Shown one piece after another: positions 1-64,000 of a stretch of 64,000 bases of DNA (the first letter of the stretch is position 1; every line of letters begins with the position of its first letter). A program made the translations under genes and the position numbers. Origin of the DNA: Massospora cicadina (lineage: Eukaryota; Entomophthoromycota; Entomophthoromycetes; Entomophthorales; Entomophthoraceae); the NCBI GenBank assembly GCA_022478985.1, contig JAKSZP010009242.1, positions 124,001 to 188,000 of the forward strand, in the 5' to 3' direction. The notes below the pieces were generated by a model. The model searched no databases and was not told where the DNA came from. It saw nothing but the letters and a program-made list of their open reading frames with translations.

Positions 1-331
1 CTCCTGATCTCAAGTCCAAAAACAATCTAAAAAGTTATGTTTTACTAACTTTGAAGTAACAAGATTCCACAGAAAGCCTGTGTAGCAAACCATTATAGGC
101 TTTGGCATAGAATAGCATAGTGATATTCCCTGACGTTTAGCAACTGATGTCCCCTATAGTGGTCTTAACAGATAAACTATTATCTTATTTTCATACTTTT
201 TTGGTTGCTATTATTTTTATAACAAACTTCAAGTATATTCATTAAATTAAGGATCTTTTATCCTAATGGTAGTTAGTTTTATGGTAAATAAAAATCCTTT
301 TACCAGGGGCTTTTGTTCACCTGAACATTAA
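1..331 (+). repeat. 5' LTR of G1 (partial)
   Basis: Aligns by eye with 6334-6690. The first bases (CTCCTGATCTCAAGTC) match CTCCTGATGTCAAAGTC at 6334, and the strongest block is at 281-320. The end is set at a CA before the internal region and could be off by tens of bases. I could not recognise a PBS after it. Confidence 0.6.
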
Positions 332-753
332 TTACATAGTTGAAAATCATACTTGTATCCATAAAAAAATCTTTTGCCCTCTTCCAAGTCTCCTCAAGTC
401 CTCTAGTGGACTCAACAATTGCTTGAACAGTAATAACTCAGGATAAAATACCTATTCTTACTGTGAAACTGTTCACCTAAAAGGTGGGCGTTAAATTCTC
501 ATTGAGGAGAGCCTTTTTTGACGTTTACCTTTCACTACCTGCATCTATGAAGGAATAGCTCACCACCACTTCTGCTGAGCAGTACCAACTACAAGTCACT
601 GACTACATAGAATCCCTATAACTCCTACTCGCTGGGGCCTTTACCCAGGGGAATAGCAAATAGAAGACTAACACTTGCTGCAATGACTCCCATAATGGAC
701 TTAGCCTCTAGTCCAACATCTGACAGTGAACATGTTAAAGTAGGACATTACAA

Positions 754-2600
754 GTGCTACCTACAATAATTTGTTTGTCCCACCTGTATCATCTTATGCA
801 GATAGCCAAATTTCATAACCAGGAATTAATACAGCATCTACAGTTATTGGAAACTTTGCATTCTCAGCTTCTCCAGGTTTACCAATCTGCTTCCCTCTTA
901 TGTGGTGAGAACCAGAGCGCCATTCTAAAGAATTTGTATCTCATCAATGATATGCAAGCATCATTAGCTCATCTTTAGAAAGTAGTACTGAGATTCATCA
1001 ATTCAGAACTAATTAACTGTTTTGACCATTTTGGGAAATCATCCTTTACAACTAGATTAGAGTTTGTAACACAGATTTTTAAAACTAATATGACAACTTG
1101 AGAGCCTTTGTGGAAAATTAGCTTCATTGCCTTGAGTATATAGCTTACAATACTAGAGATACCAAGGACAATGCTTGTTTCTCTGGACCAACATGGGTGC
1201 CAGGTGAGGCTGACCCTGAAAGCCGCGGACTGGGTGAGCCCCTGTACCACTTGAAACTCCTGGAGCGCCTGGTCGCGTTGGAGTGCAAGGTCAACCTGGG
1301 CCACCTGGCCCACTTGCGCCTCCTGGACCTCCCAGATTTCTACTGTTTTGGAGATTTCAGAGGTCAGACTTAACTAATTACTACAACAAATAAAGTCTAA
1401 ATATCAACTAAGACGCGTAATTTAAAAAGTAGAACCCACTTGATGTAGTACCTCTCCATGCTGAAGTTTTTTAGGCGCCCACCATGGTCAACTTTACCCT
1501 TTGCTGTCCTACCCTCCCCAATAAGGGGTTTAGAGAAGCTAATGCATGTAACCAAACAACAGTAACTAGATCTTTGGGTCAAATCTACCAGTTATAAGAT
1601 GCTTAAAACAGGTGGCTAGCTCTTTGCAAATAAAAGGCCCTTGGTGACATCCACATAAAATTGATTTGGTTAGTGTTGATTTGAACAATTTGTGTTGTCA
1701 GGTGTATTTTGTTATTTCTGAACTATATTCCGGGATAACACTCCTTTTTTAACGATGGTTTACTTTGGCGTCTTTTCATTTAGTCTGTCCCAACCCCTTC
1801 AGATAACTCTTCAAGCCCTCCTTTAATGACAAATATGTCCCGGGGGAAGAATGTTCTCTCCTTATAGTGCTGCCATGGAAGTTCAATATAGGAAGCTACT
1901 GATTGCCAATGATTAAACTTAACCAACTGCCATAGCCAAATAGCACGGGATATTAATACCCCATTTAATGACCTGTCACACCTGGTACAAAACCAAGGCT
2001 GATCTTCTCTTGAAATTTTGGAGTGATCTAACTTTAAACGACCAAAGACAGACATTCATGGGGTAAGCCTCAATTAGGAAAACTATCAATAATTTTGCCC
2101 AAAGGGTTTACCTCAAAGTTTAAGCTTTAGCTATGGGAAAACGAGTCATCTTGCATGACATTAATCTGCACCTTTATTAGCATTCAAGATCCATCTTCAA
2201 CATCCAGCTATACCCCAAGGCAGTAAAGCGCAACCTTAAGCCTCTCCTGCATATTTAAGGGAACAATCATGGAAATCTTTCAAATCTGTTTAAAATTGTT
2301 GGGCCTCCTTATTCTACCCTCAAGCCTTGCCCCAAGTTTAAGCAGTAAAGCCTCATAAATTTTCTATCCCCACCCTGTACTGAAAATGTTGCAACCATAT
2401 CAACCAAATTGTGGGCAATTACACCAACGTCCCTGAAACAATGCAGAAAAAGATCAGATAGCTTAGGGCAAGATGTTCTCTTTTTTGACGAAAACAAAGT
2501 GCCTCAAATTTTAGTTCTAATTCTAATAGTCTGATGCCTTATATCAGCCGCCCTGCTAGTTTCAAAGTACTCACTTTTATTCAAGGCAAAAAGACCTTAA
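754..2600 (+). pseudogene. G1 gag relic (coiled region, then collagen-like tract)
   Basis: The part before PR should encode the structural Gag protein, which packages the element RNA. What can be seen is an open stretch at 754-978 rich in Leu, Gln and His with helical character (for example LIQHLQLLETLHSQLLQ). It continues through stops into a Gly-X-Y run at 1194-1333. The same order, helical N-terminal part then collagen-like run, is seen in the Gag of G4. Downstream, 1334-2600 is AT-rich with no readable capsid motif, and no zinc knuckle was found. Many stops and frameshifts are present. The assignment rests on position and on the parallel with G4. Confidence 0.5.
1194..1333 (+). other. Collagen-like Gly-X-Y coding tract in G1 Gag
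   Basis: On the plus strand, 1256-1333 reads as PGAPGRVGVQGQPGPPGP followed by LAPPGPP, a near-regular Gly-X-Y run. Just upstream (about 1199-1240) another frame gives PGEADPESRGLGEP, so a frameshift splits a longer tract. The GC content is much higher than in the flanking AT-rich DNA. Such runs form collagen triple helices in proteins known to carry them; a role here as a Gag trimerisation stalk is inference only. Confidence 0.65.
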
Positions 2601-2821
2601 GCTTTATTATCCCTATATTTGTTAATTACCAAAACAAAATCTTACAGTTAGATCCAATTGTGAGAGCCAGGCACTAACAAACAAAATCTTCAAACAACAT
2701 TAAATTCACAAAGCCAGGCCTAGAAAAGAACCTCAGCTAGCCTCACTGCAAGTATCTCTTGACTTTCTTCTTATTATTTACCAGTTTAAATCCTCAATTT
2801 GTATAGGTGGAAGTAGTAGTC

Positions 2822-4480
2822 TATAAAATTAAAGTTTTGACTATTATTAATACTGGATCACCAGTTAGCATCATATCCTCCCAACTTATACAGAAAACCA
2901 AAAGTAGATTCTGACTTAATCTGCGAGGCTGATTAGGAACAGAGGGAGCCCAGCCAACTAAAGCAATTGTAGCATTACTCTGCCTTCCCAATATTATTTG
3001 TAAACCTTTTAATTACTGACCCTGCTATCTCCTTAGATTAATAATAACTTTAAATTACTCATTGTAGTCCAACTAATTCGAGAATACAGCTGATTAACTA
3101 TTTGAAACAAACACCTCTTATATGAGATATCAGATACAACTAGTATTAATCTCCTATCAAAAAATAAGGGGCACCAAAGAAGCGTATATGCCTTATTGAG
3201 TATCCCACCTTTACCTTTCAGATAGATACCATATCTTGGGGTTAAAACTAAGTTACCCCAAGGCAATAGAAGTTGAGGAAGAATTACCTCTCTATGCTCC
3301 CATTCCTTTAGTATACCTCCTGGTTTTTATGTAGTGATGGATTCCCAAGTAAAAACACATCTAATATAATCATGTTTTAAAATTAAAAGAACATATTAAT
3401 CCTTTTATAGAAAAGCCTTGACCTTCTTTAGTATCTTAGAACTTACATACAAGAAATTCATCTCCATTTTACTATGATTTAACTAATCAGGATTTTCAAG
3501 TCCTTTAACATACAGTAACCACTTATTTAAAACTAAGTTTTAATGAACAAAAAACAGATGTAAGCAGATTTGTGTCTTAACAAGATTTAGGGATGGATCT
3601 CCTGACAACCATTTTCCTAGTTGAGAGTAATTGAAGACACCCTTACTCTTGACCAACGCAAAGATGTAGAAGACTTATTAGAAGAATATGAAATTAATTT
3701 AAAGGAACTAGTGATTAAGGAAAAATGTCTGTAGTAAATCGCTAGATGGAAACTAAAGATCGTTTCATACTTAAATCTTGAGTTTATATAAAGTCTAGGG
3801 TAGAGGAGGCTCAAAGGGCTCTTAAGTTAATTAGCCTTTAGACGCTATGCTACTGGTACCATCCAAAAGCCCTAGGCCTCCCCTTTGGTATCAATCTGCA
3901 AAAAAGATGGAGGTCATCAAGCTGTTAGGGACTATCGCCAACTAAATCTTATTACTCAAATGTATATTAATCCCTCCCACATATAGATAACTCTATACGT
4001 CTAATTTCAGAACTGAATTTATTTCTTAAAAATGGATTTTGAAAGCGGTTACTGAAATTTTGACCTATCAACATAAGGTTGTAAGAATGTGCCCTTATCT
4101 CTAATGAAGGGCTAATCAAATCTACATGGATGCCATAGGAGCTTTTAACGCCTCTGCTAATTTCTAAAGAACTTGAATAGATTATTTGGGGCTTTAAAAC
4201 GATCCTGCGCGTTAGTCTATCTCAACAACTTAACTGTTTTAAAGACTTCACCACCCAAATATCACACCTTAGGTTAGTCTTCCAGTGATTATGGCAAATT
4301 TATCTAAAATAAAACCCTCCAGATGATCCTTCTTCCAAAAATATTGGTTTTTGGGACATAGGTAACTCAAAAAAGAGTTTTTAATAATGAAAAGGTTAAG
4401 GCCATTTCCAAAATGTCCCCGCCTAAGTCCCTTTGAGATGTTAAGACTTTTTATAGATAGTCAGATATTATTGATAATTA
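2822..4480 (+). pseudogene. G1 protease and reverse transcriptase relic
   Basis: PR: around 2825-2890 the frame reads TIINTGSPVSIISS, matching the retropepsin D-[ST]-G active-site region with the catalytic Asp changed to Asn. RT: about 3905-3960 reads KKDGGHQAVRDYRQLN, the fingers-region motif of Gypsy RTs. About 4030 reads MDFESGY, the MDL-SGY block that carries the first catalytic Asp. About 4215-4250 reads VYLNNLTVLK, the YLDD box with both Asp replaced by Asn. Stops and frameshifts separate the blocks. The enzyme would have copied element RNA to DNA; this copy cannot. Confidence 0.75.
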
Positions 4481-4543
4481 ATTTTTCATCTTGCAGATAT
4501 ATAAAATCACTCAAAATTATCTGTTAAAGAAATTTATTTCCAG

Positions 4544-4992
4544 TTGGAAGAAGAGCACCAGCAGTCCTTTTATCTCTTATGTGTAGCTTTTTACCACATC
4601 CCTCTTTTTATACACCTCAACTTTGATAATATATTTTTACTTTTTAATGATGCTAGGGATATAAATTATTGGGCTATACTGTCCCAGAACAATGAATCTT
4701 TAGTGGACCATCCCATTGCATGTTACAGCAAAATTTTACCAAAGATGAACACAACTATAGTGTACCAAAATGAGAATGTCTGGCGGTTTTGATGACTAAA
4801 GAACATTTCCTGGGACAAATTGTTATAAGGCTTATTTCACAATATTTACTTATCATTCCTCGTTTTAAAGGCTCCAGCAGATAAAAGATCCTGACAGGCG
4901 TTTGACCCATTGAGCTTTAGAACATTAAAAATTACAATTACTCTATTGTCTGTCTCCTGGCGCTATAAAGAAACATGGAGTTTTTGTCAAAG
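4544..4992 (+). pseudogene. G1 RNase H relic
   Basis: The open stretch 4544-4792 contains FNDARDINYWAILSQ and then VDHPIACYSKILPKMN, which line up with the Ty3/Gypsy RNase H pattern (TDAS...AIL.Q...HPVAY.SK.L). The same block in G4 reads DASNVAIRAILAQ and VDHPVAYFSKTLN, so the two are close relatives. The rest of the domain to about 4990 is broken by stops. RNase H removes the RNA strand during reverse transcription. Confidence 0.75.
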
Positions 4993-5039
4993 TCACCTAT
5001 CAAAACCTTATATGAGCCCAAGGTATATTGACTTTAAGA

Positions 5040-6290
5040 TCTTCTGAGACAACTTCATCTTGGAAAGATGTTTCATCATGAACCAAAATTAATTAGATAA
5101 CTGTTGAAAAAACTCATATCGAATGGTAACCTTTAAAAGCTTGTATCTTACCAATTAATACCACTATATCTGATTGATAGAATAAATAAATGTTCTTAGA
5201 AAATTACCTGAAAGTCAGCCACTGAGGCATTCAAAAAATCAATGAATCAAACCCCAGTGCTTCTAGGAAGGGATGATCCCCACAACTCATAAAGTATTAT
5301 AGTCTTGCCTGTTATACAAAAGTCAAGCTGGCCCTACCCCTTGACCTCAACGGTTAATGGTTCCTCCACTGTGAGCCCTTCCATATAGTTAGTATTGATG
5401 TTGGTGGATTTAACCATGAGCATCCAAAGGCCATCAACTCCTCATACTGGCCGTCAATCATCTAACAATTTGGATTGAAACCATATCCCTCTTACTAGCT
5501 AAGGAAAAAATCGCTTCATTTTTATATAATTGGTTCATCTCCCAGCACGGTTTCCTAACTAATCCTCTCTGAAAAGTAACAGATTTTTAGTAATTGCTGG
5601 TGTAAGAATTAACCGAGTATTTAAGTCCAATTAAGTGCTTTCACACTTTACTTTACTGCAACCAATGAGATGGCTGAGCTAGTGAACGCTACATTAGCCT
5701 CAACCTTTCAAAAATGGCCTTGAATAACCCGCTAAATGGCTAAAGTAATTACCCAGTAAAGTCTAGACTATCAAAATAATTACTATCAGATTATTAAATA
5801 TTGTTCCAATCCTTGTATGGAGCATATTAAGAATTGCTTTTTAAAGTGCAATCCTTGTCATACTAAGTCTCCACTGAATCCCCTGAAGTTACTATGAGAT
5901 TTAACACTAATAAATATCACTTGGCTTCAAGATCTGGCTTCGTTAAATTTGTTACTACTACCTCCAGAGAGAGAAATCTGTTTAGCAACAAACATGAAAC
6001 ACTGCATACCTTCCAACTAGGTAATTTTTTCTATTTTACCATCATTTTCCAGGTGGAAGAGACAATAAATTAGGTTCTAAATGATCAGTTCCCTACAAAT
6101 TCATCATAGAAGGGGAATGATTACTTAATTGTCAAAGTCTCCCAGGAAACTATGATAAGCCTAAGAATAGTTGATTTTTACAACATTTTGTCCCCTACGC
6201 CAAGATCTAGAAGGGATGTTATCAGGATTTTTGACAATATAACATTTTATATGCCTCTAATATTGGGATCATCCCCATACAAAGGATTAA
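5040..6290 (+). pseudogene. G1 integrase relic and pol C-terminus
   Basis: About 5225-5330 shows remains of the HHCC zinc domain (a His-containing start, then YYSLACYTKVKLAL). About 5375-5410 reads PFHIVSIDVGGF, matching GPFNVVSIDVVCP in the IN of G4, the block with the first catalytic Asp. About 5445-5560 reads LAVNHLTIWIETI and then WFISQHGFLTNPL, the conserved D.LTKW.E and QHG.P segments. About 5660 reads ATNEMAELVNATL, the Y.P.TNG.VE region. Stops are frequent. Sequence from 5960 to 6290 should hold the C-terminal part but has no clear motif. Confidence 0.72.
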
Positions 6291-6301
6291 CTAATACCAT
6301 T

Positions 6302-6690
6302 GTTGGGGATCATCCCCAATCTAAAAATTGAACTCTCCTGATGTCAAAGTCTAAAATAATACAAACAATTAAAATGTGCTACTTTTTAAAGTACAAGATA
6401 CTAAAGAATACAAAAAAAGAAAATCAGCATATCTCCTGGCTTGGGAGAGCATAGAGATTTTACCTATGTTTAAAACCTTATTCCCTCTTATTATTGGTCT
6501 TGGCATATAGAATTTATACGTTCTTTTCAAATAATTAATAAGCCTGACAGTATTAATAAAAACTTTGAAATTTTAGCCAATCAAGAAACTTTTACCCCTA
6601 ATTGTTAGCTAATTTTAAAGTAAATAAAAATCCTTATGTTAGGGGCTTTGGTTGCCCAAGACTTTTCATGGACAAATAAATTTTATCCTC
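6302..6690 (+). repeat. 3' LTR of G1
   Basis: Starts at TGTTGGGGATC, the same kind of start as the LTRs of G3 (TGTTGGGAT) and G6 (TGTTAGGAT). It is homologous to window bases 1-331. Immediately upstream, 6256-6275 repeats the palindromic GGGATCATCCCC motif that is also at 6306-6319. The right edge is the least certain point, since sequence from about 6690 onward matches the 3' LTR of G2 instead. Confidence 0.6.
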
Positions 6691-7004
6691 TCACATCCTA
6701 AACCCTATTGATCGTGCTTCTTTAATTAGGACATTGCTGATCTGTGTCTAGAGTAATAAATACAAATATTATCTATAATTTCATAAAAAGAATCTCCCTT
6801 TTCCAAAATTTAGCTAGTAGCATAAAAGTTGCTTTATAGTAGAGATAAATATAACAAAATTTGTGAAATTTTTCAACTTGTAGCTTTAAAAAATGATACA
6901 ATTCATATTTGAACTTGTTAGGGGACAGATTTATGCGATCAAAGATTATAGAAGTTCCATGGAGTAACTTTACCTGTGCATTAGTTCATTTGAACCACAA
7001 TACA
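6691..7004 (+). repeat. 5' LTR of G2, right part
   Basis: Aligns with 48873-49187. Anchors are AGGACATTGCTGATCTGTG versus AGGCATTGCTTTTCTGTG, the [GT]AGAGATA run, and GAACTTGTTAGGGGACA versus the related block at 49091. It ends in TACA directly before a PBS-like sequence. The first 220 bases or so of this LTR would lie left of G1, outside the window. Confidence 0.6.
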
Positions 7005-7024
7005 TTGTGCGCTCACTACAGGAG
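7005..7024 (+). promoter_or_regulatory. Primer-binding site of G2
   Basis: TTGTGCGCTCACTACAGGAG directly follows the LTR. It resembles the PBS of G4 (TGGTGCTCACTACAGGGG) and G6 (TGGTGCTCATTACAAGAGG). The same host tRNA, which I cannot name, probably primes all of them. Confidence 0.6.
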
Positions 7025-9373
7025 GTTGCAATATATAATTACTTAATCTAAGAGTTAACTAAACTTGATATTAATTTAACCCATAAGAAGAGAACACTGA
7101 AAATAAACTAGTTGATTGTGTATTATGTTATTCATCCTATTCTTTTTCAATTAGGATGAGCTAAAATTAGGATGAACTACACATCCCAGTTCATAGAATA
7201 CAATTCCTACTTCTTCACTAACAAAAAAATCTGATAGATTAGTTTAATGATATTTACTGATCTCAACTATGCAGTTGTAAGACCAATGATTCAATGCCCT
7301 GTTTATTCTAATAGCAAAATAACCAAGAACTGTTTCTCCAGGATAATAAATAAATATCATGGTATACATCATATTTAGATATTATCCTCCATTGACAATG
7401 CCAAAAACCTTAAGAAATATATTACTGGATACTTTTCAACCATCTGTTTGTAACTCCTAGATGACTACTGTCTGACACCATGTGTTAATAAAGGAATTAT
7501 TTATTCAGGATTAGCAAATTGTAGATTCACTGAAGCCCCTACACAACAAACTGCAGAATTGCTTTCAAAGATATGAAAAGCAGTGGATTTCAACCATGAA
7601 CTTTGCCCAAAAAATCCTATAACTGTACAAACTTATAATCTAGTTGAACCGCTTTTTGAGTGAAATCAGATGCAAGCCATGAGCAATACAACGTTACCAT
7701 AAAAGAGTCCAAGGAGTAAACAAGTTCAAATTTAATCTGATACTCTATCACTGCTACATATGCTGAGGAACACCAAGATGTTTCTGTAGAGGAACTTAGT
7801 CAGCACACCCAGCAGGAGATGCAAATTGTAGTGCAACGTATTGGCTCTACTGCTGAAGCTACTAGTTCTTTACAGGAATAAAAAAATCCTCCACGCCAGC
7901 AAGTATCCATGCACCAGGATATTGAGTCATTGAAGGACACCTGCTTCACCTTACCTGTTTATTTTTGGAGATGTACTGAACGCCAATAGTGATCTTTACC
8001 ATATTACCTGAAGCCTTAAGATGGCAACAATGAACAGATTATCAAAAATGCAGAACTCAGAATTTTGATACTCAATTGAGGGATAAAACAGAATTATTAA
8101 ATCAATTTAAGCATCAATTGGTAAAGGCAAGGAAGACAAGTGACTTGGGAATGGTGCATCAAAGCTGAATTTAATTAGGGATGCTGCTGATGTGAACCTC
8201 AAGTTATACCTCCAGTAAGACGTGAATCATTTAAGAGTGAACTTGTTGAAGATATGGTCTTTATTTATCCCAAAAAGCCCCCAGCACCCCATTCTAGCTG
8301 CACTACTAGTCTTACCTTATTCCTCAGGAACTCATTTCAGGATTGGGTCGCTCTAATGAACCTAGCAAACCCAGCCCTATGTTGGTTCTTCCAAACTTCC
8401 TTTGGTCTTACTGCCCCTGTATTTTGTTCCAAGATATTCTTCAATTTAATCCTATTAATCTTAATAAGTTTGATTAAAATGGGTTTTATAGTCATTACTA
8501 AGGATGTACAGGATAACCATGCATCTAAGATAACAACCTTTCAAAGCTACCAATATATGAATAAATTGTTTAAATGATAAAGTCAGGACCTGATTATGCC
8601 TTTTTTCCCAAGAACAACTGAAGATTTGCAAACGTTGTAAAATTACGTGTTATAAAAATCTGGTGTCACAGAGAAAAGAAACATTTGCAAAGTTAATTCC
8701 TGATTTTCAGTCTGAAAGAACTATACCATTACTAAGTTTACCAATCAATTATACCATGAACCCTAGGTATACTGAGTGCATATGCAATACTTATATTTGA
8801 TGTGAAAGTTAACATTCATAATATTACTAAAAATTACCCTGAGGTGCATTGATCTCTATTGACCACTTTAATCAAGGACTTAGATACCTCTTACTATTGA
8901 GTACTTGAAACGAATGTGATACTACGTTTGGTCTGCCCAACGTAGAGCTACATGACAACAGCTCTAGAAAGTGGCAAGATAACCCATAAAAAGTGGTAGA
9001 AACTATTTACCCACAGCAATGAGTTGTTAGACCTCAGGCAATAAATCTCTTAATTGAAAATCTAGATTTAAGACTTAAAAGGCAATTGTGCTTCCAAATG
9101 CCCCAAGAAATTCCCAATGAAGAGTAGAACTATTTTCATGTGGACAATAGTGATCAGGGAAAAGGAAGTTGATAATAGAACGGGGTACTATATCATCAAA
9201 CAGTCACCTATCCCATTTCAAACAGGCAAATTTAACTTCCACCAAGCACTAATGGTTTTCAAAATCTGCACGACAATCTTGAGATTGAAGTCCATGAAGT
9301 CATTTATAAGCATTATGCTACACAGCCCAAAGGATAAGCCCAGTTTGGGGGAATTAGATATATCAGGAATGTA
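7025..9373 (+). pseudogene. G2 gag relic
   Basis: Lies between the PBS and the G3 insertion. About 7755-7880 reads AEEHQDVSVEELSQHTQQEM, a helical, acidic stretch typical of Gag N-termini. At 8627-8656 the frame gives CKRCKITCYKN followed by a Lys/Glu-rich run. This lines up with the zinc knuckles of G6 (CHQCGKYGYIAA) and G3, although the His position is lost. The open stretch at 9117-9383 crosses the G3 junction and, with the G3 duplication removed, continues at 30129 in the same frame. Exact protein limits cannot be set. Confidence 0.45.
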
Positions 9374-9378
9374 CCCCC

Positions 9379-10466
9379 TTTAAACTTTTTTCCTTGTTTA
9401 CTGCATAGTTGGAGGTGTGCATCAAATAACTTGTTGATTAATATAATAAATGACCATCTAGTACTAAAAAAAATAAATTAATAAATGGATGGGTTGATAA
9501 TACTTTAAAGACTATTATCCTAGCTGAGCTTTTTTACAACCAGTGTTGTCAGGTGCTAAAGCTCTTACTTCTGATACTTGAAAGAACTTGTGGTTATTAA
9601 CAAAACCTTTTACATTTACACTTCCACTTGAGTACTTGAGAACCACTTGGACAAGGGAAACTAATCCTTTTTAATCCCAAGAGTTGGCAAATACAACCAG
9701 ATAATGAAAAAACTTTCTCTTATACTCTAATCACAAAAAAGTTTGTACAATGTGTATAGCTATCTAAATGTATTCCAAAGAGAACTTTAATATACTTATT
9801 TAGTAAGAAAACTAAGGGATATATATAGTAAATTCAGCAAAAACTCTTTTGTTGGCGCCTTATTAGGAAAAGCATCCATCACTTATGAATTTATTTCTTA
9901 AGAGTCATCTTAAATGATGATTACTTTATCTTTCTGGTTGGAATCCACCGCTGCCTAGGTAATGACCCTCCTGGGTTATGTATTTAAAGAGCGTATACCA
10001 ACGCTTTAACTTAATCCAGAGAATTATCTTTATTGCGCTAACAACCTGCTTAGGTAATGGGACCCTTTAACATTGGCTGCATGTCACCTTGCTTTTAGCT
10101 ATTTTTTAAGTTGCTGGTAACAAAAGCATTGCCAACGATAAGCAGCTGCCAACAAACCCTTATTGACTGATGGCAAACCTTAATTAATTTGCACAAACTA
10201 TTTAATTTTTGATAAATAAACTAATAATTGAATCATTTGTAAACATTGTCAGAAGTCCTCTCTGACAGAACATCATTAATCCTTTAGAGTTGATCTAGAA
10301 AATTAGTTGACATTTTATAAGGAGACAAATCAACAATAGTTTTTTATATTAATGATAACACCACACTTGCTATGGGTTATTAAAGTATAACCCGCCCTCA
10401 GAGGATAAAGCAGATGATACTATATTCTATAAAACTGGATGATGTGGGCATTCTAAAATCCCAACA
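9379..10466 (-). repeat. 3' LTR of G3
   Basis: Homologous to 16322-16412 joined to 28303-30123. Shared anchors are GAGGTGTGCATCAAA, AGACTATTATCCTAG, GAACCACTTGGACAAGGGAA, TAGCTATCTAAATGTA, ATTCCACCGCTG and AAAATCCCAACA. It carries micro-insertion m1 and lacks a segment of about 0.86 kb present in the other LTR. The terminal TG on the left has decayed to TT. Confidence 0.8.
9437..9486 (+). mobile_element. Micro-retroposon m1 (GACCATCTAGTACT plus A8)
   Basis: Core GACCATCTAGTACT at 9452-9465 is followed by eight A. Flanks 9437-9451 and 9472-9486 agree at about 12 of 15 positions and look like a decayed duplication. The matching site in the other G3 LTR (about 16355-16385) has neither the core nor the A run, so this is an insertion that happened after G3 landed. 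Confidence 0.65.
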
Positions 10467-10914
10467 TCCCCCACTTAACCGGATTATCCAGTGAGATAAG
10501 TTTTGGAGGCAGACGCCGCTTTATTCCAGGATCCTGCACCAGCCAGCATGGTTTAAAATTGATTAAAGCAGATCTAGATCTTCCTTTTCATTTCTTGATG
10601 CGTTTTTCAAAACCAAAAGCCTCAGAGAGTGCTTCCTGGTCTTGTTTTTGCTGCTGCTTCCTATGAGTGTGATGCAATGGCTACAAGTTCATTAAGACTA
10701 CTATTGTCATTCTCGCCAATAATGTTCTCCTGAACACCTGTTTTCCCCCAGTTTTGGCTCTTATGACTTTAAGCTTTACAAGGATTACTTGGTCAATATC
10801 CCGAATTAATTCCCTAACGCCTTTATTCCTAAGAATGTGCTTGTCACAATTTGATGAGAATGGTCTACAAACGTTTTTCCCTATGTCTCTATACAGTGAA
10901 CCCAGATTCAACAC
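10467..10914 (-). pseudogene. G3 accessory frame between pol and 3' LTR
   Basis: The minus strand reads a 77-residue open frame (10681-10914) and, after one stop, continues through KKQQQKQDQEALSEAFGFE-like polar sequence to NFKPCWLV and ISLDNPVKWG just before the polypurine tract. G6 has the corresponding block: KFKPCWQT in one frame and LSLDNLVKRGD in another. A coding region after IN is uncommon in small Gypsy elements. No signal peptide or membrane segment is evident, so I do not call it env. Function unknown. Confidence 0.5.
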
Positions 10915-11039
10915 AAGCTGATTCTAACAAACGTTCATGCTCTTCTTCACTACTATCAGCATAGTAAATCCCTCTTCTCCATGAAAGAAAAAGGAAGTTG
11001 AAAACACCACCATTTACATTTGATCACGCAAAAATAAAA

Positions 11040-11165
11040 AATCAATTATTAAATATATTTTTTAGGGTTAATCTTTAAGTAATGTCTCCCTTTTAAAATA
11101 AATATGTTTTTCTTTTATATTTTTCCTATATTTTTATCTTGAGTTATTTTTTATATTTTTACTCT
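11040..11165 (-). repeat. A-rich spacer after G3 pol
   Basis: In the coding sense this is a run of A with scattered T and G between the end of pol and the accessory frame. G6 has a similar A-rich block at 45655-45780 in the same relative place. No gene was seen. It may be an internal signal or just low-complexity sequence. Confidence 0.5.
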
Positions 11166-11199
11166 TAGATCCAATACTTTAAGTATCTGCCTTGGACCT

Positions 11200-12440
11200 A
11201 ATTCACTATATAACCATCAGTGATGTTTTTAGTGTATATGCATCTATTGCCATCTTGGTGATAATCTCAAATGGACCTAACCATAGGGCGTCCAACTTGT
11301 TTCTTCTTCTGAATCTGTGGGTAGCACAATAAGCTACCCTATCCCCACAAGTTATTCCTTGAGCGCTGGTAAATTTTGGTCACCCTTTTCTTGAATCTAA
11401 TTCTTTTTTCAACGTCATGCTGAATGCCTGTGATTTTGATTTGATCATGATGTTCGCCATTTTAGTATACATTGCCCTAGGATCATCCCTGAAGCTGGTT
11501 CTACTGCTAAATACAAAATTTGCGGTAGTGTGGCTTTTTGTCTATATAAATAGTTAGAATAGCGTTTTCCACATCACCATAGTTAACGAATTTTATACAT
11601 GAAATTAACTGAACTCAGATAAAGTTCCCTAAGTAGAGGTTTTCCTCACTTTTAAGATCTTCTCAGTGTCATGACCAGAGTCCCTTGACTCTCTCTATTA
11701 CTCTTTTAGTTTCTTTATGGTATGGAACTGAAACCACACTCTGATCCAAATTAGTTCATTCTGTCTTTATATCATGTAGTACATAAAGTTGGTTCAGATA
11801 TCACTGAGTGATATTTGTGGGCAATCCTACCAGTACTCTACTTGGTCTAGTATGAATTTTACAGTGCTCTTCAAATCTACCCTGCTCAAGGCCTTGATCT
11901 CAACCCATTTAGTTTGATGGTCTATTGCAATTATGATGCACTTTACTCCCCAGCATTAAACTCAAGGGTCTTATCACATCTATAAACGCTGTGTGCCAAG
12001 AAAACTCTGGCGCACTATCAGGTTTCCTGTTACATTCTTGTGGGGCTTGTGGAGGTGACACTCCACACAACAGGCTAGATATATTACTAAGTCTAAATTG
12101 ATTTTTCTATTAATTACTGGTGTAGAAAATCCATATTTTTCTTAAGTCACCATGCTATACAACTTTGTATGAAGCTTGTAAAGCTTTAAACATCCTGATG
12201 GTTTAGGGAATAGGTACCATTCTCTGTCATTTGATCTATAAAGCTGTCCGTTCTTCATATCAGTATTTCATTGTTTTACTCAGTGCGCTTTGAATCTATT
12301 GGGGTTCATCTATGATTCTTTTTTTAATAATCCATTGGGGTAGTTCAACCTCCTGCTGGTACATGACGTAAATGGCAGGTAATCTTTCTAATCAATCGAT
12401 GTTCAGATGTGCTGCTCCCGCCTAGTGTATAATCTCACCA
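11200..12440 (-). pseudogene. G3 integrase relic and pol C-terminus
   Basis: Coding sense, minus strand. About 11860-11950 reads VKCIIIAIDHQTKWVEIKAL and then KFILDQVEYW. This closely matches the IN core of G6 (KYIIVAIDHLIRWVK...KFILDQVVYR) and is the region just after the first catalytic Asp. About 11220-11320 reads KLDALWLGPFEIITKMAIDA, the conserved C-terminal segment, also present in G6 as KLDALWSGLLEVIVKL. Stops interrupt the intervening part. IN would insert the cDNA into the genome. Confidence 0.78.
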
Positions 12441-12499
12441 TTGTAGGCTTGAAGTTTCAAAGCACATTTATCTAGTCGCCCCTCTGGTTCTTCAAGATT

Positions 12500-13720
12500 A
12501 TTCGAATAGCATTGAGATAATTTTCAGTCATAACCTTGAAGTTCATCTTAAAGTATACAATCAAAATTTTTTGAAGGCATATATCACTGTGAGGCATTTG
12601 CACTCTAATGTAATGTAGTTCTCTTTCCACCAGCATCAATGTTTGACCACATACGTCACTGGATGTTCCTCCCCATCATTGTCTGCTTGACTTAAAATGG
12701 CTCTGATTGTCATCAATGAGGCATCCAATTAAACTATAAACATTTGATTAAAATTGGGGTACTTCTGAAGAGGTTAAGTCATCAGATATCATATGAGTCA
12801 ACAAACAATCCTTGGGCTTCCTCATTTCTTATGGATCTTTTTTCAGATCCTTCAATTAGTGAAATATTGGTTTGCAATTCTGGCGAAATCACTTAAAAAT
12901 CAGCGATAGTAACTGACCATCTCAAGAAATACTTGTAGATCCCAAACGCTCTTCAGGATTGAGATCCAATCAATGTCCATTATTCTTTGTCATTGTGGCT
13001 GAAATCTTCCAGAGTATTTAATAAGCCCCAAGTATTCAAGCTTTTTAGAAACTGAAATTTCCTTGGCTTGATCTCAAATGTATTGTTTCTAGGCGTTTAA
13101 ACACTTCCTACAAGTGTTCCAGGTGATCAGCGAATGTCCAACTAAAAATGTTGATGTCATCCAAGTACAACAAAGTGCAGAATAGCTTCAGATTACTCAA
13201 TATGGAATAAATTACCCACTGGAAGGTAGCCGGCATATTATACTTTCCCAGGGCTACTCTTTAGCTGGTATAACCCCAGTGCAATGATTACACACTTCTA
13301 CTGATTGTCTATTGACAAGTCTATCTATTAATATTATAAGAATAAAGACATTTCTGAAAAGAACTTGGTTTTTCTTAGACAATCAAAAGCATCATCTATC
13401 CTCAGCATGAGATATGAATCATTATTAGTGATTTTACATAACCGTTGGTAATTGATCACCACCTAATTTGATCCGCCCTTTTCTTCACAATAAGGATTAG
13501 ACTCACTCATGGATTCACCAACGTTACAAGAAGCCCAAGCTCAGGCATTTTACTGCTTTCTTCACTGACTACTGCTTCAGCAGCCTATTATCAGTAGTCA
13601 GGTCACATTCATATTGGCGATATTCCCCAGTGACAACCCTATGGATCACATTTTTAGCACATATGAGATCATGAACGTCCTGGGAAAATATCACCAAGTA
13701 TTTTCTATATAAATTTAGAA
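12500..13720 (-). pseudogene. G3 reverse transcriptase and RNase H relic
   Basis: About 13440-13540 (minus) reads LILIVKKRADQI, and nearby LMLRIDDAFDCLRKTKFFSEM, the RT palm lead-in shared with G6 (LRIDDALNRLINAKYFSEI). About 13060-13240 reads NMPATFQWVIYSIL, then LLYLDDINIFSWTFADHLEH, so the YLDD box (13156-13167) is still intact in spite of stops elsewhere. RNase H follows at about 12600-12740 with LDASLMTIRAILSQ, EEHPVTYVV and ENYITLECKCL. Confidence 0.82.
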
Positions 13721-14299
13721 CTTACTCTTGTTGATGTTTTTTAACCCAGTAGTTTGCTCTCAATTAACAAGTACGTGTAATGCTTTGGAAAAATTCTCTG
13801 GTAATCCCATTTCTGCTAGCGTCCTAAAATCATGGAACCCTATGATTTCAGAAGTTAGGATTAGATGCTCAAATGTGATAAACAGAGTTATCCACCTTTT
13901 TGGGTTTTCGCTAAGTGGAAAGTAGAATTCAGATTTCACTTTGGCCTGGCATTATAAACTTGGAGCTACCCAAGGCTCAAATTTCAATCGTAACAGGGCA
14001 ACAACTTTCACATATAATTGTTCCATAATTTCCAGAGTAATCCTGTGTAGACTATCATCTGAATTCCAAGAAAAGAAAATTCATTTTTTTCTCAACAGTA
14101 TCCCATACGTCTCAAGAATAAACATTTTCAATTTCCCTGTTTTTCCTACATCTAGTTTGTATTGGATGGGATATTATTCCATCATCTTAGATGAGATTTA
14201 TAAAAATATTCTTCATCAGCAGAGTTTCTCCTTTCTGTTGATATACCAAAGGCAGATTTGACCCAAAATTTATTTAAATTATTCTTTTTAAAATAGCAT

Positions 14300-16301
14300 T
14301 TGACACAATATTTTTATGTTATTCTTTGCCAATAAGGATGTCATGACTTGATTTGGCAATAATATGACGGATTCTGACACCACAACAATCATAACCAAAG
14401 AGTCATTGCATTGTATGTTACACAGGTTGTTGTAGTATTCAGTCAGTAAGTTCCATATCCTTCTAGGTGTTTTATTCTGGAGAAATTTTCAGTCAATTCA
14501 CCAACTTGGTCAAAAGGATATTAATGGGTGCTCCAATGTCAATTATCTTTACTTTTACTCCTTTGACTATTATATCTGCATATGTACAAACAAAGTATTA
14601 TACTAAAATGTTTACTGAGTGAGTTGCAGCATACTTCGCTGAAGCTAGAGTATAATTTAATGCATGATTAAATTAGGAAAGGTTTTCTTGATTATGCTAA
14701 TAGGGAGAGAAACGCTCAAATTGTCCAGTTTTTTCCTAAGAAAATTTTTAGTGCTTATGAAAGTTCTGATCTTTTCTGCTAAATGACAGCATAAGGCCAA
14801 GTGACCTCTTGCATTCTTTTCAGGGTCAATCCTCTTTGCCTTTTCTCTTGTGACTGCGTTTACATTCAAATTAACCACTGATAGAAGGGAATAGGTGTTT
14901 TTTTATCAAAAATAAATTGGAAATATCCAAGTCATATTTGAATCTGTCAGGGGAAACAGGGTTGTTTGAAGTGCTAGATTGTTCCATATCTAGCCAGCTG
15001 GTTCTTTACCCAAATCTGTCCAGTTAGATTCTACTACTAAACCAGATTTACTTGTTCTTTGGGCCTCTTTCTCAAACATTGAGCGGCAAAATATCCTGAT
15101 CTTCACATTTGTGGCAACGGGTTTGAGTTTTATTCACCCATCTTGGTCTTCTGAGCTTGTTTCCTGTTACAACTTTATTCTGAAATTTCTTATTAATTTC
15201 ATCCAAATTTACCATATTTTGACTATTTTTAGTAAAACGACTTTGAAGGTCCAGTAAGGTGCTTCAAGAGTTGCTCTTGGCTTCTTGAGTTACTCCCCCA
15301 TCTGCGATGTTGAAGTTTAGTTTTCAAGCACCAAAACCATAGCGCAGTGCAGATCTCTGTAGGGCAAAGCGCCGTCTGCATGGATATACGTGAATCAAAA
15401 TCTGACAGAACTTTTGCGCCCACCAGGATTTGTGCTTTCTGGTAAAATGGGTCAGAAAAAGCATCTAATGTTTCACCCTTCTTAAATTGAATTCCCATAG
15501 ACAATTGTTTGTGGCTAGACATCTGCTCTCAGATAATAACTCATTCATAGTTGCTTCTTTGGCGTTAATGTATGTCCAGTTATCCCCATTGAGATGGGGC
15601 AACACTAGATTTTGTAAATTTGTGTATAAGCCGATCATAACTGTTAATTCTTTTTTCAGTCACCATACTAAACATTGCCATTTTATATAGACAGAAAAAC
15701 TCCAGAGCGTTTTTCTGACGAAATGTATTTAATTTTTTGGCATATTCTGAAATCCTTCTGTTGCTGCCATGGCAGAAGGTACCTACCCGGAAACCTAACT
15801 AATGATGGGGGTGTTTTTGGGGCTCATTTTCGAAATTGTTTTAAAAGCTCTAAACATATTTCTCAGGAGCTGCGCCTGACCACCGGGACTTTCATCAATT
15901 CTGTTGTCAGCTCCATCTGCCTCCATCTGGGTGCAATCACACTTATGATTCTTGAGTTCTTGTAAGCGATTTATGAATTATGGAATATCCTCTCAAATTT
16001 GGAAAAAGAATTGTTATTCTCTTCTCTCTCCATCTTCTAGGAAAAGTAACTCTTTAAATATTTCAGTCTCCTTCCGCTTTAAAGAGGTGAATTTCCCATA
16101 AAGATCGGTGTTGACCTTTGCAATTTATTCTATTTCTTCCTCAGCTTTGATTATTAGTTAAGGTAGTTAAATCAGATTTTGACACCAAATTCAGTGTATT
16201 CTTATTCTCCAATTTTAATTCCATCCAGAACTTCAGAAGTTTTCTTGTATAGCATTTTGTTGATTATTTTTGATGTAATCTTTGTCCTGAAAACACAATT
16301 A
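14300..16301 (-). pseudogene. G3 gag and protease relic
   Basis: Minus strand. The open stretch 15229-15522 includes GIQFKKGE and QKAQILVGAKVLSDFDSRI, which matches G6 Gag (GIQFQKM, QKLHILAGAKVLTGFEA). A zinc-knuckle remnant, CHKCEDQD, lies near 15085-15115 and corresponds to CHQCGKYG in G6. PR follows at about 14510-14575 as VKIIDIGAPINILLTKLVN, where the D-S-G triad reads D-I-G; G6 has INSGAHINIVLTKLVK. The section nearest the PBS (15600-16300) is broken and shows no motif. Confidence 0.65.
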
Positions 16302-16319
16302 CCCCTGCAGCGAATAACA
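16302..16319 (-). promoter_or_regulatory. Primer-binding site of G3
   Basis: In the coding sense TGTTATTCGCTGCAGGGG lies two bases inside the 5' LTR. It differs at a minority of positions from the G4 PBS TGGTGCTCACTACAGGGG, which suggests the same tRNA primer with decay. Confidence 0.55.
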
Positions 16320-16321
16320 GA

Positions 16322-16412
16322 TGTAACTTTTGTTTGTTTACTACTCAGTTTTGAGGTGTGCATCAAACAACTTTAATATAAGTATAATTAATAAGTGGGT
16401 TAATGATAGTAT
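16322..16412 (-). repeat. 5' LTR of G3, part 1 (left of G4)
   Basis: TGTAACTTTTGTTTGTTTA matches the start of the other LTR at 9379. The sequence runs to the G4 insertion, where AGTAT at 16408-16412 is the left copy of the G4 duplication. It is the empty allele for micro-insertion m1. Confidence 0.8.
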
Positions 16413-16824
16413 TGTCAGCGCTACAGTTCTCTAGACTTTCTCCAAGGTCCAAAGGTGGCTTAAGCTGCTAATTTGCAGAAAAAGGTCGAGAAAGAAGCAG
16501 AAAGCTGGGTAAGTTATTTGATATTTTATTAGGCTTAGAGGGATTTGATATTAATAGGGTGTGTTAGGACTTGATGCCTTTGGGATCTTTGGGGCCTCAT
16601 CCATTCAGGATCTTTACTGATCTTCCGGAATGGCCTCCTTATGGGCATCCTCAATGGATGGTGTTGCTCACCTGACCAAATGGGTGGAAACGCCACCACG
16701 TGTCTCAGGAATAGGGGAGGAGGATCCTGAAATTGATTTAGCTCGGTTAGGTTCAACAACTGATTTGGCACAGCCTAGTTTAGATGGGGGGAATTTGATT
16801 TGATCATTATTTCAAATTCTGACA
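16413..16824 (-). repeat. 3' LTR of G4
   Basis: 412 bp, TGTCAG...CTGACA, near-copy of 27886-28297. The inner side (16825-16840) is a polypurine tract in the coding sense (GATCTTGAGGGGGG), the expected start site of plus-strand DNA synthesis. Confidence 0.93.
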
Positions 16825-16844
16825 ACGCCCCCCTCAAGATCCTA

Positions 16845-17820
16845 TCAGAGGGGGGAATACGGCTGCCGGAACTGACCATACACCCGATTTACCACAGTCC
16901 CTTGGTTAATGTTGGCAATGGAGTACTTGGACTTCACCCTATGAATGACTTTATAGGGGCCCAACCAAAGTACATCTAGCTTGTTCTGTAGGCCTCCAAG
17001 TTGATGGTGATAAAAGAGAATGAGGTCCCCTAATTGAAAATCTGGTAAGGATGGTCATCCAATATTAGACTAAGATGTCTCTCTTCCAGTGGTGGTGATA
17101 ATGCCTTGAGTGGCTTGGGCTTGAAGCTGGATAATTTTCATTGGCTAGAGCCCTCATAGTTAATTTGGTGTTCTCAGGGGTGGAGGTCTCAAGCATTGGC
17201 TGGATGCTACTTGGCAAGCCGAGGTTCCTGACCATTTAGGGCTTCAAATGAGGACATCTTGATAGCTAGGTGATAGCTTACTCAGCAGGCAAGCAAGGCG
17301 CTGGGTAGATAATGGTTCCCAACGAGCAGGGTCCAAGGCAGCTAATTTCTAAGAATGGAGATAAGAGTTGCATTAGCCCATTAGACCGCCCCATTAGTGG
17401 AGGGGTAGTAAGGTGCAGCAAAACTCTGGGTAGTGCCGAATAGCGAGGTAAGTTCTTGCACTACCTGTGAGGTGAAGTTTAATCCATTGTCCAAAAGTAA
17501 GGTTTGAGGGCACCCATGCTGGGTGAAAATGGATAAAACGAGGAAAAGGGTGGTGGCCTTGGCAGTAGCAGCTGGGACTGTAATTGCTTCAATCCATTTG
17601 GTTAGATGGTCCACGGCTAGGATAATATATTCATGGCCATGCAACCAAGTGGGAAGAGGGCACACCACATCAATGCTTACCACATTGAAGGGACCAGTTG
17701 GGGCAACCACTGAATGTTGAAATCAGAGGTTAGCTTGGTCTTATGATCGTCAAGCCATGCATGCTTCCAGGACCTCCTGTATAGTCTCTATCATGCGGTC
17801 CCAGTAGCATTGTAAATCAA
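16845..17820 (-). pseudogene. G4 integrase (core and C-terminus), 5' part cut off by L1
   Basis: The minus frame 17381-17710 is open for 109 residues and holds GPFNVVSIDVVCP (first catalytic Asp), ILAVDHLTKWIEAI, QHGCPQTLLLDNGLNF (second catalytic Asp in the DNG) and YYPSTNGAV. It stops just before the usual catalytic Glu. Upstream, 17720-17815 gives YWDRMIETIQEVLEAC, the end of the zinc domain. Downstream, 16860-16990 reads LDVLWLGPYKVIHRVKSKYS and ends FRQPYSPL-stop just before the polypurine tract. Of the IN relics in the window this is the best preserved. Confidence 0.85.
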
Positions 17821-17830
17821 CCACTCGTGA
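17821..17830. repeat. TSD of L1, left copy
   Basis: CCACTCGTGA, repeated as CCACTCATGA at 23159-23168. One G/A difference in ten. Confidence 0.75.
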
Positions 17831-17849
17831 GTCTTTTTAATTTTAATTT

Positions 17850-20800
17850 ATTATGAGGAAGGCCGACCATGTGACGGACACTCCTGAATTTGACCCAAAA
17901 GAGACAAAACTTAGTAACAGGGAAGGCACCCACAGAGAAGTGATGGTATCTCTTGTTGCCAGCGGGAGCGCCACTTATGGGGAGGGGGAGGGAACGTGTG
18001 AAGGGGCCATAGCCACAAATGAACACGTGTGGAGGAAAGAGTTTGATTTGATGAACCAAACAGGGAACCAGGAGGAGACCAGCTGTCGGCGACGCGGTGG
18101 GAGGTATCCAAAAATCCACGCCTGAAAGTGGTCCACCAAATGAGACCAGAATCTGTGGACAGCTTCTGGGAAGGTGGGGATGGAGCCTGCGATGGCATCC
18201 AAGACAATCGTGTGGATAGTCCACATGGCGATTGCAACCACCAGAGCACAGAGGGAGGGTGGAAGGGGGGAGGCCATTACTAAAGCAAACATATCTCTTG
18301 ACAGACTGAAGGGATGTTTTTGATCCTGGACCAGCAGACGTTGAACTTCGCGCCATTCACTTTAAAGGTAGGACACTTCTCCAGGCGGTGGAACAGCGTT
18401 CCATACTGGCCACACACGATGCAGGATGAGTGTAAAACGTTAGAGCGCTCAGCCATATGGTACACCCACCTCAGGCAGCGCCACACATGGGAACGGATTT
18501 GAGGCTGCAACAGAGGATGTTGTGCGTATTTCCAGATAGTTTTTTGGGTCTCAATGGAGTAAGGGATGTCCATCATGTCCAGGTATTCCACTCTGGATAG
18601 GACATGGGGCCGTGTGGGGATCACGCCATCTTGGATGGGTAGCCCCTGTACCTCTTGTGTAAACTGAGGAGAGGGGCGGCCTCTTCGGGTTGTATGTCCA
18701 CTAATACAAATTCTCCACTCTGCGCTTCGCATGGAGAGTAGGATTCATTTGTAGTGGGTTTTAGTCCCGTGGGGACCTGTGGCCGATGTGTGTGATGCGA
18801 GGTATTTCATCAGGGAGTGGTGGTTCGATGGATTGTTGAGGCCCAAGGTGCGGGAGAAGTTGGAGCGGGCTGCGCGGGACCATTGTTGGGAGGGGAGCAT
18901 AGGGGCAGTGATGGCCGCAATCCAGGTGCCCAGGATCTTGGCAGCATGGGCTTTGAAGTCAAGCAGGCCCATGCCACCATGATGATGAGGGCCAAACATG
19001 ACCTCTAGCCATACTGGTGGTGGGTGGCCTGACCAAAGCAATCCTTTCAGCAGGGCATACAATGATTTGAGTAAGCTTGGGGAGAAGGGGATGGTTTGGG
19101 CTCCAAACCAGTTTTAGGAGAGGAGCATAGAGTTGGCTAAAACAACCCTGCCAGTAAGGGAAGTATGGTGGGCTTTGAGGGAGGCGATGCGCTTCATCAT
19201 GTTGTCTAGAATATGACTCTCCATTACTGCTGATGTGTACCCGCCTGCCTCCACCCACACGCCCAGATGGCGGACCAGCCCTATGGCAGGGCGTGGCATG
19301 AAGGGGAGCACCAGTGGGGCGGTGTGGGGTGAGCTGGGAGGGCGAGCATGTGTGCGAGCAGATGGGCCGAGCTGGGCACTGGTTAATGGGGCCCAGTAAT
19401 TTTGATACTGACCAAGGAGGATGATTTCGGTTTTGGAAGCGTTCAGTGCAGCATTGCTTACCTGGGAATACTCCTGGATGTGAGCTTCAAGTGCGCGTGC
19501 ATCTTTATTATTAGACACCCCAACCACACAGCCATCTGCAAATGCCATCATCTTGACTGGGGCTTGGCCTGGCACATGGACCCTAGTGAGTTGGGCATTC
19601 ACGTTTCGAAGTAGTGGGTCAAGGCTGAAGTCATATAAAAACGGGCTAAGGGGTCCCCTTGTCGCAAGCCCTTTTGAGGGCGGACTACTTCCATTAGGAA
19701 GCTAGGGCCACGTACTGCCATTATTGCAGATTCCATGATCAGCATCACCCAGTTGCTGAAGCGAGGGGGTAAGCGGAATTGATGGAGGCAGGCCCTGAGG
19801 TATTCCCTGTTTACTCTATCATAGGCCTTCTGTTGGTCTAAGAATACAAGTGCCCCAGAGGCTGATGACTGGCATGCATTAGCCACAGAGTGCACGTTGT
19901 CCCAAATCGACCTTCTGGGTATGAAACCGAATTGTTTTGGGGAGATGATGGCAGATGCTACAATCCCTAAACGGTTGGCCATGATTTTTGTTAAAATTTT
20001 TGTATCCATGTTAGTTAAAAAAATGGGGCGCCAGTTGGCTAAGTCTAACTTGTCCCCTCTCTTGAAGAGTGTGATGGTGAAGGCCTCTTGTCCTCCTAGT
20101 AGGAGGCGCGTTTCCAGAAGGCTCTGGTTAAGTGAGGCAAGCAGTAGTGGGGATATATATTTGAAGTACTTTTTAGAATTCATATGGAATGCCATCTGGG
20201 CCTGGGCATTTACAGTTTGGTGCACCGCGGATGGCTGTCCATAATTTGTTTGGAGTAATCAAATTCATTATTTACGGGTATCAGGAAATGGTGCGGATAT
20301 GGGTTTGGTCGAGAATTCCAATACTCCAGCTGGCTGAATTGGATCAGATTGGTATAACTCGGAGTAATACTTTAATGTTTCAATTGCTACTTCAGCTGGC
20401 ATATCTGTGATGGAATCATCTGATCTTCACACCTGTGTGCAGGCCACACTCTGGCGTGGTTCAAAATTTTTTCTAAAAAAATATGCGGTGCATTTGTTGC
20501 CCTCTGTAATACATTTGGCCCAGTATTGAACATAAACCTGATGTTTGTGTTGCCTTTTGAGCGCGTTAAGGTGGGCGGCTGCCCCCCTTGGGTTGGGACC
20601 ATCTAGTACTAAAAAAAAAGGTGGGCGGCTGCCTCTGCCCACTTCCGGCCCCATGCAGGGCTGTATCCTGTGGCTGGGATGTTGGACTCCAGGTGTGCCA
20701 ACTCTGCCAGAGTGCATGAGATGATGGCTGATGTGGCTCATGAGCGTTGTGAGGAGAGGTGGTGAGAGTGGCGGATAGTATCCTCTTTGAAGGCTGCCCA

Positions 20801-21645
20801 TGTGGAGATGGGGTCCGCGCAAAACAGTATAACAAACTCTTTTGCCAAAGTTGCTGATTCCACCCAAGTGTAAAATCCTGACGACGCAAGTTCAGGAGGG
20901 CGGAGTTTACACTAATGTGGGGCCTTAGCCACTGTGACAGGTAGGTGGTAGGTTATTGAGACCAGACGGTGGTCAGAGAATTCAATTTTTGTTGTTTTGA
21001 AATGGGAAATGTGGGGTTGGAATTTCGCCGGCGTAAGGATAAGGTCTATGCGGGTCATGGACCTTAATTGGCTGTTGTGGATGTGGGGTCACGTCATGTT
21101 TTTGAGCAGTGGGGCTCACTGCAGCAGCGCATCCATTAACCCAAGGGTGATCTTTAGAACGCAAAGTTCTACGTGACCCTGGGGGGCGTGGGAGGAGGAA
21201 GGCCAACGGTCCATTGGTGTGTTTAGCCAACAGTTCATATTGCTGACTATGAAAGGGTCTGGGGGAAAATGGGAGGGATTTGACCAACAAGAAAAATTCC
21301 TGACATTCCCATGCAGAGGTTGGGGCGTAGATGTTAACAATAGCATGTGCCACGTCAGCTCACAAGAAGTGACAACAAGGACTCAGCCATTGAGGAAGGA
21401 TTCTAACAATAAAAATTTGAAAAATTGTTTTTCCAAACTAGCACCCCACAGTACTCTGACCAAAAGGATAGGGATGGGAGGAGCATGGTTTTCCAAGCAT
21501 CCTCAGAACCTCATGGACAGTGGGACTCCTGGATGGCCAGGATATCCACGGGTAAACTTTTTTGTAAAAAACTCAGTTTCCTAGCCTGGGACGGCGAAGC
21601 CTTGAGTCTGGCGATATTCAACGTCCCTAAAGTGAAGGTTTCCCC
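17850..21645 (-). pseudogene. L1 ORF2 (endonuclease-reverse transcriptase)
   Basis: AP-endonuclease start near 21500-21640: GTLNIARLKAS and VDILAIQESH, which hold the catalytic Asn and Glu; VNIYAP follows near 21340. RT spans about 19300-20225 and is open for 208 residues, with KRGDKLDLANWRPI, FGFIPRRSIWDNVHSVANA, FLDQQKAYDRV (first catalytic Asp intact) and GLRQGDPLA. The second catalytic box is AFADG instead of FADD, near 19540. The C-terminus has a zinc finger, CIVCGQYGTLFHRLEKC (near 18370-18430), and a conserved block MWTIHTIVLDA. Stops, frameshifts and m2 break it. Clade not determined. Confidence 0.88.
20568..20633 (+). mobile_element. Micro-retroposon m2 (27-nt body plus A7) in L1
   Basis: A perfect 16-bp duplication AAGGTGGGCGGCTGCC (20568-20583 and 20618-20633) flanks a 34-nt insert: CCCCTTGGGTTGG, then the core GACCATCTAGTACT, then seven A. 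Duplication of the target plus a 3' A-tail is the signature of target-primed reverse transcription. It is the longest of the three copies and lies on the strand opposite to L1. It interrupts L1 ORF2 between the endonuclease and RT. Confidence 0.85.
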
Positions 21646-21653
21646 ATCACACC

Positions 21654-23030
21654 TTAGGTGCGAGGGGGTGGACACCCGGGCCCACTAGCCTCCTCTAGAT
21701 CCCCATGGGCCTTCACAGCAGTGCGGATGTTTGCAGCAACACTATCAGTAGTTTTGTTGATTTTAGCAGAAAGGTTCGCGTTGGCTTTTGCCTTCACTTT
21801 TTGTTTCCCCAACGTCGAACAAATTTTTTGTGGTGCAGATGAGTTCAGTGCACCATCAAGTGGGTCAAGGAAAATTTTCAGGTAGGTTGGAAACCAAGTT
21901 GGTTTCAACTGGAGCTTGGTTGCAAAGATCGGGTGAAATTGAGTCACTCATTGGATCCTTAGATTGGGTGTCCCAATTGCATGGGCTTCATAATCTGATT
22001 GATTGATGGATTCCAAAGTTGCTTCCGCTGCAAAGGTTTCTATGTCCTCCTGGCGTTGGGAGTGTGGGATAGCGGTGGTGACTTTGGCCGCTTCCTTGGC
22101 CGCAGCCCTGCGGGCCTGCTTGGCCTTCTTCCACTCTTGTGGGGAAATAAGTTTTACCAGTAGGTAGCAGCCTTGTGCTCCCCATGGGAAAGCCTCTTTG
22201 GTGCTTGCGGTTGGTTCATAGTGCGCCTCTCCACTGACCATGGCCGCCGAGGGGTGCTCTTGGAATGTGATGCCCTCCTTGGTGGGGCTTATGTGCCTTA
22301 TGGCCAAATGCGTCACAGTGGGTGCAGATGGGGGGCGCGCTGTCCATGTTTACCTGGAAAGAGTGGGTGGTATGCCCTTCAGTAATGATACATGTGGAGT
22401 GCAGGATCTGGGTTAGGTCCTTTGCGATCTCCTCAGTTGGGGTCAGAACTGCAATGGCTTTGCCAGTGCACAGGTGTGGCATCAGCGTAAAGCATTGCAT
22501 CTCAAAAGATTGTATTTCGCCGTAAACAGTGAGACCATATTTCAGGTGTTGCTCCAAAATGGTACATTTTACTGTAGTAGGCAAAAAGTCAAACGTGAGG
22601 AAAATTTGGTTGGATATTGTCCATCTGGTGCATTTGGTTTCGATGACTCATTGCCCTTCAGGGAGGTCGATCACTACACACACCGCAGCAGCTTCGTCTG
22701 CTGCCTCCTTGTTTTCAAAACCGAGGTCCAGCCAACCATGTGACATGGAGTGAGGTGCGACATACACCACAGTTAGGAAAAAAGTGTGCACATCCCCACA
22801 AAATTTTTCCCATAGAGCTGTTTGTTGTTTGTCCAGAAACACACAGACTCCATATTCCACTGACGAGAGTGGTTGGGAGTGCGGCGTGTTGATGTACTGG
22901 TTGCATCACGCTTGCCAAGCGAGGATTTCTGGGGAAATAGTGACCGCCAGTTTTTTTAATTTTTTTTTTCCATTTTGCCAGTTTCTCCGGGGCGTTTTCA
23001 AATGTTTGAGGCAGCGAGCCTACCACCTGC
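21654..23030 (-). pseudogene. L1 ORF1 (nucleic-acid-binding protein)
   Basis: Minus frames with a Lys-rich N-terminus (EKLAKWKKKIKKTGG), then LDLGFENKEAADEAA and VIDLPEGQ. These line up with MSFETEEDADAM and KIALPKGK in L3. The next block, LEQHLKYGLTVYGEIQSFEM, is of the RRM-like kind found in many LINE ORF1 proteins. A zinc knuckle follows: CTHCDAFGHKAHK, with the last Cys replaced by Lys (L3 keeps CNHCTTLGHKEHAC). The C-terminal part is basic and Ala-rich (KKAKQARRAAAKEAAK). Several frameshifts. ORF1 proteins bind LINE RNA in the particle. Confidence 0.75.
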
Positions 23031-23158
23031 TCCTCTTACCTTACTTGCCCAACTGCTCCCTGACATGGGCGCAGACTAATCTCCTCTGTGAGATTATCAA
23101 ACTAGAATCAGACTTGAATTGAATAAGTTGCAAAAGTGATTGCAACGAGAGAAAAAGT

Positions 23159-24890
23159 CCACTCATGAATTATTTTGATGGCCCCATGTCCCATGGTGGA
23201 ATGACCTTCTAGTATAACATCAGTTCTGGAGGAGGGGCGGATATAAGTGAGCCACTTCTTTTTGACCTTCTTGTAAAGCAGCCCATCCTTAATTTTTGCA
23301 TCAAAAGTCATCCTTTGTAGTTCAGCTTGGACCTCCAGGGTTTCCAACTTCCACTGGTCAGGTCGGCTTAATAGTTCATATAGCTGGTCCTCATTGGGGG
23401 TCAATGCTGCTAACACTGGTTTAGTGGAGAGGCCATCAGCATTCTGGTGAATAGTGCCTGTGTGGTGGCCGATGGTGAAATCATAGCTTTGCAGTTGTAG
23501 AGCCCACCTGGCTAGATGACCATTGGTATCCTTTATTTGTTGAAGCCACTGTAGCGAGGAGTGGTCTGTAATAATAATAAAGTCGTTTCCATAGAGGTAA
23601 GACTGAAGGTGTTTGATGGACAGTAGGACAGCTAGACATTCCCTCTTGGTGACGCTGTAGTTCCACTCAGCTTTATTTAGCGTCTTACTAAAGTAGGCCA
23701 CAGGGTGGTCAACCTGGTTTTCATCATGTTGGGCCAGGATAGCCCTGATGGCGACATTGCTCGCATCCATGAATAATAAGAAGGGTTGGTTGAAGCGAGG
23801 GTGAACTAGAATGGGTTTGGTACAGAGAGCGATTCTCAAGGCATTAAAAGTCTGTTTTTGTTCAGGCTGCCACTTGAATGGCACATTTTTCTGTAGGAGA
23901 TAAAACAGCGGTTCTGTAAGGTTGGCAAACGGGGAATAAACTACTGGTAATAGCCCACCATGCTGAGGAATATCTGGATATCCCTCAAGCTCTGGGGGCG
24001 TGACATCTTCTATATGGCAGCGATTTTGTCTGGTATAGGTCGGATGCCATCCTTAGAGACCTTGTGCCCCAGGAATTCTAATTTGGACTGAAAGAAGGAG
24101 CACTTTGAGGGCTTTAGCTTTAAGGACGCCCTTTGTAGCTGATTTAATACTTCCCATAGATGCTTGAGGTGCTACTAAAGGTTTGAGAGAAAACAGTAAT
24201 GTCATCTATATAAATAAGGACGCAGGAAAGCTTCAAGTCCCCAAGGATCCCATCCATGGCACGGTGGAAAGTGGCTGGGGCGTTACAAAGGCCTTGGGGC
24301 ATCCTGGTGGGCTCTAATAGTCCCTCATTGGCTATGAGAGCACACTTAGCCTGGTCTTCAGGGGCGAGCTCAACCTGCCAATATCCGCTGGAAAGGTCCA
24401 TGGCGGAAAAGTATTGGGATCCGGCGAGCAGTTGGAGGGAATTGTCAATTTGAGGTAAAGGATAACTGTCCTTTTTAGTGATGGAGTTAAGTCATCGATA
24501 GTCCTTCATCACCCAATGGATGCCTTCCTTCTTCTGAACAAGCAGAAGAGAAGAGGCCCAAGGGCTGGACCATCTAGTACTAAAAAAAGAGGCCCAAGGG
24601 CTGCATGAGGGCACCAGGAGTCTGGCGTCAAGTATTTGTTTTAGCTCAACGATCACCTGGGCCTCCTCGACCTTGCTTTTGGTAAGGTTGGGACCAAAAG
24701 GGAGGATCATTCCCAGTTTCTACATGATGGAGGACCCCATTCATTATTTCAAAGTTATAGGTCAAGGTTGAGAATAGGTCCAAATATTCTTCCAACAATG
24801 CTAGGACCTTTTGCTGTTGGTCATCCGAGAGGTCTTTACTGATATTAGTATCAACCAGACTAACCAAGGGTGGAGCTTCCAAGCCAAAGT
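23159..24890 (-). pseudogene. G4 reverse transcriptase and RNase H
   Basis: RT: 24646-24882 is the N-terminal part. 24492-24560 reads LLLVQKKEGIHWVMKDYR. 24144-24401 is open and has MDLSSGYWQVELAPEDQ (first Asp), MPQGLCNAPATFHRAMD and VLIYIDDITVFSQTF with YIDD intact. RH: 23159-23884 holds LLFMDASNVAIRAILAQ, VDHPVAYFSKTLN, KRECLAVLLSIKHLQSYL, TDHSSLQWL and GHLARWALQLQSYDF. Downstream it enters the IN zinc domain (GHGAIKIIHEW), where L1 begins; the last residues of the open frame (23108-23158) are L1 sequence. Short frameshifts and micro-insertion m3 break RT. Confidence 0.92.
24552..24603 (+). mobile_element. Micro-retroposon m3 (GACCATCTAGTACT plus A6) in G4 RT
   Basis: A perfect 16-bp duplication AGAGGCCCAAGGGCTG (24552-24567 and 24588-24603) flanks a 20-nt insert, GACCATCTAGTACT plus six A. 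The insert is 14 nt of body with a tail, identical in the body to m1 and m2. It disrupts the fingers region of G4 RT. Both duplication copies are identical, so the event is recent. Confidence 0.88.
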
Positions 24891-24899
24891 CTCTTTATT

Positions 24900-25860
24900 C
24901 CCCAAAGTTTTGGACGTCAGCAATAGCTTCCACTGGTAGTAATTGGACATAGGCGGTGGGGCTGTTTAGACCTACTATTTTGGGTTTATCAGTAAGGTTG
25001 GCAAACAGCACTGATATAGATCTAGCGAAGACTTGAGCTAGAATCCCCGGACAGGTTATAACCTCCTTTGGGGCGGGTTGTCTAGGCCTCAGACTTCTAG
25101 AAGGTACCCCAAGGGGATGTTGACATGGACCCAGACATCAGCAATGACCTGGGATTTTGGGGTATGGTAGTTGCCTTAGGCAATTAACTTGGCATGCCTT
25201 CTTGCCCATTAACAGCAGGAGGGGGAAGCCGGACTTGGGAACCCTTAATATGATATTCGAGCTGATCAATTTGGCTTTCACTCTCTAGAAGATAAGCCTG
25301 GGCTTTAACCTCAGTTTTGGAGTCATGGGGGTCTCAAAGATAAGTGGATACAATGACCAAGTAAGGATAGAAAGCCGCCATCATAATGGAGCACTGCCGA
25401 ATAGTCTATAAGAAAATGAGTCCTGAGGAGTCAGTTATAGCTAGGGTTGTCCAGAGTGACAGCGGGCATATCTTAAGTTAACTTCCCAAATTTTATTGGT
25501 AGAGAGGAATAAGCCCCTATGGATAGGGTGCACTAGGGGCCAGCAGTGTTATACTCCATATAGTGCAGCATATCAGGAGCGATCTTGATGCGTTTCATCA
25601 ACTTGTAGGATATGACTTTATGGGAACGCCACTGTCAACTATGGCATGGACTAGTATCTTATGAACTCAAACTGCGACCCAGGTGACCAGGCTTATGAAC
25701 TGGGGCGGCAGAGTGAGTAACATGGGAGTTTCATCAAAAGAAGAGTAGGCAGTATCAACTTCTTTATTATCATTAGATACTGAAACTTCTTCTCCAGATG
25801 CTGTAGCTCCTAATTCATTTATGGTTGCAGAGGATTCTCAAGGCTAGTTGGGGTTGTCAG
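24900..25860 (-). pseudogene. G4 protease region
   Basis: At about 25620-25660 the minus strand reads VHAIVDSGVPIK, the retropepsin active site with D-S-G intact (25628-25636). The rest of the section up to RT is readable only in short pieces, with frequent stops (for example EVKAQAYLLESESQIDQLEY). PR would cleave the Gag-Pol polyprotein. Confidence 0.7.
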
Positions 25861-25861
25861 C

Positions 25862-27830
25862 ACGAAGTGCCTCATCCTTCATGCTGACTGCCCTTTTCCC
25901 GCCTCTTTGGCAAGTCGTTTCCAGAAGTTCTTGGCGCTGTGTCTGGATCTGTTACAGTAAGTACATCTGGATTGAGGGTTCTTCTGGTTTTTGACAACAT
26001 GGATTCTAGGACGGTTAGAGGGGCCAGTGGAGGTAGCATTAAAGTGTATAGTCGACATAGGGATCTCATTAAGGGCCTTCTTAATGTCTCAGATGCAGGT
26101 AAACCCATTCTTCCTGGACAATCATATGCATCTGGACCTCAGGGTAGGATTCCAACGCAGAAATGACAATAATAGTGTCGTCCAGGGTGATACAATTCAT
26201 GGTGACCAAGGGGTGAGCTTGAGCATAAAAATGGCAGGCGAACTCTGTAAGCTTTCTCCTTTGTTTAATTGGATACCCATGAAGGCCTGTTTTTGGTTGG
26301 CTAAGGTTTGGTTGCTACTGAACTCTTAGATTAAAGCCATGCGGACCTGATCCCAAGTTGTGCACTCCTTCAAATGAGGGTTCATGATCTCCCAGGCCAT
26401 GCTATCCAGGCAGGAGTGGATATTTCACCCTTTGCCGATCAGTGGCCTCCTCCATGGAGCTTTTATAAACGTACAGGAATGATGCAATTCTCTCTTGGCT
26501 GGGAATGAACCTTTCTTTAAAACTAGGTTTAAAGTTTATTTACCAGAGGAACGGAGAGGGTACTAAAACCAGGGATAGGTGTTGGTTTCAAAATTTCAGT
26601 TTCCACATAGTCATGGGGGCCCTGTTGGTCTAGCTGGCATCATAGGCTTCAAGTTCTTCCTGGACATTGTCCCAATTTTGATTGAAGGAGTAAATGTAAA
26701 CCTTGAACTGCGACCTGCTTTTTTAAAGATTGTATGTTGGCCTGCTGGCGATGAGACTGGTCCTTGAGGGTGGTCAGGCAGGTCTTGAACCCTCGATAAG
26801 TTTGCTCCAGCCAAGAGATGTGGGCATTGGTGAGCTCAGCAATAATACTTTAGTTGCCCATTTTTTCTGACAGGGCATTTAGGGAGACTCTAGGGTCAAG
26901 TGGGACTCCATCCGTTCAGAGTCTACATCCCTCAGCTACAAACTGAATTTGTTCATGTAAAACAGCCAAGGCTGTCATCACATCCTTCTGCCAGGGGTTC
27001 TCAGGGCCAGTGGTGGGGGCTGAGGGACCTGGGGGCCCGGGGGGTCCACAGGGACCTTCTGGCCCTTTAGGCCCCTCACGCCACAAGGGGCCTTCAGGCC
27101 TGAGGCCCTTCAGGACCTTCGCCCCTAGATGTTAGTTGTGGGAGGCCAGCTCTAGATAGTGTTGTTGTAGGGTCCCTACCAGATCCTTGACTTAGAGGTG
27201 GCGTCAATTCCAAGTTGTTTTGAGGTGTTGGACGTTCTGATGCAGTTCATCCTCAAGAAATCCGGAGATCCCGTGATCTAACACCATTACCTGGTCTTGA
27301 ACTTCATTAACCAGCTGTCAATTATCAATTATGGACTTGCAGTTGTCATGAATGAAGTAGGAGGCTGCATTATAGAAATTGACGAGATGTATGTAGGGCT
27401 TGGGGGAGCCCCAGTTAGCGTGTGACTTCTTGATGGTGCAACCCAAACAGTTGGAGTAAGTGATGGATGGCGGGGTGAATGAAATGGCGGAGGTAACACT
27501 GGGGCCCAATGTGAGTTCTGCTGGCGGCAGCTGGGCTGACTCATAAAGGTCCCGCATGGTAGAGGGAATGGCAGAGGCGCGGGAACAACTAGTGCAGGCA
27601 CCCACAGAGTAGATGCCATTTATTAGTTGTGAGATTACCTTGTTAAGGTTTTTGTATTGAAGTTGGTACTGACTTCCATCAATAGAAAGCAGGGTGAACT
27701 GGAATTTGGCATGAACTTCTAATATTTTGGCTTACGCGGCCAGTATTTCATGCTGCAAGGTACTAACCCATTATGCAATGCTTCTCAACTGACCTTCAGT
27801 TTAATCTTATAGGCTTCTAGTATTTTCCAT
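25862..27830 (-). pseudogene. G4 gag (helical region, collagen-like tract, capsid, zinc knuckle)
   Basis: Order from the 5' side (right to left). About 27140-27610 is the N-terminal part, with YNAASYFIHDNCKSIIDN, then NEVQDQVMVLDHG and LEDELHQNVQHLKTTW, which look helical. At 27000-27120 is a Gly-X-Y tract. About 26170-26480 is capsid-like: MEEATDRQRVKYPLLPG, KTGLHGYPIKQRRKLTEFAC and DDTIIVISALES. At 25926-25965 is a zinc knuckle, CTYCNRSRHSAKNF, with the last Cys changed to Phe. Single stops occur throughout. Gag would form the particle; the placement of a collagen-like stalk between helical part and capsid is unusual and is shared with G1. Confidence 0.7.
27000..27120 (-). other. Collagen-like Gly-X-Y coding tract in G4 Gag
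   Basis: In the coding sense the frame reads EGPLWREGPKGPEGPCGPPG followed by PPGPSAPTTGPENP: about eight consecutive Gly-X-Y triplets with one internal slip. It is in frame with the helical region upstream and the DVMTALAVLHEQIQF segment downstream, apart from stops. The complementary strand also shows Gly-Pro runs, as any GGN/CCN-rich tract will; the minus strand is the Gag strand. Confidence 0.75.
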
Positions 27831-27863
27831 TGTGATAGACGTTTCACTTGGGACAGCTCAGAG

Positions 27864-27881
27864 CCCCTGTAGTGAGCACCA
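27864..27881 (-). promoter_or_regulatory. Primer-binding site of G4
   Basis: In the coding sense TGGTGCTCACTACAGGGG lies four bases inside the 5' LTR and begins with the TGG that pairs with a tRNA CCA end. The tRNA 3' end implied is CCCCTGTAGTGAGCACCA. I cannot assign it to an amino acid. Confidence 0.75.
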
Positions 27882-27885
27882 CTAT

Positions 27886-28297
27886 TATCGGCGCTACAGT
27901 TTCTAGACTGGCGCTGAGGTCCAAAGGTGGCTCAAAGCTGCTAATCTGCAGAGAAAGGTTGAGAAGGAAGCGGAAAGCTGGGTAAATTATTTGATATTTT
28001 ATTAGGCTTAGTAGGATTTGATATTTATAGGGTGTGTTGGGACTTGGAGAACTCAGGATTTCGGGGCCTCATCTGTTCAGGATCTTTACTGATCTTCTGT
28101 AATGGCCTCCTCGTGGGCATCGTCAATGGATGGTGTTGCTCACCTGACCAAATGGGTGAAACGCCACCCCACGTGTATCAGGAATAGGGGAGGAGGATCC
28201 TGAAATTGATTTAGCTCGGTTAGGTTCAACAACTGATTTGGCACAGCCTAATTCAGAAGGGGAGAATTTGATTCAATCATTATCTTAAATTCTGACA
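27886..28297 (-). repeat. 5' LTR of G4
   Basis: 412 bp, partner of 16413-16824. Its inner end reads TATCGG where the other copy has TGTCAG; the outer end CTGACA is intact and borders the duplication AGTAT. Confidence 0.93.
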
Positions 28298-28302
28298 AGT
28301 AT

Positions 28303-30123
28303 GAAGACTATTATCCTAGTTGTATTCTTCACAATCAAAATGAGTATGTCAGATGCGACGCTCTTCCTTCCTAATAACATAACGGCACCCTTGGATATCT
28401 AGGGAACCTTTCCCTTCACTCTTCCTCTTGAGACAGGAGAACCACTTGGACAAGGGAAAACTATCCATTCAACTTTAATTAAAAAGTTAGCAATGACCTG
28501 TAGATAAGAGAAAACTATCACTTCATCTCCAACCACAAGTGCACAGTGCAAAATATATAGCTATCTAAATGTAATGTATTGTGAACTGTAAGATACTGCT
28601 TTAAAGAATAGAGATATAAGGAGAGTGTCTGTAACTCTCCTGTTGACAGTGTGGTGGTTAATAGTGAACAGAGCCAATGCAAGGAAACCAGCCATTAGAA
28701 TAAAAGTCACTATTGCCCAGTAGAAGGTGATGGAACAATAATAACTCAAGCAAAAGTGAGCGATTATTAAAGTTAAAATCCAACCAAAAATGATGCGGTG
28801 CACTAAAGAATAAATGGTAAATATACCAGGTTGGAGAGAACCTGGGCGAACCAACGGTGCACTAGGTGAAAGCCTAATGTATATAAAATATGATTGTTAA
28901 GGTAGCGTGAGACCTCCTCAGAGAGGTCCGCGCACAGGATTGCTTGGAAAAGCATTTTAATAAAACTGGAAATAGAAGTAAATTTTATTGGGAAGTGTAC
29001 CAACAAGGAATGTTAGTCATGGGAAACATAATTAAACTATGGCGGGGGAATATGGGGTACGCTGAAGTGGGCCCAAGCACTGACCCACCAATAGGCAGAC
29101 ACTTCCATTCCAATTGGTCAAATATGCTGAAACCAACTTCAAGCAAGTAATTGTTTGAAGTTGGATCTGACCCAAACGCGTTGTTTTGTAAATGGAACGG
29201 GTTTCAAAACCCCATTCCTCGATTAACCAAATGGAACTGTCAGCGTTTATTTGGTAAACCATCCATTTTAATGCCTGGGCCGACATAAGGGGCTGGGCAT
29301 TTGGCGCCTCACTAGTACCAACCTGGGCATATTTTGCCTGTACCCAGCGTTGGTCTAGTGTATGCCTGAGGTCAGTGAGGGCCTGTAGCTTCACCTTCTG
29401 GGCCTCCTAGCGCCCAGCCTTATCCTTGGGGTTAGTCCCCACTATGATGTCATTTGAACATGACAAAAGATCAGTAGATATATAGGATATTCATTACCAA
29501 TCTCTTCCGTTGGCTCCCCAATATGATCAGCATCCCTACCAATGGTTTTAGCCCTTAGGAGACATCCAAAATAATGATTACTACATCAACCTAATTAGAT
29601 TCCACCGCTGACTGTCATGACCCCTTCTGGGTTATATTATCTAAAGAGCATGTCCCAACTTTTTTAGCTAACTCCAACTAGTTATCATTATTAAGCTTGC
29701 TACAGGCATAGTAATGGGACCTTATACTTATTGACAGCATGCTGCCTTGCCTTTCAAGCTAACCTACAAGTTTTTTTTTTCAACAAAAAGCATTGTCAAT
29801 GATCAGTGGCTGCAAGAAACCCTTATAGCTTGGTGACAACCCCAATTGATTTACACAAGAATTCTAATTAGCAAAATTGACTCATAAACAAAAGCACTTT
29901 AAAAAATTGTTGGGGATCCTTTCATATGGAACACCAGTAATATGTCATAAGAAAAACCTGCTGAATTGATCAAAATCCACATAGGAATAAATAAAGAATA
30001 GTTACAATATCACTGATAACTCCCACATTCTATGGGTTTTTAATAATGAATGCCCCAGCGGATAAAGCTGTTGATACCTATAATCTATTAAGCTGGATGA
30101 TGGGGCATTATAAAATCCCAACA
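28303..30123 (-). repeat. 5' LTR of G3, part 2 (right of G4), with extra internal segment
   Basis: Continues the LTR interrupted at 16412 (GAAGACTATTATCCTAG) and ends AAAATCCCAACA at 30123. It aligns with 9500-10466 except for about 0.86 kb (roughly 28590-29465) absent from the other copy. Anchors on each side of the extra segment are TAGCTATCTAAATGTA (28557; 9757 in the partner) and GTTGGC[TG]CC (29509; 9852). Confidence 0.75.
28561..29430 (-). pseudogene. Unidentified broken gene with membrane segments inside a G3 LTR
   Basis: Three minus-strand frames lie in tandem. 29032-29394 (120 residues) is soluble-looking, with ALKWMVYQINADSSIWLIEE. 28803-29006 has ILCADLSEEVSRYLNNHILY. 28561-28854 has at least two strongly hydrophobic spans (FGWILTLIIAHFCLSYYCSI; AIVTFILMAGFLALALFTI) followed by Arg residues. 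They may be one protein broken by frameshifts or one with small introns. I do not recognise the family. The segment is more GC-rich than the flanking LTR. It is either an insertion or captured gene in this LTR or an original LTR part deleted from the other copy. Confidence 0.4.
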
Positions 30124-30128
30124 CCCCC

Positions 30129-31438
30129 TTTGGAAGATGTTAAAAATGAGAGTTACCTTTAAGGCATTATATAATATCTTCTGACATTTGCAAAAATTAG
30201 AACAGACTTTATGAGTTGATATCTCTACTGCTCTTACATTAAACGCAAAATAATAACTACTTATTGATCAAACTTTTATTAATAACCATGTGAAATTTTT
30301 TGTCTTTGCACTAATAGCCAATAGCGTTGCCCTATTTATTATAATCTCAAATATCAAAAATATAACTTTTGTTTCAAAAATGGAGCAACTGTCAACTATA
30401 CAGAATGGTTGGTCAATGCATCATAACTAGTGAAGGAGCCTATATTGCTTTTCCTATGGAGTTTGTCTCCCTTCAGGTCAGCTCTCCTGGCAAGGTGTTG
30501 TCCATAAGTAACTAACATCATTTTTATAGTGCACATTTCCTCAAATTTTATGGATCATTTATAAACCATGAAGAAAAAATCTTTAATATCCTTAGTCAGG
30601 CATGGCTTTACATACCCTTAAGTTGTTAAGGTTCTTTCTACCCAATTATTTTATCAATATAACTTATAATGATGTGGTAATCCTATCTGGTATCTGCATA
30701 TTGATTATTGTAGTTTAGACCCTCATTCCATCATCTTTCTAAATCAAGGTTTTTTACAAGCATACACAATTTCTGAGTTGACTTTGGGGAACAGCAAGTT
30801 GTATGCGCTGGATTATTTCTGGATCTGTCATACATGATAATAGAAAAATCTAATCTCCATGGAGAAAAACAAGGATTGAGCTTCATGCGACTCCTGGTTG
30901 AATCATATTCATCCACGAGGGGATCTTCATTCTCTTTGCTAATTTAACCGCTAAGGGAAAGACTGTGATAAAAGGACATAAAGTTGCCTTCTTTCATTTA
31001 ATACACAAGAATTCCTATTGACGAAAAGCTTGGAAGAATCATCAGAGTTTGGTCTGTCCGATGTCACATTAAATACATGTGCACTTAACTTGAGAGTTCA
31101 ATTACAGCTTATTAGAAGAACAAAAAATTAAGCCTTGTCCTTATTACAGATATACGTGCAGATATTTGCAACAAGAGTATATAATTCAAGTGCATTAATT
31201 GCATATCACGCACGTTGACATAGGAGATGACCAACCCATATGTTCACAGCCTATCTGGCATATCTGAGTCAATAAAAGTATAAAATGAGCACAATTAAAT
31301 TATTACATAAATGAATGATTGTTTCATCTTAAAGTCCCTAAGCCAGTTCTGTACAAATTGTCAAGAAAAAAGAAGTCTATAACTTAATAGTGAATAACTA
31401 TTTTTGACTAATTAAATTTTTACTAAAAATACGTTACT
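30129..31438 (+). pseudogene. G2 protease and RT N-terminus relic
   Basis: Resumes G2 after G3. About 30307-30345 reads IANSVALFIIISNI, which fits a decayed retropepsin site (D-S-G-A...FI) at the expected place, but this is weak. About 31385-31440 reads VNNYF and LKIRYS, and the DNA aligns with G6 43120-43165 (GTGATCAATTATC...GTATCCACTT), just before the RT block that resumes at 35802 after G5. Between these the sequence is AT-rich without clear motifs. Confidence 0.45.
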
Positions 31439-31442
31439 CCTT

Positions 31443-32201
31443 TGTCAGGTGACAGGGTGCATTTCTGAAGTCGCGTTTATCTGAAGCAGGGCTTTGAAGC
31501 TCACAGAGATAGATAAAACTCTAGACATTCAAACATAATATGATAAGTTGATAGATAAAGTATATAAGATATTCTAATGGAAATAGTCTCTTATATGGGA
31601 TAATAATAGTATAATTCATAGTGCTAGTATAGTCAAAGAAAAAAAGAAAAAGATAAGATAATGGGATTAAAAGAAATTCTCTGGATACAGCTTAGATATA
31701 CAGGTATATAAAAGAAGGTTTTGGTTACCTAGTGTATCCAGCGTTTCATTGCTCTGTCTGTTCTTCTCCTCTAATCATCAGGAAGTTCTTTACAAATTCA
31801 TGGAGACATAAGTACATTGCCAAGTAGAATATAAACACAAAACATGAATCTAAACTAAGCTATGTATTGCTAAATAGCAATGTATTGGCGACTCTAAGAG
31901 ATAAGTTTTGATTGGGATTTAGTACTTAATTTGAGTAATTTCTGAATTAGAAATAGAGGTCGCTTGAGTGCATTGTAGATGGGGCGCTAATAAATCAATA
32001 GATCCCAAATTTTCTTAGTTGTAATTTTGACGTTATTAATTGTTTAATGCTATGAAATTAAAAGTTAAAAATAAAATTTGGACCTTAAGCCCAATGAAGT
32101 GTTAATCAGTAATAATCAATAATTAATACAGGTGAATTTTTCTAAGATAAATAAATTTATCAAAACCCCAAGGCCAAGGCTTCATACTTATTATGGCAAA
32201 G
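31443..32201 (+). repeat. Left LTR of G5
   Basis: Aligns with 35028-35796 across most of its length by eye, with many substitutions. The sequence just inside (CCCAACAGTGCCCTCTCCA, 32202-32220) is not like the PBS shared by the other elements. Confidence 0.7.
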
Positions 32202-32801
32202 CCCAACAGTGCCCTCTCCAAGCCTTGAGAAAAGTAGAATTCTTATGTTCATCATGGCTTTTATGTTAGATGCTTTGGCTAACATTCTGATCTAAATAAA
32301 AACATCTATATGTTGCTTTTATGGGATAGATGTGTTAGCCTTGACTCTTGAAAAAATATCTGGTCAGCTGCGAGGGGTTGTTTGTCTGCTCTTCAGGTAA
32401 GCAGTCTGACGTCATTCTTAATTTAGTAGAATAAACTTCAGGTGCAAGATCATTAAGGGAGTGGCAAATCACTTACTAAAGTCTAAATAGTTAAATTTTC
32501 TCAGAAATAAAAGATTAATTCAGTATAGGACCTTCAGGCAGAGCTGGAGGGCAGAGTTTATTCTTTGGATCATTGAACAAGATGGACGGCATTAAGACTT
32601 GTTAATTAAAACTTAACTTAGTCCTAACTTTAATTTTATGATTGACTTATGGTTGGGCCTTGATCTCAGAATATATAAATGTGTAGAGAAACCTGGCAAC
32701 AGGAACTTTAGTCATCTGAACTGAATCAGATGTTGACTTGGAAACTATTTAAACTTATGCTCAGTTGTTTGCAACTAGATCCACTATAGCTATAAAGATA
32801 T

Positions 32802-33095
32802 TTGGCGGTGTTCAGAATAAAGATTGATAGGGTAAAAGCTCTTCTAGAATGGGATGGCACATTCTCATTGTGCGCAGTGATGATTTTAGTTGAATTAAAG
32901 GCAAAGAATTGGAGTCAGTGGCCTTTAGCACTTTACACATTGTATTTACCTTTCTTCAAGAATCGGGAAGCTAAAATCTTGAACGTTATAGACAAGCTTG
33001 ATGGGCACAAGTCACTTGGAAAGGGGTTTATCAACCTCATCCAACAAGTCAGAATGACCAAAGATAATCTGAGAGCAATTTGGGATTTATATTGA
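32802..33095 (+). CDS. G5 97-residue open frame, unknown
   Basis: Open from ATG at 32802 to a stop at 33095. It contains RVKALLEWDGTFSLCAVMIL and a Lys-rich C-terminal half (GHKSLGKGFINLIQQVRMTK). The length is only moderately above chance in this AT-rich DNA. No family recognised; possibly a Gag remnant of G5 given the position after the left LTR. Confidence 0.25.
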   Translation: MAVFRIKIDRVKALLEWDGTFSLCAVMILVELKAKNWSQWPLALYTLYLPFFKNREAKILNVIDKLDGHKSLGKGFINLIQQVRMTKDNLRAIWDLY

Positions 33096-33439
33096 AAGAG
33101 TCAATATTGGATAAATTTTATATAAATTAACATTTATTTGTTGGACGTTTTAATTCTTTGGTGCCCAGACTATACACAATTAAGGCCGTTCATTAAAAAG
33201 AATACTTGTCATACATCAATGCATCCTGGTTTTCTGATCTAGCTGATTCTTCTTGCGTACTATAGTCCAAAAGGCTAAATTTTTTTGTTATTTTAAATCT
33301 GGTTGGTGATCAAGTAAATTTCTCACTAAAACCATCTTTTTTTAGCACTAGTGGTGCCCAACTCAAAAGGGGGAGCTGCCACGCATCTTTATTTGCAAAT
33401 GGGCCAAACAAAGGGAATATTAGAAACAAGAAAAACCTA

Positions 33440-33890
33440 TTATGGCACTTCAGTTAACAGCCTAGAAACCATATCAGAAGGAGAGGAAGCTTTGGGGAAA
33501 CTTTTTTCTGCTGCGCATTTTAGCTGGCAGACCATGGTGGACAACATTGGGATAGGAGCTTCAGCGACATGATGCATAGGGATGTATAATTGTGGGTTTT
33601 CTTTGTTAATGAGGCCAGCAGTGTCCATTGCATCAACTTATTAAGCAATTTGATTCTCAGCAAAACTGATGAGAGCTGGCACACAAGTGAATGAATTGAT
33701 GCGCCAGTGGTTTCAGGTAATTGAGGTAAAATGAGAAGTTTTTGCTGCATCAATTCAGGCGCAGCTCGCACCAAAAGCAAGCTCCTCAATCTCATACTTC
33801 ACGTCTTCCTCAAAATTATGGGGGAAATTGGGGATAGGAATACCCTCAACCAGGGGTTCCATTGCCCCATGGAGTTGCTGGCGGAGCAGG
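33440..33890 (-). pseudogene. G5 antisense frame, unknown
   Basis: Minus strand. From about 33890 the frame reads LENTLLRQQLHGAMEPLVEG, IPIPNFPHNFEEDVKYEIEE and ELAFGA. After an apparent frameshift it continues as PELMQQKLLILPQLPETTGA and SIHSLVCQLSSVLLRIKLL (33520-33795). The residue make-up is protein-like and it runs opposite to the presumed LTR orientation. No family recognised. Confidence 0.3.
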
Positions 33891-35027
33891 GTGTTCTCTA
33901 AAACCATTTAATTTTGTTGAAAATGGTTTAAGGACTCTAGTTTACCACTGATAAGAAACTAAATTGGTAGCTAAATTCAAATAAATAAAAAATAATAAAT
34001 TTGGAAAATAATTGGTAGAGGGATAAAAGTTAGCCTTGATCACCCTCAGCTTGTTTGTTCTAGGAAATATGTCATAATTTTGATGGGCTACAACAAAACT
34101 AAGCATTTTGATTGTGGAGGCATTTAGTTCAGAAGCTCCAACTTTAAGGTCAAAACATCAAGAAGATTTTGTTCTGAAAAGAAAAAGAGGCGCAGAGGCA
34201 TCTGATCTACTGTTAAAAATTCATTGTTGGAGCATTGAGGAGTATTGCGCAGAGAAGCAAAATGGGCTCATGCGCATTCAGTTTGGTTTTACCAATTATA
34301 TTATTAGAACTACAAGGAGACTCATGCAAGGAAGTAAAAAGGCATAAATGCATTCCTTTTTTGTTGTTCCAACATCATATCAGCAAGGAGCTCCAGTGTG
34401 TGGAGCCACAGCAGAGAAATTTTTGCTTTGTTTAATTATGTGTCATTATCAGTAGGTTGAGCTGGGGTGCTGTGGGCAACATGCTGATATGACTTGAATA
34501 CTCTAGCTTGGAGGATACGTTGAAGCTTTTGTAGTTTCTTCAGTTACCTTTTTTATTCATTTATGTGTTAACCATTTATCTTAATTTATAGCAACATAAC
34601 CTGGAAGTTATTAATCATTCATATGAGTGCTTTTTACCAGGTTTTTTATTTTAAGTCCTATTAATCTTGCAATTTAGTGCTTTCTTCTTGTAGCAAAGTA
34701 TGCTTATTAAATTGTTTAAGTTATGACGGTGACAATTCTTCTTAAAACTCTCTTCTAATTTTATTCTTGAATATCTAACATCAAGAAAGAGTTTAAATTG
34801 ACTTGGCATTCTAAAAATGTGCATAGTCTTCTGGGTTTTCACATAGGATAACTAATAAGACACTCTACAGATACTTATTTTTGTCCAATTTAAAGCATAT
34901 ATACCAACAGATAAGGTTCGATTTGCAGTGTTTGACATAGGAATATCTTGTGTGACATGATATTTGTAAAAGTTGAGTGTATTCCTCATGGTGAAACTTG
35001 AAAGTGGCCTTGGAGGAAGCACCAGAT

Positions 35028-35796
35028 TGTTAAGCCGCAAGGGTGGGAACACTGAAGGTGAAATGTTTTAATGGTAATTTTTAAGGTTCATGGATTTGGA
35101 TGAGACTCTTCACTGTTAAATTAAAAGATAACTAGTAGATAGTTAAAAGTGTAAATTTTATATGTATCATTTTCTAATAGAAAATGGAAGTAGCTCATTT
35201 ATAGTGCTAGGATAAAACAAAAAAAATAAAAAGAAATGATAAGATAATGGTATTAATATGCATAATCAGGATGTAGCTTGGACCTACAGGTATACAACAT
35301 CAAAGATTTTTCTTCAACTAATCCAGCTTTTCATAAAGTCTGTCTGATAATTCTCCTCCTAAATATTCAGACAGCTTTTCATTGCACTGCATGGGAACAT
35401 TAGCGCATTTCTAAGTCTAATAAATTGAACCAAAATTAGGAAGGTAATATAAATTAACTATTGCTAACTAGTAATTCAGGGACGACTCTAAAATGTAAAT
35501 CTTGTTGGAATTTTGTCATTCAATATTGATTAATTCCTGGGTTGAAAATTGGAGGTTGCTTGGGTGCATTGATAGGTGGAGCGCTAAGAAGGAAATTTAA
35601 ACCCTAATTTGTTTAGTTGTAATTTGGCGTTATTATAATTAGATGATATGTAGCTTAAGTTTAATATTAAATTTTTGCTTTAAGCTAAATAAGGACTAGT
35701 CATAAAATTTAAAATAAATATGTTATGATTGCTTAAATGAATAAATGAGTTTAAAGCTAAGGACAAGGCATAAAACCTAGTATGTTAGTCAGAAAG
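35028..35796 (+). repeat. Right LTR of G5
   Basis: Starts TGTTAAGCCGCAAGGG and ends before CCTTT. Partner of 31443-32201. The interval 33900-35027 between the antisense frame and this LTR shows two short overlapping plus frames (34108-34435) without recognisable motifs. Confidence 0.7.
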
Positions 35797-36425
35797 CCTT
35801 TCCACATATAGATGATGCACTCAATTGATTAGAATAAGCCAATTTTACTGCTTTGGATCTCATAAATGGTTATTGGAAATAACCTTCCTAGAGAAGAACA
35901 AGAAAATGCGCAATTATCACAACCAAGTGACTATGTCAGCCAACACACAAGCTTCAAGGTCAGTGCAAAGCGCCTGACATCTTTCAGAAGTCCTAGGACA
36001 TCATTTTAAGCGATTTGGAATAGAGTTACATTTTACTATATCTTAATAAAATTCATTTTAAACACCAATACACAACATAAATCTCACTTGAATGGAGTAT
36101 TATAGTGGGTAGCTAAGGCTCAATTATAATTAATTTAGCAAATTTCAATTTTTTATGACTAAATGAATTACATGGGTCACATTGGTTATACTCAAGGGAA
36201 CACTCCCAACATCATAAGATTGATGCAATTAACAGAATAAAAAATCCCTAAGAACAAATAGACATGCAGGTACTTTTTAGTAATGGTGGATATTACTTGT
36301 TGGGATTTGCCCTAAGTTTAGGTGAAGAATTAACTTATAGTTTCCTGATTTGATGTTTTCTCATCAACTTTGGTTTACATTTATTCTTATTTTTTGTCAA
36401 TCAATGCTTTCTCAGGCCTAAACTT
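35797..36425 (+). pseudogene. G2 reverse transcriptase relic, part 1
   Basis: About 35810-35885 reads DDALN, then ANFTALDLINGYWK, the palm block with the first catalytic Asp. About 35950-35990 reads LQGQCKAPDIFQKS, the decayed GLCNAPATFQ block. About 36025-36060 reads LLYLNKIHFKH at the YLDD position, with both Asp lost. It aligns with G6 RT (LRIDDALNRLINAKYFSEID), and one stop follows another. 36110-36410 has no clear motif. Confidence 0.7.
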
Positions 36426-37555
36426 TTAAAATTTTATTTGGGGAAGGCCGACCATGAGATTTACACTTCCAATATGTAAACTAGAAAAGAAATAATATAA
36501 GCAAGAGGTACCACAGAGAAGCTAACGCTGTATCCTGTTGCCAGCTGATTTGAAAAATAAAGGAAGGGGGTATCATGATTAGAGGCTTGCGCCACTATTG
36601 AGCACGTATTAAGTAAAGGATCTGAAGTGATGAACCAAACTGGAAATCAGGATGAGACCAAATGACGTTGATGGGATGTTAGGTAGCCAAACAACCATGA
36701 TTGGAAGTGTCCATAAGGTGTGACCAGAATCAGCGTACAGCTTCCTGGAGGGTGGGGTAGAGTCTGAAATGGCATCCAAGACTACCGTGTGGATAGTCCA
36801 CATTGCAGTTGCTATCACTAAGGCTCAGAGGGAACGTTGTATATAGGAATCCAAGTACAAGGCGAAGATGTCCTTAGATAGGCTGAAGGGCTGTGTTTGC
36901 TCCTGACAAAAGAGACATTGAACCTCACGACAGATTGCTTTTGATGGAGGGCACTCTTCCAGCCATGGACCAAAGTACCATATTGGTCACACACAACACA
37001 TGAGGAGTGTAATGCGTTAGATCGCTCAGCAGTTGGTATACCCATATAAGGCAGCGCCACACATGGGAACAAACATACGGCTGCAAAAGAAAGGGTGATG
37101 AACGTACTTCCAGATGGCCTTCTGGGTTCTAGGGAGTAGGGGATGTCCAACATGTCCAGATAATCCACCCTGACCATGATAGGGGACCTCCTCAGTATCA
37201 ATCTGTTCAGAAGGCTTGGCATTGTACTTTCTGTGTAAAGCGCGGAGTAGGGCGACCCCTTTGGGCGGTAAGCCCACTGATGCAAATTCTCCACTCAGCA
37301 CTCCGCATGGAGAGGAGAATTTGTTTGAAGTGGGGTGACGTCCCATGCGGGCCCACAACAGAGGGATGTGAGACAAGATATTTTAACAGAGAATGGGGGT
37401 TGGTAGGATTGCTGAGGCCCAGGGCGTGGGAAAAATTGGAGCGGGCCACACTTGACTAGTGTTGGGCTTGGAGTGTGGGGTTGGTGACTGCAGTGATCCA
37501 AGTATCAAGAAATTTTGGCAGCGTGGGCCTCAAAGTTGAGCAGGCCCATACCACC
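36426..37555 (-). mobile_element. L2: 5'-truncated LINE copy in G2
   Basis: Minus strand, homologous to the last 1.1 kb or so of L1 (18,960 down to 17,850): shared GGAAGGCCGACCATG at the 3' end, the zinc-finger block CVVCDQYGTLVHGW (near 36980) and the MWTIHTVVLDA block (near 36790). The 5' part is missing. Flanks CTCAGGCCTAAACTT (36411-36425) and CTCAGGACTAAACTT (37556-37570) form a 15-bp TSD with one mismatch. The 3' tail is CAAATAAAATTTTAAAA in the coding sense. It is more decayed than L1 or L3. Confidence 0.88.
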
Positions 37556-37570
37556 CTCAGGACTAAACTT

Positions 37571-39112
37571 GAAATAATTTTTTTAATTGTTGATAGGCAC
37601 TTCTTAGGCCAATATCCAAACACATTATTATTTTTATTAACTCATGTTTTAATGGGCCTAAAGCTTGAAATCATTATAAAATTTATAGTTTCATGCACTG
37701 AGCAAATTTATAACACTGAGATTATTTCTTACATATTTAGTAAAATTTGCCATGACAGTGCGCCACTGGTAAATGAAATAAGATATATGACCAGACTAAC
37801 TTTTTTCTATCCTGATATTAAGCCCAAAGTTATATATAATGGTCAATTACTCTATTCACTCCATTATCCACCTTATGCCACATTAAACTTACTACCCATT
37901 GGCTTCCCAAAGGCAGATAATGGGAACCACTTAACACTGTTACCATAATTTCTCTCAGTTCAGCCTTCACTATATATCCTGATTTACTACAACTCTGAAC
38001 CTGGACTATGCTATCACCTCCTGCATTTTTGATCTCTTTCCACTCTCACATGAGTTATTCGCTTATCACTCATCACATTATAGTTTTTCTCCTGGTACTT
38101 TAGTTACCATCTTTTCACTCAAAAAAATTATTCTGAATTCTAATCTTTTTATAAGCGTACATTTTATTTCTCTTATGCATAGTCATAACAATAGTGATAG
38201 CAGTTGAGACCCAGGATAGTTTATTTATATGTAGACCCCTACTGAACCAAAAGTGCCAAGCCATCGCCTCACAGAATCCATTATGCCTTTAAGTCTATCC
38301 CAAAGAGAGCTATAATATCAAATAAACTTTATCAACCCATGGCCCAAATCAGTCATCTCCAATTGCCCTATTAAATTAGATTCAGATTTCACTTTTTGAA
38401 AATCTTTGAATAATATCCCTACATACAAGGATATTCACTATTAGCTGATCCCTTGTTCCACTTGATAAGAGGTGTAGTGTCCTTTAATGGTCTAAAAGAT
38501 TGAAAGGACCTTCTAATAAAGTTAAGAATTACTTTAATTAGGAAACCAATGCTAAGATACCCTAATTAAACTGACCATTTATTGTTTAATCAGAAGCTTC
38601 TTTGACAGCGATCAAAGCGGTGCTATTCCAATGTAATTAGCATGGGGAGGAACATCCAGTAGCTCTTTGATGCCGCGTCCTCACTAAGCAGAAGAGAAAC
38701 TATATGCTAACAGAATGTAAATGCTAAGCATCATATATTTCTTGCAATAGATTCTGTGCATGTCTTCATGGGACTAAGTTACAAGTCATCACCAATCACA
38801 CCTTCTTTCCGTGGATGTAAAACATTAAGGAGCTTAAAGGACGGTTAGCCAAATGGGCATTAAAGCTCCAGGCTCATGACTATAAAGGATAACTTCAATC
38901 AGGAGCTTCACATTATAGCCAAAAGTCTTTCTCAGTTGTTTAATGTTTCATCATTGTCTCCTTATTCAGACCAACTGTTGAAAAAAATAAGGCCCCAGTA
39001 TTATGATGAGCAGCAACATAAGAAGCAATTTGGACCAATTAAAGAATACAAAAAAATTGAAACAGTATGTATTACAAAATGAAATGCGATATCAAAGTTT
39101 TTTATATCCATC
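37571..39112 (+). pseudogene. G2 RT C-terminus and RNase H relic
   Basis: About 38410-38600 reads ADPLFHLIRGVVSFNGLKD, then KLRITLIRKPMLRYPN, matching the Gypsy RT-RH connection (A.PL..L....F.W......LK..L...P.L..P). The RNase H end at about 38780-38890 reads VITNHTFFPWM, then NIKELKGRLAKWALKLQAHD, the TDH.SL.WL...GRLARWAL.LQ pattern with Asp changed to Asn. 37571-38200 has one 157-residue frame overlapping the L2 edge but no motif. Confidence 0.7.
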
Positions 39113-40244
39113 TGTTAGGATTTATTGATCACATTAACCAGCTTCATCAATTATAATTAATCTGCTGGTCTACTAGGGAATTCATCCCACTACTGGTGTT
39201 GAAAATATCAATTACATATATGATAACTATTGCTTAGAAAAGATATTCCAATGAATATTAATTTCTGCCAAATTACAATCCACCGGATTAATAAATGTTT
39301 TGTTAAGGATGATCCCTGACAATAAACAAGAAATTAGGGTATCAATTTCATTATTAAAAACTTAATTGACTTGTAGAAGTTAATCAAGTTTAGTTGCCAA
39401 TCAACTAAGTGGCTTATGAGTTGCTGTCAAGTGATGCCGCATGTCATTGAGCAACCTTTGAGTTAACTTTTTCTGAATTACAATCTTCTGTTTATGCATA
39501 AGTGTCCCATTACCTAAGCAGGTTGTTACCATTTAAGGATAAATCCAAATGGGAGTTGAGAGAAGATGTTAGAACACATTCTTTGTTTCAACTCAGAAGA
39601 GGTCGCAGTCAAGCAGGGGAAAGAACCCAATTAACTCAATGAAAAAGATAATTTTGCATGATCCTGGAGGGTTATTTCATCAGCAACAGACGCCATTCCC
39701 AAATAGGGTGCCAACCAAATATTTGTGCGCAAAATCATTTATAAATTTTTCTTACTTTTTTTTTAAAATCAGATTAAGATCTGATTAAATATACAATTAT
39801 CAATAAAGAATTATATTTTAGACTGTTTGCTCTTGTTGTTAAAGTTGGAAAAACAAGAAGATCCTTTGTATATATTATTGTTGATCTCTGCAAAGTCTAC
39901 ATGAAGAGAAGAAAGAAGAACCTTTAAACCTTATCATAGGTAAGTTCTATCAGATGAAACAGTGAAAAAGTCCATACCATTCCAAAGGAATTCGATATTA
40001 GGACAAGTACCAAGTTGGCAAAGGATCAGTTTACTATCTTGGCTCACAGCTCAACTATAATAGTAGTCTTCATACTACTATTTCCCATTATAATGTATTA
40101 CTATCAACAGATTAAACAACGCACATACAAGGAACCTGTGCAGTTAAACAAAGGGACAAAGTGTATTTTCTCAGAAAGCATTAATAAAATCCAAACTTTA
40201 CCCTTGGTGCTCAATCAAAGTTTTAAGCTCCCAAAGGTTTACCA
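39113..40244 (+). repeat. 5' LTR of G6
   Basis: 1132 bp, aligned with 46307-47579. Anchors are ATTATAATTAATCTGCTGGT, CTGTTTGCTCTTGTT, AAAGTTGGAAAAACAAGAAG and CATACAAGGAACCTGTGCAG. The last 230 bp encode the small membrane frame listed separately. Confidence 0.87.
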
Positions 40245-40278
40245 ATTGGTGCTCATTACAAGAGGATGGTTAATTTAG
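40015..40278 (+). pseudogene. LTR-encoded membrane peptide, 5' LTR allele
   Basis: An 87-codon frame that starts on TTG (no ATG); its core TIIVVFILLFPIIMYYYQQ is a single hydrophobic span followed by KQRTYKEPVQL. The position of the ATG in the other LTR (47372) reads TTG here (CTATCTTGG), so this allele has lost its start. The frame runs past the LTR end at 40244 into the PBS. Confidence 0.5.
40247..40266 (+). promoter_or_regulatory. Primer-binding site of G6
   Basis: TGGTGCTCATTACAAGAGGA lies two bases after the LTR. It matches the G4 PBS over its first nine bases and in most later ones. Confidence 0.75.
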
Positions 40279-40299
40279 CTGTATTTAATTATAGATCGA

Positions 40300-41620
40300 A
40301 CTAAACATGTCTTTTATGAACGAAATATGTAAGCTTTGGATGGAGCTTAAAACCTTCAATGAGGACGCACTTGACTCAGCGCCATAAGCTGACTTCACTG
40401 CTTAGTAAGAATTTGTGACATAGGCTAAGAAGAGGTCAAAAAAGTGGAAAAATCAACAATGACCTCTGTGTAAAATCAACTTCTTAAAGTGCAAGGAGGG
40501 TGAACTGATTAAAGAAGTATTGTTTCAGTAAACTGAGTGAGAAAAAGACTCAGAACGCATTCACCAGCTTACTGAAGAAACAGCGTGACAATTGAAGCAT
40601 ATAGAAGAACAGGAGACTACAAGTTAGACTGTGCACAAATTGAAGGCAGAAGAAGCTGAAGATGAAATGCCTAAAACTCTAGTTGGGAAGAATAATTCAC
40701 CCAAAAATATGCCTGGGTCATTTGAAGCAAATTTGGAGATGACATCTGAAATTAGTCCTATTGTCAATAGAGTCATCAGAAAAGATTCATTTGTTAGTGG
40801 AGCCATGTATAAATCTGAAGCAGACTGAAATTACTCGCATTCCATCAGGGTAATGCCCCTGTGTTTTTCCGAGTTAATCAAGATGAAAATGTTCAGTTTC
40901 AGTGATTGACAAAAGGAAGTGACTGTCTTGAGCTGTCTGAACTTCAATTGTCAAATCTTGTGTTATACCATCTAAATGGGGCCAACTAGTCTTATTAGGA
41001 GGCCAAGGAAGCCATCATGCTAGAATTTGGAAGCCCTACACGGATGTTCAACCACAAGAAGAAATTTATGGGGATTCAGTTCCAAAAAATGAGACCCCAA
41101 TACTTACGCAGACAATTCCACCAGAAATTACATATCCTGGCTGGTGCAAAAGTGCTAACAGGTTTTGAAGCCTGAATTATGATGCAAATGGTGTTACAGC
41201 CCTGTTGTGATTTTCACCAAAAAAATGTCTTCAGCGTTGGTAACGCAAATGTTCAAATCTCAAATGGTTGATCATTTGAAGATGTTGAGAGTTAATTTTG
41301 AAGACCTAAACTGAGCATTTATAAGTGATTCAGACTTGATCTCAAAATACTATAAAATTTGCTAAGATGAAGGAGAAACTCAATCAAGTAGTGAGGTGGA
41401 ACAAGCCTCAAATAAAAACAAGCGGACAATATGCAGATCTGCTGCCACCAATGTGGTAAATATGGATACATAGCCGCCTAATGTTTTGAGCAAGAAGCCC
41501 AAGGAGCAGGTCACTTTATTCCTGGAAAAGGAGAATTGAAGCAGTCAAGGGTCAGGAAAAGGTCCCACAGTCTAGAGACATAACAATATGGCACCACAGT
41601 TAACCCTGTTTATCCCACTA
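40300..41620 (+). pseudogene. G6 gag relic
   Basis: Fragments on the plus strand: 40631-40828 is open with KAEEAEDEMPKTLVGKN and EANLEMTSEIS. About 41070-41165 reads GIQFQKM and LHILAGAKVLTGFEA, matching the Gag of G3 (GIQFKKG, ILVGAKVLSDFDS). A zinc knuckle at about 41437-41485 reads CHQCGKYGYIAA-stop-C, with Tyr where His is usual; the Gag-like frame of G8 has the same Gly-Tyr pair. Many stops. Gag would package the RNA. Confidence 0.65.
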
Positions 41621-41997
41621 TTATGGATGATGATATATAATATCCAATCTCTTTGTAGAAAATGAAACGACCAATCCACTATATCATGTTGTAACATTGA
41701 TGTAATTAATATCACTCGAGCCAAAATGAAGGGAATCAATCCTGAAATCTGAAGGAATTGCTCAACTGTATGCTTTTCAGCTAGCAGACAAGATTAAAAC
41801 TGCTGAGAACTAGGAGGAGTTTAGTTATGATGAGGCAAATGTATCCATTCCAATTACTGCAATCAAAGCTTCTTTCCCTGCTCTATTAACAAAAGATTTT
41901 CACACTTTGATTTAACAAAAATAGTGCTGCCATTCACTCAGAAAATACCCTATTACATTATTCTGAGTGACCCTATGCGGATATCATAGTTAATCAA

Positions 41998-42237
41998 GTG
42001 AGAGTGCAGGAGATAATCAACAGTGGAGCACATATCAACATTGTTTTGACCAAATTGGTAAAACAAATGAAGATTTCGCCGGATCTAGAACCACATAAGT
42101 GTATGGAACATCTGGACCAGATATTACAATATCCTATGGAGCCTAAAGTGTGCTGCCACTTCAGGTTGGTTCACTTGTGGTATCAGCTCCTAACATCATG
42201 TTGGCAAATCAGAATTATGATATCCTTATTGGGATAG
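41998..42237 (+). pseudogene. G6 protease relic
   Basis: The 79-residue frame reads EIINSGAHINIVLTKLVKQM, the retropepsin active-site block with Asp replaced by Asn. The same block in G3 is IIDIGAPINILLTKLVN. From 42240 to 42840 the DNA continues with a 129-residue plus frame (42456-42845) containing REINVLLDNLVKKMMKIAKK. Its position between PR and RT fits the pol linker. Confidence 0.65.
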
Positions 42238-42845
42238 AGTTCCTGAAAAAACAAGGAATTAAATGCAATTTCTAGGATAATATCCTAGCCATTTTAGGTA
42301 AGACCCTGACTTTAGTATATCAGCAGGAAGGACAGCCGCCGCTGACTAAGAAGAACAATTTTGTAAATTTTGATTTACAATGACAGCTTTGTTACCATCC
42401 AATATAAAGTTGTCTGGGCGAAAATGGAGAGAAATGTGAAGGAGATCCTGGAAAATTGTGGGATCCCCCTTGTAATGAAAATGACAGTAGTATACTGTCT
42501 GAGACGCAATTATTTGTTAGCGTAAGATTAAAAATCAAGATCCTGGAGCAACTATATGGAGAAGTCGTTGGTCCATGGAGGGAATCAAGAATTGAACCAT
42601 GGGTAGCGCTGAGGATAATTATGCCAGAGCACAGAGAAATAAACGTGCTACTGGATAATCTGGTAAAGAAAATGATGAAGATAGCAAAAAAACAAAGACA
42701 TTGCATTCCTACTTTCATCTTGACAACAGAGATCAGCAAATTCCAAGATTTTGGAATGCTAACCAAAAATAGATTGCTGGCAGAAAATGCTAAAAGTGTC
42801 AATGTCTTGGTAGATAGAGAGCAACTTGCTGACTTATCTGAATAG

Positions 42846-43580
42846 CAGAAAGAATATGTGCTCCAACTATTTTAGAAATATTAGGAGATATTCGCCCAAG
42901 ACAACCACAACTTGGGATGCACAAAGAACGTTATCCACATGATCAACACAGGGGAATATTCACTGGTATGGATGAGACCATTCAAAGGTCTAGAGCTGCT
43001 GAAGCTGTGGTCAGCAAAAAAATCAGCAGGCTAGTTGATCATGAGCTCCTCATTCCATCTTCAAGCCCACACCAAGTATGATCTTTACTGTAAAAAAGAA
43101 GGAGGGATCAAATCAGGTAGTGATCAATTATCACTAATTGAACAAAATCACTAAGAAGGTAATGTATCCACTTCTGAGGATTGATGATGCACTCAATCGC
43201 CTAATAAACGCCAAATACTTTTCTGAGATAGACTTAGTTTTAGGATATTGGCAAATTGATTTGCCAAAGGAGGACCAGTTAAAATGTGTGATCATTGCTG
43301 CACATGGACTTTACCGGCTGACCTAAATGCCCAAGGATTGTGTTATGTGCCAGCCACCTTTAAGAGAGCAATAAACTCTATCCTTAAATATGAAGCTATC
43401 TATGTCTTAATATATTTGGATGATATAAATGTATTCAGAAGAGACTTAACTGACCATTTGTAACACTTATAATAAGTGTTCAAGCGCCTGGCTATGGAAA
43501 ACTTGAAAGTCAAGCTTAACAAATGCTATTTCTTAAAAAAGGAATTTGAGTCTTGAAGTATGGTATCAACTCCAGAGGGC
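42846..43580 (+). pseudogene. G6 reverse transcriptase relic
   Basis: 43138-43326 is open: LLRIDDALNRLINAKYFSEI, then DLVLGYWQIDLPKEDQLKC, the palm block with its catalytic Asp. 43405-43460 reads LIYLDDINVFRRDLTDHL with YLDD intact. Upstream, 42890-43110 has pieces of the fingers region. A frameshift lies between the two catalytic blocks. Confidence 0.82.
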
Positions 43581-43599
43581 TGTAACCCCAGCAGCAGAA

Positions 43600-44250
43600 G
43601 ATTACAACAATAAAACGGATTTAAATCCAAAGAGCGGTCAGGATATCAAAATTATTTCTTGGGATGGTTGGCTACTATTGCTGAACTATACAGTATTTCA
43701 AAAAAATCTCTGAGCCTTTGTTCCACTTATTGAACGATCCAAAAAAGGATTCATGTGGAATGAAGAAGCCCAAGAGTTGTTCAATAAATTATGCCAATAT
43801 CTAATGACCAGTCCTGCCTTACAGTGCCCAAATTTTTGATCAGAATCAGCTTCCAAACTAATGCATTGTTGATGGCGATTGGAGCCATTTTAAGCCATGT
43901 GGATGAAGATTGAGAATAACATCTGGTGGCTTATGTGAGTGAAACAAAATGCCAGCAGAGAGGAATTATACCATAAGAGTGCAAATGCCTCGTGGTGATC
44001 TATATGTGCAAGAAATTCTGATTGTGCATCCATGAAATCACTTTAAGTGGTGACGGACTACTCATCCTAGTTGGCTCCATAAACTTGAAGGAACCAGAGG
44101 GGCGACTGTCACAATGAGATTTAAAATTGCAAGCTTACAATCTTGAGATACTACATTAGGTTGGAGCAGCACATCAAAAATGCTTAAGACTATCAAGAAA
44201 CTGCTTGCATTTCCTATTGTTTATCATAAAGTGAACAAACTACTCCAAAG
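43600..44250 (+). pseudogene. G6 RNase H relic
   Basis: About 43860-44000 reads TNALLMAIGAILSHVDED and HLVAYVSETKCQQRG, then CKCLVVIYMCKKF. About 44085-44160 reads EPEGRLSQ-stop-DLKLQAYNLEIL, matching the GRLARW.L.LQ.Y end of Gypsy RNase H. The first Asp of the TDAS block has become Asn. Confidence 0.75.
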
Positions 44251-44389
44251 GATGATTAAAGACAATGTCAAGGACAAACCCCAAATTATTCAAGAACCTC
44301 TAAATAAAGTGATGAATTACCCAGAGAGGAAAAATAGTTAATTATATAAACCATTTGATGGAAAATGATTCTTTTCTTGAAGCCAACGA

Positions 44390-45434
44390 AACAAACGGAA
44401 ATAATCTGGGATGCACATAAAGTTGTCAGCTATGGTGGCCTTATGAAGACCATGGACCATACACGCCATTAATACTACTGGGAATCAATAAATTGTTATG
44501 TTGCTGACTACAAGGCTTGTTGTGTGGAATGCCAACTCCACAAACCCCATAAGAATATAGCAAGATAAGGCTAGTATGACCTAGATTTGCGTGGCACACT
44601 GTGTTAATAGATGTGATGGGACCCCTGAGTATCAATACAGGAGGCGCTAAATATATCATAGTGGCAATAGACCATCTAATTAGATGGGTCAAACCAAAAC
44701 CCTGAGCAAAGTGGATTATGTGAGCGCAGTAAAGTTCATTTTGGATCAAGTGGTTTACAGGCATGGATGCCCTCAAGTGATTTTGAGTAATAATAAAGCC
44801 AATTTTTCCTCCTATTTATTCTCAAGGCTTAATAAATTGATGGGAATCAGAGGATTAGAATCAGTTCCATACAGACCAGAAACAGATGGTATAGTGGAAT
44901 GAGTTAATTTTATGCTAGACGTGATATAAGAAAATTGGTTGTAGGGAAAACTTTAGCTTGAGGAACTTAAATAAGTTAATTACCTTCACCTACAACATAA
45001 ATCATCACATGGTGACAGAAAAAACTCCGTTCAAATTACTTTACAGATGAAGGGCATTCTTACCGCCAATTTTGTATTATACCATAAGCCAGCATCGGGG
45101 ATGAGTACCTATCAATACCTGAACCAACTGGCCATTATTATAATTGAACTGCAATTGCAGGCGTTTGATACCACAAAAAATGATCATAGTGATGTAGACA
45201 GATGACAAGAACCAACTGGTGATACAGGAGTAATATGTGGGGGATAGGGTAGCCTATTGTGACACCCATGATTTTTAAATAAAGAAATAAGCTAGATGCC
45301 TTGTGGTCAGGTCTACTTGAAGTGATTGTCAAGTTGACGACTGATGTCTGCAAGATTAAGAAAATTTTGGATGGTCATGGAGTGAACCTTGTCCATACAA
45401 AAGATTTTAAGTATTGTATTAAGGGAGAAAAATG
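44390..45434 (+). pseudogene. G6 integrase
   Basis: Zinc domain at about 44415-44560: AHKVVSYGGLMKTMDHTRH, then YYWESINCYVADYKACCVEC, close to an intact HHCC. Core at about 44595-44900: FAWHTVLIDVMGPL (catalytic Asp), KYIIVAIDHLIRWVK, KFILDQVVYRHGCPQVIL, then SNNKANF where the DNG Asp is lost, and YRPETDGIVE with the catalytic Glu kept. C-terminus at about 45285-45434: KLDALWSGLLEVIVKLTTDV to a stop after YCIKGEK. Confidence 0.85.
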
Positions 45435-45654
45435 AATGCAATGTTCTCAAGGGACCAATGAACCTAGAAAAAAATAGGTCAAGTCCTAGTGTTGTTTAAG
45501 TCCCAGATGGGGCTGCTGAATTATGTTAGGCGGGTAAGTCTTAAAAATATTCCCCAAATTATGATAGTTGTGTAAATTCAAAAGAAAACTTCTGATCTAG
45601 AGTAGGGGAATTGAAAATATAGACCCTGAACCTATTAATAGGTTAAGTCCCATA

Positions 45655-45780
45655 GCAAAAAATGGCATAAGAAAATAAAAATTAAAAATAATAGAAGATA
45701 AAAAATATTAAGAAAAATATATAAAAAAATAAAATGCAATAATACATTAAAAATCAATTTTTATTTTGTCATAAACAAAA
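45655..45780 (+). repeat. A-rich spacer after G6 pol
   Basis: A run of A with scattered T and G, about 120 bp, in the same relative place as the spacer of G3 (11040-11165 on the other strand). No gene seen from 45435 to 45780. Confidence 0.5.
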
Positions 45781-45789
45781 AGCATCTAG

Positions 45790-46295
45790 TAACATCCCCT
45801 TATGTTAAGAAGAACCAACTCAGGGTGAACTAGGTCCGCCACAAATAGTCCAAAGGCGCTGAAAGAAGAAAATACATCAGTAGAATCAGAATGAGTTGAA
45901 ATATGGATTTTCTAGGAGTAGTCCATTAAGAAAATGAAGCCCAGTCTGGGGGAATACAGGTAACAAGAAACGGAGAAGCAACCTAAGAAGATCCTTTAAG
46001 TGACAAGGTTTCATATAACCCCAACCTAGGGAAAACAGGCTTTCTAGAAATTTTATCAGCAAGAACAAATGAACTAGGCTGGCATAGAATGTGGCTGTGG
46101 AACAGCGCTCTTCAGAGGCAGCAGTGAGGAGGACATGGAATGGGAACACACAAAAGAAGGAATAAATAAAAATGCATTGAGTAAGGAATGGATATGGATC
46201 AAGAGCACTCCAAATTTAAACCATGCTGGCAGACTTAATTAGACTCCATGCGTGTATGCCCCCAAAAAGCCTTTATCACTAGATAATCTGGTCAA
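45790..46295 (+). pseudogene. G6 accessory frame between pol and 3' LTR
   Basis: Plus-strand pieces include ENEAQSGGIQVTRNGEAT, then CGTALFRGSSEEDMEWEHTK. Close to the LTR come KFKPCWQT (one frame) and KKPLSLDNLVKRGDVLGY (another), which match NFKPCWLV and ISLDNPVKWGMLGF in G3. Function unknown. An 87-residue minus frame over the same bases is a shadow. Confidence 0.45.
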
Positions 46296-46306
46296 GCGAG
46301 GGGATG

Positions 46307-47579
46307 TGTTAGGATATTTGCCCATATTACCCATTTTCATAGATTATAATTAATCTGCTGGTCCACTAGGGGATTCATCCCGCTAGTGGATGTTTAAGTT
46401 ATCAATTACATATATGAAAACTATTGTTCAGAGAAATATTCTAATGAAAATTTATTGTCCGCCAGATTACAATCTGCCAGACTAATAAGTGTTTTGTCAA
46501 AGATGATCCCTGACAATAAACAAGAAATTAGGGTATCAATTTCATTATTAATACTTAATTGACTTGTAGAAGTTAATCAAGAGTAGTTACCAATCAACTA
46601 AGAGGTTCATAAATTGATGGTGAGTAATGACACCCGTCATAGAGAAACTTTTAAGTTAACTTTTTTCTGGATCACAATCTGCTGTTTATGGGTAAGAGTT
46701 CCATTACCTGTGCAGGTTGTTACCATATAAGGATAAATCCAAATGGGAGTTGAGCGAAGATGCTAGAAAACATTCTTTGTTTCAACTCAGAAGAGATCGC
46801 AGTCAAGCAGGGGAAAGAAACCAATTAAATCAGTTTAAAAAGTCATCATTTCTGAGGAGTGGTAGCATAGCAGGGTGGTTCCTGCTCCATTCTGGGTCAG
46901 GTTTTGATTGTTAAAAGCTCAAAATCAGCACAGGTTGAAAAAGATCAGCGTGGTATATTTGTGTACGGTCAACCTGCCTCGTTTACTAAGATCATTTCTC
47001 ATGATCCTGGGGTAATTTTATCTGCAACAGCCGCCATCCAATTGGGGTTTCAACCAAATATTTGTGGACAAGATCCCCTATAATTCCCCTTAAATTTTTA
47101 TAATAAATCATATTAAGATTTTATTGTATACAACTATCAATAAGGTTTTATAATTTATACTGTTTGCTCTTGTTATTAAAGTTGGAAAAACAAGAAGTTT
47201 TTTTTCTATATTGTTGATCTCTGAAAACTCTGCATGAAGAGAAGGAAGAACAAACTTTGAGCCTTATCCTAGGTAAGTTCTATCAGATGAAGTAGTGAAG
47301 AAGTCCCTAATATTACAAAGGAATTAAATATTAAGACAAGTACCAAGTTGGCAAAGGATCAGATTACTATCATGGCTCTCAGCTCAACTAGAATAGTAGT
47401 TTTCATACTACTCTCGCCCATTATAATGTATTACTATCAACAGACTAAACAACGCACATACAAGGAACCTGTGCAGTTGAGCAATGGAGCCAAAGTTACA
47501 TATAAAGGAAGCAGAAATTAAAATCCTAAACTTTACAATTTGGTGCAAATCTAAGTTGCAAGCTCCCAAAGGTTTAACA
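46307..47579 (+). repeat. 3' LTR of G6
   Basis: 1273 bp, partner of 39113-40244, ending GTTTAACA. It is longer than the 5' LTR through several small indels; one extra block is at about 46860-46985. Confidence 0.87.
47372..47521 (+). CDS. LTR-encoded small membrane peptide (49 residues)
   Basis: ATG at 47372 to TAA at 47519-47521. The peptide has a short polar start, one hydrophobic span (IVVFILLSPIIMYYY) and a basic tail (QQTKQRTYKEPVQL), which would suit a single-pass membrane peptide. The same frame is kept for about 45 codons in the other LTR (40027-40170) with only about a dozen base changes, while flanking LTR sequence looks more diverged. No known family. It may be chance, since LTRs are identical at birth and this frame need not have been used. 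Confidence 0.4.
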   Translation: MALSSTRIVVFILLSPIIMYYYQQTKQRTYKEPVQLSNGAKVTYKGSRN

Positions 47580-47584
47580 CTATC

Positions 47585-48640
47585 CATTGTAAAAACAACC
47601 GTTAATTATTATAAAGCCACTAAGTTGTTGGGCATGGCAGACTGGTCAAGCTCTGAAGCAAGTCCAACAGAATTACCAATAAGAGTCCAAGGGTTAATAT
47701 TCATGAAAAATTAATAGGTATCATGAATGTCAAATTTAGCAGCCTGTCAAGGCCTCCACCTATTAACTAATGAAAATTGACAGGACTATATACAATATTG
47801 AAAGATGATATTATGCCTTGACTACAGCATATTATACTGGTACCTCATTTTGAATATCAACACTTTACTAAGTGGGTTATAAGTAAACCTTTTTGCAATT
47901 TCATAGAAATCAATACTCTAAATTCCTCATTAAAAATTTAATTTATAGGCTTAAGAGTCCAAGGGTTATTTAAATGGACAATGCCACCAATATTAATTTT
48001 GAATAATCTAGGAACTAAGTAAACTCATGAGAATTATAGGGGTTTACACTGCTTCTTACCATCCAGAAATCATGGGACTGTCAAGAAGTTCAACAGAATC
48101 CTAGAGCAGATTTTGCATCTTTTGCTGTTTCTTCTTCAGCCCAAAGGACCCTTTATGTTGGCCAACAATTTTTGCCTATAACTTTTAGCTATCATAATAC
48201 CCTGGAGTCTCTACCTAATTAACTTCTCTAAGAAGGTAGCCTGTCTTGCCTCCATTTTTACACTTAATCTAGAAGAAAAGGATGAGATCTTACCCAAAGA
48301 TTATTTTGACATATTTTAGAGAGTTTAATATTCAAATTAACATGATGTGGCTCCTGAATATAAAGATTAGCCAGAAGACCCATGAAAATATGGATAAAGG
48401 AGTTCTACACAAGTTTAAAGAAAATGACCAGGTATATTAATGTGACACATACAGTTTAGGAATTACACATAAAATTTCACCACTTTTGAAAGGACCATAT
48501 GTAATAAATCGTTTTTTCTTTGAAGTCTATACCATCAAACAACAGCCATTAGGATTATCAATATGATTACGCAAATTTCTAAGACCTTACTATGGCATTC
48601 AACCTCCTTAGAAAGGCCATTTAAAGAATGAGTTAAGTAA
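47585..48640 (+). pseudogene. G2 integrase relic
   Basis: Plus-strand pieces: LFKWTMPPILILNNLGTK (about 47980-48020) covers the SDNGTKF region with Asp lost. Next comes FLPSRNHGTVKKFNRILEQI (about 48055-48110), the YHPQ.NGTVERFNR.LE region, with the catalytic Glu changed to Lys. The C-terminus (about 48420-48610) reads LGITHKISPLLKGPYVINRF and ends LRKFLRPYYGIQPP. A purine-rich tract (48632-48650) and the 3' LTR follow. This completes G2 after the G6 insertion. Confidence 0.75.
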
Positions 48641-48650
48641 AGAGTGAGAC

Positions 48651-49187
48651 TGTTGTCAAAAATGTTGACTTAATTATGATAACTAACTTCCGCTCCTTTT
48701 CCTCTTTTTAGCGTTAATAGATCAAATGTAAGTGTCCTAATCATTAGCCCATATTACTATCCGTCCCATATTTTGAGCATTCCAATCATCTCAGAATCAC
48801 GTGGTGATTCCCATCCTTTTATCAGACTATTTCTGTATATGGGTATGATTATGCCTATTGTAACCCTTGTATGCATTGTACCACAATTGATTGTGATTAT
48901 AAAATCAAGGCATTGCTTTTCTGTGACTAATGATTGACTATATATTTTTTATGAATATCTTAATTAAGAATCAAATTTTCCCATGTTTATCAAGTATATC
49001 AGAAGTTGTTCCAGGAGTAGAGAATTATTATAATAGTAATTCGAGAATTTATTATCATTTTAGATTTTTTCTTTACTGTATTTTGTGGAATTAACCTTGT
49101 AAGGAACATATTTCATGTGATCAGGAAATATAGAAGAAGTTCCACAAATAAATTTTAATTTGTGAAGTATTGTGCATTTTCTACACA
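48651..49187 (+). repeat. 3' LTR of G2
   Basis: Starts TGTTGTCAAA after a purine-rich tract and ends CTACACA. The last 315 bp align with 6691-7004. The base after it begins G7 pol sequence. Confidence 0.65.
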
Positions 49188-50275
49188 CTAGGGCTAGAAT
49201 TGACGCAAATGTAGAAGTTCTTCTCATATTTCAAGTATTAGAATTGGGGATTTCACTAATTTATGTTTGAGTTATTTAAGGAATCTTCCTGTTCTTGTTC
49301 CCAATCAAACAATATTCTTTGTTCATCAGGTGCATAAGTGGATTGGTGATGACCGCAAAGTATAGCATGAATTAGTGATAATAGCCTACCATGACTAAGA
49401 ACACCTAGATTTTTTTTAATTAATTTAAGTGACTCATACTGATAGGTGCTCTGGCATTTCCTTGTTAGGACTTTATTCCTTTTTTTAGTCTATTTTGTGG
49501 CTTAAAAACTAACTGATCCTTTAAACAGAACATTTGTTTATTTTTAATTAGAAACTGTTCTCTCTCAGGCGGGTAAAGACTTCCTTCAGGTGTGATAGAT
49601 ATTCCTTGAATGTTTTGCTGAACACCATGATGTAGTCTTGGTAAATGAGTACACTTAACATCAGATCTCTAGAATTTTGATCTATATCTCGCTGAAACGT
49701 AGCTGAGGCGTTCCACAAGCCCTGTGGCATACATGTTTGATTGTACGTCTAGTTGATCTTTAATGCACACTTCTCCTGGTCCTCTGGAGACGTCTCCATC
49801 TGCCAGTAACTGCTGGCTAAGCCCATTGTGGGTAATTAGCGTGAGCCTCCTAGTCATTTGAGGCATCATCAATGAGTGGTATTGATTACAGATCTTCTTG
49901 TTAAGCCTTTGTGCCTTCTATAGCACATATTAGTCCTGTGTGTTCTATCCTTTTTATGCACTATTAGGTGAGGTGACGCCCAAAGTCTCTTAAAGACGTA
50001 CAAGACCTGCATCCATAAGTTGTTGTAGCTCTTTTAAATTATTTCTTATTTGCTCTCAAATCAGCTTTGAGGAATTTATCTGAATGATATGGCATTCCTA
50101 TTGTCAATATCGTGAACTACTCCCAAACATAAGCCATAATCATTGAGTCTAATGCTCAAAAATCCCTGAGTATTGATACTGAAATATCACTGAGCTCTTT
50201 CTTTTTTATGTTGGCTCGTGCAGACCAATTTCATCATTGCCAGTGATTTCATGAACTGATTAAGCGTCGCATAGC
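49188..50275 (-). pseudogene. G7 reverse transcriptase relic
   Basis: Minus strand. About 49910-49985 reads LWASPHLIVHKKDRTHR, the fingers block. About 49760-49825 reads MGLASSYWQMETSPEDQEKC, the first-Asp block with Asp changed to Gly. 49548-49730 is open: MPQGLWNASATFQRDID, VLIYQDYIMVFSKTFKEYL (YLDD read as YQDY) and LKEVFTRLREN. About 49265-49325 reads ILFDWEQEQEDSL, the start of the RT-RH connection, where G2 cuts in. 50267-50275 (TCGCATAGC) is the left duplication of L3. Confidence 0.82.
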
Positions 50276-50409
50276 GCTTTTCTTTCTAACAACAATAACT
50301 TCAGTTACTAAGATTCGATTAAAACAAAAAATTTTGATAATCACACAGGTGAGATGAGCGAATTCAACAAATCCCAACTAAACTGCGCGAAAGCCATATC
50401 TGGCAATGG

Positions 50410-51480
50410 CAAAAGGTGCACCAAAGGGCAAAAAAACGCCCTGGGAGGGGATCTGGAGCCAACGCGGCCAAAAAGCCACAAGCCTAAACACTGCCCAGGT
50501 TTGTGGAGTTCACGAAAAAACAAAACCAATATATGGAAATACAGTATACACAGCCCCTATCAAAAGTGGAACACGAGCTCCAACTTTTCTTAGGGATAGA
50601 GCCCCCAATTCTGTGGGAGAAGGTGGGTGAGGCACAAGCCTCCCTTTTCCCCATGCGGTGTACTTTACCACCCACACCATCCACCGTGGCTGGATCAATA
50701 TGAGTTTTGAAACTGAAGAGGATGCAGATGCCATGGTAAAAGTCTGTATCAAGATTGCCCTCCCCAAGGGCAAACAAATTGTGTGCGCCGCGCGAACCAG
50801 ATGGAACAAAGCAAATACTTTGCTCATCTCATTCAACCTGCTCCTCATCAACCTTCCCTGCAAACTAATTGTTAAGGAACTCCAAATCAGCCTTCAGAGC
50901 TACGGAGAAATCAAACAAAATTACAGTGATTCCATCTGATGCCAAACATTTTCACAGTAAAGGCGATTGCCATGATCAACCAGGTCTCTGATGTGGCTGT
51001 GGACCTAACCAAAATTCCACGCACCATGGTGTTTCAACTCCTAGATGGGGAAGTGTCTAAGACATTCCACGTCACACTGGAACGCGCACCGCCCATCTGC
51101 AACCATTGCACCACATTGGGGCATAAGGAACATGCATGCCCTGTGTAGGAGGGCATCTTATCCTCAGACTTCTGCGATGACGGAGAGGATGGGCACTACA
51201 TCCTCATAGACCCAGTATCACCCAAACTACGCAAAGAGGTATAGAAGGCCTGCAAGTGGGCAGTGGCCAAGGCCGCATCACTCGCAACCTCCTCCTTCAT
51301 TCAAGACCAAAATTAGGAGGATATATAGGAAATCGGCAAATGCAGCCAATCAGAACAGAATGCCAAGCCAAAGAAGCCATGGAAGATATTAACTGAGTCA
51401 AACAGTCGGAGCAGACAGCTCATGCTGAAAATTTCTCAACAATCTGACTGAATCACCACCTGATCTCAATCAAATGAACT
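50410..51480 (+). pseudogene. L3 ORF1
   Basis: Plus-strand pieces: GWINMSFETEEDADAM and KIALPKGKQIVCAAR (50658-50939), then LQISLQSYGEIKQNY of the RRM-like part. The zinc knuckle CNHCTTLGHKEHAC (51099-51143, C-x2-C-x4-H-x4-C) is fully intact in the frame 50939-51148. After a stop the frame continues with HYILIDPVSPKLRKEV, matching YLLVKLISPQEWKKA in L1. ORF1 would bind the LINE RNA. Confidence 0.75.
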
Positions 51481-51879
51481 TACCTGGACAATTTGACTTC
51501 ACTATGGGCGAGACAGCAGGACCTAGAACTTCAAAATCAAGCCCTATAAAAAATCAGAAACGAATCAGCACACCATTTCGAGTCTCACAAAATCATGTGC
51601 GGAAAAGCTTAATACAAACCCCAAATCCAACAAAACCTGCATGAAATCAACACAAGGTAAGGAACTGGACAACGCCTTAGAGTGGACTGGCCCAATCACA
51701 CGGAGCAAGTTCAAGGCAATGAATAGGGACTAGGGCTGGAAGGCCCACCCAGCTGCTCCTGATGCGCTGCAGGCACCTCAGTGTCAATAGGGACGCTAAA
51801 CATCGCAAGAGCCAGGGCTCACGCGTCCCAAGCCAAAGAGCTGGACTTCCTGCATAAATCCCCTGTATAGTCTTGGCCA

Positions 51880-54800
51880 TATAAGCAACACACTATCTAC
51901 AGGGGGAAGAGGGATCCTGGATGCCAGGGTTTCACCATACCAGTTGGTATGGACATCCCACTGTGGGGTGGTCATCTAAAATAACAAAAAATAAAAAATC
52001 GCTGACTCCTCCTCAGATCTACATGGCCATGTCCAAGCTGCAATGATTGCAAACCAAGAGGCCACAATCTCGATAGCTTGTATCTATGCACCATGCGCTG
52101 CAACTAAGAGGAAACAATTCCTCAAAGCCATCCTGACGCTCAGCCTCCCACCAGAAACCATCCTGCTGGGCGATTTTAACTGCTGGGACAACCCCACCGC
52201 GGACTAATGGCCCAAACTAAGGGATACCCACCAGGACACATCAAGTTCCGTGCGATGAAGGCATCCCTTGGCCTGTATGACACACTCCCCCCAGGTCACC
52301 ACTCCCCTCTCCCACATGACCCACCCCAGCATACATGAAGGGAACGCTCATCTCAATGAGCTGCATTGATCACATCCTTGTACCAAAATCCTGCTACTAG
52401 TTTATTTCTAACTTTGCTACAAAAAGATTAATTTCTCTGACCACCGACTAGTTTCAGTGCAGCTCATGCCAACTAGCTCTCAAAAATGGACGTCACCCTT
52501 GAGGAAGCCATACCCAGAGAAGATAAAATTACCTGAAGTTTCCAACTGGGTCAAGCATGAAGCCATGACCCAGAGTTTGCAACCTCATTCATATTGGATC
52601 TCATCAGAACTTGGGAAAAATTCAAATCTGAACTAATATACAAAACTTGCCATATCGCCTTGTGCAAGTATACCACGGACACAGCCACAATCAGGCGACC
52701 TTGGCGGAACTAGACCATCTTGAGATCAACACCCTAAAGTCAAGATACAGCCCCATTTGGGGGCGCAAATGGGCGGAAATCTGCACCCGCATAAACGCCC
52801 TCATCTACAAACACCAACACAGAATTAAAGTATTGTGGAAAGGTAAGTACATAAAAGAAGGCGAAATCTGTTCAGCTTATTTCTTCCACCAATATCAATT
52901 CAAAGACAACCTGCCCCAGTGCGCACAGGTCTGCAAAGCTAAAAGCACCGTGGTAACTGCCCCAATGGAGGTCAAGGCGGAAATACACTGCTATTACACT
53001 AAACTTTATCACGACACCCCATCCAATTCCCAGAAAATAAAAAATTATACACACGGCAGGAATAAGGAGTGCACCGCCAGAATATAGTCTTTTAAACATG
53101 ATAACACAGGAGGAGCTCTGGAACACATTCCAAGGTGCGCCGCATAGGAAATACTCGGGCCCTGATGGGATACTCTGAGAATTTTAAAAAAATATTCTAA
53201 ACAGATCGCCCCCCTCCTCTTAGCATGGATGAACCAGTGCCTGCTGGAGATACGCCTCCTGCCTGGAGGCCAGGGCTCCTATGTCATTACCCTGTTTAAA
53301 AAGGGCGACAGACTGGACCTGGCCAACTGGCGCCTGATTGCACTTTCAAACACTGACACAAAACTACTTACAGAAATTCTAGCCACCAGATTAGGCACAT
53401 TAGCCTCTAAAGCCCTATTACCCAATCAATTTGGTTTCACACCAGGGCGCTCCATCTGGTCTAATATACACACCGTCGCCAATAGATGCCAGTCCAAAGC
53501 AACTGGATACCTGGTATTCCTTGACCAGGAGAAGGCATACAACCGCATTATCTGGCCATACTTGAAGGCATGCCTAAGCGCCTTCAATCTTCCACCCAGG
53601 TTCATTAACTGGGCGATGCTCCTCACAAGCTCCGCTTCTATGGATGTGTTTGGCCCTGGCTTCCTAACTGACAAGATCACACCACGCAGATGGCTCAAAA
53701 AAGGGACCCCCTCATCCTGCTACTCTACAACTTCATCTTTGATCCACTCCTCCGCGTTGCCAATTCACACCTCATGGCATAACTGCACAAGGCCAGCCCC
53801 AGTCAAGAACTACCCTTTGCGGATGACTGCGTGACAGGTATAGCTAACAATAATGATGCCTGACAGTTGGAATGCACCCTAGAGAAATACTCCAATGTGA
53901 TTAATACATCGCTCAATAAACATAAAACAGAAATAATCCTCCTAGGCAAATACATTAATAACTGGACCACAACACCCAAACCCCACAACCCCCCAAGATG
54001 GAAAAGCCCACTCATCCTACCCTTTGCATCAACCCCACCACCACCCCTGTCCGACACCTTAGGATATGGCTGGAAACAGGGTGGTATGCCAATGAGATGA
54101 TTGAAAATAAATTTACTACAACAGGTATCCAACTGCATTACCTCACTCAAGGGAAGATCCTCAGAGCTAACAGGGCGAGTAGCAGTTGCCAACTCGCTCA
54201 TCCTCCTAATGTTGCGGTTTCCCGCACATGCAATCCCCTTTTTGCCCACCTTAATAACATCAATATGCGCGCTTATCTAGGGCTGGCTTTGGACTGGATC
54301 CCAACCACCCATACGGGTAGAAACGCTATTTGGACTGTGCTCCAGAGGAGGCATGGGCTTAATAGACTTTGAGAGCCATGCCAATCGCATCCTGGGCACC
54401 TGGATAGAGGAAGTGCTAACCCCAGACCTCCCACAACAGCACTGGTCCAGAGCAGCAAGGGCCAACTTCACGCAGGCGCTCAAAATACCTAACCCACACA
54501 TCCCATTCAGCATACTAACATACCTCGCTAACCACCCCAATGCAGCGGGCCCACATGGAACCCCCCTCACTTTAAACGCCTCCTCCACACCATCCACCGC
54601 ATGGAATGGACCGTCGCTAACACTGGTGCTGTACAGGGATGGGGACGACCCAGAGCTCACTTCATGATAAGAAAACCACAAGACCATCCCCAGAAAGACA
54701 TACTCGCTACAACCCAACCATCACTAGAATTGACTACCTAGACACTTTGGACATCCCCTATGACCTAGCTACACAGAAGGTAATATGGAGGCTGACGCAC

Positions 54801-55490
54801 CATCCACTCCTCCAGCCAAGGGTAAGAGCCAACACCTGGCGCTGGCTGAGAAGGACCTATATAACGGCGGACCAAACCCATTCCCTCCATTCAACTTGCG
54901 CAGTATGTGGAGGGGAGGGCTCCCTACACCACCGCCTAGAAGCCTGGCTCCCATCCAGAGCCATATGGTGGGATGTTGCGCGCCTGCTTATGATCCAAGA
55001 CCACGAATTCTCTATCTCAAGGAGCCTCCTCGCGCTCCAGCTTGAGTCCCTAATTCTGTCTACCCTCCGCCCCTAATGGTAACCATTGTAATGTGGACAA
55101 TCCACACCATTGCCTTGGATGCGTTCAAGGGTACCGTCCCAACCATCCATGGGGTAATCAGTAGGTTCCACGTCCACTTACTGGAACACTTCCAAGACTG
55201 GCTTTATGTATACATGAAGCCAAGGAAACAGAGGCTCATAGAGTCATGGTTTCCACTCTGGTTCCTCCACATGGACCCCTTCCTTCACACCTGCTCCATA
55301 GCGGGGAAATCCCCTTGGAGTAGCACATCAACCCCCCATACTCGGCGGTTCCAGCTGGCAATAGGGGTAACCTGTATACCCCAGGGTGCCCAATCCTTTC
55401 TAATCCTCGATATCTTTCACTCCCCCCTTTTTTCCTACACACGCATTGGTACTGCTGCCCCTGGTCAGCTTGCCTCAGTTAAATAAAATC
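51880..55490 (+). pseudogene. L3 ORF2 (endonuclease-reverse transcriptase)
   Basis: AP-endonuclease: about 52075-52170 reads SIYAPCAATKRKQFLKAI and ILLGDFNCWDNP (GDFN catalytic block). About 52360 reads CIDHILVP, and about 52433 FSDHRLVSVQ, the SDH block. RT: 53229-53834 has KKGDRLDLANWRLI, FGFTPGRSIWSNIHTVANR, FLDQEKAYNRI (catalytic Asp changed to Asn) and, after a frameshift, LPFADDCVTGIANN with the FADD box intact at about 53812. C-terminus: CAVCGGEGSLHHRLEAW (near 54900; last Cys of the finger lost) and MWTIHTIALDAFKG (55091 on). Confidence 0.88.
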
Positions 55491-55504
55491 AATCATCGCA
55501 TAGC

Positions 55505-57760
55505 AAAACATCTGTGCTAAGGCTATAGTTTAGCCCTTTTTTAATATGGTGCTTCACAATGTTCCCAAGAAGGACTTAACCTCTCATTGGTACGTTGACT
55601 CACAGAATCCAGAAATTACTCTGAGCTCTTGATTGCTAACTCCTTCAAGTCTATATATCTTATGCATTGTCCTTTCCAATTTATCAATACTAATGTTAAC
55701 CAGCATAACCGTCTGTTCTCTAAGTAGCAAGTCCATCTCCTCACTAGAATTTAAAAGCAGATTAGACTCAGCTTCTACTATTGGTGTTAGTCGCTTTGTT
55801 CCCTTCAAATTTAACATCTAACTAACTGGGTACATAAAATGATAAGTTTTGATTTAAATAGTCGAAACTTATTATCCCTCTTTCCTTCAGCATGAAACAC
55901 AAGTGATATCTGGTAATTAGTAGAGTGCCTACATTGTGATTCGAGATGATGATTTCCTCAAAGTCAACTAGCATCTGCATTACTATGAGGAAACCATAAT
56001 GGTTGCTTTTAAGTACCACATATGGAGAGAAAAAAACAATGCATCAAAATTGTATAGGTAACTCACAAAAAGCTCCTAGTGCTTTAATTGACTAAGGCCT
56101 GGAGGTTATAGACTTGGAGTGATAATTGATATCAAAGCGAATTTCTTCATATCCACAACCTTAGAATACATAACGTTGACTAGATCTTAGTATCTAGTAC
56201 TTTAAACATTTAGACCTTGTGTATGGTAACTTTCACTTTCAGAATATTCTTGCTGATAGTTATGCCCACAGTAAGGATCGCTTTAACTGTTTGATTGAAT
56301 ACTCCTAGCTCTTAATGAAGGTAGGACCCTTTACAAAATTCAAGTGCCTCATGGTCCTTAATTGCAATCTTCTAAATGTAGTTTACACTACATTATAACC
56401 TTCTGATATACTGTCCTAAAATTTGAGCGGACTTGAAAGCTTGAGCCAATTAAGATTGTTCTGAGGGATCAAGCTCGGTATTTTAGTTTCAGAAAGGCAA
56501 GCACAACCACTACACTCAGGGCTCCAAAGACATATTATCCTAACTCAACTCTCAAATCAGGTCCAACTTCAACAATTTATATAATGTGTTGTGCTACAAA
56601 ATTCGACTGATCAAGGAATCTCCTCTTTAGGTTCTACTTTATTTTTCTTTCTTTTAGCTTGGTAAAATTCACTAAAAATGCCCTTCTTATTGACAGCTGT
56701 TATACAGAATTTGGCGTAATTAAGTACTCTTGTTTGACTGGTTGAAAAGCTTTATTTTAGGTTTATTCTCTTGGCTCTGGGCGACGTAAACAGCCTTTTT
56801 GGATATAGCGACATTGCCATCAATACTTATTGTTTAACGCTGTTTTATACGCGGCTTTGATGTTGATTAAGCCACATTAATTGCTTTTAAGGAATTGGCG
56901 GTTTTTATGAATAAGTACATTTCATCAGGAGTTGCAGGTGTGGTTTGAGAAAGCTAACATAATGGTCTTAGTGGTGACTATATAAGGCTTCAGTTTTGCA
57001 AAGCTGTTATTCTTGAGTAATACCTGTTTTCATAATCAACTACTAATCAAGATTCCCCTTCTCATTGTAAAGAAGTCTTGCTACATGTTTTAAACATCAT
57101 ATAAACTTCCAAACTTGGCAATGAATTTTCTTAACTTCAGCTCAGGTTTATTGGGTTGAAGAGTGGCCCTAATCACCTCATGTTTCTCTACTGATATATC
57201 CCTGAACATGGTGAGCTTTCTGTCTGTCTCTGGCTTATACATGCTGTTCTTGTATATTTGAATAAAATATTAATATATTTTATTCATAGGAGAAATAACG
57301 TCTTTAATTATGAGCGAAAGTTGGTACATTCACTAATTTAACTAGCCAAATAGGTTTTAAGCCATTACTGGTGTTGGTGTTGATGTTGGTAATATTTTAT
57401 CTCAATTATCAGAGGTTTTAAAGGAGGATGTCTAACTTTCATATTTTCAATATCTTGTCTTAAGTGATCAAACTGGGATTTATGATTTTCCAGCTTGGTA
57501 CTAATTATGTTTAAGCTTTGTACAATTTTGTTGTTTTTTATCTAAAAAATCCTCTATGTCATAACTGATTTATGGCCATCTCCATAATCTTTATTGTTCT
57601 AGTAATGATCTAATTCTAGTTAGTTCTCTAATCAAACGAGCTACATACTGCTTTAACTCATTGACCAACTTAAACATATCTACATATTTTGTTCATCCAG
57701 AAAATCCTCTTTATGGTAAACTTTCATGAATCATCATAGAACTATAAAAAATCGTTTAGT
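55505..57760 (-). pseudogene. G7 gag-PR region relic
   Basis: Minus strand. Nearest the PBS, about 57500-57680 reads KYVDMFKLVNELKQYVARL and RELTRIRSLLEQ, a helical region. 57100-57260 reads REKHEVIRATLQPNKPELKL. At the pol side 55584-55817 is open for 77 residues: EAESNLLLNSSEEMDLLLRE, then NISIDKLERTMHKIYRLEG. I found no zinc knuckle, no D-S-G protease block and no collagen-like tract. Assignment is by position between PBS and RT; stops are frequent. Confidence 0.45.
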
Positions 57761-57763
57761 GGC

Positions 57764-57781
57764 CCCCTGTATTGAGCACTA
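57764..57781 (-). promoter_or_regulatory. Primer-binding site of G7
   Basis: In the coding sense TAGTGCTCAATACAGGGG, against TGGTGCTCACTACAGGGG in G4. Only a few differences, two of them consistent with C-to-T-type decay. Confidence 0.65.
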
Positions 57782-57782
57782 G

Positions 57783-58873
57783 TTATTAAGCTGGCTTTAT
57801 CACTCAGAATGCTGATTGATAGAGTTGAGGAAGTTGGTATAAGTTGTTTGTTGTTCACAGGGCTCATCACTGATCAATTTAGTGAGTCTCAATCTTTGGT
57901 ACTTTTTAGCTTTAAAAATGTTTACAAAAGCTTTGAGCTGTATCAGAACTCGGAAAATGTGTTAAATGTTTGTTACTAAGATCACCAGAGCTCTTCTCAG
58001 CCTCTGCTGATAAAATCAGGCTTAGTCTAAAATTCTTAAGTTATTCTTTTTATCTAGAATCTATCAGCGCCAAATTAAACAATGACAAAAAGCAGATTCT
58101 GTAAAAAAAGTTTATTATCAAAATGAAATGAAGTCACATATATTATAGGGAAAAACAGAGAGTGTAAAGTAGGATTTAGATAATAAATTCTCAGTCTCTT
58201 TATAAATGCTATTATTTTTTGAACTTAAATCTAAGGATTGACAGTGTTCAAATCTCTACTTCTAGTAGTTCACTTAGGTTTTCTCCACGTTTTATACTGT
58301 GGAGCTTGTGGTGTTTTATAATTATAAGCTTGCTGTTTAGATCAAAATTAGCTCATGTGGCTCTTGTGGTTGACCTTGTGGCTTGTTCCGTGCCACCAAT
58401 TGCTAGATTTCGATTATAATATCACCCAATTTTTAACTCTCTCACTAAACAGAGTCAATTGAATGGGGAAACTCTATTTAAACAAAGTAAATGCTATTGT
58501 CTATCATTAGCAGGGGAAGTAAAAGCTTTAAAAGGAGCTCATCTGAGGGCAAAAATTGCAACTTTTGCGCGCACTCTTTCTGGATCAATTTATACTAGGG
58601 CGTCCTCTGACGTAATTGTTACCAGTTATGGAATTATTGTTGGTCATGAGATTATAAAAAGTCCTCCATTGTTAGGAATTATAGATTTTGATGCCTATAA
58701 AAGAGGACTCCATTTTTAATATTACTGTGACCACCGGCCATGTTAGGAGGGATTAGTTCTATGTCTTGGCTAAGTATAGTAATAGTACCAATAATAGTAT
58801 TAATAAAGTAGAGTTTTTGAAAGTTCCCTTCATGGGGTGAGGAATTATTTTTTTATTTGGGCTTTACTCAACA
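57783..58873 (-). repeat. Presumed 5' LTR of G7
   Basis: Placed between the PBS and a possible LTR start (TGTTGAGTAAAG in the coding sense) at 58873. Its partner is not in the window, so the right edge is a guess. Plus-strand frames at 58219-58419 and 58459-58719 lie inside; no family recognised, treated as chance. Confidence 0.35.
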
Positions 58874-59092
58874 ATAACAAGAGAAAATAGTGGTTGTACC
58901 ACAAATAGTTGCCAAATTGAGGACCCCATTGAGCGTAAAAGTTCTTAGTCATCACTTTCCAGAAAACCATCCCATCACAAAGAGCCATCTCAACATAATA
59001 GACTTTTCTTTTCACTTTGAATCACTTATTGAAAATCAAGCTAGCCTAACTACTTATCTCCTTTTTAATAGCCTTTTGAGCACAATAGAATA

Positions 59093-60786
59093 ATGGCAGC
59101 AAGACCCATCAAGGATCCCGCTGACCCAGTTAAAGCCAGAACCCATCCCAAACTCTACAGAAACCCCATATTGCCAGCATGTGCGTCTACAAGGACCACT
59201 TACTCCCAGATAGTATACACGAAGAAAGATGCCCCCCACAATACACTGAAAACAATGTGTTCATTGAAGACCATATTGCCAAGCCACCCACCTTAGCTGA
59301 TCCTGTTTTAACTAAGGAGAAAAGGATGGATACCATCAATTAGATGTTAAATACACTCACTCAGTGCTGTTGGCAGAATTCACTGTCAACTAAAAAACCA
59401 CTCAAAGTACAGGGATGGTTCATCTATCCAACAACTCAATAAATACTGACTTTTAAGGGCCAGCTGTATTAGATGTTAACGCCAGGTCTTTGATAATTCC
59501 AACTAACCAAAGAATATTTTTATATCACCAAAGCCAACTAAAGAACAAAATCAATTGGCGGGACTCTCTTAAGAGTCCATCCCTAACAATTGAATGACCA
59601 CCATGACCTTTAATTGTTTTGATGGTTTCTGAGATTACAAATTTGATGGCGCCAATCAGTCTAAAAGAAATTCTACCAACTAATCCGCCACAGCCAAAGG
59701 ACCCATGGTAGAAACTCAGAATATGTTAAACAGTAAACCTAATAATCTGGCAAAATGGACTATGTCACCAGCCCACGCGGAGATGGGGTCTGACATGACA
59801 AGGAATCAACCCTGAGAGATCCTGGAAACTCCACCTACAGAACCAATCCATGTTGAGCCCACGGTGTCAGCTCAAACTAAAAACAAATGTTTTAAGAACG
59901 CCACTGGGTCCTGGCTGAAATGGATGACACCCAACTAGCCACTATTGACCCTTGCAAAGCCAAATTTGTGCCAGAAATCATAAGGCTGTGAACAAAACAT
60001 GAGCACAAAGAGCCCTTCCTCGCTCCCCTCTAGCCAATGCAATCTGCATCTATTATGGCCATACCCCTATACAACACTACTCCAAAAACTATTTTAGAAA
60101 CTTTGATGTGATTGATAGGGCCTTCCCAGTCAACACCACCATTCACAAAGTGGTGGAAAGACATTAATTAGATATGATAACAAACTCAATGGATGCAGGC
60201 AGCTCTTCATCCACCAACATTAAAAACGCGTGGCTCCCAGCGCATTTAAAAGCAGGTCAAATTTTGAGAATATCCCCTGGGTAACTTCTCAAACCTGCCA
60301 ACCACGGTTGTCCCAAAATACCTGAAAATTTCCCTCCATAAAAAACTAATGGAATTTGGATCAGCCCTATCAGTGGACTTCATCGTGCCATCATACTATG
60401 GCTTGACCCAATGGGCTTGTGTTGCCAGACCATCATGTATTATTAACCCATGGTAGCCTGAAACATAGAGGTCATACCGCAAGTTGCTGTTATTGGATCT
60501 TTCCCTGAGATTTTCTTTGTGAATCCCAATAAGCATGACCCCTCTGTTCATGGTGCAACGCCTTGAGTCACCTCTACAATAGTTGCATCTCCTGCAAATA
60601 AACCTTATCAATCACCAGACAGCCACTGTGGGCTGGAAGAGATCTCATATAATGGCAGCAGCAATCTCTCACCCAGCCTATTGAGTTCTAAAGAGAATAT
60701 GTCTAAAACTACCCTCCTTAGGGCAGTTAAGAAAGTGCAACTGACCATGCAGCAATACCCCCTCAGTGCAGTTGCCCCCTCCCAGT
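59093..60786 (+). pseudogene. L4: ORF1 relic of a different LINE
   Basis: Plus strand. The open start at 59093 reads MAARPIKDPADPVKARTHP; many stops follow. About 60310-60415 reads VPKYLKISLHKKLMEFGSAL and FIVPSYYGLTQWACVARPS, an RRM-like pattern placed as in ORF1 of L1 and L3 (L...YG.I). At 60545-60586 the frame gives CSWCNALSHLYNSC, a complete C-x2-C-x4-H-x4-C zinc knuckle. The sequence is too different from L1/L3 to be the same family. It stops at the G8 LTR near 60790, so ORF2 is not seen. 58874-59092 may be its 5' UTR. Confidence 0.6.
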
Positions 60787-60789
60787 AGG

Positions 60790-61489
60790 GACTCTATTAA
60801 GTTTCCTGGCATATAGCGTTTATAAACATGTATGGTCAGTGAAACGTTGGACAGGATCTAGGTACCACTGATGCAAAGGGAAGGCAATATGAAAACAGCC
60901 ATCCTTCATATATCATGATATTAAATAAAATAAAACGTCTAATGAGTCTTTTAATTATAGGTAGAGTCGCACTACCACCCAGTTCCAGAAACTCTTGCTA
61001 ATCTCCTTCTAGACCAACGGAGTCACACTGCTGGTTAATCTTCTCAAATATATCTCTTCTCTTAATCCTTGATAGAGTCCCACTACCATTACTCTTCTCT
61101 AGATTTTTATATATGCCAGCAGAGTCGCGCTGCCATTTTAACCTTCTCATCTGTTTCTCTATTTTTCTTGATTTTTCCATTAATGCTTTTATACTAATTG
61201 CTACAACTACTTGTCTGTCACCGCCAGGATTCCCATGAAGTGTAATTTTGGCTGTGCAGCATAGTCTGTAAAGCATATTGTAAATAACTTTTCTTAATAT
61301 CTGATTTTTTAGTGGATTCGTTGGAATTATATTTGTATTTTTATTCTCCGCCATATTTAGTAGCAAAAGCAAATAGACGACATGTTTTAAATCTAATCAA
61401 ATATACTAAAATTTGATAGTTTCAAATTTGGCAACTGGCCAAATTAGTAATAGATTAATCCTATTGCTCAGTCTTGTCTCTTTTCAACA
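60790..61489 (-). repeat. 3' LTR of G8
   Basis: About 700 bp, starting TGTTGAAAAGAG in the coding sense (ends TTTTCAACA at 61489). A 124-residue minus frame (60998-61372) lies inside it with KIEKQMRRLKWQRDSAGIYK; no family recognised. Confidence 0.65.
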
Positions 61490-62240
61490 TTCCCCCTTGA
61501 CTTAGTAATAGTATGTTGATGGCACCGCCTTATCCTCTGGCAGGAAGCAGCTTCCTTCTCGTTGTCCTCTGAATTTGTCCCCCCATTAATCATTTATTCC
61601 TTTGTTATCTCTTGGTAGTCAGCAATTGTATTTGTGGGGCCATCTCCTGATTGATCATGAGCGTGACCTCTTGATTGTCTTTCTATAGTTTTGCCTTTTT
61701 GTCATCCCATCCCATGGGCTTCTAGTTCTTGTTCATCCATCAAACCATCCATGGAAGCCTCTCCCTCTACCAAGGGAAGATCATCTCTCACGTGTTGTTA
61801 TCACTGCCCTCTCCCAAGATTGAATCCATCCCTGTTCAAGAAGTTGTGGTGCCTAGCGCAACCACGTTTTCAAGATAAGAATGTAAAAGTTAGTATTGGA
61901 GGAATTTTATTGGTGGTCATTATGGGAGGAAGCTAGTGAATGTTGATGGTGACAAAAAAGTTGTGATGCAGAATGTGAGTCTATTATAATCTTTTGGCTA
62001 AAAAGTGCTTTTGTTATTTATTGATATTGTTATTATTGTTATATTTATTAGTTCAAAAATTTACTTTTTCGCCTTTTTCTTTCTTTTTTTCGTTTCTTTT
62101 TTTCTTTTTTCTTTCTTTCTTATAATGACTTAACTGTCTATAATATGTATGTCTTAAGAGTTTTATCCAAAGATGTTTGATGCCATTCCTTAACTGCAGA
62201 TATTTCTTAGCGATGATATTGATGTGTATTGCGACATTGA
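61490..62240 (-). pseudogene. G8 internal region, 3' part
   Basis: Minus strand, read from about 61850 to 61495: an acidic stretch (RDDLPLVEGEASMDGLMDEQ), then ADYQEITKE and ending TITKSRGN next to the LTR. It looks like the C-terminal end of a polyprotein but carries no catalytic motif. A pyrimidine-rich low-complexity run lies at 62064-62122. Confidence 0.35.
62064..62122. repeat. T-rich low-complexity tract (CTTT/TTTC)
   Basis: A near-pure pyrimidine run of about 59 bp inside G8. In the coding sense of G8 it is purine-rich and could act as an internal polypurine tract, but it may be simple slippage. Confidence 0.7.
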
Positions 62241-62245
62241 CTCCC

Positions 62246-62875
62246 TTAAGAGATAATAAAACAGTAAATGTCGGAGTTCATCCAAGGAGTTATGCTCAAG
62301 TAGATACACATAAGGTTTATCAAATTCTCACCAGGCTTTCTTTGCTGCTTCTTTGCTTGAGAGTGGATCAGTAAGTGTACATCCTTGGTAGTCCGTTGGT
62401 ATAATAGTTCGTCAGAGGAAACTCTGGGTTTATTATGGTAAAGTTCACTGTGTCCAGGTGCTAAATTATGTTTTATTTGACAGAGGTAGAGTGTTCCTTC
62501 TTTACTTCGCCCGATATTCTCAGAATTGGAGATTCTTTTACCGTGAATACCATTAACAGTGCAGTGGGAGGCAAAGTAGCCCCATTGTCTGCAATGATGA
62601 CAGGGCAGGAAGGGGATTTCACATCTTTGTGTGTTGTTCATCATTCCTCCCCAAGGATTGAGAGGGTTAGAGTGCATATAGTATGATGCTTAGGGAAGGA
62701 AGGCTTGTTTTGATGGCTCAACAGTGGTGGCATGTGGTTTTTTAAGTTCAGAGGTGTGAATGTAGCGGCCAGTTGTTGTTGATAGTTGACAATTTTTGAG
62801 AAAGGGTGCATCCCTTTGCAAACCCCAGGCCATCACATTATAGAGCTCATGGTGTGGTTTCACCGCCAAAGGCAT
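62246..62875 (-). pseudogene. G8 gag-like frame with zinc knuckle
   Basis: The minus frame 62246-62677 is open for 143 residues and contains CHHCRQWGYFASHC, a C-x2-C-x4-[Y]-x4-C knuckle. Tyr stands where His is usual, as in G6 (CHQCGKYGY), so this may be a real variant of the lineage and not decay. A Ser/Lys-rich tail follows. Upstream (62690-62875) a second open piece reads MPLAVKPHHELYNVMAWGLQ. From 62880 to 63900 I see only short pieces. No pol follows. Confidence 0.5.
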
Positions 62876-63072
62876 TGCAATATTAATTCCAGCCTCAGAT
62901 AATATGTCTGCCCCTACCTAAGAATGGGCTGCCAAAATGAATAGGTAGGCTCAGTTAGTTTTGTTCCTTTAGAACTCAATTGTCAAGAAGTCAGTCTTCA
63001 GTTGGATTATTTTCTCTATGCCCCCAAGTGGTCTTAGCATTGCGTCCTTGACTTCTTTATATTTGATGGAAT

Positions 63073-63108
63073 TGTCCTTTAAGTAGGAAATGTCCTTTAA
63101 GTAGCAAA
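63073..63108. repeat. 18-bp tandem duplication
   Basis: TGTCCTTTAAGTAGGAAA is followed directly by TGTCCTTTAAGTAGCAAA, with one mismatch. A simple local duplication in the G8 internal region. Confidence 0.85.
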
Positions 63109-63907
63109 TGCCTGTTGGTGCTCTTAATGTTAAAAGTGGATATCAATAGATTTGCATCTTGGCGGTCCAAAGCTCCTTCCATGGAAAATTCAAAACGCTT
63201 GAAGATCCATGCATGTTTCCATCTAGATTGAATGGAAATAGCTTATTATGGAGAAAACTATTATGCCACTCAAAGCTGCATGATCTAGGGGCAAACTGCG
63301 GTTCCTCCTTCCCAAAAAAGTTGCACCATTATGAGGAGTGTATATGGGTTAGGGAGCAAAACTTGATTCTGCTGTGGTTTTTTGTGGGTTAGAGGTTCTA
63401 CATCCAGCAATTACTTGAAGAATTCCTCTTGGCGAGGCATAGTTTTTATCCCAGGAGAATTATCATTTATTGGATTCTTGTCATGTTCTTCTTGGTTTAT
63501 GAGAGTTCTTTTGCAATTTTTTTAATTCCACTCTTGCTGCGGTGGTACCATATTTCTTTACAAGCTCCTTTTTGTTTCTTTATCTCACAATAGAAGTATT
63601 GGCAATACTTCTCAGCGTCCAATTCACACTCAATGCAGTGTTATTTTTAAATTTGTAATTTAGGATGTCCTTGAATCAGAGCCTTGTCACTCAATGTTAC
63701 AAAGTTGGCCATATATGTCTCCAGGTAGATCCTCCAGGAATTTATTCTTGCGGAGTTTCTCATTGTGATTCAGCATAATACATTTAAATGGTTTTTAAAT
63801 TTTAATTTATTGTATCTATTTTGGTAAGCTGGAGTGGATTACTGTTTGAACTATAAGGATTTGATATTAATTGGCTAATAAAAGGTCTTGTATAGTTAAA
63901 TCATTGG

Positions 63908-63927
63908 CCCCTGTAAATGCGCAGCTA
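63908..63927 (-). promoter_or_regulatory. Primer-binding site of G8
   Basis: In the coding sense TAGCTGCGCATTTACAGGGG, against TAGTGCTCAATACAGGGG in G7; the CAGGGG end is shared. It directly precedes the right LTR copy. Confidence 0.5.
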
Positions 63928-64000
63928 TCTTATCTCCAGTGGATAGCATTTATAAATGTTTATGATCTGGCGGAACTTGCACAGGATTTAGATACCACTG
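63928..64000 (-). repeat. 5' LTR of G8 (partial, runs off window)
   Basis: Matches the left end of the 60790-61489 LTR, including ATAGCATTTATAAAT and ACAGGATTTAGATACCACTG. Confidence 0.7.

Follow-up and report, generated by a model that had tools for sequence, protein, structure and literature searches.

How can an insertion whose own body is only 14 nt long look like the product of retrotransposition? The question is raised by m3, which lies within the reverse-transcriptase gene of a Ty3 element in a 64-kb stretch of Massospora cicadina DNA, the whole of which we analyzed and refer to as the window. The initial annotation had described m3 as a 14-nt body with an A-run between two identical target copies, and had proposed that such insertions are either extreme 5′ truncations of a longer SINE or LINE or an unusual tiny retroposon. 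We are confident that m3 and the similarly short insertions found throughout the genome, here called stubs, are extreme 5′-truncated copies of an L1-like LINE that arose via target-primed reverse transcription. The mechanism is already known, and what is unusual is the scale and the small size.

m3 and its sister insertions

The structure first described for m3 is real and could be refined. The insertion as a whole covers positions 24551-24603 of the window, and its two perfect duplication copies can be read as 17 bp (16 bp in the earlier cut) and its tail as 5-7 A, because two A are common to both. The parts of m3, of two sister insertions (m2 and m1), and of the LINE and Ty3 elements of interest are listed below.

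24551..24567, + strand: m3, 5′ copy of the target duplication AAGAGGCCCAAGGGCTG
24568..24581, + strand: m3, 14-nt body GACCATCTAGTACT, equal to the 3′ end of the source LINE
24582..24588, + strand: m3, A-run of 7 A, the final two common to the duplication
24587..24603, + strand: m3, 3′ copy of the target duplication AAGAGGCCCAAGGGCTG
20568..20583, + strand: m2, 5′ copy of the target duplication AAGGTGGGCGGCTGCC
20584..20610, + strand: m2, 27-nt body, consisting of CCCCTTGGGTTGG and the 14-mer
20611..20619, + strand: m2, A-run of 9 A
20618..20633, + strand: m2, 3′ copy of the target duplication AAGGTGGGCGGCTGCC, 16 bp
9439..9451, + strand: m1, probable 5′ duplication TAATATAATAAAT, 11/13 identical to the 3′ copy
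9452..9473, + strand: m1, 14-nt body and 8 A, absent from the sibling LTR
9474..9486, + strand: m1, probable 3′ duplication TAAATTAATAAAT
16410..28298, − strand: Ty3 element hosting m3, with LTR matches at 16410-16825 and 27883-28298 (88.5% identical) and RVT_1, RT_RNaseH and rve on the − strand
17820..22905 (limits approximate), − strand: another LINE, nested in the Ty3 element and hosting m2, with RVT_1 at 19602-20258
33337..33393, − strand: 3′ end (AATAAAGATGCGTGGCAGCTCCCCCTTTTGAGTTGGGCACCACTAGTGCT followed by A7) of an older copy of a second, related LINE family

A search of the window found GACCATCTAGTACT exactly at 9452, 20597 and 24568, always on the + strand. The earlier claim that the 14-mer recurs in two further insertions of the window therefore stands as far as the exact sequence goes, but the body of m2 is 27 nt long and the duplication of m1 matches at only 11 of 13 positions. 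Positions 20583-20610 of m2 are identical to the final 28 nt of the LINE reference copy in L012. For both m3 and m2 we identified insert-free paralogues that align over the joined junction (L047, 67.7% identity, and L024, 69.9% identity, respectively), and the sibling LTR of the element hosting m1 (16325-16410) has neither the 14-mer nor the A-run. With its imperfect 13-bp duplication and AT-rich surroundings, m1 is weak evidence when taken alone. When both strands of the window were scanned for A-runs (at least 5 A) followed by a stretch of at least 11 bp that is duplicated exactly within 900 bp, five hits were obtained, namely, m3 (17 bp), m2 (16 bp), a simple-sequence hit of 13 bp and two hits of 11 bp. 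PMC10515909 places the LINE expansion in M. cicadina later than the Ty3 expansion, and a stub inside a Ty3 element with LTRs 88.5% identical agrees with that order. The second-family LINE copy at 33337-33393 (− strand) extends further upstream.

Copy number and source element

Exact patterns were counted in the 1.47-Gb assembly (16,968 contigs), with the reversed pattern as the control. The 8-nt pattern CTAGTACTAAAAA has 39,550 exact copies against 143 reversed, the 14-mer followed by AAA (GACCATCTAGTACTAAA) has 24,723 against 0, and the 20-nt pattern GGTTGGGACCATCTAGTACTAAA has 12,222 against 0. On the strength of these counts and the window scan, we rejected a chance origin. The initial annotation had reasoned that its three cases would be coincidence or tandem-duplication artefacts if the 14-mer followed by A were rare genome-wide, and with 24,723 copies in the genome it is anything but rare. 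Scans of viral contigs gave no exact match to the 14-mer plus 5 A and no confirmed relative of two ORFs of the window.

The 14-mer is the 3′ end of an L1-like LINE, L1-like being used here in the sense of PDB similarity. The longer copies of the family end alike, in ..AATAAACATCGATGAATCCCCCCTTGGGTTGGGACCATCTAGTACT(A)n with variation in the C-run and loop, and continue into LINE sequence. We sampled 96 copies, taking the 3 in the window together with 93 from the first 100 places listed. Thirteen of them match the L012 LINE reference over at least 300 nt, the match of L013 being interrupted by an internal gap. Fragments of ORFs in L042 and L002 gave a match to RVT_1 (E=3.9e-25) and another, under the cut-off of 27.5 bits, to zf-RVT (26.6 bits; E=9.6e-6), and the best PDB match of a piece of L048 was human LINE-1 ORF2p (E=4e-16 to 1.5e-15), so the source element codes for a reverse transcriptase of the non-LTR type. 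Of the two kinds of source that had been proposed for an extreme 5′ truncation, SINE or LINE, the latter is thus the one that the data bear out, as the long copies reach RVT_1 frames and the sub-threshold zf-RVT match.

Like SINEs with LINE-derived 3′ ends, the stubs are short, A-tailed and duplication-flanked and carry a LINE 3′ end, and short insertions outnumber long ones, as they might if the stubs were truncations of an ordinary SINE that has a promoter and 5′ part of its own. The long copies here differ from such SINEs, as all 13 match the LINE reference over at least 300 nt and continue as LINE, with no separate or unrelated 5′ part, and on this ground we rejected a SINE source. Neither Rfam at its gathering threshold nor a tRNA scan gave a hit in the window, and we consider this origin extremely unlikely. 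A supposed resemblance to 5S rRNA was dropped as well, with Rfam giving no match in the window at gathering thresholds.

Target duplications, tails, and junctions

By homology, the LINE body measures 14-30 nt in 59 of the 96 sampled copies, 37-49 nt in 24, and 58 nt or more in 13. The smallest body in this sample is 14 nt because the 14-mer served as the bait. L013, L069, and L083 were counted as long on the basis of homology (match of at least 300 nt); the duplication search had put them at 38-42 nt via a spurious match of 4-6 bases.

A target duplication (score of at least 11, within 80 bp upstream) was found in 76 of the 96 copies, in contrast to 0 of 286 permuted pairs. These 76 comprise 53 short stubs and 23 copies of about 42 nt, which we call class B. 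The other 20 are all 13 long copies, whose 5′ ends were outside the range of the 80-bp search, and 7 short ones; when the search was widened to 900 bp, L006 was the one long copy of the 13 with a duplication. The wider search raised the number of duplicated copies to 77, all with different sequences (77/77), 59 of which are 15-18 bp long. The first base of the duplication is A in 68 and the second in 69 of the 77, and such AA-rich starts fit a putative APE-type endonuclease in the source LINE. The copies are thus flanked by target duplications of variable sequence, whose absence would have made the three original cases coincidence or tandem-duplication artefacts in the eyes of the initial annotation. 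Its reading of a target duplication plus an A-run as the product of LINE target-primed reverse transcription is supported.

The copies also have a common 3′ end, an A tail, and variable 5′ truncation. Since they were selected by their common 3′ end, only the variable 5′ end is an independent test of LINE origin. The A-run consists of 7 A in 44 of the 96 copies and of 8 A in 22; once the A's belonging to the duplication are subtracted, 5 is the commonest number (27/77). Such a tight A-run suggests that cDNA synthesis is initiated at a defined position close to where the tail begins, instead of at any point along a long poly(A).

Among the 53 short stubs, the 5′ junction shows a LINE-target overlap of 0-2 nt in 32 cases and additional bases in 15. 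These extra bases, untemplated or resembling the flank, are of the kind seen in end joining and would also be in keeping with tandem duplication or with filler DNA from double-strand-break repair, unrelated to retrotransposition. Against such an origin, one 3′ sequence with an A tail is present at tens of thousands of places (the same body at 24,723 of them, where filler at unrelated sites would have no common body), the 77 duplications all differ and mostly begin with AA, and none of the 286 permuted pairs scored. As the main cause, tandem duplication or filler is refuted by the duplication test, and we give this explanation hardly any credence.

The smallest stubs

Among the matches listed, contigs C1-C3 show 25 places with CTAGTACTAAAAA but without the full 14-mer (by eye), 3 of which were already in the sample; we examined 20 more. 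A duplication score of at least 10 was reached in 14 of these 20, and in 11 of the 20 it accompanies a body of 8-14 nt. Among the permuted pairs for these places, 2 of 191 scored at least 10 (maximum, 16), and we think that both come from L133 and L134, two of the 11, which have one common duplication and are perhaps a single copied event. At least 4 of the remaining places resemble second-family or related copies with a changed base. Extrapolating from the 20 places, roughly half of the 14,827 extra matches to CTAGTACTAAAAA would be stubs. An 8-nt body is found between 16-bp duplications in L133/L134 and, by eye, in L047, so the insert can have half the length of its own duplication. In the sample, this LINE has put most of its insertions (59/96) into dead stubs, with about 16 bp of duplicated target per stub. 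As inserts of 8-24 nt would normally be missed by repeat annotation, LINE events of this class may go uncounted.

Sites of truncation and the predicted 3′ hairpin

The truncation points are not random and fall into two classes. Of the bodies of the 76 duplicated copies, 50 measure 12-24 nt, only 3 measure 25-35 nt, and 23 measure 36-46 nt. A 3′UTR hairpin, GAUG-AA-UCCC..GGGA-C-CAUC, is predicted to begin 7 nt before the A tail, and for bodies of 8-24 nt the truncation point falls at or within its 3′ arm (CAUC and GGGA) or its loop. In 21 of the 23 class-B copies, the start is no more than 1 nt away from ACATCG, which lies 5 nt upstream of the predicted hairpin and beside AATAAA. Class B and the long copies alike include both loop variants, CTTGGG and CTCAGG. 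Genome-wide, ACATCGATGAATCCC (from ACATCG, about 42 nt) has 6,775 exact copies versus 18 reversed, and CAATAAACATCGATGAATCCC (about 48 nt, reaching 6 nt beyond ACATCG) has 2,071 versus 0; both patterns exclude the 3′ end, so the count series is not strictly nested, and both figures are underestimates, as counts drop by truncation and also by point mutation. Among the 37 class-B and long copies (38 with L067, a chance pick that was left out), exact GGTTGGGACC is absent from 2 and exact ACATCGATGAATCCC from 10. The 69% drop within 6 nt agrees with the sample, in which 24 copies stop and 13 continue.

The second family, represented by CACCACTAGTGCTAAAA, has 4,395 exact copies, of which we judged by eye the first 40 of 100 listed places, a sample in which bodies of less than 13 nt are invisible. 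Four of the 40 (L041, L103, L121, and L127, the duplication of L121 being imperfect, with a score of 8) start at the corresponding (G)ATGCG, directly behind AATAAA. This motif is kept upstream in 27 of the 40, and most copies are long. Stubs are few despite a similar stem (L108 is a possible stub, and L112 has 34 nt), so the flood of short stubs seems to be confined to family 1, with the reservation that family-2 bodies under 13 nt are invisible.

The predicted outer helix is GAUG:CAUC in family 1 and GUGG:CCAC in family 2, with 2 of the 4 pairs changed on both sides, and it is complete in 18 of 23 distinct family-1 sequences and in 20 of 41 family-2 sequences (5 of the 41 are without the anchor). 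These paired changes between the two families favor a real structure, as support and not as proof. The predicted fold is not more stable than that of shuffled sequences in family 1 (z −0.38 and 0.03) or in family 2 (z −0.21), where the best fold differs from the hairpin. We see the arguments for the predicted hairpin as the cause of the early stops as evenly balanced; a stall would fit the stops inside the hairpin better than the stop beyond it.

The result with the shuffled sequences would also agree with a different cause, in which a protein on AAUAAA, or another factor, halts the enzyme at the 42-nt site and the early stops reflect low processivity or host repair instead of RNA structure. 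By eye, class B starts at or directly behind AATAAA in both families. However, the early stops cluster, with 50 of 76 at 12-24 nt before the near-empty interval of 25-35 nt. In addition, the distance of the start from the predicted stem is 5 nt for family 1 and 4-5 nt for family 2, and the offset to AATAAA differs by about 1 nt, a weak point as it was judged by eye. We regard such a roadblock as somewhat unlikely.

The sharp limit of class B bears on the second proposal of the initial annotation. As a description of the stubs at large, a tiny retroposon had to be given up, and it survives only for this sharply bounded class of about 42 nt. Class B could be a minimal retroposon: a discrete small RNA, comprising the hairpin and A tail and produced or cut back from LINE RNA, would be reverse-transcribed all the way to its genuine 5′ end, which would make these copies full length. 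In line with this, 21 of 23 copies agree in their 5′ end to within 1 nt and differ in their duplications, more exact copies reach ACATCG (6,775) than extend 6 nt further (2,071), and 4 of 40 second-family copies have the same start (by eye). The presence of both LINE loop variants in the class speaks against one small source gene, and a precise stop of the enzyme would look the same; we therefore take a minimal retroposon to be unlikely. In a particular form of the idea, which we think rather improbable, the LINE enzyme would shield its own 3′ hairpin, the rest of the RNA would be degraded from the 5′ end, and the 42-nt remnant would be inserted as a full-length template. If this were true, the genome would preserve, thousands of times over and for two LINE families, a fossil footprint at nucleotide resolution that the enzyme had left on its RNA.

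Proposed mechanism and comparison with known systems

Extreme 5′ truncation during target-primed reverse transcription, our preferred reading, starts from what the copies display: a LINE 3′ end as the source, duplications, an A-rich target start, a short A tail, and two truncation classes. The target would be nicked, and a short T-ending primer would anneal to the A tail of the LINE RNA. cDNA synthesis would then begin, and the enzyme would stop once 8-24 nt had been copied, on reaching or entering the 3′ arm and loop of the predicted hairpin (the putative cause), or alternatively after about 42 nt, 5 nt beyond the predicted hairpin. The latter stop may be due to an RNA trimmed to its protein-protected 3′ hairpin or to a roadblock at AAUAAA. 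Finally, the stub would be linked to the opposite strand, and fill-in of the stagger (15-18 bp in most cases) would create the duplication. With a duplication to mark every event, the stubs document naturally the positions at which LINE reverse transcription stops in the first 50 nt inside cells.

The element resembles human LINE-1 in several respects, with ORF2p as the best solved relative of its reverse transcriptase, an A tail, duplications of usually 15-18 bp starting with A, and 5′ truncation. A 34-bp somatic insertion of human L1 is described as very short in PMC7058536, whereas here 59 of 96 copies carry 30 nt or less; the A-run here is also very short and tight, and there are preferred truncation sites. 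Tad1 is a fungal clade of LINEs. For stringent-type LINEs (UnaL2 and ZfL2-1/2), recognition of a 3′ stem-loop has been put forward, and the Tad1 clade is also named in this context (PMC4176376). The predicted hairpin near the 3′ end, with its paired changes between two families, would be a point of likeness to these elements, but the Massospora LINE ends in an A tail. A fungal LINE with unusual products is also known from Magnaporthe, for which PMC2104539 describes LINE chimeras formed by template jumping; in contrast, no second RNA was noticed in the stubs that we viewed, unsystematically. In the literature searched, which took in a minority of subscription papers, the 14-mer, its complement, and an overlapping 15-mer were absent. 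A class of very short or prematurely ended LINE copies was not found in titles and abstract starts either, which is weak evidence of absence given this coverage.

Observations at other loci

A 282-nt insertion at L015:1802-2117 (limits approximate) is flanked by a 17-bp exact duplication, TAAAAATACTTAGTTTA, and has the 3′ end ..CAGCCCACCTCAAATAAAATT. This end resembles that of the LINE at window positions 17845-17882, so the insertion is possibly a SINE using the tail of that LINE. L080 has a 13-nt stub and a class-B copy of about 42 nt at one spot, apparently with one common target duplication, as if the first duplication had been reused. Pairs of stubs on opposite strands and 246 bp apart were seen on two contigs (L029/L030, at G000:C2:407471/407717, and G000:C1:177650/177896), and they may be one duplicated segment. 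Lastly, L031:1700-4400 contains long direct repeats with a spacing of about 470-810 bp, together with AACCA-rich sequence.
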